A DNA stretch of 47,665 bases from Thermoleophilia bacterium (GTDB lineage: Bacteria > Actinomycetota > Thermoleophilia > Gaiellales > Gaiellaceae), in contig JAICWC010000009.1 in NCBI GenBank assembly GCA_025934995.1, forward strand, positions 1-47,665, read 5' to 3'. A model generated the notes under the pieces. The model made no database searches, had not been told where the DNA came from, and was given only the letters and a program-made list of their open reading frames with translations. Both the position numbers and the translations under genes were made by a program. Numbering within the stretch: the first letter of the stretch is position 1; each line of letters opens with the position of its first letter. This document shows positions 1 through 47,665 of this stretch, in pieces.

Positions 1-769
1 ACGCCTCGTCGGGCAGCGTCATCTGCGGCGCGACGGTGACGGAGTCGCCCGTGTGCGTGCCCATCGGGTCGAGGTTCTCGATCGAGCAGACGATGACGAC
101 GTTGTCGATCCGGTCGCGGACGTCCGCGAGCTCGAAAGCGTCCCAACCGCGCACGGATTCCTCGACGAGCACCTGGTGGATGGGCGACTCGCGCAACCCG
201 ATCTCGACGCGCTCCCGCAGCTCGTCCGGCGTCGCGGCGAAGCCGCCGCCGTGGCCGCCGAGCGTGAAGGCCGGCCGAACGACCGCCGGGACGGGCGCGT
301 CGTCGATCTGATCGAGCGCCGTCACGACCGTCGAGTGCGGGACCTTCAACCCGCACGACTCGACCGCCTGCTTGAACAGCAGCCGGTCCTCTGCGCGCTG
401 GATCGCGTCGAGCCGGGCGCCGATCAGCTCGATGCCGAGCTCTTCGAGGATCCCCGACTCCGCGAGCTCGCGCGCGAGATTGAGCGCCGTCCCACCGCCC
501 ATCGTCGCCAACACCGCGTCAGGGCGCTCCCGACGCAGCACGTCCGCGACACCGTCGACGTCGAGCGGCTCGAGATACGTGCGGTCGGCGAATCCCGGGT
601 CGGTCATGATCGTCGCCGGGTTCGAGTTGACGACGATCGTGCGATAGCCGTCCTCGCGCAGCACCTTCAGCGCCTGGCAGCCGGCGTAGTCGAACTCGGC
701 CGCCTGTCCGATGACGATCGGGCCGGAGCCGAGGATGCAGATCGTCTCGATGTCAGTGCGCTTCGGCAA
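1..769 (-). CDS. carB: Carbamoyl-phosphate synthase large subunit, N-terminal part (truncated by window edge)
   Basis: Reverse-strand translation from TTG at 769: (M)PKRTDIETICILGSGPIVIGQAAEFDYAGCQALKVLREDGYRTIVVNSNPATIMTDP..., characteristic CarB N-terminus; overlaps carA 3' end by 17 nt; not in ATG-based ORF track. Confidence 0.93.
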   Translation of the reverse strand, partial: MPKRTDIETICILGSGPIVIGQAAEFDYAGCQALKVLREDGYRTIVVNSNPATIMTDPGFADRTYLEPLDVDGVADVLRRERPDAVLATMGGGTALNLARELAESGILEELGIELIGARLDAIQRAEDRLLFKQAVESCGLKVPHSTVVTALDQIDDAPVPAVVRPAFTLGGHGGGFAATPDELRERVEIGLRESPIHQVLVEESVRGWDAFELADVRDRIDNVVIVCSIENLDPMGTHTGDSVTVAPQMTLPDEA

Positions 770-1793
770 GTTCCTCCACCCACTGGTCGATGAGCGAATA
801 CGCGTCGTGCGGTCCCGGCCCCGCTTCGGGATGGAACTGGATCGAGCGCGCGTGCAGATCCGGAAACATCAGCCCCTCGACCGTCTCGTCGTAGAGCGAG
901 TGATGCGACGTCTCGCCCGCGTCGGCTGCCTGCACCGCGAAGCCGTGATTCTGGCTCGTCACGAGCACGCGACCGCTCGCGCGCTCGAGCACCGGGTGGT
1001 TGATGCCGCGGTGGCCGAACGGGAGCTTGAAGGTCTCGTGGTCGGTCGCCTGCGCGAGGAGCTGATGGCCGAGGCAGATGCCGAAGACGTTCGTGCGCCC
1101 GAGCAGGGCACGCACCGTGGCGGTCTCTGTCGCGAGCGGCGACGGGTCGCCCGGGCCCGGCGAGAGCAGTACCCCGTCGTACGACGCGAGCGTGTCCGCG
1201 TCGACGTCGTGCGGGTAGACGGCCACCTGCGCGCCCGCATGCGCGAGCCGACGCAGGACCGACCGCTTGACGCCGTAGTCGACGACCGCGACGCGCACCC
1301 GCCCGTCGGTCGTGTGCTCGTACGGCTCCTTCGCAGAGACGCCGGCGACGAGAGCACGCCCGGCCATGGCCGGTTGGCCGGCGGCGGTCGCGACGGCCTC
1401 CTCGACCGTTGTCTGCGCGTCGGTGACGACGCACGCCTGCATCGCGCCGCGCTCGCGCAGGTGCAGGACGAGCGAGCGGGTGTCGATGCCCGTGAGCGCG
1501 ACGACGCCGTGCTCGTGCAGCCAGTCGGTCCACGCCGGCCCGCGCACCTCGCGCATCAGCACCGCGCGTGCCTGCGCCTTGCGCGACTCCGAGCGTGTGT
1601 CGGCGACGCCGTAGTTGCCGACCATCGGCGCCGTGAAGCAGATCACCTGCTCCGCGAAGCTCGGATCGGTGACCGCCTCCTGGTAGCCCGACATGCCGGT
1701 GGTGAAGACCGCCTCCCCGCAGGCGAAGCCGTCGCCGCCGACCGAGTCGCCGTGCCAGACGCTGCCGTCGGCGAGTGCGACGAATCCGCTCAC
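753..1793 (-). CDS. carA: Carbamoyl-phosphate synthase small subunit (glutaminase)
   Basis: VSGFVALADGSVWHGDS..., FGICLGHQLLAQA glutaminase motif, NPTVQFHPE-like SIQFHPEAGPGPHD; likely GTG start at 1793 overlapping pyrC stop. Confidence 0.95.
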   Translation of the reverse strand: MSGFVALADGSVWHGDSVGGDGFACGEAVFTTGMSGYQEAVTDPSFAEQVICFTAPMVGNYGVADTRSESRKAQARAVLMREVRGPAWTDWLHEHGVVALTGIDTRSLVLHLRERGAMQACVVTDAQTTVEEAVATAAGQPAMAGRALVAGVSAKEPYEHTTDGRVRVAVVDYGVKRSVLRRLAHAGAQVAVYPHDVDADTLASYDGVLLSPGPGDPSPLATETATVRALLGRTNVFGICLGHQLLAQATDHETFKLPFGHRGINHPVLERASGRVLVTSQNHGFAVQAADAGETSHHSLYDETVEGLMFPDLHARSIQFHPEAGPGPHDAYSLIDQWVEELAEAH

Positions 1794-3088
1794 GCCTGAA
1801 ATGCGACCGCTCCGTTCGCGATCGTCAACACGACGCGGCCCCGCACCGTCTCGCCGAGGAGCCACGAGTTCATCGACTTCGACTTGAAGCTCTCCCCCAC
1901 GGTCCAGGTCCGATCGAGGTCGAGGAGGACGAGGTTGGCGCGTGCGCCGGTTGCGACGCGCGGCCGCTCGATCCCGAAGACGCGCGCGGGGCCGGCCGAC
2001 ATCCGCTCGAGCAGCGTCTCGAGCGTCAGCAATCCGGGCTGGACGAGGTGCGTGTACAGCGCTGCGAACGCCGTCTCGAGGCCGGTGACGCCGTTCGGCG
2101 CCGCTTCGAACGGCACCTCTTTCTCATGTCGCGCGTGCGGCGCATGATCCGTCGCGATGCACTCGATCGTCCCGTCGCGCAGCGCATCGAGCAGCGCGAT
2201 GCGGTCGCGCTCCTCGCGGAGCGGCGGGCTCATCTTCAGGTTCGGGTCGAGGCTGCGCACGGCGTCGTCGGTCAGGACGAGGTGGTGCGGCGTCACCTCG
2301 CCGGACGCGCGGGCCCCGGCGTCCCGCGAGCGCCGCAGCGCGGCGACCGATTCCGCCGCCGACAAGTGCATCACGTGGAGCGGCTGTCCTTCGGCCGCCG
2401 CGAGCGAGAGATCGCGCTCGACCATCACCGACTCCGCAACCGACGGGTAGCCGCCGAGGCCGAGCTCCCCGGAGACGCGGCCCAGGTGCATGTGCGAGCC
2501 ACGCGAGAGCGACGGGTCCTCGCAGTGGAGCGCGATCGGGCGGCCGGCCACGGCCGCGTATTGCAGCGCTCGCTGCAGCAGCCCGGCCGACACGACCGGC
2601 ACGCCGTCGTCGGTGAACGCCGCCGCGCCCGCATCGGCCAGCTCGGCCATCTCGGTCAGCTCCTGTCCCGACTGGCCGCGCGAGATCGCGGCCATGAAGC
2701 CGACGGGGATCTCCGCCTCGCGGCGCGCCGTCTCGGCGAGCGACTGCAGCGTCGCGGCGGAGTCGACGACGGGATCGGTGTTCGGAATGCCGAGGATCGC
2801 GCAGTAGCCGCCCGCAGCCGCCGCAGCCGTGCCCGTGGCGACGGTCTCCTCGTCCTCGCGACCCGGCGTGCGGAGGTGGACGTGCGGGTCGACGAACGCC
2901 GGCGCGAGCACGAGACCCGTCCCGTCGATCACCCGGTGCTCGTTCGTGTCGACGCTCTCGCCCATCTGCGCGATGACGCCGCGGTCGACGCGCACGTCGA
3001 GCGTCCCGTCGATGCCTTCGACAGGATCGACGACGCGCGCGCCGCGCACGACGACATTCGCTCCCGGGCTTTCCTTCATCCAGAGCAT
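1790..3088 (-). CDS. pyrC: Dihydroorotase
   Basis: MLWMKESPGANVVVRGARVVDP...; DPHVHLRTPG motif, ATDHAPH motif; ATGA overlap with pyrB stop. Confidence 0.95.
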   Translation of the reverse strand: MLWMKESPGANVVVRGARVVDPVEGIDGTLDVRVDRGVIAQMGESVDTNEHRVIDGTGLVLAPAFVDPHVHLRTPGREDEETVATGTAAAAAGGYCAILGIPNTDPVVDSAATLQSLAETARREAEIPVGFMAAISRGQSGQELTEMAELADAGAAAFTDDGVPVVSAGLLQRALQYAAVAGRPIALHCEDPSLSRGSHMHLGRVSGELGLGGYPSVAESVMVERDLSLAAAEGQPLHVMHLSAAESVAALRRSRDAGARASGEVTPHHLVLTDDAVRSLDPNLKMSPPLREERDRIALLDALRDGTIECIATDHAPHARHEKEVPFEAAPNGVTGLETAFAALYTHLVQPGLLTLETLLERMSAGPARVFGIERPRVATGARANLVLLDLDRTWTVGESFKSKSMNSWLLGETVRGRVVLTIANGAVAFQA

Positions 3089-4070
3089 CAGGCCACCTCC
3101 GCCGCGGCGAGCGCCCGTACGCCGACGGGGCCGCCGACGAGCAGGTCGTAGAGGACTGCCATGCGCACCACGAGGCCGCTGCGGACCTGCCTCTCGACGA
3201 GCGCGTCGCCGCTGTCGGCGACGCGCGGGTCGATCTCGACACCGCGATTCATCGGGCCGGGATGCATGACCTTCTGACCGGCGCGCAGGCGCTCGGGCGT
3301 GATTCCCCAACGTGCGGTGTACTCACGCAGGCTCGGAACGAAGTTCGCGCCGGCCTGCATGCGTTCGTTCTGCATGCGCAGGACATAGACGACGTCGGCG
3401 TCGCGGATCGCGTTGATGTCCGTGGTCGACTCCCCCAGTCCCTGCGGCAGCAGCGCCGGCGGGCCGACGAGGGTGCAGCGCATGTTCATGAGCGCGAACG
3501 CCTGGACGAGCGAGCGTGCGACACGTGAGTGCAGGACGTCCCCGACGATCGCGACGTGCAGCCCGTCGAGCCGCCCGAGCTCCTGCTGAAGCGTGTAGAG
3601 GTCGAGCAGGGCCTGGGTTGGGTGCTGATGCTTGCCGTCGCCCGCATTGACGACGTGCGCGTCCGCGATGCGCGCGACGAAGTGCGCAGCGCCGACCTGC
3701 GGATGGCGGATGACGATCACGTCGGGGTCGTAGGCGCCGAGCGTGAGCGCGGTGTCCTTCAGCGATTCGCCCTTGTCGACCGACGAGCCGACGGACTTGA
3801 TCGTCAAGGTGTCCGCCGAGAGCCGTTTTGCGGCGAGCTCGAAGCTCGACGACGTGCGCGTGGACGACTCGTAGAAGAGGTTGACGATGAGACGCCCCTT
3901 GAGCGTCGGCAGCTTCTTCACCTCGCGCTCGAGCGACGACGCGAACGTGCGCGCGGTGCCGAGGACGCGCTCGACGTCGTCGCGGGTGAGGTCGGCGATC
4001 GAGAGCAGATGGCGACGGCCGGTCGACTCCGGCGGCCGCAGATCGTCTTTCACGAGTCGTATCGACGTGC

Positions 4071-4074
<4 letters not shown>
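3088..4074 (-). CDS. pyrB: Aspartate carbamoyltransferase catalytic subunit
   Basis: MSTSIRLVKDDLRPPESTGRRHLLSIADLTRDDVERVL..., FYESSTRTSSSFELAAKRL, HPTQALLDLYT motifs. Confidence 0.95.
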
Positions 4075-4664
<590 letters not shown>

Positions 4665-4675
4665 TCGACTCCTTT

Positions 4676-4693
4676 CCGGCCTCGCTGGACCGG
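4676..4693 (-). promoter_or_regulatory. PyrR-binding RNA stem-loop immediately upstream of the pyrR ribosome-binding site
   Basis: mRNA sense: CCGG-UCCAGCGAGG-CCGG followed by AAAGGAGUCGAAUG; loop resembles the Bacillus PyrR binding-loop pattern CAG-UCCAGAGAGG-CUG. Confidence 0.75.
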
Positions 4694-4742
4694 GTTAAAG
4701 GGGCTCGTGCTGCGGGGACTCTAGCGCGTTCGGTCGGACGGA

Positions 4743-5378
4743 CTAGGGAAGCTGCCAGAACTCGTCCGTGAGGCCGAGCCGTTCGAGGATCGCGGCGTTC
4801 TGCTCGCGCGTGTGCGGGCGCCAGTCCGGCGCGAGCCGGTCGTCCCACCAGGCGAAGGCGAGCTCGGCGAGCTTCGTGACCGGGATGATCGCGCCGCCGT
4901 CCCGCCAGCGCCGTGCGTGCTCTTCCGACCGGAAGAGGTTCATCGTGCTTCAGGTGAAGACGATGTCCGTCCACCAGTCGCGCGCGGGCACGAGACACTG
5001 GAAGACGAGCGACTCGTCGTCCGGCCGCTCGTCGCGCACCTCGACCGCGAGCGGCTCCCCACAGTCGGGGCACGAGGTCTCGATCCGGCCGTCGGCATGC
5101 AAGGCCGCACAGATCCCGAACGCATCCCAGGCGCAGTTCGCGTACCACCAGCGCCCGCGCGCGTGGACGCGGTAGGAGGTCGGCACCGCCGAGAACGGAT
5201 TCGCCATCCGGAGCTCGTTGGTGACGGGGTCGAGGACGAGCGCATGCGCGTCGTGCAGGCGACGCCATGCCGCGAGCACGTCCTCCGGATCGCCCACCTC
5301 GCCGGGGGCCGGCGCCCGTCCCAGCTCGACGAACCGCTGGTACGTACGATTGCGAATCGCGATGTCCGCGGCCTCCAT
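4743..5378 (-). CDS. MerB-like (alkylmercury/organomercurial lyase family) protein, candidate selenoprotein with in-frame TGA (Sec143)
   Basis: ORFs 4950..5378 and 4743..4943 are in the same frame, separated by a single TGA (minus strand, 4952..4950): ...YANCAWDAFGICAALHADG...ARDWWTDIVFT[U]STMNLFRSEEHARRW...; CAWD matches MerB Cys96/Asp99 and U aligns with MerB Cys159. Confidence 0.83.
4920..4937 (-). promoter_or_regulatory. Candidate bacterial SECIS element for the MerB-like gene
   Basis: mRNA: UGA-12 nt-CUCUUCC-GGUC-GGAAGAG; perfect 7-bp stem, apical loop GGUC begins 19 nt after UGA. Confidence 0.75.
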
Positions 5379-6570
5379 GCTCGAACGCTACGCCGATCTG
5401 ATCGTCTCGGTCGGCGCCAATGTCCAGCCCGACCAGGTGGTCGCGATCGACGCGTCGCCTGAGGCGGCGCCGCTCGTGCATGCGATCGCGCGGCTGGCGT
5501 ACAAGCGGGGTGCCCGCTACGTCGACGTCGGCTACTTCGACGGGACCGTGAAGCGGATCCGGGCCGAGCACGCGCGCGAGGAGACGCTCGACTGGGCGCC
5601 GCCGTGGATCGGCCGACGGCTCCTCGACCTCGGCGAGCTCGACGCGGCGCGCATCGTGCTGACGCCGCTCCTGCCGCCGGCGCTGCTCCAGGGCGTCGAT
5701 CCCGCGCGCGCCGGCAGGGATCGCCTGCCGAGCGTGCCCGAGTTGTTCAAGGTGATCGACGACCGCTCGGTGGCGTGGACGATCTCGCCGTACCCCCTCG
5801 CCGGTTGGGCGCGCACCGTCTATCCCGACGTCGACGAGAGCGAAGCGGTCGATCTCCTGTGGCAGGACGTGATCCACGTTTGCCGGCTCGACGAGCCGGA
5901 TCCCGCCGCGGCGTGGGTCGCGCGCATCGACGAGATCTGGCAGAGAGCGCAGAAGCTCGACGAGCTCGACCTCGATGCACTGCATTTCGAAGGTCCAGGG
6001 ACCGACCTCACCGTCGGCCTCCTGCCGAGCTCCCGCTTCGCAAAGGAGGGCGGCGCCGCGCACACGCGGACGGGTGTCCGCCACATGCCGAACCTGCCGA
6101 CGGAAGAGATGTACACCACCCCGGATCCCGAGCGCACCGAAGGCGTCGTCGCCGCCACGAAGCCCCTGGACGTCTCCGGCTCCCTCGTCGACGGCCTGCG
6201 TCTCCGCTTCGAGGGAGGCCGCGTCGTCGAGATCGAGGCGGACACGAACGCCGACGCGCTGCGCGCGCGCGTCGCGACCGACGAAGGCGCGTCGCGGCTC
6301 GGCGAAGTGGCGCTCGTCGACCGCGAGTCGCGCATCGGCAAGCTCGGTCGAGTCTTCTTCAACACACTGCTCGACGAGAACGCCGCGAGTCATCTCGCGC
6401 TCGGCGACGCATACGCGGTGCCGATCGCCGACCCCGCGGACCTGCCCCGCATCAACGAGAGCGCGATCCACGTCGACTTCATGATCGGCAGCGACGCCGT
6501 GACCGTCACCGGCCGCACGAAGGACGGCCGTGACGTGACGGTCATGCGTGACGGTGCCTGGCAGATCTGA
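5377..6570 (+). CDS. Aminopeptidase, M29 family (thermophilic metalloprotease-type)
   Basis: MLERYADLIVSVGANVQPDQVVAIDASPEAAPLVHAIARLAYKRGARYVDV...; NLPTEEMYTTPDPERTEGVV, HLALGDAYA motifs. Confidence 0.9.
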   Translation: MLERYADLIVSVGANVQPDQVVAIDASPEAAPLVHAIARLAYKRGARYVDVGYFDGTVKRIRAEHAREETLDWAPPWIGRRLLDLGELDAARIVLTPLLPPALLQGVDPARAGRDRLPSVPELFKVIDDRSVAWTISPYPLAGWARTVYPDVDESEAVDLLWQDVIHVCRLDEPDPAAAWVARIDEIWQRAQKLDELDLDALHFEGPGTDLTVGLLPSSRFAKEGGAAHTRTGVRHMPNLPTEEMYTTPDPERTEGVVAATKPLDVSGSLVDGLRLRFEGGRVVEIEADTNADALRARVATDEGASRLGEVALVDRESRIGKLGRVFFNTLLDENAASHLALGDAYAVPIADPADLPRINESAIHVDFMIGSDAVTVTGRTKDGRDVTVMRDGAWQI

Positions 6571-7297
6571 CGAGCTCTACGCCGGCAGCGCCGAGCACTA
6601 CGCGCGCGGACGCATGCCGTACCCGCAGTCGCTGCCGGACCTGCTCGAGCTCGACGGCCGTGAGCGGCTTCTCGACGTCGGCTGCGGCCCCGGCTCGCTG
6701 ACCAACCTGCTCGCGCCCCACGTTTCGGAGGCGGTGGGGATCGACGCGAGCGCCGAGATGGTCGACGTGGCGGCGCGCGGCGCCCCGCCGAATGCGCTGT
6801 TCCTCCGCCTGCGTGCGGAAGAGCTGCCGGGCAGCCTCGGCCGCTTCGACATCGTCACGCTCGCGCAGTCGTTCCACTGGTTCGAGACGGAAGAGGTCGC
6901 ACGGACGCTGCACGCGATGCTCGCTCCGGACGGCCGGCTCGCGCACGTGGGCGCAACGACGCACGAGGGCGAGGGGAACGTGCCGCGCGACGAGATCGCC
7001 GGGCTCATCGAGCGCTGGCTCGGGCCGGATCCACGGATCAAGACCGGCGACCACCGCGTGATCTTCGACCGCGTCGGCTTTCGAAACCGGCGCGCGCTCG
7101 ACGTCGCCCGTGACGAGATCATCGAGCGCAGCGAGGACGACATCGTCTCCTCCGTCTTCTCGTTGTCCTATGCGGCGCCGCATCTGTTCGGCGAGCGCGT
7201 CCACGACTTCGAGCGCGAGTTGCGCGCGCTCCTCCGCGGCGGCGGGCCGTATTACGAACGGCCGCGCTTCATCACGCTGACGATCTGGGACCGGTAG
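6548..7297 (+). CDS. Class I SAM-dependent methyltransferase
   Basis: LLDVGCGPGSLTNLLAPHVSEAVGIDAS motif I; AQSFHWFE motif. Confidence 0.88.
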   Translation: MTVPGRSDELYAGSAEHYARGRMPYPQSLPDLLELDGRERLLDVGCGPGSLTNLLAPHVSEAVGIDASAEMVDVAARGAPPNALFLRLRAEELPGSLGRFDIVTLAQSFHWFETEEVARTLHAMLAPDGRLAHVGATTHEGEGNVPRDEIAGLIERWLGPDPRIKTGDHRVIFDRVGFRNRRALDVARDEIIERSEDDIVSSVFSLSYAAPHLFGERVHDFERELRALLRGGGPYYERPRFITLTIWDR

Positions 7298-8001
7298 AGC
7301 GCGGCCCATTGCCCCGCGTCGAGATCCCTGCCGCGCGCGTGCGGGTCGAAGCCGAGTTGCGTTGCGAACTTGTGCGCCTGCGGGACGCGCTTGTCGCCGA
7401 AGGAGCGCTGCAGGAAGGCCCGGTAGTCGCGTGCCTCGCGGACGGGAACGAGCGGCTCCGCACGACGGGAGGCGCGCAGCACTGCTGCGTCGACGGACGG
7501 CGGCGGCGCAAAGCACGCCCGTGGGACGCGTCGCGCGACCGACAGCTCGTACCACGCGCCCCAGTACACCGATGTGAGCGTCGAGGGCCAGACGGCCGCG
7601 CGCTTGGTCGCCAGACCCCATTCGACGATCACATCGGCTGAGACGAGCGGCAGGCGCGGGTCGTCGAGCAGACGGCGCAGGATCGCCGTGCCGGCGGCAA
7701 AAGGAAGGTTTGCGACGACGCGGAACGGCTCGCGCGGCAGCTGCACGAGGCGCGCATCCGCTCGCAGCACTTCGACCCCGAGCCGCCGAAGATCGCCGAG
7801 GACATGTGCGTCGAGCTCGACTGCGACGACGCGGGCGCCGTGGTCCCGCAGTGCACGCGTGATGACGCCCCGGCCGGCGCCCAGGTCCAGCACGAGGTCG
7901 CCGGCGGTGATGCCGGCATCGAGGACGAGCTGCTCGGCGAGCGAGCGGCTACGCAGGTAGTGGCGACCCGACGGCCGCGAGCGAACGCGGCCGACGGACA
8001 C
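7252..8001 (-). CDS. rRNA adenine N-6-methyltransferase family protein (Erm/KsgA superfamily, Erm-like)
   Basis: GDLVLDLGAGRGVITRALRDHGARVVAVELD, NLPF motif IV, FAPPPSVDAAVLRASRR. Confidence 0.82.
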   Translation of the reverse strand: MSVGRVRSRPSGRHYLRSRSLAEQLVLDAGITAGDLVLDLGAGRGVITRALRDHGARVVAVELDAHVLGDLRRLGVEVLRADARLVQLPREPFRVVANLPFAAGTAILRRLLDDPRLPLVSADVIVEWGLATKRAAVWPSTLTSVYWGAWYELSVARRVPRACFAPPPSVDAAVLRASRRAEPLVPVREARDYRAFLQRSFGDKRVPQAHKFATQLGFDPHARGRDLDAGQWAALYRSQIVSVMKRGRS

Positions 8002-8019
8002 GGAACATCACCGTCGTCA

Positions 8020-8232
8020 TTACGCCTCCGAGATCAGGTCGTCGGGCTCCGTCAGCGCCTCGATGGCGTCCTTCGCCTCCTCGAGCGAATCCTCCGGGAC
8101 CATGACCGTCAGCGGGTCGTCGGGGCCTTGAGCCTCGAGCTCCGCGTCGATACCCGCGTTCCGCAGCAGCTCTTGCAGCTCTTCGGCCTCTGCCACGTCA
8201 CCGGCCACTGCCACCTGCACCATTCGCGCCAT
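8020..8232 (-). CDS. Small DUF2007-like (putative signal transducing) protein
   Basis: MARMVQVAVAGDVAEAEELQELLRNAGIDAELEAQGPDDPLTVMVPEDSLEEAKDAIEALTEPDDLISEA. Confidence 0.6.
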   Translation of the reverse strand: MARMVQVAVAGDVAEAEELQELLRNAGIDAELEAQGPDDPLTVMVPEDSLEEAKDAIEALTEPDDLISEA

Positions 8233-9199
8233 CGCCGGCGGACGATACCGGGCGCGCCCCGGCCTTGACGAGGCGCGGATCGCCACGCTCCGGAAAGGGG
8301 ATCTCGACCACGTCGAAGTCGCGGGGAACGACCACGTCCGGGAAGATCTCACGCGCCTCGTCGCGGAGCTCGCCGCCGAAATACCGCGTCGAGACGTGCG
8401 TGAGGGCGAGGAGGCGGACACCCGCGAGCTTCGCGACCTCGGCCGCGTCGGCGGCCGTCGCGTGCAGCGTCTCCTCGGCACGCTCCCGCTCGTCCTTTCC
8501 GAAGGTCGCCTCGTGCACGAGCACGTCCGCGCCGTGTGCGGCCTGTACGACGTGCGGCGACGGCGCGGTGTCGCCGCTCAGGACGAGCTTGCGGCCGGGA
8601 CGCGCGGGGCCCAACACCTCGTCGGGCGTCACGACCGTGCCGTCGGCCAGCGTCAGCGGTTCGCCCGCCTGGAGGATGCCGCGCTCGCGGCCCGGCGGGA
8701 CGCCGAGCGCATCTGCGGCGGCGACGTCGAACCGGCCCGGGCGTTCGTGCTCGACGAGGCCGTAACCCAGCGCCTCGGCGCCGTGCTCGACCGCGAACGC
8801 CTCGAGGACGTACTCCGTGCGCTCGAGGCGGTCGCCCGGCGCGAGCTCCACCAGTGTCAGCGGATATGGGAGCCTGCCGATGAACGGGCGCAATGCGGCG
8901 AACAGGTTCTTGATCCCGGACGGGCCGTAGACGGTGAGCGGCAACTCGGCGCGGCCACGGAGCGCGAACGTCTTGAGCATGCCCGGCAGCCCGAGAAAGT
9001 GGTCGGCGTGGAAGTGCGTGAGGAAGATCTCCTCGAGATCGACCAGGCCGACGGTCGAGCGCTGGAGCTGCCGCTGCGTTCCCTCGGCGCAGTCGAAGAG
9101 CAGGCGCTCGCCGCCGCGGCGCACGAGCAGCGCCGCCGGCGCGCGTTGCGCCGTCGGCATCGAGGCGGAGGTACCGAGGAAGACGACGTCGAGATCCAC
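8198..9199 (-). CDS. rnz: Ribonuclease Z
   Basis: MDLDVVFLGTSASMPTAQR..., FLTHFHADHFLGLPG metallo-beta-lactamase motif, ALTHVSTRY. Confidence 0.93.
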   Translation of the reverse strand: MDLDVVFLGTSASMPTAQRAPAALLVRRGGERLLFDCAEGTQRQLQRSTVGLVDLEEIFLTHFHADHFLGLPGMLKTFALRGRAELPLTVYGPSGIKNLFAALRPFIGRLPYPLTLVELAPGDRLERTEYVLEAFAVEHGAEALGYGLVEHERPGRFDVAAADALGVPPGRERGILQAGEPLTLADGTVVTPDEVLGPARPGRKLVLSGDTAPSPHVVQAAHGADVLVHEATFGKDERERAEETLHATAADAAEVAKLAGVRLLALTHVSTRYFGGELRDEAREIFPDVVVPRDFDVVEIPFPERGDPRLVKAGARPVSSAGDGANGAGGSGR

Positions 9200-9224
9200 A
9201 GCCGCCCGATAGTAGGCTCCGCGC

Positions 9225-9680
9225 GTGGCCGACCCGACCGTCCTCGACGTCTATCGCCGCGAGGTCACGCCCGAGCTCTACACCGAGATCCGCGAGCTCT
9301 ACAAGACGCACTCGATCGCGGAGGACGCGCGGGACCTGCCGGGGCTGATCTCGACGCTGACGCCGGACTGCGTCTACGAGCTCGTCCAGACGGGGCACCG
9401 CTGGGAGGGGCATGAAGGCGCGGCGCGCTTCTACACGCAGCTGCTCACGGCGTTCCCGGACATCCACTTCGACCTGACCGACATCGTCATCGGCCCACAG
9501 GGCGTGTGCGAGGAGGCGAACGTCTCGGCCACCCACGAGGCGGAGTGGCTCGGCGTCGAGGCGACCGGCGAGCGACTCGAATGGAAGGTCGTCATCTGGT
9601 TCCCCTGGGACCAGGACCAGCGCAAGTTCCGCGGCGAGCGCGTCTATGTCGCCGGGATCGAGATCCCGGCGGTCGAATAG
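9225..9680 (+). CDS. Nuclear transport factor 2 / SnoaL-like polyketide cyclase family protein
   Basis: RDLPGLISTLTPDCVYELVQTGHRWEGHEGAARFYTQLLTAFPDIHFDLTDIVIG, SnoaL-like pattern; GTG start. Confidence 0.75.
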   Translation: MADPTVLDVYRREVTPELYTEIRELYKTHSIAEDARDLPGLISTLTPDCVYELVQTGHRWEGHEGAARFYTQLLTAFPDIHFDLTDIVIGPQGVCEEANVSATHEAEWLGVEATGERLEWKVVIWFPWDQDQRKFRGERVYVAGIEIPAVE

Positions 9681-9731
9681 GAACTCCGTGTCGCCGGGAT
9701 CGAGATCCCGGCGATCGAATAGGAACTTCGC
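9648..9731. repeat. Two tandem copies of a 42-bp unit, each containing a 10-bp-arm palindromic hairpin
   Basis: GTCGCCGGGATCGAGATCCCGGCGgTCGAATAGGAACTcC.. repeated at 9690; hairpins CGCCGGGATC-GA-GATCCCGGCG at 9650..9671 and 9692..9713. Confidence 0.93.
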
Positions 9732-9759
9732 GCGCCGGAGAGCGCGGTCTCCGGCGCGC
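9730..9759. terminator. Terminator-like perfect hairpin downstream of the SnoaL-like gene
   Basis: GCGCGCCGGAGA-gcgcgg-TCTCCGGCGCGC, 12-bp perfect stem; no strong T tract. Confidence 0.55.
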
Positions 9760-9925
9760 TTCGTGCAGAAGGTCGCTGGTTGCCCGCCGTGGCGCGGCGC
9801 CTGCGGCGCCGGGCCAGGGAGCGGGGATCCGGCGCGCACCAAGCCGCTTCGCGTCTTGGCGCCCGCCGTGCGAATGCACTCCGCCATTCGCGCTCCGTCG
9901 GACCAGCCGGCAACGCTGGCGCGGT

Positions 9926-9946
9926 CGAGCGCCGAAAGGGCGCTCG
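9926..9946 (-). terminator. Terminator-like hairpin immediately after the LysM gene stop codon
   Basis: CGAGCGCC-gaaag-GGCGCTCG perfect 8-bp stem abutting the stop at 9947. Confidence 0.5.
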
Positions 9947-10189
9947 CTAGCCGGGCAGAACGAGGTGCTGGCCGGGCGAGAGCATCGTCGTGTGCAGGTG
10001 GTTCCGCTGCTCGAGCTTCCAGACACCCTCGCGGACGTCGCCTGCGTAGCTCCGTGCGGCGATCGACCAGAGGGTGTCGGTCGGCTTCACGACGTACGTC
10101 CGCTCGGGCCCTGCGCCGTGCGAGCTGCGGGCGGCGAGGCCGACGGCGAGTGCCGCCAGGACGAGCACGATTGCGAACTTGCCGAACAT
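9947..10189 (-). CDS. Small N-terminal-TM LysM protein, candidate YneA-like SOS cell-division suppressor
   Basis: MFGKFAIVLVLAALAVGLAARSSHGAGPERTYVVKPTDTLWSIAARSYAGDVREGVWKLEQRNHLHTTMLSPGQHLVLPG; TM then LysM; twin LexA boxes at the start codon/upstream. Confidence 0.85.
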   Translation of the reverse strand: MFGKFAIVLVLAALAVGLAARSSHGAGPERTYVVKPTDTLWSIAARSYAGDVREGVWKLEQRNHLHTTMLSPGQHLVLPG

Positions 10190-10196
10190 GTGTTCG
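10183..10196. promoter_or_regulatory. LexA (SOS) box 1
   Basis: CGAAC-ATGT-GTTCG, perfect dyad matching Gram-positive/actinobacterial CGAACN4GTTCG. Confidence 0.82.
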
Positions 10197-10206
10197 CATG
10201 ATAGAG

Positions 10207-10220
10207 CGAACAGGTGTTCG
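10207..10220. promoter_or_regulatory. LexA (SOS) box 2
   Basis: CGAAC-AGGT-GTTCG, 24 bp from box 1. Confidence 0.82.
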
Positions 10221-10223
10221 GTG

Positions 10224-10700
10224 TCAAGGGCGGATCTCGACGAGCCGCGGCCGGATCCGCCGGCCGGCGATCGAAAGCCGCAAAAACGAGTGAAACGGCC
10301 CGCGACGGCGCTCCGTCGGCGACCCGGGGTTCAACAGCCAGACCCCGTCTGCCCGCTCGACGAGCGGGAGATGCGTATGGCCGAAGACGATCGCGGCGCA
10401 GTCGGGGAAGCGCCGGCGGAGCCGCTCCTCGCGCCCGGCCGCGGGGCCCGGAATGTGGACCATCCCGATCCGGACGTCCTCCACCTCGACCACGAGCTCC
10501 TTGGGCAGCAGCTCCCGCAGCGCCGCCTCGTCGGCGTTCCCGTACACCGCCTGGACCGGCGGCCCGATCGCGCGCAGCTCATCGAGCACCGCCACCGCGG
10601 AGACGTCGCCGCCGTGGAGGATCAGGTCGGCCCCGCGCAGCGCCTCGAGACATGCCTCGGGGAGCCGTCTGGCTCCCCGAGGCAGGTGCGTGTCCGAGAT
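10224..10700 (-). CDS. YfcE/MJ0936-type metallophosphoesterase (start approximate)
   Basis: EVVVISDTHLPRGARRLPEACLEALRGADLILHGGDV...VYGNAD...VFGHTHLPLVERADGVWLLNPGSPTERR; no clear ATG/GTG start downstream of the adjacent gene stop. Confidence 0.82.
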   Translation of the reverse strand: MSDTHLPRGARRLPEACLEALRGADLILHGGDVSAVAVLDELRAIGPPVQAVYGNADEAALRELLPKELVVEVEDVRIGMVHIPGPAAGREERLRRRFPDCAAIVFGHTHLPLVERADGVWLLNPGSPTERRRGPFHSFLRLSIAGRRIRPRLVEIRP

Positions 10701-10705
10701 GACGA

Positions 10706-12061
10706 CTACTTCTTGCGGCAGGGTTGCTGCTTCGTCGAGTGCGTGCCCAGGCTGCAGAGCGGGGGCTTCGCGGGAACGGTCAGGCCGTTGACGGGCGGGG
10801 CGCCCTTGCTCTTGCCCTTGCCCTTCCCCTTGGCCCCGGCCTTGCTCGTCGGGCCGACCTTGCCTGACGCGGCGGGCGTCCAGTTGACGAGAGGACCGGT
10901 GCACGCGCTGCGCCCGGCTGCAAAGAGCGGCGCCAGCGCCGAGTACGCCTGCTTCGGCGTGGAGATGCCCTCGCCGCCTGCGGTGAGAAGACCGGACTGC
11001 CAGCCACCGCCGACGACGGCGCCGGTGGCGTCGCGTCCGTCACGGGTCGACTCGTCCTCGAGGAGGAAGAGGTTGACGGCCGCAACGCTCGGGTCGCAGG
11101 CGAAGTATTTCTGCGCGGCCACCCGCAGGTACTGAGCCTGCGTCTGCTCGCTGACCACGCCGACGTTTTCATCGTGGATGTACTGCGGGTACGCCGTCGT
11201 GTCGGTCTGCCACCCCAGCTCGTCGATCACGAACTGGAGCCCGTCGACCGTCGTCGGCTGACCTGTGCCGTTGAAGGCGTCGTAGAGCGCCTGCTTGACG
11301 CGATCGAGGTTCGAGACGCCGAAGAACGAGGGGTTCGCGTAGCCGACGTCGGGGGAGTCCGTCGGGCTGTTCGGGTTCGGATAGGGGTGGATCGACATCT
11401 CGTCCATGATCGGCTCCGTGCGACCGGAGGCCCTGTAGGCGGCGCCGACACCCCGGATGAAGGGGATCGGCGCTGTCTGCGTCGGTCCGTTCGACCGCGG
11501 CGAGAGGCCGAAGCCGATGACGTTGGCCTCGGGGTCGGCGGCATGGATCGAGTCGTAACAGGCCGCGAGCAACGCCTCGTAGGCGGCCGGTGCCGAGCTG
11601 TTCTGGGGATTCCAATAGAGCTGCGTGTTCGGCTCGTTCCAGACGATGAAGTCATGGATGCCCCACTGCGCCGCGGTCTGGGCGACCGTCGCGGCCCACG
11701 CGCAGAAGGCGGTTGCGTCATGTGCACTCGCCGGACGGCCGTACAGCGCGAGCTCGACCTTGATGCCGTCCTGCTGCGCCTGCGGTGCGGCGCGGTTCAG
11801 AAACGGGAGCTCGTCGATCGTCGTCGGGCGGTCGGGGCTCCACGAGAGCGTCCAGCGCTCTTCGCCGAGGTTCGCGCCCTTCAGCTCCTGGTCGAACCAC
11901 GCACCGCCGTCGTCGGCGTACTTGCCCGCGTCGTCGGCGACACCCCAGACGAGCGGCCCGGGGACGATCCCGCCCGGCCCGCGCGTGTGCGCGCCGGCAG
12001 TCGAGACGAGAACGGTGAGCGCCGTGCAAAGGAGCACGCCGGCCGCAGCAAAGTGCTTCAT
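10706..12061 (-). CDS. Secreted glycoside-hydrolase-like (GH5/GH39-type TIM barrel) protein
   Basis: Signal peptide MKHFAAAGVLLCTALTVLVSTAGAHT; FIVWNEPNTQLYWNPQ, MSIHPYPNPN, VIDELGWQT; Lys-rich tail. Confidence 0.7.
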   Translation of the reverse strand: MKHFAAAGVLLCTALTVLVSTAGAHTRGPGGIVPGPLVWGVADDAGKYADDGGAWFDQELKGANLGEERWTLSWSPDRPTTIDELPFLNRAAPQAQQDGIKVELALYGRPASAHDATAFCAWAATVAQTAAQWGIHDFIVWNEPNTQLYWNPQNSSAPAAYEALLAACYDSIHAADPEANVIGFGLSPRSNGPTQTAPIPFIRGVGAAYRASGRTEPIMDEMSIHPYPNPNSPTDSPDVGYANPSFFGVSNLDRVKQALYDAFNGTGQPTTVDGLQFVIDELGWQTDTTAYPQYIHDENVGVVSEQTQAQYLRVAAQKYFACDPSVAAVNLFLLEDESTRDGRDATGAVVGGGWQSGLLTAGGEGISTPKQAYSALAPLFAAGRSACTGPLVNWTPAASGKVGPTSKAGAKGKGKGKSKGAPPVNGLTVPAKPPLCSLGTHSTKQQPCRKK

Positions 12062-12160
12062 TCGGTTCCTTCCCTAAAAAGTTGGACGTGTGCCCTCGCT
12101 CATCGACAAGCTAGTGCGCGGCCTTTGGGCCGTTCAGCCCATCTTTCGGTCCCGCGAGGC

Positions 12161-13201
12161 CTACCCCTTGTGGAGGAGAACGGCGTCGACGAGCTTCGCC
12201 GCGCCGAAGCGAACCGGATCGTCGGCCGGCAAGCCTGTCTCGTTCTCCGCCGCTGCGATCGCCGCACGCGCGTCGTCGTCGTCCACGAGCCGACGGGTGT
12301 TGAGGGCGATCGCGGCCACCTTCGCCTGCCGCGCCGGCAGCGCCGTCCGCTCGTGCAGCTCGACGAGGTCGCGCAGCGGCGGGATCGGATGCGGCCCGCC
12401 TCCGCAGCCTTCGATCTCCTCGCGCCCGGTCTCGTGACAGAGCACGAGAAGATGCGGCGTGCTGCCGTGGTAGAGGCCGAGCGTGACGCCCGAGTACACC
12501 GGATTGATCAACGAGCCCTGGCCTTCGACCCAGAGGAGCTCTCCCCCGCGCTCATGCCCTTCGACGACGAGCCGTTCGGCCGCCCCGGCGATGAAGTCGG
12601 CGACGACTGCGTCGACGGCGATGCCCCAACCGGCGATCGCGATCCCCGTCTGGCCCGTGGGGACGAACTCCGACTCGATTCCCCGCGCGCGCGCCTCGCG
12701 GTCGAGCTCGAGCGACACCGTCATCTTCCCGATCGCGCAATCGGAGCCAACGGTCAGCACGATCGTCGCCGGCACCGCGAGGTTCGCGCCCGTCGCCGTC
12801 GAGAGGTCGCGCGGCGGCTTGCGCAGGTCGCGCAGCTCGACGCCGTGCCGGTGCGCGAGCTCCTCGAGGTTCGGATCCTCCGAGAGGAACACGTGCAATC
12901 CGTTTTCGATGTCGAGCCCTTCCTCGATGCACTCCTTCAAGAGATCGAGCCACGCAGGCGGGAACCGGCCGCCTTGCGTCGCGACGCCGACGAGCGCGGT
13001 GTTCGGTGCGTGCTCCTTCGCCTCGGCAACGGTGCGGACCACCGGCACGCCGCCTTCGGTGTCGCCCGCATTACGCGTCGAGTCGAGGATCACGGCGACG
13101 TCGTCGCGCCGGTAGCGCAGCACCCCGCGCATCGTCTTGCCGTAGTGCGCGTCGGCGCTGAAGCCCTCAGCGAGGATCAGGTAGCGCGTTTCGCGTGACA
13201 C
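12161..13201 (-). CDS. DUF1611 / DgcN-like protein
   Basis: TIVLTVGSDCAIGKMTVSLELDREARARGIESEFVPTGQTGIAIAGWGIAVDAVVADFIAGAAE..., DUF1611 P-loop domain; adjacent to an epimerase. Confidence 0.82.
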   Translation of the reverse strand: MSRETRYLILAEGFSADAHYGKTMRGVLRYRRDDVAVILDSTRNAGDTEGGVPVVRTVAEAKEHAPNTALVGVATQGGRFPPAWLDLLKECIEEGLDIENGLHVFLSEDPNLEELAHRHGVELRDLRKPPRDLSTATGANLAVPATIVLTVGSDCAIGKMTVSLELDREARARGIESEFVPTGQTGIAIAGWGIAVDAVVADFIAGAAERLVVEGHERGGELLWVEGQGSLINPVYSGVTLGLYHGSTPHLLVLCHETGREEIEGCGGGPHPIPPLRDLVELHERTALPARQAKVAAIALNTRRLVDDDDARAAIAAAENETGLPADDPVRFGAAKLVDAVLLHKG

Positions 13202-14192
13202 CGAGTCCCGGAAGCTCCGATGGAAGTTGGACGCCGTCGACGAACTGCACGCCCGGCCACGGGTCGTGCGAGATGAGGATGTTGCCGTCGAGGTCGATAT
13301 GGTCGAAGAGCGATGCGACGTGCGCGCCCGCGGCGATGCCGAGACCGGACTCGACCATGCACCCGAGCATGCAGCCGAGGCCGAGTGCCCGCGCAGCGTG
13401 CGTCATGCGCACCGCCTCGCGGATGCCGCCCGACTTCGCGAGCTTCACGTTGATCCCGTGCGCACGATCGGCACAGAGCGCGACGTCGTGCAGCGTGTGA
13501 CAGTCCTCGTCGACGTAGATCGGGATCGGCGAGCGATCCTTCAGCGTCGCGCCGCCGTCGTCGCCCGCGGGCAGCGGCTGCTCGCAGTACTCCACCCCGA
13601 GCTCGGCGAGCTGCGGTAGCGCATCGAGCGCTTCGTCGAGCGACCACGCCTCGTTGACGTCGACCTGCAACGGGGTGTCGCCGGCCGCGGCGCGGACGGC
13701 GCGCACGCGCTCGACGTCGCGGCCGTCGCGTGCTCCGAGCTTCAGCTTCAGCCGCTTGAACCGCCCTCGCACCTTCTCCGTCCGCGCGGCCATGTCGTCC
13801 GGGTCGCCGAGCCAGATCGTCCAGCTCGTCGGCGGGCCGATCCGCGGCAGGCCGAGGAGCTGATGAATCGGACGGCCGACGAGCTTCCCCTGCAGGTCGT
13901 GCAGCGCGGCGTCGAGTGCAGCCCGTGCGGCGAACTCGCGCGCCGGCAGCCGAGCCATGATCTCCTCGAGCGCGAACGGGTCGTCCCCGAGGAGCGCCGC
14001 ATGCTCCTCGACGTACGCGTGCGCCGACTCCGGCGACTCGTCGTAGCGCGCGATCGGCGCGGCCTCGCCATAACCGTGTACGCCGCTGCACCGAACCTCG
14101 ACCTCGACGACGCGCTCTTCGTCCCGCGCGCTGCGCGAGATGACGAACGTCTCGGCGAGCTGGAGCGTGACGATCCGCGACGAGACCTCCAT
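13167..14192 (-). CDS. Dipeptide epimerase-like / DgcA-like enolase superfamily enzyme
   Basis: MEVSSRIVTLQLAETFVISRSARDEERVVEVEV...GYGEAAPIARYDE...LKLKLGARDG...QVDVNEAWSLDEAL...YCEQPLP...YVDEDCHTLHDV...INVKLAKSGGI. Confidence 0.88.
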   Translation of the reverse strand: MEVSSRIVTLQLAETFVISRSARDEERVVEVEVRCSGVHGYGEAAPIARYDESPESAHAYVEEHAALLGDDPFALEEIMARLPAREFAARAALDAALHDLQGKLVGRPIHQLLGLPRIGPPTSWTIWLGDPDDMAARTEKVRGRFKRLKLKLGARDGRDVERVRAVRAAAGDTPLQVDVNEAWSLDEALDALPQLAELGVEYCEQPLPAGDDGGATLKDRSPIPIYVDEDCHTLHDVALCADRAHGINVKLAKSGGIREAVRMTHAARALGLGCMLGCMVESGLGIAAGAHVASLFDHIDLDGNILISHDPWPGVQFVDGVQLPSELPGLGVTRNALPDPR

Positions 14193-14221
14193 CCGCGCGC
14201 AGGCTACACTTGCAGTCCCGG

Positions 14222-14294
14222 GCGCCCGTAGCTCAGGGGATAGAGCGCGCGCCTCCGGAGCGCGAGGTCGGAGGTTCGAATCCTCCCGGGCGCA
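14222..14294 (+). tRNA. tRNA-Arg(CCG)
   Basis: GCGCCCGTAGCTCAGGGGATAGAGCGCGCGCCTCCGGAGCGCGAGGTCGGAGGTTCGAATCCTCCCGGGCGCA; cloverleaf with anticodon CCG. Confidence 0.96.
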
Positions 14295-14298
14295 CTCC

Positions 14299-14682
14299 AT
14301 GGCGGAGAAGACCGAGCGGCTGAGAGATGCATTCGCCGCGCTCGACCGCGGCGACACGGGCGCGTTTGCGGCTCTCTTCCGCCCGGATGCACAGTGGCGC
14401 GGCGTCGCAGGCCGCGGCTACAACGGCGAAACGCCGCTCTGACGCGATCGCCGAGAGGTCGTGGACCTTCTCGCGAACCACCATCGTGCCGGACGCCGGT
14501 TCGAGGCGCTGGACCTGATCGAGGAGGGCGACCGGGTCGCCGTCCGCCTCGGCGTCACCGACCCCGAGTGGTCCGGGCGCGGCGAGACGTACAAGGTCTT
14601 CACGTTCGCGGCAGACGAGGCCGTGCTGCTCGAGGATTGCGTCGACCGCGACGACGCGCTCGCGAAGCTCGCGGCCGGGTAG
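14299..14682 (+). CDS. NTF2/SnoaL-like protein, candidate selenoprotein with in-frame TGA (Sec48)
   Basis: One frame: MAEKTERLRDAFAALDRGDTGAFAALFRPDAQWRGVAGRGYNGETPL[U]RDRREVVDLLANHHRAGRRFEALDLIEEGDRVAVRLGVTDPEWSGRGETYKVFTFAADEAVLLEDCVDRDDALAKLAAG; TGA at 14440..14442 falls at a position commonly Cys in related proteins (...P.C..RDEV...L). Confidence 0.78.
14452..14473 (+). promoter_or_regulatory. Candidate bacterial SECIS element for the NTF2-like gene
   Basis: CGAGA-GGUC-GUG-GACC-(U)-UCUCG: 9-bp stem with one bulged U, apical loop starting 18 nt after UGA. Confidence 0.6.
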
Positions 14683-14689
14683 CTTCGAG

Positions 14690-15001
14690 CTACCCCCAGC
14701 CGACCTCGTCGCCGGTCTCGAGCTTCGTCCAGAAGACGATCTCCGGCTCGCTCGTCGCGACCTCCCGCATCAGCACCTCGATGTGCGCGCGCTCCTGCTC
14801 GAAGAAGCGCTGGAAGCTCTCGGCGTCCGGCCACTCGTCGACCACCATCAGCTTGCCCTCGCTGCCGTAGAACCGGTGAGCGATCACACCGGCGTCTTTC
14901 GCGCGGTCGGTGATCCCGATGAGCTCCTCGTGCCGCTCGGCCGCGAGCGCCTCGAGCTTCGCGGGATCGCCCGCGACGCGCATCGTCATGATGATCGACA
15001 T
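14690..15001 (-). CDS. Antibiotic biosynthesis monooxygenase-like (dimeric alpha/beta barrel) protein
   Basis: MSIIMTMRVAGDPAKLEALAAERHEELIGITDRAKDAGVIAHRFYGSEGKLMVVDEWPDAESFQRFFEQ... Confidence 0.65.
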   Translation of the reverse strand: MSIIMTMRVAGDPAKLEALAAERHEELIGITDRAKDAGVIAHRFYGSEGKLMVVDEWPDAESFQRFFEQERAHIEVLMREVATSEPEIVFWTKLETGDEVGWG

Positions 15002-15057
15002 CCGTTCCTCCTCCTTGGACCCCTCGGGGAATTGCGATCGGAACACATTCAGGCCGA

Positions 15058-16302
15058 ATGCGCAACTACGTGAGAAGCCTCGACCCGCGCCTGCCGCGCG
15101 ACGTCTACACGCTCCAGCTCGGCGGGCTCCTGAACGCGTTCGGGAACGGCGTCGTGATCCCGTTCATGATCATCTACCTGCACAACGTGCGCGGGATCTC
15201 GCTGGGCGTCGCGGGGCTTGCGGCGGCGACGCAGTCGGCGAGCGCCCTGTGCAGCGGCTTCCTCGCCGGAACGCTCACGGATCGCGTGGGCGCGAAGCGC
15301 GTGCTGCTCGGCGCGCTCGTCGTCGTGACGATCGCGTTCGCGCTGATGCCGTTCATCCACGTCGCGTGGCAGGCGTTCGCCGTCTACGTCGTGTGGGGCG
15401 CGGGCAGCGGCTCGTTCTGGCCGTCGCAGTCGACGCTGCTCGCGGGGTTGACACCGCCCGAGCGGCGCTCGCCCGCATACGCCTTGCAGCGGTTGACCCT
15501 GAACGTCGGCGTGGCGCTCGGCGGGACGTGCGCGGGACTGATCGCGACTGTTGCGCATCCTCGTTCGTTCGACGTCCTGTTCCTGATCAACTGCGCCACC
15601 TTCCTCGCCTACATCGCCGTCCTGACGCGGGTGCCCACGCCCCAGTTGCATCCGGAGCGCGAACGCGGGCGCTGGCGCGACGTCGCGAACGACCGCGTGT
15701 TCGTCGCCTACACGTGCCTGAACGCCGTGTTCATGGCGGCGGCGATCTCGCTCATGGTCGAGCTCCTGCCGGCGTTCGCCAAGAACGTGACGCACGTGAA
15801 CGAGCGTCAAGTCGGAATCATCTTCGCGCTCGACTCGATCGGGATCGTCGTCTTCCAGCTCCCGGTCGCGAAGCTCCTCGAAGGCAGGCGGCGGATGAAG
15901 GGGCTCGCAGCGATGGGCATCGTCTGGGCGGTCTCGCTCCTGCTCGTGTGGACCGCGGGCGAGTGGACGCAGACGACCGTCGCGGCGCTCGTCCTCTGCG
16001 GCGCGAGCCTCGTGTTCGCGCTCGGCGAGTGTGTGCACGGCGCAATCCACGTGCCGCTCGGCGCCGACCTCGCACCGCCCCGCCTGCTCGGGCGGTATCT
16101 CGCGCTGTCGAGCCTCTCCTGGCAGGTGGGCTGGATCGTCGGGCCCGCCGGCGGGGGCTTCCTGCTCCAGCACGCACCGCTCGCGCTCTGGCCGATCGCC
16201 GCGGCTGCGAATCTCTTGTGCGCCGGCGGCGCGCTCGCGCTCGAGGGACGGTTGCCCGAGAACGTGCGAATCACTCCGTTAGGCGCAGGTTCGGCCGGGT
16301 AG
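15058..16302 (+). CDS. MFS transporter
   Basis: Multiple TM segments; LAGTLTDRVGAKRVLL MFS motif A. Confidence 0.88.
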   Translation: MRNYVRSLDPRLPRDVYTLQLGGLLNAFGNGVVIPFMIIYLHNVRGISLGVAGLAAATQSASALCSGFLAGTLTDRVGAKRVLLGALVVVTIAFALMPFIHVAWQAFAVYVVWGAGSGSFWPSQSTLLAGLTPPERRSPAYALQRLTLNVGVALGGTCAGLIATVAHPRSFDVLFLINCATFLAYIAVLTRVPTPQLHPERERGRWRDVANDRVFVAYTCLNAVFMAAAISLMVELLPAFAKNVTHVNERQVGIIFALDSIGIVVFQLPVAKLLEGRRRMKGLAAMGIVWAVSLLLVWTAGEWTQTTVAALVLCGASLVFALGECVHGAIHVPLGADLAPPRLLGRYLALSSLSWQVGWIVGPAGGGFLLQHAPLALWPIAAAANLLCAGGALALEGRLPENVRITPLGAGSAG

Positions 16303-16348
16303 AATCCGAACATGACCGTGTTGTCGACCCTCGACCCCTCCAGTACCG

Positions 16349-17356
16349 GTGCCCAGCCTGCCCCGCATCCGCACGCGTCGTGCCGGGCTGCCGCCGCATG
16401 CGGTCGAGTCGGTCGAGCGGCCTCGGCTCGCTGAGCTCCACAGCGACGGCCTGACCTGGATCCATCTCGAGCGGCCCTCCGTCGAGGAGGCGCAGCAGCT
16501 CGGGTCGCGCTTCGGCTGGCACGCGCTCGACATCGAGGACGTCATGTCACGCCGCGAGCGCCCGAAGATCGACGTCTACACCGAGGAGGAGGCGACCGGC
16601 TATCTGTTCGCAGTCCTCCACTTCCCGGTCTACAACACGAGCGTCGGCCGGCTCGACGCCGGCGAGCTCGACGTGTTCCTCGGTCCCGACTACCTCGTCA
16701 CGCTTCCCAACGCGGACCTGAAGCCGGTGACGCGGCTCTTCCAGCGGTGCTACGAGAACCAGGAGCTTCGCCACAACCTCTTCTCGCGCGGCTCGGGGCG
16801 TCTGCTGTACGAGGTGCTCGACGACCTGTACGACTACTGCTTCCCGATCCTCGACAAGATCGGCGGCAAGCTGCGCCAGATCGACGAGGAGATCGACGAG
16901 GTGATGCCGCGTGCGAAGGAGCGCGTGCGCGACATCCACAAGGTGAAGCAGGAGATCATCTCGTACCGCAAGATCGTCCGGCCGCAGCGCCCGACGCTGC
17001 GCCAGCTCGAGCGGCAGATCGAGCGCTTCCTCCCCGAAGAGCTCGAGCTCTACTTCGACGACATCGTCGACGCGAACGAGCGGATCTGGGACCACCTCGA
17101 CAACTACAAGGAGGTGGTCGAGGCGCTGGAGGACACGAACGAGTCGCTCATCTCACACCAGCAGAACGACATCCTCTACGTGCTGACGATCTTCAGCGTC
17201 GTCATGCTGCCGCTGACGTTCATCACGGGCTTCTTCGGGATGAACGTGCACTTCCCCGGCTTCGAAAGCGTGCACGGGTTCGCCGCCACGATCGCCTTGA
17301 TGGCGGTCATCGTCGTCGGGATGCTCGGCTTCTTCCGCTACAAGCGCTGGCTGTGA
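16349..17356 (+). CDS. corA: Magnesium/cobalt transporter CorA
   Basis: C-terminal VVMLPLTFITGFFGMNVHFPGFES with GMN motif; two terminal TM helices. Confidence 0.93.
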   Translation: MPSLPRIRTRRAGLPPHAVESVERPRLAELHSDGLTWIHLERPSVEEAQQLGSRFGWHALDIEDVMSRRERPKIDVYTEEEATGYLFAVLHFPVYNTSVGRLDAGELDVFLGPDYLVTLPNADLKPVTRLFQRCYENQELRHNLFSRGSGRLLYEVLDDLYDYCFPILDKIGGKLRQIDEEIDEVMPRAKERVRDIHKVKQEIISYRKIVRPQRPTLRQLERQIERFLPEELELYFDDIVDANERIWDHLDNYKEVVEALEDTNESLISHQQNDILYVLTIFSVVMLPLTFITGFFGMNVHFPGFESVHGFAATIALMAVIVVGMLGFFRYKRWL

Positions 17357-17838
17357 CCGAACGTCTCTGGGCGCCCTGGCGCCTCGAGTACATCCAGTCC
17401 GTCGACGAGCAGCCCGGCTGCTTCCTCTGCAACGCAGCCGCAAGCGACGACGACGAGGCGCAGCTCGTCGTTCACCGCGGCGAGCGCGCATTCGTGCTGC
17501 TGAACAAGTTCCCGTACGCCTCCGGGCACCTGCTCGTCGCGCCGCTCGAGCACGGTCTCAACTTCGGCGACCTCGACGACGCGACCGCGCTCGAGATCCA
17601 CCGGCTCGGCGCCGCAGGACTGCGAGCCCTGCACGACGTCTATTCGCCCGAGGGCTTCAACCTCGGCTGGAACATCGGCCGCATCGCCGGCGCCGGCGTC
17701 CCCGAGCATGGTCACCTGCACATCGTCCCGCGCTGGGGCGGCGACACGAACTTCATGCCGGTCCTCGCGGACGTGCGCGTCATGCCGGAGCACCTCAAGG
17801 AGTCCCGGCGGAAGCTCGCCGCGGCCTGGCCGGGTTGA
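17353..17838 (+). CDS. HIT family protein (AP4A phosphorylase-like)
   Basis: GTG start; WAPWRLEYI, CFLC, LLNKFPYASGHLLVAPLEH, GVPEHGHLHIVPRW (HxHxH HIT motif). Confidence 0.92.
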   Translation: MTERLWAPWRLEYIQSVDEQPGCFLCNAAASDDDEAQLVVHRGERAFVLLNKFPYASGHLLVAPLEHGLNFGDLDDATALEIHRLGAAGLRALHDVYSPEGFNLGWNIGRIAGAGVPEHGHLHIVPRWGGDTNFMPVLADVRVMPEHLKESRRKLAAAWPG

Positions 17839-18432
17839 CTATCCGACCGGCGGTTCGAGCTCGGCGGGTTGCGGCTTCGGTTGTGCCGTCGGGAACGGCA
17901 GCACGTCGCTCGGATCCCGCCGCGCGAGCGGCGTCGGCGCGGATTCGACCCCCGGCAGCAGCCGTTTGTGTGGGTCGTTCACGATCACGGTGCCGACGAT
18001 CTTGTCCCAGAGTTCCTGGTTCCGGCTGTCCCAGACGAGCCAGAAGTTTGCGATCCCCAACGTCACCCAGGAGACGAGCCCGACGAGAGGCTTCGCCACG
18101 ATCTCGCGCACGAACATGCGACCCCAACTCGCCTTCTCGCCGGTCCGCAGGTCGACAGCGCGCATGCCGAGCAGCTGCTTCGCGGGCGTTTGGCCGCGAC
18201 CGTAGACGACGATGCTCCAAATGACCCAACCGACGATCAGGGTCACGCCGACCAGAATTCCCTCGAGCAGATATCCGCCGAAGCGACGTGCGGGCGAGCT
18301 GAGATGCACACCGGGCGGCAGGCCCTCGACCTGGCTGCAGAATTGACACGCGATCCCGCCTCCCCACTCACGGCCGCAAGACGGGCACGGACGAGCGGGC
18401 ATCAAGCCTGGCGTGACGGCGACCCCGGACAC
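17839..18432 (-). CDS. RDD family membrane protein with N-terminal zinc ribbon
   Basis: CPSCGREWGGGIACQFC; SSPARRFGGYLLEGILVGVTLIVGWVIW; QTPAKQLLGMRAVD. Confidence 0.82.
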   Translation of the reverse strand: MSGVAVTPGLMPARPCPSCGREWGGGIACQFCSQVEGLPPGVHLSSPARRFGGYLLEGILVGVTLIVGWVIWSIVVYGRGQTPAKQLLGMRAVDLRTGEKASWGRMFVREIVAKPLVGLVSWVTLGIANFWLVWDSRNQELWDKIVGTVIVNDPHKRLLPGVESAPTPLARRDPSDVLPFPTAQPKPQPAELEPPVG

Positions 18433-18501
18433 CCCTCGATGGTTTCAGCCGATGCCGCCGTTGTCCAGCGCGCTCGCGGCCGGCGAGTGCGAGCGGAAAA
18501 G

Positions 18502-18574
18502 AGCGGGAGACGGGACTCGAACCCGCGACCTACGGCTTGGGAAGCCGACGCTCTACCAACTGAGCTACTCCCGC
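18502..18574 (-). tRNA. tRNA-Gly(CCC)
   Basis: Reverse complement GCGGGAGTAGCTCAGTTGGTAGAGCGTCGGCTTCCCAAGCCGTAGGTCGCGGGTTCGAGTCCCGTCTCCCGCT. Confidence 0.95.
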
Positions 18575-18702
18575 GCGGAAGAACGATTTTAGCCGGGCCG
18601 CGAGGAGTCCACCGGCGGGCGACGGGCGACCGAGTTCTCCGGTCTCCGGCGTCCACCGCTCGGAATAATGGTCGGCGGGACACCGACCAGGGAGCGAAGG
18701 AC

Positions 18703-19725
18703 ATGAGCGAGCTGCACGAGACAGCGAAGGCGCTCGTCGCGGAGGGCAAGGGGATCCTCGCCGCGGACGAGAGCAGCGGCACGATCAAGAAGCGGTTCGA
18801 CTCGATCGGGCTCGAGTCGACCGAGCAGAACCGGCAGGCCTACCGCGACATGCTCTTCACGACGCCGGGCGCGGAGGAGTACATCAGCGGCGTCATCCTC
18901 TACGACGAGACGATTCGCCAAACGGCGCTCGACGGGACGCCGTTCCCGAAGCTGCTCGAGTCGAAGGGCGTCATCCCCGGGATCAAGGTCGACGAGGGCG
19001 CGAAGCCGCTCGCCCTGGCCAACGGCGAGACGGTCACCGAGGGCCTCGACGGGCTCCGTCAGCGGCTCGAGGAGTACCACGGGCTCGGCGCGCGGTTCGC
19101 GAAGTGGCGCGCGACGTATTCGATCACCGACGAGCTGCCGAGCGAATACTGCATCTGGACGAACGCGCACGCGCTCGCGCGCTACGCAGCGCTCTGCCAG
19201 GAGGCCGGGATCGTCCCCATCGTCGAGCCCGAGGTCCTGATGGACGGGACGCACACGATCGAGCGCGCGTACCACGTCACGTCGCGCGTGCTGAACGCGG
19301 TGTACACGGAGCTGTTCGACCAGCGCATCGACCTCGAGGGGACGCTGCTGAAGCCGAACATGGTGCTCTCCGGATACGAGGCGTCGAGTCGCGCGGGCGT
19401 GCAGGACGTCGCGGAGTGGACGCTCCGTTGTTTCAAGAAGCACGTCCCCGCAGCGGTTCCGGGGATCGTCTTCCTCTCGGGCGGACAGTCGGACGAGGAT
19501 GCGACCGCGCACCTCAACGCGATGAATGCAATGGGGCCGCTGCCGTGGGAGCTCTCGTTCTCGTACGGCCGCGCCCTGCAGGCGCCGGCGCTGAAGGCAT
19601 GGGGCGGCAAGCCGGAGAACGTCGAGGCCGGCCAGCGCGCCTACTACCACCGCGCGAAGATGAACAGCGCCGCGCGCACCGGCATGTACGCGCCCGAGAT
19701 GGAGCGCGAGGCCGTCACGGCGTAA
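18703..19725 (+). CDS. Class I fructose-bisphosphate aldolase
   Basis: MSELHETAKALVAEGKGILAADESSGTIKKRF...; GTLLKPNMVLSGY; FLSGGQSDEDATAHLNAMN. Confidence 0.95.
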   Translation: MSELHETAKALVAEGKGILAADESSGTIKKRFDSIGLESTEQNRQAYRDMLFTTPGAEEYISGVILYDETIRQTALDGTPFPKLLESKGVIPGIKVDEGAKPLALANGETVTEGLDGLRQRLEEYHGLGARFAKWRATYSITDELPSEYCIWTNAHALARYAALCQEAGIVPIVEPEVLMDGTHTIERAYHVTSRVLNAVYTELFDQRIDLEGTLLKPNMVLSGYEASSRAGVQDVAEWTLRCFKKHVPAAVPGIVFLSGGQSDEDATAHLNAMNAMGPLPWELSFSYGRALQAPALKAWGGKPENVEAGQRAYYHRAKMNSAARTGMYAPEMEREAVTA

Positions 19726-19759
19726 CCGTTCGCGCACGGCTGCCGTTCAACCGGCAGCC

Positions 19760-20092
19760 GTGCGCACCCTCGCCGTCGTCGCCGCCTGCCTCGCCGCCAC
19801 CGCGGTCGGCTTCACGCACGCGGTGATCAACCCGGACGTGCCGACCTCGTGGCTCCTGTCCGATCTGACCCTCGCCGCGATCGCGCTCTGCCTGCGCGGC
19901 GGCGGCGTGCTGGCCGGCGGACTGCTCGCGAACGCGATCGTGGCGCAGCTCTGCGGCGGTGTCCCCGATTTCGTCCCGCTCGCGGGCCGGCTGCTCAGCC
20001 CGGGCGACCTTGCGATCGTCCTCGGCTTCCTGCCGATCGCCTACAGGTACTCGAAGCCGGTCAGCGACGAGAGCTTCGCCAGCGACTGCTGA
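19760..20092 (+). CDS. Small hypothetical membrane protein
   Basis: GTG start; [65 protein letters not shown]... Confidence 0.55.
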
Positions 20093-21036
20093 GCGACGAT
20101 CCGGCGGACGGTGCCGGAACGCGAGCGCATGACGATCGAGTCGGTCGTCGCGCCGCCTTTCGTGTAGACGACGCCGCGCAGCAGCGCCCCGTTCGTGACG
20201 CCGGTCGCGGCGACGAAGACGTCCTCACCGGAGACGAGGTCGTCCGTATAGAGGACGCGCGCCGGGTCGAGGCCGGCGTCTACGAGCTGCTGCCGCTCGT
20301 CGTCGTCCCGCGGCCACAGCCGCCCCTGGATGCCGCCGCCGACGCACTTGAGCGCGGCTGCCGAGATCACGCCTTCGGGCGTACCGCCGATTCCGTAGAG
20401 CATGTCGACGCCGGTGCCCTCCTGCCCCGCGGCGATCGCCGGCGCGACGTCGCCGTCGCGAATGAGGCGGACGCGCGCGCCTGCTTCGCGCAGCGCTGCG
20501 ATCAGCTCGTCGTGGCGGTCGCGCTCGAGGACGACGACGTCGACCTCGCGCGGCGACTTTCCGAGCGCCCGCGCGACCGTGGCCACGTTCTCGCCCGGGC
20601 TCTTCGTGATGTCGATCGCGTCGACCGCCCCTGGGCCGACGGCGATCTTCTCCATGTAGACGGCTGCGCCCGGGAACAGCATCGTCCCCCGCTCCGCGAC
20701 GGCGATGACGCTGATCGCACCCGTCTGGCCGAGAGCGGTGAGCCGCGTCCCTTCGAGGGGGTCCACTGCGACGTCGACCTCCGGGCCCTCCCCGCTCCCG
20801 ACTTCCTCGCCGTTGTAGAGCATCGGGGCCTCGTCCTTCTCGCCCTCGCCGATCACGACGACGCCGCGCATCGCAACGCTGTCGAGCACGTAGCGCATCG
20901 CATCGACGGCAGCCTGGTCGGCAGATTCCTTCTCACCGCGGCCGATCCATCGCGCAGCGGCCATCGCGCCCGCCTCCGTCACGCGGACGAGCTCCATGGC
21001 GATGTTGCGGTCGGGTGCCGCGCGGTGCGTGCTCAC
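20041..21036 (-). CDS. glpX: Fructose-1,6-bisphosphatase class II (GlpX)
   Basis: [35 protein letters not shown]...[24 protein letters not shown]...VAVDPLEGT. Confidence 0.95.
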
Positions 21037-21047
21037 GGCGCGCGACT

Positions 21048-21341
21048 CTACTGCGGCCCGAACCACGAGTGCGTGACGAACCACGCGATCAGGAGCTGCA
21101 GGACGAACAGAATGATCCCGCTGGCGATGCCGCCGATCACAGCGCCGCGCACCTTGCGTGCAGACGAGGCGACGAAGAAGCCGAGGAGCAGGCCGAGAAT
21201 CAGGATCACGTAGGCGACCGACCCGGCGCCGACCGCGAGGGCGATCAGGCCCAGAAGGAGCGACGGCCCGTAGCCCACCGCGAACTTCTGCCAGTAGAGA
21301 CGGACGCGCTCGCGGCGCGTGAGCAGGAGCCCGTCGGCCAT
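21048..21341 (-). CDS. Small hypothetical membrane protein
   Basis: [66 protein letters not shown]...; ATGA overlap with argS. Confidence 0.6.
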
Positions 21342-22834
21342 TACATCCGCTCCGGTGCGTCCACTCCCACGAGATCGAGGCAGCGTGCGATCACACGCTG
21401 GGTTGCCCGGCAGAGCGCGAGCCGGAACGCTTCCTGGTCGCTCTCGAGCACGCGGTGCTCGTGGTAGAAGCGGTGAAAGTCGTCTGCGACGCGGATCGCG
21501 TACGCCGGGATCGCCTGTGGGCCGCGCTTCACGGCCGCGTCGGCTACGACGGCTGGGAGCTCGGCGAGTCGCTTGATCAGCTCGCGCTCCTCGCGATTGA
21601 CGAGAAGTTGCGCCGGCATCGATGCAGGCGCTGCCGGCGCCTGCCTCATGATCCCCGAGATCCGTGCGTGCGCGTACTGCACGTAGTAGACCGGGTTCTT
21701 CTGGGAGCGCTCCGCGGCGAGGTCGATGTCGATGTCGATCGTCTGGTCGGGCCCGCGGTTGACGAGGTACCAGCGGGCCGCGTCGACGCCGATCTCGTCC
21801 ATGAAGTCGTCGAGGAAGACGACGTCGCCGCGGCGCTTCGACATCTTCGTCTTGTCGCCGCCCTTGGTCAGGTGCACGAGCTGATAGAGCAGCACCTCGA
21901 CCCGATCGGGGTCGTAGCCGAGCATGCGCGCAACCGCGGCGTACCAGTTGCGGGTGCCGTGGTGGTCCGCCCCGAGCACGTAGATCGCACGGTCGAACCC
22001 ACGCTCGAGCTTGTCGACGAGATATGCGACGTCGGCGGCGCGGTAGGTCGGCGAGCGGTCGCCCGACCGGAGCAGGACGCGATCCTCGTCGTCCCCATAG
22101 GCGGACGAGCGCGCCCAGAGGGCGCCGTCGTGTTCGTAGGTGTCCAGTCGCGGCAGCAGCTCGGGTAGCCGTTGCTCGAGCTCGCTCTGCTTCGCCCATG
22201 AGTCGAAATGGATCCGAAAGCGCTCGAGCGACTCCTCGATCTGCGCGCGCATCAGCACGACCGGGTCGCCTTTCAGCTGCGCGAGCTCGGAGAGGTACGC
22301 GCCGTGATAGCCGTCCTCCGGGGGCTCGTCTCCGTGCCGCACGGCGTCGACCGATGCGCGGAACTTGTCCATCTGCGCGCCGGCGTCGTTGTAGTAGTAC
22401 TCGCGCTCGACGCTGCTGCCGGTCAGCTCGAGGAGACGCGCAACGGCGTCACCGTACGCGCCGTTCCTCGCCGACGCGACGGTGATCGGGCCCGTCGGAT
22501 TCGCGCTGACCATCTCGACTTGCACGCGCGTCCCCGATGTCGGGAAGGCGAGGTCGTCGTCGAGCAGCACCTTCAACGCCTCGACGAACCACGCGTCGGC
22601 CAGGAAGAGGTTGACGAAGCCCGGGCCGGCGATCTCGGCACGCTCGACGTGCGGCAGCCCCTCCGCGGCCGCGACGAGCTCGCCCGCCAGCTCGCGGGGA
22701 GCCTGCCGACGCGTGCCGGCGAGTCGCAGCGCGGCGTTCGTCGCGTAGTCGCCGTGCTCGGCCTCGGCAGGGCGCTCCAGCTCGATGTCCGGGCCGAGCG
22801 CACGCCCGAGCGCGCTGACGGGATCAGCCGCCAA
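21341..22834 (-). CDS. argS: Arginyl-tRNA synthetase
   Basis: [45 protein letters not shown]-terminal anticodon-binding DALR-type region. Confidence 0.92.
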
Positions 22835-23834
22835 CGGCGAACAGATCCTCGAGGCGTTGCAGCTCGTCGGACGTGCCGACGCCGACGATCACGTCGCCGG
22901 CTTCGACGAGGACCTCCGGCTCGGGCGTCGTGTCGAACGTCCCGTCCTTCTTGCGGAGCGCGACGATGATCGCGCCCGTCTCGTGTCTCACGCGCAGGTC
23001 GCGGATCGTCTTGCCGGCGCTCTCACAGGTGTCGTGCACCTCGATCTGCGCCATGTGGAGGTCGGCGCCTGCCGCGGTCAGCACGGTGTCGAGGAACTCC
23101 GTCACCTGCGGTCGCAGGACGAGGTTCGCCATCGTCCGGCCGGCCGCCGTGTACGGCATGACGACCCGGTCCGCTCCCGCGAGCCGCAACTTCTTCATCG
23201 CGTCCTCGTCGGACGCGCGCGCGACGATCTGCAGGTCGGGGCGCGCGTTCCGAGCCGACAGCGTGATGTACAGGTTGTCCGCATCGTCATCCGACGCGAC
23301 GACGAGGCCGCGCGCACGATCGAGCCCCGCGTGGGCGAGATCCTCGTCTTCGGTGCCGTTGCCCTCGATCAAGAGGTCGCCGTGCGCCTTCGCCGCCGCG
23401 ACCGCGTCCTCGCGGAAGTCGAGCACGACGTACGACACGCCGGAGTGCCGGAACTCCTCCGCGACCCGGCGTCCGACCCGGCCGTAGCCGCAGATGATGA
23501 AGTGGTCGTGCATGCGGTCCAGCGCTCGCTCCCTCCGTCGCTCCGCGAGCGCACCCGTGAGCACGCCGCCGGAGATGGTCTCGACGATAACCGCGCCCGC
23601 ATAGCCGATGATCGTCAACCCACAGACCGCCATGCCGATCGAGAGCGCGCGCGCCGCGTCGCTCGGCGGCACCGTGTCGAGACCGGTGAGCGAGGCCGTG
23701 ATCACGGACCGGTAGAACGACTGGAACCACGTCTCGTGGAGAATCCGGTGGAAGCCGACCGTCCCGCCCGCGATCGTCGCGACAACCGCTCCGAGGAGCA
23801 GTGCAATCTGCCTGAGGCGCCGCATGGGATCCAT
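22824..23834 (-). CDS. Potassium channel / RCK (TrkA-N, TrkA-C) protein
   Basis: FYRSVITASLTGLDTVPPSD pore-like region; HFIICGYGRVGRRVAEEF Rossmann; C-terminal VLVEAGDVIVGVGTSDEL. Confidence 0.87.
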   Translation of the reverse strand: MDPMRRLRQIALLLGAVVATIAGGTVGFHRILHETWFQSFYRSVITASLTGLDTVPPSDAARALSIGMAVCGLTIIGYAGAVIVETISGGVLTGALAERRRERALDRMHDHFIICGYGRVGRRVAEEFRHSGVSYVVLDFREDAVAAAKAHGDLLIEGNGTEDEDLAHAGLDRARGLVVASDDDADNLYITLSARNARPDLQIVARASDEDAMKKLRLAGADRVVMPYTAAGRTMANLVLRPQVTEFLDTVLTAAGADLHMAQIEVHDTCESAGKTIRDLRVRHETGAIIVALRKKDGTFDTTPEPEVLVEAGDVIVGVGTSDELQRLEDLFAVGG

Positions 23835-23853
23835 CCCGGCCTAGTATTCCCAC

Positions 23854-24168
23854 GTGGAAGACGACGAGCAGCAGCCCGAGGTCGACCAGAACGGCGAGCG
23901 CCGGCTCAACATCCATCTCGACCCGAGCGACATCGCCGGCGTCTACGCCAATTTCGCGAACATCACGTTCTCGCGCTACGAGTTCACGCTGACGTTCGCG
24001 CGGATCGAACACGAAGTGGAAGAGGGCGACGTCCCCGGCGCGGTCGTCTCGCGGATCAACGCGTCACCGCGCTTCGTCGAAGAGCTGATCGCGGCCCTGC
24101 AGGACTCGTGGTCGAAGTTCCAGACGACCGAAGGGATTCGCAATCTGCCGGAGACCCCCGGCCACTGA
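23854..24168 (+). CDS. DUF3467 family protein
   Basis: LNIHLDPSDIAGVYANFANITFSRYEFTLTFARIEHEVEEGDVPGAVVSRINASPRFVEELIAALQDSWSKFQ. Confidence 0.82.
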   Translation: MEDDEQQPEVDQNGERRLNIHLDPSDIAGVYANFANITFSRYEFTLTFARIEHEVEEGDVPGAVVSRINASPRFVEELIAALQDSWSKFQTTEGIRNLPETPGH

Positions 24169-24171
24169 CGC

Positions 24172-24888
24172 GTGCGCGTCGCCGTCGTCTCGGACATCCA
24201 CGGCAATCTGGCGGCGCTCGAGGCGGTTCTCGCTGCGATCGACGCGAGCGCACCCGACGAGATCTGGTGCCTCGGCGACATCGTCGGGTACGGCGCGCGG
24301 CCGAACGAGTGCTGCGCGATCGTCCGCGAACGTGCAACGGTCTGTCTAGGCGGGAACCACGATCTCGCGGTGCGCGGGACGATCGATCTCACCGACTTCA
24401 GCGGCGACGCCGGGGTGGCAGCCGCCTGGACGAGAGGCGTGATCGACGCCGGGTCGCTCGCGTTCCTGCAGACGCTCGACGTGCAGGCGACGGCGCACGA
24501 AATCGCCCTCTATCACGGCAGCGCTCGCGATCCGGTCTGGGAGTACGTGCTTTCCGACGATGCCGCCGCGGTCACGTTGATGTTGACCGACGCGCCGACC
24601 GTGCTCGTCGGGCACAGCCACGTCGCGCTCGCCGTCTCGTCGGCGCTTGCAGGCGGCGTCGCGCCGGCGGGAACGACCGTCGATCTGGCGTCGGCCCGCT
24701 GGCTGCTCAACCCGGGCTCGGTCGGCCAGCCTCGCGACGGCGATCCGCGCGCCGCCTACCTCGCGCTCGATCTCGCTACCCACACCGCGTCGTTCGAGCG
24801 CATCGAGTACGACATCGCGCGCACGCAGGCCGAGATCCGCGGCGCCGGACTGCCAGAGGCGCTGGCGAAGCGCCTCGAAACGGGATGA
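24172..24888 (+). CDS. Metallophosphoesterase (YfcE/ApaH-like)
   Basis: VRVAVVSDIHGNLAALEAVLAAI...IWCLGDIVGYGARPNECC...GNHD...LVGHSHV...LLNPGSVGQPRDGDPRAAY. Confidence 0.9.
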   Translation: MRVAVVSDIHGNLAALEAVLAAIDASAPDEIWCLGDIVGYGARPNECCAIVRERATVCLGGNHDLAVRGTIDLTDFSGDAGVAAAWTRGVIDAGSLAFLQTLDVQATAHEIALYHGSARDPVWEYVLSDDAAAVTLMLTDAPTVLVGHSHVALAVSSALAGGVAPAGTTVDLASARWLLNPGSVGQPRDGDPRAAYLALDLATHTASFERIEYDIARTQAEIRGAGLPEALAKRLETG

Positions 24889-25283
24889 AGGCGCTCGCCG
24901 CGGTCGCGCTGCTGCTCGTCGCCGGCTGTGGCGCCGCGCGCCCCGCTCCACCCCGCGTCCCGAAGCTTCCGCACGCACTCGCGAGCGCGTGGCGCGCGCA
25001 GGCCGACGGTGTTGCCGCCGCCCTCGACGCAGGCGACGGCTGCCTCGCGCAGCAGCGTGCCGTCGCGCTACGCGCCTCGGTGATCGACGCGGTCAACGCG
25101 CGACGGGTACAGCCGCGCTTCGAGGAGACGCTGGTCGGCGCGGTCAACGACCTCGCGGCACGCATCTCCTGCGTGCCGCCGGCTCCGGCCCCGCCGGCAC
25201 CGCCTGCGCCGCCTGCACCGCACGAAGGGCACGGTCACGGGCACGACCATCACAAACACGGCAAGCACGGAGACGGCGATTGA
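24885..25283 (+). CDS. Putative lipoprotein with Pro-rich and His-rich C-terminus
   Basis: MKALAAVALLLVAGCGAARP (lipobox AGC) ... PPAPAPPAPPAPPAPHEGHGHGHDHHKHGKHGDGD. Confidence 0.75.
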   Translation: MKALAAVALLLVAGCGAARPAPPRVPKLPHALASAWRAQADGVAAALDAGDGCLAQQRAVALRASVIDAVNARRVQPRFEETLVGAVNDLAARISCVPPAPAPPAPPAPPAPHEGHGHGHDHHKHGKHGDGD

Positions 25284-26005
25284 TCGCCGGCCGCTACGAG
25301 CCGCTCGAGAACGGCCTCGCGCGCGACACCGAGCTCGATCGAATCGTGCGCATCCGCTGGATAACGACGCGGGACGAGGTCGACGATCCGCGCCTCTCCG
25401 ATCCCAGCGTCGTGCGCGTCTTCGACATCGGCGAGCACGAGGGACGGCGCTTCGCGGCCATCGAGTACGTCGACGGCCTGCCGCTCGCGCTGCGCGCGCC
25501 GATCGAGCTCGACGAGGCAGTCATCCTCGGTACGCACGCGGCCCGTGCGCTCGTGAACGCGCATGCGCTCGGGCTCGTGCATGCCGGCGAGCTGATCGTT
25601 CGCGACGACGGCGTCCCGAAGCTGAGCGGCTTTCGTCCAGGTGCGCCGGGAGACGACGTGCGCGCGCTCGCGCAGGCGCTGAACGACACGTCGCCCGACC
25701 TCCCGCGCCTGCGCGCGGAGACGCCGCAGGAGTTGGTCCGCGAGCTCCGCGCCGTCCGACCGGCCGCGGCAGAGACCGTGCCCTTCACACCGATCGCAGC
25801 GCCGCGCCGCCGTGCTCGCCTGTCGCTCGTGCTCGTCGCGATCGCCGTGCTCGCACTCGCCGTCGGTCTGACCGCGGCGTTCGATCAGGGCTCGAAGCCG
25901 AAGCCGCGTCCGATCGCGCGTGTGACTCCTGTTGCGCCCGGGGCGAACGCCGCGCAGGAAGCGCGGAACCTCAGTGCGTGGCTGAGTCGCTACTCGACAC
26001 GCTGA
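25280..26005 (+). CDS. Membrane-anchored pseudokinase (degenerate PknB-like kinase domain + C-terminal TM)
   Basis: TTG start; LIAGRYEPLENGLARDTELDRIVRIRW...FAAIEYVDGLPL...AHALGLVHAGELIVRDDGVPKLSGF; HRD and DFG motifs not conserved; TM RLSLVLVAIAVLALAVGLTAAF. Confidence 0.7.
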   Translation: MIAGRYEPLENGLARDTELDRIVRIRWITTRDEVDDPRLSDPSVVRVFDIGEHEGRRFAAIEYVDGLPLALRAPIELDEAVILGTHAARALVNAHALGLVHAGELIVRDDGVPKLSGFRPGAPGDDVRALAQALNDTSPDLPRLRAETPQELVRELRAVRPAAAETVPFTPIAAPRRRARLSLVLVAIAVLALAVGLTAAFDQGSKPKPRPIARVTPVAPGANAAQEARNLSAWLSRYSTR

Positions 26006-26570
26006 CCGGCGGCTCGTCGTGCAGGAAGATGCCCTCCCGCGCGAGCGCGAGCTGGACGTCTTCGCGAGCCTTGTAGATCCGCCACTTGACGGTGGCGAGC
26101 GTCACCTCGAGCGCGTCCGCGATCTCTGTATAGGAAAGGCCGACGATGTCGCGGAGGAGCAGCGCCATCTTCAGGTCGACGTTGAGGTTCTCGACCGCGC
26201 GCCACACGGCGTCGATCGCCTCCATCCGCTCGAACGGGGCGTCCACGACCTCGAGGTGGGGCGCGTCGTCGATCTGGACGACCGCACGCGGACGGCGCTC
26301 GACCGCGCGCAGCTCGTCGAGAACGCGGTTCTTCGTCACCTGGAACAGCCAGGTGGTGAACTTCGACCGCAGCGAGAACTTCGGCAGGCCCTGGAAGACG
26401 CGCAGGAACACCTCCTGCGTCAGGTCCTCCGCGAGCGACCGGTCACCGACCAGGCGCAGCACGTAGTTGAACACCGGCACCTGATATGCGCGCACGATCA
26501 ACGAGAACGCGCGCTCATCTCCGCGCTGAGCCTTCCGCAGGACTCCGAAGTCAGGCTGTGGCAGTGACAA
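25971..26570 (-). CDS. ECF-type RNA polymerase sigma factor
   Basis: DERAFSLIVRAYQVPVFNYVLRLVGDRSLAEDLTQEVFLRVFQGLPKF (region 2); LSYTEIADALEVTLATVKWRIYKARE (region 4). Confidence 0.92.
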   Translation of the reverse strand: MSLPQPDFGVLRKAQRGDERAFSLIVRAYQVPVFNYVLRLVGDRSLAEDLTQEVFLRVFQGLPKFSLRSKFTTWLFQVTKNRVLDELRAVERRPRAVVQIDDAPHLEVVDAPFERMEAIDAVWRAVENLNVDLKMALLLRDIVGLSYTEIADALEVTLATVKWRIYKAREDVQLALAREGIFLHDEPPVSVSSSDSATH

Positions 26571-26579
26571 GGCGCACCA

Positions 26580-28025
26580 TCATATCCGCGTAATCAGCGA
26601 TTTCCCCGTCATTTGTAAGGGCTGGGCAAAACCCAAAAGGTCGAGGACCGTGGGTGCGACATCGGATAATTCGCCGCCCTCCCGCATCCCCACATCAGGA
26701 TCCGTCAGGATCGCCGGGACGAGGTTGGTCGTATGTGCGGTGTGCGGGCTGACCCCGTCCGGCTCGAGCAGCACTTCGGCGTTGCCGTGGTCGGCGATCA
26801 CGAGACAGACGCCGCCGGCACGCTCGGTCGCCGCCACGACGCGGCCGAGGCAGCGGTCGGTCGTCTCGACGGCCTCGACGACCGCGGAGACGACACCCGT
26901 GTGGCCGACCATGTCGGGGTTCGCGAAGTTGATGACCGCGAAGCCGTAGCCCGCCCCGATCCGCGACTCGAACTCGCCCGTCAGCTCCTCGGCCGACATC
27001 TCGGGCTTGAAGTCGTAGCTCGGGACGTCGCGCGGCGACGGTACGAGCACTCGGTCCTCGCCGTCGTGGTCCTCCTCGCGTCCACCGTTGAAGAAGTACG
27101 TGACGTGCGCGTACTTCTCCGTCTCGGCCGTGTGCAGCTGCCGCACATGGTGTTGTTCGAGAACGTCGGCGAGAACCATTTCCACGGGCTGCTCCGGGAA
27201 CGCGACGGGGAATGCGAAATCCTCTCGGTACTTCGTCATCGTCGTCAGGTCGGTTTTCAGCTCGCCGAGCTTCTCGCACAGCTGCCGGGCGCGGTCGGGA
27301 CGGAAGTTGAAGAAGATCGCCGCGTCCGTCGTCGGGTCGAGGCGTGGGCGGCCGTCGATCACGGTCGGCGGGATGAACTCGTCGGTGATGCCGTCGTCGT
27401 AGCTCGCCTGCACCGCCTGGAGCGGGTCGGCAGCGTGCGGCCCCGTCCCCTGCACGATTGCGTCGACCGCGAGCTGCGTCCGCTCCCACCGCTTGTCGCG
27501 GTCCATGGCGTAGTAGCGGCCGGCGACGGTCGCGATGCGGTCGATCGGCAGCTCTGCGAGATCGTGGACGGCCGCGTGCGGCGAGACGTCGCGGCCGTCG
27601 GTGAAGGCGTGGATCCACGTCTTCTCCGGCGCGAACGTCATCAGCGCCTGCACGTGCTCGATGTGGGAGTGGACGCCGCCGTGCGAGACGAGCCCGAGCA
27701 GGTGCACGTTCTTCCCCCGCTCGAACGCTGCGGCGAGGTTCGGGCTCGCGAAGAAGCTCCCGTCTGCGATCGCCCGGTTCACGCGCTGGAAGTCCTGGTC
27801 GAGGATGCGGCCGGAGCCGATCGTCAGGTGGCCGACCTCCGAGTTGCCCATCTGCCCGGGCGGCAGACCAACCGCCTCGCCCGAAGCGGCGAGCCGCGTG
27901 TGCGGGAACTCGCGCCACAGCCGATCGAACACCGGCGTGTCCGCGAGCTCGACCGCGTTCCCCGGACCGGCGGGAGCGCAGCCCCAGCCGTCGAGGATGA
28001 CGAGGGTTACGAGCCGGCGCGACAA
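26580..28025 (-). CDS. gpmI: 2,3-bisphosphoglycerate-independent phosphoglycerate mutase
   Basis: TLVILDGWGCAPAGPGNAVELADTPVFDRLW..., GQMGNSEVGHLTIGSGRI; probable TTG start at 28025. Confidence 0.95.
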   Translation of the reverse strand: MSRRLVTLVILDGWGCAPAGPGNAVELADTPVFDRLWREFPHTRLAASGEAVGLPPGQMGNSEVGHLTIGSGRILDQDFQRVNRAIADGSFFASPNLAAAFERGKNVHLLGLVSHGGVHSHIEHVQALMTFAPEKTWIHAFTDGRDVSPHAAVHDLAELPIDRIATVAGRYYAMDRDKRWERTQLAVDAIVQGTGPHAADPLQAVQASYDDGITDEFIPPTVIDGRPRLDPTTDAAIFFNFRPDRARQLCEKLGELKTDLTTMTKYREDFAFPVAFPEQPVEMVLADVLEQHHVRQLHTAETEKYAHVTYFFNGGREEDHDGEDRVLVPSPRDVPSYDFKPEMSAEELTGEFESRIGAGYGFAVINFANPDMVGHTGVVSAVVEAVETTDRCLGRVVAATERAGGVCLVIADHGNAEVLLEPDGVSPHTAHTTNLVPAILTDPDVGMREGGELSDVAPTVLDLLGFAQPLQMTGKSLITRI

Positions 28026-28681
28026 ATCGCGACGAAGCTGTCGATGTCGAGCGACGCGCCCCCGACGAGCGCGCCGTCGACATCGGGCTGCGCGAGGAGC
28101 TCGGCTGCATTGTCCGGCTTGACGCTCCCGCCGTACAGGACGGGTAGATCGAGGAGCGACTTGATGAATGCGTGCGCGTCCTGGGCGAGATCCGGCGTCG
28201 CTGTTTTCCCGGTTCCGATCGCCCACACCGGCTCGTATGCGATCACGAGGTTGTCGTGGGTGCCGCAGAGATCGCGGACGGACTCGACCTGGACGCGCAG
28301 CACGGTCTCGGTGTCCCCCGATTCGCGCTGCTCCCACGTCTCGCCGACGCATGCGATCACCGCGAGCCCGGCACCCAGCGCCGCGTGCGCGCGGCGCGCC
28401 ACCCCGAGATCCGTCTCGCCGAAGTACAGACGGCGCTCGGAATGGCCCACGATCGCGCCGGTGACGCCGAGCGACTGCAGCATCGGCGCCGAGATCTCCC
28501 CGGTGAACGCGCCTTCGTTCTCCCAGTGGACGTTCTGCGCATACGTCGTCAGTCCGGCCTCGACGCACTCACGCAGCCGTGTGTAGGGCGGGGCGACGAC
28601 GTGCGGCAGGTCTCCGAGCGCCGCGCGCAGGGCGCGCGGGTCCGGGCCGTCGAACATCTTCCAGTTGCCTGCGACGATCAC
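28007..28681 (-). CDS. tpiA: Triose-phosphate isomerase
   Basis: GTG start; VIVAGNWKMF..., IVGHSERR, IAYEPVWAIGTGKTA, YGGSVKPDNA. Confidence 0.95.
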   Translation of the reverse strand: MIVAGNWKMFDGPDPRALRAALGDLPHVVAPPYTRLRECVEAGLTTYAQNVHWENEGAFTGEISAPMLQSLGVTGAIVGHSERRLYFGETDLGVARRAHAALGAGLAVIACVGETWEQRESGDTETVLRVQVESVRDLCGTHDNLVIAYEPVWAIGTGKTATPDLAQDAHAFIKSLLDLPVLYGGSVKPDNAAELLAQPDVDGALVGGASLDIDSFVAICRAGS

Positions 28682-29721
28682 GAGGGGATCACTGCGACGC
28701 CGGGTAGCTCTTTTCCTTCCAGGAGCTCGAGCGACGCGCCGCCGCCGGTCGAGACCCACGAGACCTGGTCGGCGAGCTCGGCCTCGTTGAGCGCGCGCAC
28801 GGAGTCGGCGCCGCCGACGACGCTGAACGCCTGCCTGTTCGCGGCGACCGCCTGGGCGACGGCCGCCGTCCCGGCGGCGAAGCGCGGCCATTCGAACACG
28901 CCCATCGGCCCGTTCCAGAAGATCGTGCGGGCGTCGGCGAGCTTCGCTGCGAAGCGGTTGCGCGTCTCCGGGCCGATGTCGAGCCCGAGCCAGCCGTCCG
29001 GGAGATCCTCGACCGCGTAGACGCCGAACTCGGCATCGGCGGCGAACTCGGCCGCGCCGACGACGTCCGACGGCAGCTCGACCTCGAAGTCGAGCGGGTT
29101 CTCGACGCGCAGCTGCTCGGCCATCTTGCCGCCGATCAACACCGTGTCGGCGCGTCCGCCGAGGTTCTGCAGCACGCCGAGCTTGTCGTCGACCTTCGAC
29201 CCGCCGCTGATCAGGACGAACGGCCGCTCGACGTCGCCGAGCAGGCGGCCGAGATGCTCGAGCTCGTCGAGCAGGAGCAGGCCGGCGTACGCCGGGAGAA
29301 GGCGCGCTACCGCCTCCGTCGAGCTGTGCGCACGATGCGCGGAGCCGAACGCGTCGTCGACGTAGAGGTCGCACCCGTCGGCGAGCTCGCGCGCGAATGC
29401 CTCGTCGTTCTTCGTCTCCCCCGGGTTGAACCGTGTGTTCTCGAGCACGCGCACCCGGTCGTCGGCGACGAGCTCGGCCACGCGTGCGGCGACGGGCGCC
29501 ATCGCGTAGTCCTCGTCGTAGCCCTTCGGGCGGCCCAGGTGCGAGCAGACGCGCACCTCTTCCGCATCCCTGTCGAGCAGGAGGCGCAGCGTCGGCAGCG
29601 ATGCACGGATCCGCGTGTCGTCGGCGACCTTGCCCCCGTCGAGCGGCACGTTGAGGTCGGCCCGGACCAGCACGACCTTGCCGGCGACGTCGGCGTCGCG
29701 GACCGACCGGGGCAGCCTCAT
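28678..29721 (-). CDS. pgk: Phosphoglycerate kinase
   Basis: KVVLVRADLNVPLDGGKVADDTRIRASLPT..., VSTGGGASLELLEGKELPGV. Confidence 0.96.
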   Translation of the reverse strand: MRLPRSVRDADVAGKVVLVRADLNVPLDGGKVADDTRIRASLPTLRLLLDRDAEEVRVCSHLGRPKGYDEDYAMAPVAARVAELVADDRVRVLENTRFNPGETKNDEAFARELADGCDLYVDDAFGSAHRAHSSTEAVARLLPAYAGLLLLDELEHLGRLLGDVERPFVLISGGSKVDDKLGVLQNLGGRADTVLIGGKMAEQLRVENPLDFEVELPSDVVGAAEFAADAEFGVYAVEDLPDGWLGLDIGPETRNRFAAKLADARTIFWNGPMGVFEWPRFAAGTAAVAQAVAANRQAFSVVGGADSVRALNEAELADQVSWVSTGGGASLELLEGKELPGVAVIPS

Positions 29722-30750
29722 CTACGCAGCGACGGCAGCAGGCATCGTCTCGGCGATCTTCGCGACGAGATCGACGAGTCGGCAGCTGTAGCCCCACTCG
29801 TTGTCGTACCAGCCGAAGACCTTGACGAGCGGCCCGTTCACCATCGTCAGCTGACTGTCGAAGATCGACGAGTAGGACGAGTGGACGATGTCCGTCGAGA
29901 CGATCGGCTCGTCCGTGTACTGGAGGATGCCTTCGAAGTCGCCACTGTCGGCCTTCGAGCGAAACAGCTCGTTGACGGCGTCCTTGTCGGTCTGCCCGGC
30001 CACCTCGACGACCAGGTCGACGACGGAGCCGGTCGGGACCGGTGCGCGCATCGACATGCCGTCGACCTTGCCCTTGAGGTCCGGCAGGACGAGGCCGATC
30101 GCGCGAGCTGCACCCGTCGACGTCGGAATCAGGTTGATCGCGGCCGCCCGGGCGCGGCGGAGGTCGGGGTGCGGCAGGTCGAGCGTTCGCTGATCGTTCG
30201 TATAGGCGTGAATCGTGGTCATGAACCCGCGCTCGATCGTGTAGGCCTCGTGCAGCACCTTCGCGAGCGGCGCGACGCAATTGGTCGTGCACGACGCATT
30301 GGAGATGATGCTGTGCCGCTCCGGGTCGTAGTCGCGGCCGTTGACGCCGAGAACGAGGGTGATGTCGGGATCCGTCGCGGGCGCGGAGATGACGACCTTC
30401 TTGGCGCCGGCCTCGAGATGCTTCTCGGCCGACGCGCGATCGGTGAAGAGGCCCGTCGACTCGATCGCGACGTCGACGCCGAGCTCGCCCCACGGCAGCT
30501 CGGCGGGATCCTTGATCGACACGAACTGGATGCGGTGCTCGCCGGCCTGGATCCAGTCCTCCCCATGCGTCACCTCGAGGCCGAGCGGCCCGAGCGTGGA
30601 GTCGTACTTCAGCAGGTGAGCCATCGTCGTCGTGTCGCCGATGTCGTTCGCCGCCACGAGCTCGAAGTTCCCGCCGCGCTCCACGTGGGCGCGGAAGAAG
30701 TTCCGCCCGATCCGGCCGAAGCCGTTGATCCCGACCCTGATCTTCGCCAT
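29722..30750 (-). CDS. gap: Glyceraldehyde-3-phosphate dehydrogenase, type I
   Basis: MAKIRVGINGFGRIGRNFFRA..., ISNASCTTNCVAPLAKVL active site. Confidence 0.96.
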   Translation of the reverse strand: MAKIRVGINGFGRIGRNFFRAHVERGGNFELVAANDIGDTTTMAHLLKYDSTLGPLGLEVTHGEDWIQAGEHRIQFVSIKDPAELPWGELGVDVAIESTGLFTDRASAEKHLEAGAKKVVISAPATDPDITLVLGVNGRDYDPERHSIISNASCTTNCVAPLAKVLHEAYTIERGFMTTIHAYTNDQRTLDLPHPDLRRARAAAINLIPTSTGAARAIGLVLPDLKGKVDGMSMRAPVPTGSVVDLVVEVAGQTDKDAVNELFRSKADSGDFEGILQYTDEPIVSTDIVHSSYSSIFDSQLTMVNGPLVKVFGWYDNEWGYSCRLVDLVAKIAETMPAAVAA

Positions 30751-31082
30751 GAGCAACAAGCCTTTCCGTCGTCTTTGGACGGGATGCTAATCGTGAGCCC
30801 GCGCCGGCCGCGACCGACCTGCGCGGGCGCGTCCTCTCGGGCGAGATCGACGTGTTGGCTCACATTCCCCCCGAAGCGGAGCGCGCGAGCGGGCGACAGC
30901 TCTTACGGCGGGCGGACCGGGAAGCTCCGAGGACGACCCTCCCGGCCCTTTCCTGTGCCCGATATCGCGACGTCGGACGGGGTCTGAATCCTCCGCCGGA
31001 CAGGCACAGCACCCGCCGTTGTCGAGTATGACGACGCCCCGAAATCTCCGCTAGACGAATTGAAAGTGGTACCCATCGCTTC

Positions 31083-31376
31083 ATGACGATCGTGCTCGCG
31101 TGGTTCCTGCTCGCAGCCGTCCTCGGCTGGCTCGGGATCGCCGTCTGGTTGTCCGCGCGCGGCGAGATGCGTTGGCGGCTCGATCTCTTCGCGGCGATCG
31201 GCCTCGTGGGCCTGCCGCTCTTCGTCGTCTACTTCGGCGCGCGCCGGGACCTGACGGTGACCGGTTCCGTCTTCGCTCTCGTTGCGTGGCTCGCGTTCGT
31301 CGCGCTGCTGCGGTGGGTCAAGCGTCCGCGAGCTCGACCAGACGACGCAGACGACGGTACGCCGACGCCTTCGTGA
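31083..31376 (+). CDS. Small hypothetical membrane protein (3' end overlaps whiA antisense)
   Basis: MTIVLAWFLLAAVLGWLGIAVWLSARGEMRWRLDLFAAIGLVGLPLFVVYFGARRDL... Confidence 0.6.
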   Translation: MTIVLAWFLLAAVLGWLGIAVWLSARGEMRWRLDLFAAIGLVGLPLFVVYFGARRDLTVTGSVFALVAWLAFVALLRWVKRPRARPDDADDGTPTPS

Positions 31377-32217
31377 GCTTCGTGCGGCGCGCAAGCTCGG
31401 CGGTCGATGCCGTGGGCAGGCGCAGCCGCAGCTCCGCGAGCTCGCGCAGGTCGTCCGGCAGCGCGTCGAGATCGAGCGCGCGCAGCGCCTCGATCTGCAT
31501 TCGCGCAGCGCGGCTCGTGCGCACGAGATTCGCGTGATCGGCGTTCGCCAGCCGGTTCGCGTCGGCACGGATCGCCGACACGACCGAGCTCTCCTCGAGC
31601 GCGATCACGGTGTCCCCTGCCCCGGCAGCTGCGAGCACGTCGGCGATCGGGTCGATTCCCTTTGCGTACGCGACAGCGTGCCCGCGGCGCTGCAGCACCT
31701 TCAACTCCGCCCCTTCCTTCGCAGCGACGTCGGCGACGAAGCGCGCGCCTTCCGGCTCGGCGGTGCGGATCTCGAGATGCGGATCGCGCGGCCCGCTCAA
31801 CGACCCGGCACCGAGCAGCGCGCCGCGCAGGTACGCGCCGCGACAGCAGCGGCGCGCCAACACTCTCTGCGGCGGCCGCTCGAGCGGCCGGTGCGACGAG
31901 TCGAGCACGCCGGCGCGATGCAACACCTCGTACGCATGTTGCGCGCCGTCGACGTGCAACTGGAAGCGCGTTCCCCGGCCGAATGCGTGTTGCTGGTACG
32001 TGCGGATCTCCGAGTCGACGCTGAACGCGCGCAAGAGCGCGAAGCCGCGGCGGGCGACCGCGCTGCTCGCAAGGTCGAGGTGGAGTGCGATCTCTCCACG
32101 CCCGCGTAGGTGGACGCTGCCGGCGACGTGGAAGAGACCCGAGAGCTCGGCGAGCCGGTCGCAGTCAGCTTCCGGCGCGATCGACGCGAGCTCGTTGCGG
32201 AGGTCCTCAGACAGCAC
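31318..32217 (-). CDS. whiA: DNA-binding protein WhiA
   Basis: CDRLAELSGLFHVAGSVHLRG..., RGAYLRGALLGAGSLSGPRDPHLEI, C-terminal LRLPTASTAELARRTKLTKASAYRRLRRL. Confidence 0.9.
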   Translation of the reverse strand: MLSEDLRNELASIAPEADCDRLAELSGLFHVAGSVHLRGRGEIALHLDLASSAVARRGFALLRAFSVDSEIRTYQQHAFGRGTRFQLHVDGAQHAYEVLHRAGVLDSSHRPLERPPQRVLARRCCRGAYLRGALLGAGSLSGPRDPHLEIRTAEPEGARFVADVAAKEGAELKVLQRRGHAVAYAKGIDPIADVLAAAGAGDTVIALEESSVVSAIRADANRLANADHANLVRTSRAARMQIEALRALDLDALPDDLRELAELRLRLPTASTAELARRTKLTKASAYRRLRRLVELADA

Positions 32218-32671
32218 CCTCGAGCTCCAACAGGCGCCTCTTGTAGGACACGCCGTGCGAGCCGTACGAGCCGAGCCCGCCGGCGCTGACGACGCGGTGG
32301 CACGGGACGAAGAGCCCGAGCCGGTTGCGCGCGCAGAAGCTGCCTGCGGCACGCGCGGCGCCGGGCGACCCCGCGAGGGCCGCCAGCTCGCCGTAGGTCA
32401 CCGTCTCGCCGCGCGGCACCGCCCGGAGCGCGTGCGCGCAGCGCTCGAGGAACGGCGTCTCGTATTCGAGGTCGAGAGGCACGTCGGACAAGCTGACGTC
32501 TGCGCCCGCGAAGTACCGCTGGAGGAGCTTCGCGTACGGGTGCGCTACCCGGTTGCCCTGCAACCGCGCTGCAGATCTGGGGAGCTCGTGCCACACGACG
32601 ACTTCGCCGTCGAGCCACAGCTCGCCGACGCCCCAGCCGTCCGCCTCGTAGGCGACCCGCGTCACGCCCAT
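32207..32671 (-). CDS. ogt: Methylated-DNA--protein-cysteine methyltransferase
   Basis: VPRGETVTYGELAALAGSPGAARAAGSFCARNRLGLFVPCHRVV (PCHRV active site). Confidence 0.92.
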   Translation of the reverse strand: MGVTRVAYEADGWGVGELWLDGEVVVWHELPRSAARLQGNRVAHPYAKLLQRYFAGADVSLSDVPLDLEYETPFLERCAHALRAVPRGETVTYGELAALAGSPGAARAAGSFCARNRLGLFVPCHRVVSAGGLGSYGSHGVSYKRRLLELEGAV

Positions 32672-32696
32672 CGACCCTCAGTCTAGGATCGACGGC

Positions 32697-34349
32697 ATGA
32701 GCTCCCATGGCATTTTCCGCGTCCCCGAGCCGTACAACGAGCCCGTCCGGAGCTACGCGCCGGGGACGCCGGAGCGTGAGGAGCTGCGGCTGCGGCTCCA
32801 GGAGATGGAGTCGCAGCAGCTCGAGATCCCGCTCGTCATCGGCGGCGCGGACGTCACGACGGGCGACACCTTCGACGCAGTGCAGCCGCACAAGCGCTCG
32901 CACGTGCTCGCGACCGTGCACAAGGGCGGCGCGAAAGAGGTCGACCGCGCGATCGCCGCCGCGGCCGACGCGTGGGAAGACTGGTCGCGCACGCCGTGGG
33001 AGGAGCGGGCCGCAGTCCTGCTCCGCGCATCCGAGCTGCTCGCGGGCCCGTGGCGGCAGACGCTGAACGCGGCGACGATGCTCGGCCAGTCGAAGACTGC
33101 GCACCAGGCAGAGATCGACGCGTCGTGCGAGCTGATCGATTTCTGGCGCTTCAACGTGCAGTACATGCGACGGATCTACGAGGAGCAGCCGATCTCCTCA
33201 CCCGGTGTCTGGAACCGGCTCGAGTACCGCCCACTCGAAGGCTTCGTCTTCGCGGTGACGCCCTTCAACTTCACGGCCATCGGCGGCAACCTGCCGACCT
33301 CGGCCGCGCTGATGGGCAACTGCGTCGTCTGGAAGCCGGCGTCGACCGCGGCGTACAGCGCGTGGTTCCTCATGCAGCTGCTCGAGGAAGCAGGCCTGCC
33401 GCCGGGCGTCATCAACCTCGTGTACGGCTCCGGCGCCGCCGTCGGCGACCCGGTGATCGCGAATCCCAACCTCGCGGGCATTCATTTCACGGGCTCGACC
33501 GCCGTCTTCAACGGGATGTGGCGTGACGTCGCCAAGAACCTCGACGCCTACCGCAACTATCCGCGCATCGTCGGGGAGACGGGCGGCAAGGACTTCATCG
33601 TGGCCCATCCGAGCGCCGATGTCGATGCCGTCGCGACGGCGATCGTTCGCGGCGCCTTCGAATATCAGGGACAGAAGTGCTCGGCCGCGTCGCGTGTGTT
33701 CGCGCCGTCGAACCTGTGGCCGAAGCTGCGCGAGCGTCTCGCGGACGAGGTGAAGACGCTGAAGATCGGCGACGTCAGCGACTTCTCCAATTTCATGGGC
33801 GCCGTCATCGACGGCAGCTCGTTCAAGACGCAGAAGGCCGCGATCGACGAGGCGAGCGCAGCAAACGGCACGGCGAGCGTGCTCGTCGGCGGCGGCTACG
33901 ACGACTCGGACGGCTGGTTCGTGGAGCCGACCGTGATCGAGACGAGCGACCCGGACTTCCGGACGATGAAGGAGGAGCTGTTCGGCCCCGTCGTCACGGC
34001 GTTCGTCTACGACGAGAAGAAATACGAGGACACGCTCGACCTGATCGACGCGGGCGCGCCCTACGGGTTGACCGGCGCCGTGTTCGCGCAGGACCGCCAC
34101 GCGGTCGAGCTCGCGAGCGAGCGGCTCCGGTATGCGGCCGGCAACTTCTACGTCAACGACAAGCCGACGGGAGCCGTCGTGGGCCAGCAGCCCTTCGGCG
34201 GTGCGCGCGCCTCCGGCACGAACGACAAGGCGGGATCGATGTGGAACCTGATCCGCTGGGTCTCGCCCCGGACGGTGAAGGAGCTGTTCGTGCCGCCGAC
34301 CGACTACCGGTACCCGTTCCTCGGGCCGGAGCCGGATGCCGGGCGCTAG
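32697..34349 (+). CDS. pruA: L-glutamate gamma-semialdehyde dehydrogenase (P5C dehydrogenase)
   Basis: ALDH fold: VFAVTPFNFTAIGGNLPTSAALMGNCVVWKPA, ETGGKDFIVAHPSADVDAV, YQGQKCSAASRVF. Confidence 0.94.
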   Translation: MSSHGIFRVPEPYNEPVRSYAPGTPEREELRLRLQEMESQQLEIPLVIGGADVTTGDTFDAVQPHKRSHVLATVHKGGAKEVDRAIAAAADAWEDWSRTPWEERAAVLLRASELLAGPWRQTLNAATMLGQSKTAHQAEIDASCELIDFWRFNVQYMRRIYEEQPISSPGVWNRLEYRPLEGFVFAVTPFNFTAIGGNLPTSAALMGNCVVWKPASTAAYSAWFLMQLLEEAGLPPGVINLVYGSGAAVGDPVIANPNLAGIHFTGSTAVFNGMWRDVAKNLDAYRNYPRIVGETGGKDFIVAHPSADVDAVATAIVRGAFEYQGQKCSAASRVFAPSNLWPKLRERLADEVKTLKIGDVSDFSNFMGAVIDGSSFKTQKAAIDEASAANGTASVLVGGGYDDSDGWFVEPTVIETSDPDFRTMKEELFGPVVTAFVYDEKKYEDTLDLIDAGAPYGLTGAVFAQDRHAVELASERLRYAAGNFYVNDKPTGAVVGQQPFGGARASGTNDKAGSMWNLIRWVSPRTVKELFVPPTDYRYPFLGPEPDAGR

Positions 34350-34471
34350 GCCGTTTCTTCTTCGATCGCCACGTACGAGAGGAACCGCTCGACGACCGCG
34401 ATGAAGTCGTCGACGGCCTCGACGTACCAGGAGTGATCGGCCAGGTCGTCCTCGATGTAGTGCAGCTCCAT
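34346..34471 (-). CDS. Small acidic hypothetical protein (41 aa)
   Basis: Not in the track: MELHYIEDDLADHSWYVEAVDDFIAVVERFLSYVAIEEETA*; convergent with pruA end. Confidence 0.4.
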   Translation of the reverse strand: MELHYIEDDLADHSWYVEAVDDFIAVVERFLSYVAIEEETA

Positions 34472-34481
34472 GCCGAGGAAG

Positions 34482-35715
34482 CTACGCCTCTGTCGTTAAG
34501 GGCATGTCACGAGCACGTAAGAAATAGATCGCAGCGGCGCCGGCCAGCGCCGGGACGGTGAGCACCACGCCTGCGGCTCGGACGCCGAAGGCGCCTGCGA
34601 TCGCGCCGTCCGTCAGGCTGGCGACCGGGCGCAGGCCGAGGAACGCGACGCTCCAGAGCGCCATGATCCGCCCGCGCTGGTGGTCTTCGACGCCGAGCAT
34701 GAGCTGGCTCGTCGCCGACGTGTTCGAGGCGAGATAGCCGAAGCCGCCGACGGCGAGGAACGCGAACCCGACCCAGATGGACGGCGAGAGCGAGAAGCCG
34801 ACGACCCCCGCGACGAGGACGCAGAGCGTGATCATCATCCGGTTTCGCGAGCCGGCGACTCGGCCCGCGAGCAGGAGGGCGGCGGTGATCGCGCCGGCGC
34901 CGAAGGCGCCGACGATGACGCCGGACCAGAGGCGGAGGTGGTTGTGGCCGAAGCCGAACGCGTGCGCGAACGCCGGGCTCTCGGTGTTCACGGGGTCCGA
35001 CGCGAAGCCGACGGCAGTGACGATGAGCAGGAATGCGAGGAGCCGCGGCTGCTCGCGCGCGATGCGGAGGCTCTCGCGCAACCGCGCCTGGCCGCGCGAC
35101 GCGAGCTGCCGGGCCCGCGGCGTCACGACGGCGAGGCCGAGGACGAGCAGGAGGTACGAGGCTGCATTGATCGCGAACGACGGCGCATAGCCGAGCGTGT
35201 CGACGGACAGGCCGGCGAGCGCCGGCCCGACGGCGCGCGCGAGGTTGTACGTCAGCGAGTTCAGCGCGACCGCCGATTGCAGATCCTCGCGCGGCACCAG
35301 ATCGCCGATCAACGCCTGGCTCGCCGGGGCCGAGAACGCGCTGCAGACGCCGAGGCACACGGCGCACGCCATGACGAGCGGCACGGAGACGTGTCCCTCC
35401 CAGGTCAGGGCGGCGAGCGCGCCGCTGACCGCCGTCGCCACGACCTGTGTGATGAGCAACAACCGTTTGCGATCGAAGCGGTCGGCGGCGCTCCCGCCCC
35501 ACGGCGCGAGCAGGAGGACCGGCACGAAGTTGCCGAACTGCAGCACGCCGAGCAGGAAGGGCGAGTGCGTGTGCTCGAAGACGTACAGCGATGCCGCGAG
35601 ATTCTGGAACCACGTGCCGCTCGCGGACGCCGCGTTGCCGACGAAGTAGGGACCGAAGTTGCGGTGGAGGATCAGCCGCGCAGCGACGCCCGGCCCATGT
35701 GGCGCGCTAGCCACG
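34482..35715 (-). CDS. MFS transporter (enterobactin exporter EntS/MFS_3-like)
   Basis: RNFGPYFVGNAASASGTWFQNLAASLYVFEHTHSPFLLGVLQFGNFVPVLLLAPWGGSAADRFDRKRLLL... Confidence 0.87.
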
Positions 35716-37563
35716 TCCGGTCTTGTGGAGCTGTGCGTAGATGCGGCGTGCGACCGCCGCGGGGACGCCGGGCACGCCCTCCAGCTCTTCCGGGGATGCG
35801 GCCGCCATCTCCTCGACCGAGCCGAAGTGCTGCAGAAGCGCCCGACGACGTGCAGGGCCGACACCCTCGAGCTCATCGAACAACGACGCGAACCCGCGCG
35901 ACTCTCGCCGTTGCCGGTGGAAGCCGAGTGCGAAGCGATGCGCCTCGTCGCGCAGGCGCTGCAGCAGCTGCAGGCCCGGGTTGTGACGGGAGAGGATGAT
36001 CGGCTCGCTCTGGCCCGGGACGAACACTTCCTCGATCCGCTTGGCGAGTGAGATCACCGCGACGCGCGGCAGGTCGAACGCCTGCATCGCGCCGAGCGCG
36101 GCCGAGAGCTGCCCCTTGCCGCCGTCGATGACGACGAGGTTCGGCGCCGTTGCGAACGAGGAGTCGTGCGACTCGCCCGTCCCGTCCGAGAGGCGCGCGA
36201 ATCGGCGCGTAATCACCTCGGCCATCGCCGCGAAGTCGTCCGGGTCGGCGCCCGCGGTCTTGATGCCGAACTTTCGGTAGTCGGACTTCCGCGGCAGCGC
36301 GTCCTGGAAGACGACCATCGACGCCACGGGGTCCTGGCCCATCGCGTGCGAGATGTCGTAGCACTCGATGCGCACCGGCAGTGACTCGAGGTTGAGCGCC
36401 TCGCGCAGCTCTTCGAGCGCCTCGACACGGCGGGCGCGCTTCTGCTCGGTCGCCGCCTGCTCGGTGACGAGAGCGTGCTGGGCGTTCTCGTCCGCGAGCT
36501 GCTGCAGCCGGCGCTTCTCGCCACGCTCCGCGGCGCGCACCTCGACGCGTGCGCCTCGCTTCTCAGACAGGAACTCCGCGAGCGCCGACAGGTCGCCGGA
36601 ATCCCGCGGCACCACGATCTGCGGAGGCACACTCGGCGCCGAGCCGTAGTACTCGAGGCAAAACGACTCGAGCACCGTCGTCAGATCCTGGCCTGCGACG
36701 TTCTCGAGGTGGAAGGAGTGCCGGTCGACCATCTTCCCGCCGCGCAGCGGAAAGATCTGCACGACTGCCCGATCCTCCAGGCTCGCGAAGCCGATCACGT
36801 CGACGTTCCCGACCGACTGCCGCTCGACCGACTGGCGCTCCACGAGATGTTGCACGGCGAACAGCCGGTTGCGATGGCGCGCCGCATCCTCGAAGCGCTC
36901 CTCGCGTGCGGCATCGTGCATCTTCTGCTCGAGCTCGCGCTGGATGGGCCTGACGTTGCCGGAGAGGAACTCGATGACGCCGTCGACGATGGCGCGGTAG
37001 TCGTCCTTCGAGACGTAGCCCACGCACGGCGCGAGGCAACGCTCGATGTGGTAGTCGAGGCACGGGATGCCGGAGTGGCGCCCCGGCTTCGGGCCTTCGC
37101 ACGGCCGATACGGAAAGACCCGGTTCAGCACGTCGAGCGTCTCGCGCACCTTCTTCGCGTTCGCGTACGGCCCGAAGTACCAGACGCCCTGCCGGTGCCG
37201 CTCGCGCGTGAACATCACGCGGGGGTACTCGTCCTCGACGGTGACCGCGATGTACGGGAACGACTTGTCGTCGCGTAGGCGCACGTTGAACGGCGGGCGG
37301 TGGCGCTTGACGAGGTTCTGCTCGAGGTGGAGCGCCTCCACCTCGCTGCCGGTGACGATCACCTCGATGTCCTCGACACGGCCGGGCAGCTGCTGGATCT
37401 GTGCACGACCGTCCGTCGTCTTCTGGAAGTAGCTGCGAACGCGGGGACGCAGCGACTTCGCCTTTCCGACGTAGAGGACGTCGCCGCGCGCGTCGCGGAA
37501 GAGGTAGACGCCCGGCTTTGCCGGCAGATTCTTTAGACGATCTTCAAGTTTCCCTTGGGCCAC
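35707..37563 (-). CDS. uvrC: Excinuclease ABC subunit C
   Basis: LPAKPGVYLFRDARGDVLYVGKAKSLRPRVRSYF (GIY-YIG), RIECYDISHAMGQDPVASMVVF, C-terminal HhH. Confidence 0.96.
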   Translation of the reverse strand: MAQGKLEDRLKNLPAKPGVYLFRDARGDVLYVGKAKSLRPRVRSYFQKTTDGRAQIQQLPGRVEDIEVIVTGSEVEALHLEQNLVKRHRPPFNVRLRDDKSFPYIAVTVEDEYPRVMFTRERHRQGVWYFGPYANAKKVRETLDVLNRVFPYRPCEGPKPGRHSGIPCLDYHIERCLAPCVGYVSKDDYRAIVDGVIEFLSGNVRPIQRELEQKMHDAAREERFEDAARHRNRLFAVQHLVERQSVERQSVGNVDVIGFASLEDRAVVQIFPLRGGKMVDRHSFHLENVAGQDLTTVLESFCLEYYGSAPSVPPQIVVPRDSGDLSALAEFLSEKRGARVEVRAAERGEKRRLQQLADENAQHALVTEQAATEQKRARRVEALEELREALNLESLPVRIECYDISHAMGQDPVASMVVFQDALPRKSDYRKFGIKTAGADPDDFAAMAEVITRRFARLSDGTGESHDSSFATAPNLVVIDGGKGQLSAALGAMQAFDLPRVAVISLAKRIEEVFVPGQSEPIILSRHNPGLQLLQRLRDEAHRFALGFHRQRRESRGFASLFDELEGVGPARRRALLQHFGSVEEMAAASPEELEGVPGVPAAVARRIYAQLHKTGRG

Positions 37564-37586
37564 CGCGCGCTACCGTAGCCAAGCCC

Positions 37587-38999
37587 ATGCGAGTTGCGAC
37601 CCTGCTGGCTGCCCTCGCGTTCGTCGTCGTTCCGAGCGCGCACGCAGGCGGTCCGGGATTGATCATCGGCGCGACCGAGGACTCGACGAAGTCGACGACG
37701 ATGGCCGTCGCGAAGGCGCAGATGGACCTGCTCGTCGCCGCCGGGTTCAGCGCCGACCGCATCACCGAGGAGTGGGCGCCCGGACAGACCGCGGTGCCCG
37801 CCACCGGCAGGCAGGTGCTCGAGAACCTGGCGGCCGCGGCAAAGCTCGACGGCGTCACGATCATCTGCGTCGTCATGAACCACGGGAGCGCGACGACTCC
37901 TTTGACACCGACGGATCAAGCGGACTTCGCGTCGTATGCGGCGTCGATCGCCCACGCGGTCCCGAGCTTCCGGATCTTCGTCGTCGGCAACGAGCCCAAT
38001 CTCAACCGTTACTGGCTGCCGCAGTACAACGACGACGGCAGCGACGCCGCAGCGCCGGCCTACGAGAGCCTGCTGGCCGGTACCTACGACGCACTGAAAG
38101 GCGTTTCGAGCGGGATCACCGTGCTCGGCGGCGCGCTCGCGCCTCGCGGCGGCGATGCGCCGAGCACCGTGCGACCGACGCACAACCCGACGGTCTTCAT
38201 CCATGACATGGGTCAGGCCTGGCTCGAAAGCGGGCGGACGACGCCGATCATGGACGGTTTCGACATGCACCCGTACGAGGACAACTCGAGCGTCGCGCCC
38301 GCGGCCGGGACGCATCCGAACTCGACGACGATCGCACTGGCCGACTACGACAAGCTCGTCGCCGCACTCGGCGACGCATTCGGGAACTATTCGCTGCCCA
38401 TCTGGTACGACGAGTTCGGCGTCGAGACGCAGATCCCGGCGCAGTGGGAGAGCCAGTACACGGGCACCGAGCCGGCGACGATCCATCCCGTCCCCGAGAC
38501 CACGCAGGCCGCGTACTACCGCCAGGCGATCCAGCTCGCGTTCTGCCAGCCGAACGTCCGTGCGCTGATGCTCTTCCACACCGTCGACGAGGCCGACCAC
38601 GCCGCCTGGCAGTCCGGCCTGTACTACGCGAACAGCACGACCGCGAAGGCGAGCCTGGCGCCGACCCGGCTCGCGATACAGCAGTCGCGTCGCGGCGTCG
38701 TGACCCATTGCGACGGGCTGGAGCTCCCTGTGACGCCGCGCGTCGTGCAAAAGGGCGACGTGCTGACCCTCTCCTGCGGGCTCGACTGCGACTACGTCGC
38801 ACAGCTTTACCGTGGCACGAAGCTGGTGCGCGGCGTGCGCGGCCGCGCCGTCGGGGGTCAGCCGAAGACGTTGTCGATCCGCGTGCCGACGACCAAGGGG
38901 AGCTACCGGCTCGAGGTCTCAGGTGTCAATCCGGTCAACCCCGCGCCGCCCAAGCCGCGCTTCGTCCGACTGCGTCGTCCCGTCCCGGGAGCGGGCTAA
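37587..38999 (+). CDS. Secreted glycoside-hydrolase-like protein with C-terminal beta domain
   Basis: MRVATLLAALAFVVVPSAHA signal; FRIFVVGNEPNLNRYWLPQ, MDGFDMHPYEDN, YDEFGVETQIP; similar architecture to 10706..12061. Confidence 0.68.
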   Translation: MRVATLLAALAFVVVPSAHAGGPGLIIGATEDSTKSTTMAVAKAQMDLLVAAGFSADRITEEWAPGQTAVPATGRQVLENLAAAAKLDGVTIICVVMNHGSATTPLTPTDQADFASYAASIAHAVPSFRIFVVGNEPNLNRYWLPQYNDDGSDAAAPAYESLLAGTYDALKGVSSGITVLGGALAPRGGDAPSTVRPTHNPTVFIHDMGQAWLESGRTTPIMDGFDMHPYEDNSSVAPAAGTHPNSTTIALADYDKLVAALGDAFGNYSLPIWYDEFGVETQIPAQWESQYTGTEPATIHPVPETTQAAYYRQAIQLAFCQPNVRALMLFHTVDEADHAAWQSGLYYANSTTAKASLAPTRLAIQQSRRGVVTHCDGLELPVTPRVVQKGDVLTLSCGLDCDYVAQLYRGTKLVRGVRGRAVGGQPKTLSIRVPTTKGSYRLEVSGVNPVNPAPPKPRFVRLRRPVPGAG

Positions 39000-39010
39000 C
39001 CTGTCGTCCG

Positions 39011-39706
39011 ATGGACGCAGGCCAGTACGTCGCCTACACCTATTACCGCGTCGACCCGGCCTGGCGCCGGCTTCCGGTCGACGAACGGCAGGCGGGCAAG
39101 GACGCGTTTGCCGAGGTCGTCGAGCATTTCGCGGACCGCTTCGACCATCTGCGCGTGTACTCGACCGCAGGCGTCCGCCCCGAGACGGACTTCTTCCTCT
39201 GGAAGATCACGGAGCGCTACGACGCCTTCGGCGAGCTCGGCGCTGCGCTCAACGGGACGCCGCTCGCCGGTTGGCTCGAGACGCCGTACTCGTATCTCGC
39301 CACGACCAAGGCGTCGCAGTACACGCAGGCGCGCAAGGCGCGGAAGATCACACCGCACGGTCTCCCCTATCTCGTCGTCTACCCGTTCGTGAAGGTGCGG
39401 CCCTGGTACGCGCTTCCGGAGGCGGACCGTCAGCGCGCGATGGACGAGCACATCCGCATCGGCCGCGAGGAGTTTCCGGGAATCAAGAACCACACGACCT
39501 ACTCGTTCGGCATCGACGACCAGGAGTTCATGACCGCCTTCGAGTGCGAGGAGCCGGCCGACTTCATGCATCTGATGTTGCGGCTGCGCGACACCGAGGC
39601 ATCGAGCTACACAGAACGTGACACGCCGATCTTCGTCGGCAAGCTCGTGACGATTCGCGAGGCGCTCGCCGAGCTCGACGGCGCCTCGACGCGCGTCGAG
39701 CTCTGA
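39011..39706 (+). CDS. Chlorite dismutase family / HemQ-like coproheme decarboxylase
   Basis: FADRFDHLRVYSTAGVRPETDFFLWKITERYDAFGEL..., GLPYLVVYPFVKVRPWYAL, GIDDQEFMTAFECEEPADFMHLM. Confidence 0.87.
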   Translation: MDAGQYVAYTYYRVDPAWRRLPVDERQAGKDAFAEVVEHFADRFDHLRVYSTAGVRPETDFFLWKITERYDAFGELGAALNGTPLAGWLETPYSYLATTKASQYTQARKARKITPHGLPYLVVYPFVKVRPWYALPEADRQRAMDEHIRIGREEFPGIKNHTTYSFGIDDQEFMTAFECEEPADFMHLMLRLRDTEASSYTERDTPIFVGKLVTIREALAELDGASTRVEL

Positions 39707-39720
39707 CAACGCTTCATGCA

Positions 39721-40455
39721 TTGGCGATCGTCGGCGCCGGCGTCGGTGCGGGCATCGCGAACGCGATCGTCGGCAGCGGCACGCTGATCACCTTTCCGAC
39801 GCTGCTCGCCTTCGGCTACGCGCCGGTCACCGCGAACGTCACGAACACGATGGGGCTCGTCCCCGGGAACATCACGTCGATGATCGGCTACCGCCCGGAG
39901 ATGGCGGGCCAGCGTGACCGCGCGTTTCGGCTCGGCTTCGCGTCGATCATCGGTGCGACCGGCGGCGCGATCCTGCTGCTCGTGCTGCCGGCGTCGGCGT
40001 TCCGCGCCGTCGTCCCGGCCTTCATCGGCCTCGGTGTCTTCGCGATCCTGACCGGCCCTTACGTCTCGAAATGGCTCGCGAAGCGAAACCTCGTCGCGTC
40101 GGAGGCGAGCGGTGGATTGTGGACGTTCCTCGGCGTCGTGCTCTGCGGGGTGTACGGCGGCTACTTCGGCGCCGGGCAGGGCCTCCTGTTCATCGCCGTG
40201 CTCGGGATCGCGCTCGCCGACACGATCCACCGGCTGAACGCGCTGCGCAACATGCTCGCCGGGCTCGCGAACACCATCGCCGCGGTCGTCTTCATCTTCT
40301 CCGCGCACATCGCATGGGCGGCCGCCGGGTTGCTGGCGATCGGCTCGATCGCGGGCGGTTGGGTCGGCGTGCACATCGGCCGCCGCCTACCGCCGGTGTT
40401 CTACCGCGCAGTGATCGCTGCTGTCGGAATCGTCGCGTTCGTCAAGCTGTTGTAA
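39721..40455 (+). CDS. TauE/SafE family sulfite exporter
   Basis: TTG start; GAGIANAIVGSGTLITFPTLLAFGYAPVTANVTNTMGLVPGN, repeated TM module. Confidence 0.88.
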   Translation: MAIVGAGVGAGIANAIVGSGTLITFPTLLAFGYAPVTANVTNTMGLVPGNITSMIGYRPEMAGQRDRAFRLGFASIIGATGGAILLLVLPASAFRAVVPAFIGLGVFAILTGPYVSKWLAKRNLVASEASGGLWTFLGVVLCGVYGGYFGAGQGLLFIAVLGIALADTIHRLNALRNMLAGLANTIAAVVFIFSAHIAWAAAGLLAIGSIAGGWVGVHIGRRLPPVFYRAVIAAVGIVAFVKLL

Positions 40456-40924
40456 CGGTCTCGGCGAGGATCTTCGCCGTCGCCTTGTGCACGAGCTCGA
40501 GCGCGTACTCCTCCTGCTCGAGGATCTCCGTCAGGCGCATCGCGATGTCCTCCTCGCCGAGCGCGTTCGCCGTCGAGCGCAGCCACGTGTACGCCGCGAT
40601 CTCGAGGTGCTCGTTCGCGGCGATGACGTCGCAGTGCATCAAGTCCGTCGGGTAGTCCTCCAGCAGCGAGTCGTGCTCCGCTTTCAGGCCGAGCAGCGCC
40701 GGGCTCTCGTTGCCGTCCTGCCGCTCACCGAGCAGGTTGAGGACGGTTCGCACGGTCGTCACGTGCTGCCGCGTCTCGAGGAGGTGCCGCTCGAGCCCGT
40801 ACTTCAGGTCGGTCGCATGCACGTGGTCGTAGAGCAGCGGCAGGATCTCGTCGGCCAGACGCTGCTCGACCCACAACATCTGGTGGAGGCGGTGGATGAA
40901 GAGCTCGCGGGCGTCCGGAACCAC
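40442..40924 (-). CDS. DUF892/YciE-type ferritin-like protein
   Basis: ELFIHRLHQMLWVEQRLADEILPLLYDHVHATDLKYGLERHLLETRQHV... Confidence 0.8.
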   Translation of the reverse strand: MVPDARELFIHRLHQMLWVEQRLADEILPLLYDHVHATDLKYGLERHLLETRQHVTTVRTVLNLLGERQDGNESPALLGLKAEHDSLLEDYPTDLMHCDVIAANEHLEIAAYTWLRSTANALGEEDIAMRLTEILEQEEYALELVHKATAKILAETVTTA

Positions 40925-41298
40925 TACGCGTAATGGTGCTGATCCCGCCAGATCCGAAACATCGCCAGGCCGCAGAGCACGAGCACGGCGACGAATGCGA
41001 GGAGCTGGAAGCCGTGCGCTCCGCCGTACCAGTAGACGGCGAGGTCGGCGACGGCGAGGATCGCGGCCCCGTAGAACGCGGTGGTCGCGCGGCGGGGCCA
41101 GAGCGAGATCTCCTCGCGCCGTTCGCGCCAGACGAGGAAGACGAAGACCGCGATGGCGAGGATGAACGCGATGCGGGCGATGATCGTCAGCGCGACCAGC
41201 GTGTTCTCGAGCTGCAGCACGACGACGATCAGTGCGATGAGCGCGAGGATCAGGAACCCGCGGAGCGTCGGGTTCATGCGTGAGAAAAAGCCTCTCAT
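40924..41298 (-). CDS. Hypothetical membrane protein
   Basis: MRGFFSRMNPTLRGFLILALIALIVVVLQLENTLVALTIIARIAFILAIAVFVFLVWRERREE... Confidence 0.6.
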   Translation of the reverse strand: MRGFFSRMNPTLRGFLILALIALIVVVLQLENTLVALTIIARIAFILAIAVFVFLVWRERREEISLWPRRATTAFYGAAILAVADLAVYWYGGAHGFQLLAFVAVLVLCGLAMFRIWRDQHHYA

Positions 41299-41654
41299 CC
41301 GACTCCCGTCATGTACGCCCGCACGGCGAGCGCTCCTGCCACGAGCGTCGCCCCGGCGAACCAGCCGAGCCGGCGGCGGCGCTCGGCGGGAGCGTAGAGC
41401 CACGGCGACAGGACCGCGAGGAGCGACAGGCTTCCGTAGAGGTAGTGCAGGTGCTCCGGCGCGCGCCGGTGGTCGGAGAGGAGCAGCAGGCCGATCCCGA
41501 CCTGCGCGACGACGAGCGTTTGCGCGAGCGCGAGGAGATGCGTCAGCCAGCCGCGCGGCTCGGCCCGCCGATAGTAGGTCCAGCCCGCGAAGAGCGCGGA
41601 GCCGAAGGTCGCGGCGAGCACAAGGAATGCGACGGTGTGGTGGGCCGATAGCAT
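41295..41654 (-). CDS. Hypothetical membrane protein
   Basis: MLSAHHTVAFLVLAATFGSALFAGWTYYRRAEPRGWLTHLLALAQTLVVAQVGIGLLLL... Confidence 0.6.
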   Translation of the reverse strand: MLSAHHTVAFLVLAATFGSALFAGWTYYRRAEPRGWLTHLLALAQTLVVAQVGIGLLLLSDHRRAPEHLHYLYGSLSLLAVLSPWLYAPAERRRRLGWFAGATLVAGALAVRAYMTGVG

Positions 41655-41662
41655 CGAGGTTG

Positions 41663-42124
41663 ATGATCGAGGAAGGCTCTCCCGCACCCGACTTCGAGCT
41701 GACGAGCGATTCCGGCGAGACGGTGAAGTTGTCGTCCCTGCGCGGCAAGCCGGTCGTTCTGTACTTCTACCCGAAGGACGACACCCCTGGCTGTACAACC
41801 CAAGCGTGCGGGATCCGCGACTCGTACGGCGAATTCGAGCAGGCGGGCGCCGTCGTGCTCGGCGTCTCGCCCGACGACGAGAAGTCCCACGTCAAGTTCC
41901 GCAAGAAGCACGAGCTGCCGTTCACGCTGCTCGCCGACACCGAGCACGAGGTCGCCGAACGGTACGGCGTCTGGGGCGAGAAGAAGTTCATGGGTAGGAC
42001 GTACATGGGCGTCAAGCGGTGGACGTTCGTGATCGCCGAAGACGGGACGGTCAAGAAGGTGTTCCCCGACGTGAAGCCGGCCGAGCACGCGGACAACGTG
42101 CTCGCCGTCCTCCGCGACGCGTAA
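41663..42124 (+). CDS. bcp: Thioredoxin-dependent peroxiredoxin (Bcp/PrxQ)
   Basis: MIEEGSPAPDFELTSDSGETVKLSSLRGKPVVLYFYPKDDTPGCTTQACGIRDSY. Confidence 0.95.
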   Translation: MIEEGSPAPDFELTSDSGETVKLSSLRGKPVVLYFYPKDDTPGCTTQACGIRDSYGEFEQAGAVVLGVSPDDEKSHVKFRKKHELPFTLLADTEHEVAERYGVWGEKKFMGRTYMGVKRWTFVIAEDGTVKKVFPDVKPAEHADNVLAVLRDA

Positions 42125-42201
42125 TCCCCCGACCGGGTGACGCCCAGCCACGGGCGCGAACGCGAGGATCGAGGGGCAGCGTCGCTCGATCGCCTCTCCC
42201 G

Positions 42202-42393
42202 ATGCAGTTGCTCGTCCACGACTCGGCGTACACCGACCGCCTCGCCGCGTTCCTGCGGAGCGTCGGCCAGCGGCCCGTCGTGGCTGGACCGCAGTCGGTC
42301 GAGGTCGGCGAGACCGAGCCGGCCGAGATCGAGGTGTACCTGCGTGTGTGGCGCGTCCTCTACCCGGACGCGGCCGTCTCCCTGCAGCCGTAG
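42202..42393 (+). CDS. Small hypothetical protein
   Basis: MQLLVHDSAYTDRLAAFLRSVGQRPVVAGPQSVEVGETEPAEIEVYLRVWRVLYPDAAVSLQP. Confidence 0.5.
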   Translation: MQLLVHDSAYTDRLAAFLRSVGQRPVVAGPQSVEVGETEPAEIEVYLRVWRVLYPDAAVSLQP

Positions 42394-42410
42394 GTCGCGT
42401 CAGGCGGTCA

Positions 42411-42620
42411 CTACCAAGAACGTTGGGTGCCGCCCTTGGAGACGGTGATCCGGCAGAGGCCGGGGCGCCCCTGAACGACGACGTGCGCCAGCTGGCCTCT
42501 TGGGACGGGCGACTTGACCTTGAAGTTGAGGTAACGGGACTGGCTTGTGCTCGATCCTGCCGCGACGCCGGCCGGTACGGCTACGGCGCCGGCATCGCCG
42601 CCACCAACGGAAGCAATCTG
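42411..42620 (-). pseudogene. Possible remnant of a secreted/Ig-like domain protein next to tRNA-Leu
   Basis: ...GSSTSQSRYLNFKVKSPVPRGQLAHVVVQGRPGLCRITVSKGGTQRSW*; no plausible start codon in frame downstream of the tRNA. Confidence 0.3.
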
Positions 42621-42668
42621 CGATCCATGGCCTGCCTCCGCTCTTTTTCGCCCGTACGTAACGCTGAG

Positions 42669-42752
42669 TGCGGATGAGAGGACTTGAACCTCCACGCCCT
42701 TACGGGCACACGGACCTGAACCGTGCGCGTCTACCAATTCCGCCACATCCGC
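42669..42752 (-). tRNA. tRNA-Leu(CAG)
   Basis: Reverse complement GCGGATGTGGCGGAATTGGTAGACGCGCACGGTTCAGGTCCGTGTGCCCGTAAGGGCGTGGAGGTTCAAGTCCTCTCATCCGCA, long variable arm. Confidence 0.96.
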
Positions 42753-42825
42753 GCGGTCGGCCATTGTAGCCCGGGCGAGACGGAGCACAACATCGGGGAC
42801 GGCGCGGCGTCACACGTGGAACGAG

Positions 42826-45350
42826 TGATCGTCTCGACTCTCGCCACCCCCGGTCGCGAAACCGGCAGGAAGGCAGCTACTTTGTCTGCTCTGCGCCGGG
42901 TCGTCCTGCTCCTGTTCATAGCCCTGGGGTCGCTCGTTCTGCTGACGACGGCCGGCGCCGGTGCGTCCGCGCACGGGACGAGCGATCTGGTCGAGGTCGT
43001 TGTCACCCTGCCCCAGCCGCCGCTCGCCGAGGCGATCAAGCAGGATCGCGCGCTCGCGAGCGCGGCAACGACCCACCGCAAGCTCAACCTGCGCGCCGCC
43101 GCGAGCGTCGACTACCTGCGCGGCCTGGCGAGCGCGCAGCGTTCGCTCGCAGCGCGTATTCAGACCGCGATCCCCGCCGCGCGCGTCCGCTGGCACTACC
43201 AGGTGACGCTGAACGGGATGGCCGTCGTCGTGCCGCGCGGGCAGCTCGGCGCGCTCTCGCGCATCCGCGGTGTCACCGTTTGGCCGAGTGTCCGGTACCA
43301 CGAGCTGCTCGACAAGACACCGCAGCTGATCGGCGCGACACAGGTCTGGGGGCCGACCCTCTCGACCGCGGGCGAGGGGATGAAGATCGGAATCATCGAC
43401 GACGGCGTCGACCAGGCCCATCCGTTCTTCAACCCGGCCGGCTTCACGTACCCCGCCGGCTTCCCGAAGGGCGACACGGCATACACCACGCCGAAGGTGA
43501 TCGTCGCGCGCGCGTTCTCGCCCGCTTCGAACACGTGGAAGTACGCGAAGACGCCGTTCGACCCCGTGAACTCCGACCACGCGACGCACGTCGCCGGTAT
43601 CGCAGCCGGTGATCACGACACGACCGCGACCTTCAACGGGCAGAAGCTGACGGTCTCCGGAATCGCACCCGACGCGTACATCGGCAACTACAAGGTGCTG
43701 ACCATTCCGACCACCGACTTCGGGCTCGACGGCAACTCGCCCGAGATCGCGGCCGGCATCGAGCAGGCCGTCAAGGACGGCATGGACGTGATCAACCTCT
43801 CGCTCGGCGAGCCGGAGGTCGAGCCCACACGCGACATCGTCGTGCAGGCGATCGACGCCGCCGCCGACGCGGGCGTCGTACCGGTGATCGCAGCCGGCAA
43901 CTCGTTCGCCGAGGCCGGACGCGGCGGCATCGGCTCGCCCGGGAACGCGCCCGAGGCGATTACGGTCGCGGCGGCGAGTGAAGGCGGCACGGGCCAGCCG
44001 GCGGACGTCATCGCGGACTTCTCCGACAGCGCGCCGACGCCGATCTCGCTGCAGTTCAAACCGGACGTGACGGCGCCCGGCGAAGGAGTGCTCTCCTCGA
44101 TCCCGCCGAACGACTGGGACCGCTGGGACGGGACGAGCATGGCGTCGCCGCACGTGGCCGGAGCGGCGGCGCTGCTCAAGCAGCGCCATCCAACCTGGAC
44201 GGTGCAGCAGATCAAGTCCGCGCTCGCGACGACGGGCGATCCGGTGAGAAACGCAGGCACGCTCGGCGAGGTGCAGGCCACCCGTGAGGGCGGCGGCCGC
44301 ATCGACGTCCTACGCGCCGACAACCCGTTGATCTTCGTCGCGCCGACGAGCCTCTCGTTCGGCCTCGTGCAGCACGGCGCGACGGCGACGCAGACGATCA
44401 CCGAAACGGACGCGGGCGGCGGCACGACCGGCTGGATCCCGGCCGTTGCCGCGCAGTCGACGGTGAAGGGTGCAGTTCTGACCGCCGCTGCGGCGAGTGC
44501 GAGCTCCGTCGCCGTCACGCTGACAGTTGCGCCCGATGCCGCGGAGGGCGACGGCATCGGCTTCATCACGCTCACGCGCGGTGCGGACGTGCGCCGCATC
44601 CCGTACTGGTTCCACGTGGAGGTCCCGCTCCTCGGCACGGAGCCGCACCGGACGCTCGTCAAGCCCGGCGTGTACGGCGGCGACACCGCCGGGAAGAAGG
44701 CGCTCGTCTCGACGTACCGCTATCCCGAGCAGGGCCTCGGCAGCGTGCCGGTGAACCTGACCGGGCCCGAGCAGGTCTTCCGCTTCGTGCTGAGGCGCCG
44801 CGTCGCGAACTTCGGCGTCGCAGTCGTCTCGCATGCGAAGGGTGTCAGCGTCGCGCCGCGCCTCGTCGTAGCGGGCGACGAGAACCGCCTCGTCGGTTTC
44901 TCCGCGCTCCCGGTCGACATCAACCCGTACCGCCAGTTCGGCCGCACCGTGCCGTCTGTCGGGGCCGTCCTGCCCAAGCTCGGCGCGTACGACGTCGTCT
45001 TCGACACGCCCGCCGGCGGGAAGCCGGGTGCGTTCACCTTCCGATTCTGGATCAACGACACGACGCCGCCGAACGTCAGGGTGCTGAAGCAGCTTCCGGG
45101 GACGATTCGCCTCGGGGTCGGCGACGCGGGTGCCGGCGTCGACCTCGGCTCGATCGCGCTGACCGTCGACGGGCGGATCGGCTACGACTACTCGTTCAGG
45201 CGCGGCGTCCTGACGATCAAAGACGTCAGGCCCGGCTCGCACAGGCTCTCGCTCACGGTCGCCGACTTCGAAGAGCCGAAGAACATGGAAGACGTCGGCC
45301 CCGTCCTCCCGAACACGCGCCACTTCAGGGCGCGCGTGTCGGTTCCCTAG
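42826..45350 (+). CDS. Secreted S8 (subtilisin-like) serine protease (start approximate)
   Basis: Signal-like LRRVVLLLFIALGSLVLLTTAGAGASA; catalytic GIIDDGVD, DHATHVAGIAAGD, GTSMASPHVAGAAALL. Confidence 0.92.
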
Positions 45351-45356
45351 GCGACG

Positions 45357-45602
45357 CTAGCGGCGCCGGTCGCTGTCTTCGATCGTCGGCAGGTTCGCCA
45401 GGTCGCGCTCGACGCTCGCCGCGAAGTCGTCCTGGTCCGGGTTTTGGACGACCCGGAATGACGCCTTCCGGCGGTCGCGCTGGCGGCGGCGGCGCGCCTC
45501 GGCGGAGACACGCGAGCCAAGGCGGCCTTGAAGCCGCGGCCACTCAGCGGCGGCGACGACGGCGATCGCCGCGGCGAGCAGGGCGATGTACAGCCAGCTC
45601 AC
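45357..45602 (-). CDS. Hypothetical single-TM protein
   Basis: MSWLYIALLAAAIAVVAAAEWPRLQGRLGSRVSAEARRRRQRDRRKASFRVVQNPDQDDFAASVERDLANLPTIEDSDRRR. Confidence 0.55.
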   Translation of the reverse strand: MSWLYIALLAAAIAVVAAAEWPRLQGRLGSRVSAEARRRRQRDRRKASFRVVQNPDQDDFAASVERDLANLPTIEDSDRRR

Positions 45603-45646
45603 GGCTCGATCTTATCCGAGGGACGAATCGTGCCGATAGAGCGGAA

Positions 45647-45811
45647 ATGCACGCGCCGCTCGTCCTCTGCCTCGTGCTCTTCTGGGCGACGCTGATGCGC
45701 GCCCTCTTCGTCAAGGCCGACCTCCTCCCCGCCACGTGCGCGCGCTGCGGGCTCCGCCTCGAGCGGCGCGCGCTCGGCGACCCGGTCTGCGCCTGCGCCG
45801 ACGAGCGCTAG
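45647..45811 (+). CDS. Small TM + CxxC...CxC protein (54 aa)
   Basis: MHAPLVLCLVLFWATLMRALFVKADLLPATCARCGLRLERRALGDPVCACADER. Confidence 0.5.
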   Translation: MHAPLVLCLVLFWATLMRALFVKADLLPATCARCGLRLERRALGDPVCACADER

Positions 45812-46089
45812 AAACCCGGGATCCCCCGGATCGCGAGGAAGACGGTCGCGGCCACCATCACGGCGACCGACCCGATGCCGAGCGCCAGCTGACGCCCGCG
45901 GGACGGCGCCACCCGCTTCGCATGCCGCATGACGTAGAGCCTCAGGCGGCGCGCCCACTCGAATTCGAGCGACAACAGGCCCAGTCCCGCGAGAACGAGC
46001 GGGATCCCGGGCCCGGGCAGCACCATCAGCGCGCCACCCGCCGCGAGCAGCGCGAAGCCGCCCACGACGACCAGGACGCGCCGGATCAC
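45808..46089 (-). CDS. PGPGW/TIGR02611-like transmembrane protein
   Basis: GTG start; VIRRVLVVVGGFALLAAGGALMVLPGPGIPLVLAGLGLLSLEFEWARRLRLYV. Confidence 0.72.
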   Translation of the reverse strand: MIRRVLVVVGGFALLAAGGALMVLPGPGIPLVLAGLGLLSLEFEWARRLRLYVMRHAKRVAPSRGRQLALGIGSVAVMVAATVFLAIRGIPGF

Positions 46090-47594
46090 GCGACCGCAGC
46101 GCCGACGACGTCTGTGAGCTTGCGCTGCAGGTAGCGGACGTAGGGCTCGGGATCCATCTGCCCGCCGGCCGCGCGATCGAGGAGATCCTGTGGAGTGAAG
46201 GTCCGGCCCCAGCGATACACGTTGTCGGTCAACCACTCGCGCAGCACGCCGAACTCGCCGCGCTCGAACTGCTCGTCGAGCGGGCCGACCTCCGACTCGA
46301 TCCGCTCCCAGAGCTGAACCGAGACGACGTTGCCGAGCGCGTAGGTCGGGAAGTAGCCGAACGTCAGATCGGACCAGTGCGCATCCTGAAGCGCGCCGCT
46401 CGTCACGTCCTGGGGCTGCAGCCCGAGGTACTCACGCATCTTCTCGTTGAACGCGTTGGGCAAGTCGCGCAGATCGAGGTCGCCGCTCAACATCGCGCGC
46501 TCGAGCTCGAAGCGAAGGATGATGTGCAGCGAGTAGGTGACCTCGTCGGCGTCGACGCGGCGCATCGTCGGCTCGACCCTGTTGAGCGCGCGATGGAACG
46601 TCTCGATCGAGACGTCCGCGAAGTGGTCGGGGAACTCGTCCTGCAACCTCGGATAGAAGAACCGCCATGTCGAGAGGTTTCGGCCGACGAGGTTCTCCCA
46701 GAGGCGGCTCTGCGACTCGTGGAACGCCGACGACACGCCCTCGGCCAGCGGCGTGCGCGCGAAGCGCGGATCGACGTTGCGCTCGTAGACGCCGTGGCCG
46801 AACTCGTGCAGGCACGAGAGCACCCCGTGCAGCGAGTCCTCGTGGAAGTTCGTGGTCAAGCGGATGTCCGACGGCGAGAAGCACGTCATAAACGGGTGCA
46901 CGGTCTTGTCGAGCCGCCAGGCTGCGCGGTCCATCCCCCATCGCTCCAGCACGTGCAGCGAGAACCGCCGCTGCGCGTCGCGTGGGAAGTGTCCGTGCAA
47001 GGAGGAGTCGTCGACTGCGCCGCCCTCCGCGAACGTGCGGATCATCGGCACGAGCGCCTCCTTCAGGCGGTCGAAGATCGGCTCGACCTCCACCGTCTTC
47101 ATCCCGGGCTCGTAGATGTCGAGCAGCGGGTCGTAGGGGTCGTCGTACGGCGCGAAGCACTCGACGTACTGGCGGCGCAGCTCGAGGCCCTTCTCGAGAT
47201 AGGGCAGGAGATGGTTGAAATCCTGGCGCTCGCGTGCCTGCAGCCACGCGCGATAGCCCTGTGAGGAGAGCCGGCTCAGGTCGGCGCGGAGGTCGGATGG
47301 GACGCGCACCGCTTTCTCGTAGTCGGAGCGCGACACGCGAACGACGCTTGCCTCGAACGATTCGAAGGCGTGCTCCTCCTCGAAGGGCCGAAGCTCTTCG
47401 AGCAGCTCGCCGAGGGCGGGATCGGTCTGGAGCTCGTGCGCGATCCGCGCGATCGTCGCGCGTTGTTCTGCGCGCGCTTCCGCGCCGAGCGGGGGCATCT
47501 TCGTTTCCTCGTCCCAGCCGAGGACCTGCCCCGTTTTTTCGACGTCCTGCAGCTCTCCGAGCCGCCGCAGGAGCTCCTCGAAGTGGCCGCTCAC
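46086..47594 (-). CDS. Carboxypeptidase Taq (M32 metallopeptidase)
   Basis: LHEFGHGVYERNVDPRFARTPLAEGVSSAFHESQSRLWEN (HExxH + HESQSR); GTG start. Confidence 0.95.
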   Translation of the reverse strand: MSGHFEELLRRLGELQDVEKTGQVLGWDEETKMPPLGAEARAEQRATIARIAHELQTDPALGELLEELRPFEEEHAFESFEASVVRVSRSDYEKAVRVPSDLRADLSRLSSQGYRAWLQARERQDFNHLLPYLEKGLELRRQYVECFAPYDDPYDPLLDIYEPGMKTVEVEPIFDRLKEALVPMIRTFAEGGAVDDSSLHGHFPRDAQRRFSLHVLERWGMDRAAWRLDKTVHPFMTCFSPSDIRLTTNFHEDSLHGVLSCLHEFGHGVYERNVDPRFARTPLAEGVSSAFHESQSRLWENLVGRNLSTWRFFYPRLQDEFPDHFADVSIETFHRALNRVEPTMRRVDADEVTYSLHIILRFELERAMLSGDLDLRDLPNAFNEKMREYLGLQPQDVTSGALQDAHWSDLTFGYFPTYALGNVVSVQLWERIESEVGPLDEQFERGEFGVLREWLTDNVYRWGRTFTPQDLLDRAAGGQMDPEPYVRYLQRKLTDVVGAAVA

Positions 47595-47665
47595 GCGCCG
47601 GAGGGTACCGCGAACCACGTCGCGCGGCCCCAGGCGAGGGGAGTTTTCCCTCGAAAGAGGGCCGT

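Follow-up and report, generated by a model that had tools for sequence, protein, structure and literature searches.

A 7-bp hairpin capped by a GGUC loop very probably directs selenocysteine (Sec) insertion at an in-frame UGA of a MerB-family gene in the window, which is the whole stretch of 47,665 nucleotides of Thermoleophilia bacterium DNA analysed here. A conserved stop codon, a conserved hairpin, the Sec machinery of the genome and Cys-encoding homologues without the hairpin together argue, from sequence comparison, for a MerB-family protein that contains Sec by way of a bacterial SECIS element. The hairpin is retained across actinobacterial relatives even where the Sec codon has moved from UGA to UAG. 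The gene and its elements lie at the following positions.

4743–5378, minus strand: putative gene of a MerB-family selenoprotein, 211 residues long if TGA is Sec, ending at the stop TAG 4745–4743 (Pfam MerB, alignment A1, structure model).
5133–5135, minus strand: codon of C82, counterpart of MerB Cys96, invariant in A1; TGA here in a related subfamily.
5124–5126, minus strand: codon of D85, counterpart of MerB Asp99, invariant in A1.
4952–4950, minus strand: in-frame TGA, residue U143; a stop (TGA or TAG) at this column in 24/24 close relatives.
4949–4938, minus strand: 12-nt spacer between the TGA and the stem, AGCACGATGAAC.
4937–4931 (CTCTTCC) with 4926–4920 (GGAAGAG), minus strand: 7-bp stem of the candidate SECIS hairpin, its pairing assessed over 47 homologues.
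4930–4927, minus strand: GGUC apical loop (GGTC in the DNA); CGGTCG at the same distance in 46/47 homologues.

The frame that starts at 5378 on the minus strand is open across the TGA to the TAG at 4745–4743. With the TGA read as Sec, a 205-residue query scores 92.5 bits against Pfam MerB (PF03243, cut-off 27), with a match that spans the TGA, and alignment A1 (22 rows) likewise covers both sides of this codon. The AlphaFold model is confident (pLDDT 94). All of its PDB matches at E < 0.001 are to MerB or MerB2, with TM-scores of 0.45–0.61, and in the MerB2 structure 5c17 a Cys is aligned with residue 143. In MerB numbering, we take C82 to be Cys96, D85 to be Asp99 and U143 to be the catalytic Cys159. 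The catalytic set of Pfam MerB is present on this numbering, with C82 and D85 invariant and the Sec codon replacing Cys159.

Re-reading of the minus strand bore out the hairpin described in the initial annotation: seven perfect pairs and a GGUC loop that begins 19 nt past the UGA. Published constraints on bacterial SECIS elements specify an apical loop of 3–9 nt on an upper stem of 4–16 bp, a distance of 16–37 nt from the Sec codon to the apical loop and a minimum free energy of at most −7.5 kcal/mol (PMC13188914). The window hairpin agrees with the published constraints in 4/4 respects: a 4-nt loop on a 7-bp stem, the GGUC sequence, the 19-nt distance and an energy of −9.1 kcal/mol for the hairpin folded alone. 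The energy of the 18-nt hairpin lies above −7.5 kcal/mol in 5/47 homologues. Further, the 53-nt region as a whole does not exceed its shuffles in stability (z = 0.02), so stability by itself is no proof, and we dropped folding energy as evidence. The arrangement itself is rare. Among 3470 TGAs of the same genome (~419 kb of strand-bases), we found no second GGTC loop on a stem of 6 bp or more at this spacing. In a Markov model of the window, 30178 TGAs included one case whose stem reached 7 bp or more. A loose genome-wide scan for YCCGGTCGGR was unspecific, returning 90 sites; among the loci checked, a matching TGA and stem occurred only at the window site. A chance origin of the hairpin was rejected.

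First, the stop codon is conserved, and it varies together with the tRNA. A scan of 85,488 species genomes yielded 24 relatives with 61–77% identity, and 24/24 have a stop at exactly the same codon: TAG in five and TGA in the others. The TAG homologues are all from Geodermatophilus, Blastococcus or Modestobacter (Geodermatophilaceae). The tRNA-Sec anticodon is CUA in 5/5 TAG genomes and UCA in all 13 TGA genomes that yielded a tRNA-Sec (12 relatives and the window's own genome); five incomplete TGA genomes gave no detected tRNA-Sec. The association of TAG with CUA and of TGA with UCA has a Fisher p of 1e-4, with the TAG switch representing one clade. Such a match between stop codon and tRNA-Sec anticodon is hard to explain unless tRNA-Sec reads the codon.

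ARAGORN labels the tRNA-Sec(CUA) of five Geodermatophilaceae records (L046, L047, L049, L050 and L054) as tRNA-Pyl, and automatic annotation could mistake these molecules for pyrrolysine tRNAs. Two sequences from outside the phylum by label, L021 (labelled Acidobacteriota) and L035 (Thermoflexaceae, Chloroflexota), are placed by the tree within the actinobacterial clade, through either wrong binning or gene transfer.

The same conservation bears on two other readings, a sequencing error at the TGA and a decaying pseudogene. The assembly is fragmented (200 contigs, 88% complete) and isolated frameshifted copies exist (L040, L093 and L151), both of which would suit such readings. Against them, 24 independent records, named isolates among them, have a stop at this very codon, and the part downstream of the TGA is conserved in A1. 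We regard error or decay as vanishingly improbable, and a pseudogene was rejected on the conservation of the stop across independent genomes. Two of the frameshifted copies have features of their own. L093 keeps the hairpin yet has TGG at the Sec site and a broken frame. In L151 (1432–1898, on the Rubrobacter radiotolerans plasmid NZ_CP007515.1), the annotated merB is 90 residues long; homology continues in frame past a TGA before the frame shifts, and this looks like a decayed copy of the Sec type.

Second, the hairpin appears to be under selection as RNA. Of 47 homologues with TGA or TAG, 46 have CGGTCG around the loop and one has CGATCG, at an identical distance. Compensatory changes are present in the stem among the TGA and TAG homologues: four of the seven stem pairs have changes on both sides, as in L086 (TCCTTC/GAAGGA), L089 (TCCTCC/GGAGGA) and L091 (GCTTCC/GGAAGC). 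In figures that the relatedness of the sequences inflates, 95.7% of pair cells in the 47 homologues are paired, compared with 48–64% for slid partners, and the strongest synonymous constraint of 132 codon columns in 22 genes falls on R150 and S151, exactly the loop, with CGG for R150 in 21/22 (usage 0.35), TCG for S151 in 22/22 (usage 0.40) and, in the Leu column at residue L148, CTC in 21/21. One homologue, L088, keeps the TGA but has inserted codons and lacks the CGGTCG loop.

Third, the hairpin differs where the codon does. Seven homologues have a Cys codon and no GGUC-capped hairpin, five from actinobacterial genomes (L082, L083, L094, L096 and L098) and two from Burkholderiales plasmids (L149 and L150). 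The initial annotation had weighed the case in which Cys homologues share the identical hairpin sequence, implying constraint on the protein only; in these homologues the hairpin sequence is different. L149 retains Phe-Arg-Ser, and its inverted repeat is another one, TTCCGG-TCT-CCGGAA. The other six do not even have the Arg-Ser pair, a distribution suggesting that the peptide follows the RNA. The Cys pair L082/L083 is placed among the Sec forms in the tree, with weak support.

These comparisons also weigh on the reading of the TGA as a real stop, in which a short MerB-like protein ends upstream, a small protein starts from an ATG three codons on and the hairpin mirrors the NLFRSEEH peptide. 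An ATG does follow the TGA in most relatives, and the automatic annotation of a plasmid relative ends near such a stop. But the ATG is ATC in L081, L086 and L089–L091, the catalytic Cys position would be lost, TAG stands in place of TGA precisely in the genomes with tRNA-Sec(CUA), codon usage falls far short of the fixation of the loop codons and the Arg-Ser residues are gone in six of the seven Cys homologues. We rejected a stop followed by a restart on the codon–anticodon match, the loop codon constraint and the ATC variants, and consider a real stop here highly improbable.

Fourth, the genome is equipped to read UGA as Sec. It encodes selA (498 bits) with an adjoining selB, a tRNA-Sec(UCA) of 60 bits on the same contig and, elsewhere, selD (331 bits), and thus holds the Sec-decoding set of selA, selB, selC and selD. 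The Sec reading had been made to depend on SelB, which is found at 357 bits against a cut-off of 242. A formate dehydrogenase alpha gene in the same genome (locus L148, position 1920, contig C195) also has an in-frame TGA, at the usual place (ARI-U-HSS). A GUC-capped stem comes after it, spaced as in the MerB-like gene; this formate dehydrogenase is likely a second selenoprotein. Among 398 genomes sampled from the phylum, SelB scores over its cut-off in 20/22 genomes with TGA at the Sec column of a MerB homologue, a count tallied by hand from tables, compared with 197/376 of the others. The two TGA genomes without SelB over the cut-off are 68% and 73% complete. The proposal of a bacterial SECIS for Sec insertion is supported by stop conservation, hairpin conservation, machinery and the codon–anticodon match. 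Of the evidence, the codon–anticodon match, the synonymous constraint on the loop codons and the compensatory stem changes extend the initial annotation.

In the mechanism we envisage, a ribosome would reach the UGA, which precedes the loop by 19 nt, while SelB with Sec-tRNA-Sec(UCA) binds the GGUC-capped stem. The UGA would be read as Sec at residue 143, the position of the catalytic Cys159 of organomercurial lyase, giving a full-length MerB-like product with the predicted catalytic set C82, D85 and U143. The resulting selenolate and thiolate would most likely cleave or capture organomercury or a related organometal. For organomercurial lyase chemistry in particular, the sequence leaves us evenly balanced.

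The Sec reading may also be right for a protein that senses, carries or scavenges metals or other ligands and is not a lyase, a view to which we give slightly less than even weight. Consistent with such a role, there are no mer genes near the locus and no conserved neighbour genes among relatives; the gene context is common to the three closest relatives only, so that the neighbourhood yields no function. In the window's own genome, both paralogues of MerA are under the cut-off. The gene product scores 30 bits against the NCBIfam MerB equivalogs NF009710 and NF033555, far below their curated cut-offs of 193 and 200, and a sister subfamily has AAA or cyclase domains fused to it. On the side of a lyase, the fold and the counterparts of all three catalytic residues are retained.

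The related forms extend beyond a single Sec codon. A related subfamily in three genomes (L142, L143 and L144) has TGA at both the C82 and the U143 columns, within the motifs WFGL-U-GME and FN-U-SRMNLFRSEEH, and in 2/3 of these genes a stem capped by GUC or GUG comes after the first TGA. L142 is the same gene as L097 and L143 the same as L095; both have a long C-terminal extension, which in L095 matches an AAA ATPase domain. In L105 (1462–2694), a MerB-like domain with Cys at the first catalytic site and TGA at the second is joined to an adenylate/guanylate cyclase domain, a fusion hinting that this branch may act in sensing. A widespread actinobacterial MerB family with Sec at Cys159 as the rule, UAG versions in Geodermatophilaceae and an AAA-fused double-Sec sister subfamily might, as a tentative view, form an undescribed system of selenium-based organometal chemistry or sensing.

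These observations point to what looks like a selenoprotein family of its own, in a lineage whose selenoproteins readily escape notice since annotated genes end at the stop codon. Mercury is bound far more tightly by selenium than by sulfur, and a Sec organomercurial lyase, if true, would therefore directly test why selenium sits in a metal-handling active site. In addition, the switch from UGA to UAG with a tRNA-Sec of anticodon CUA provides a comparison in nature between two stop codons recoded as Sec with the same hairpin.

Among known systems, the SECIS element of E. coli fdhF has its loop 18 nt past the UGA. The window hairpin shares its GGUC apical loop and closely matches its spacing (19 nt), whereas the window stem is a plain 7 bp without the bulged U of E. 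coli. UAG-coded selenocysteine was reportedly found in Geodermatophilaceae by Mukai in 2016. The five TAG homologues come from this same family and have tRNA-Sec(CUA), whereas the window gene uses UGA; UAG recoding is also mentioned in the literature (PMC10778597). With MerB and MerB2 (PF03243; PDB 3f0o and 5c17), the window protein shares the fold, a winged-helix N-terminus and the Cys-Asp-Cys catalytic set. It differs from them in having Sec as the second catalytic Cys, in its identity of 18–22% and TM-scores of 0.45–0.61, and in occurring without a mer operon.

A description of a Sec-MerB family with a TU or NU motif was not found in the literature searched, in which coverage of key selenoprotein papers is incomplete, and the family is probably new to the literature. 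A review of Clostridioides-type systems, from which we draw our description, lists a single MerB-type selenoprotein, the MerB-like organometallic lyase SaoL, whose motif is CU (PMC13188914). SaoL (NCBIfam NF040728) resembles the window protein in belonging to the MerB family and in having Sec near the second catalytic Cys position. However, the window protein scores 46 bits against the SaoL cut-off of 140, with a match that stops before the Sec site, and has TU, with TU or NU in its relatives, where SaoL has CU. The family found here is spread over many families of Actinomycetota and is set apart from SaoL by profile score and motif.
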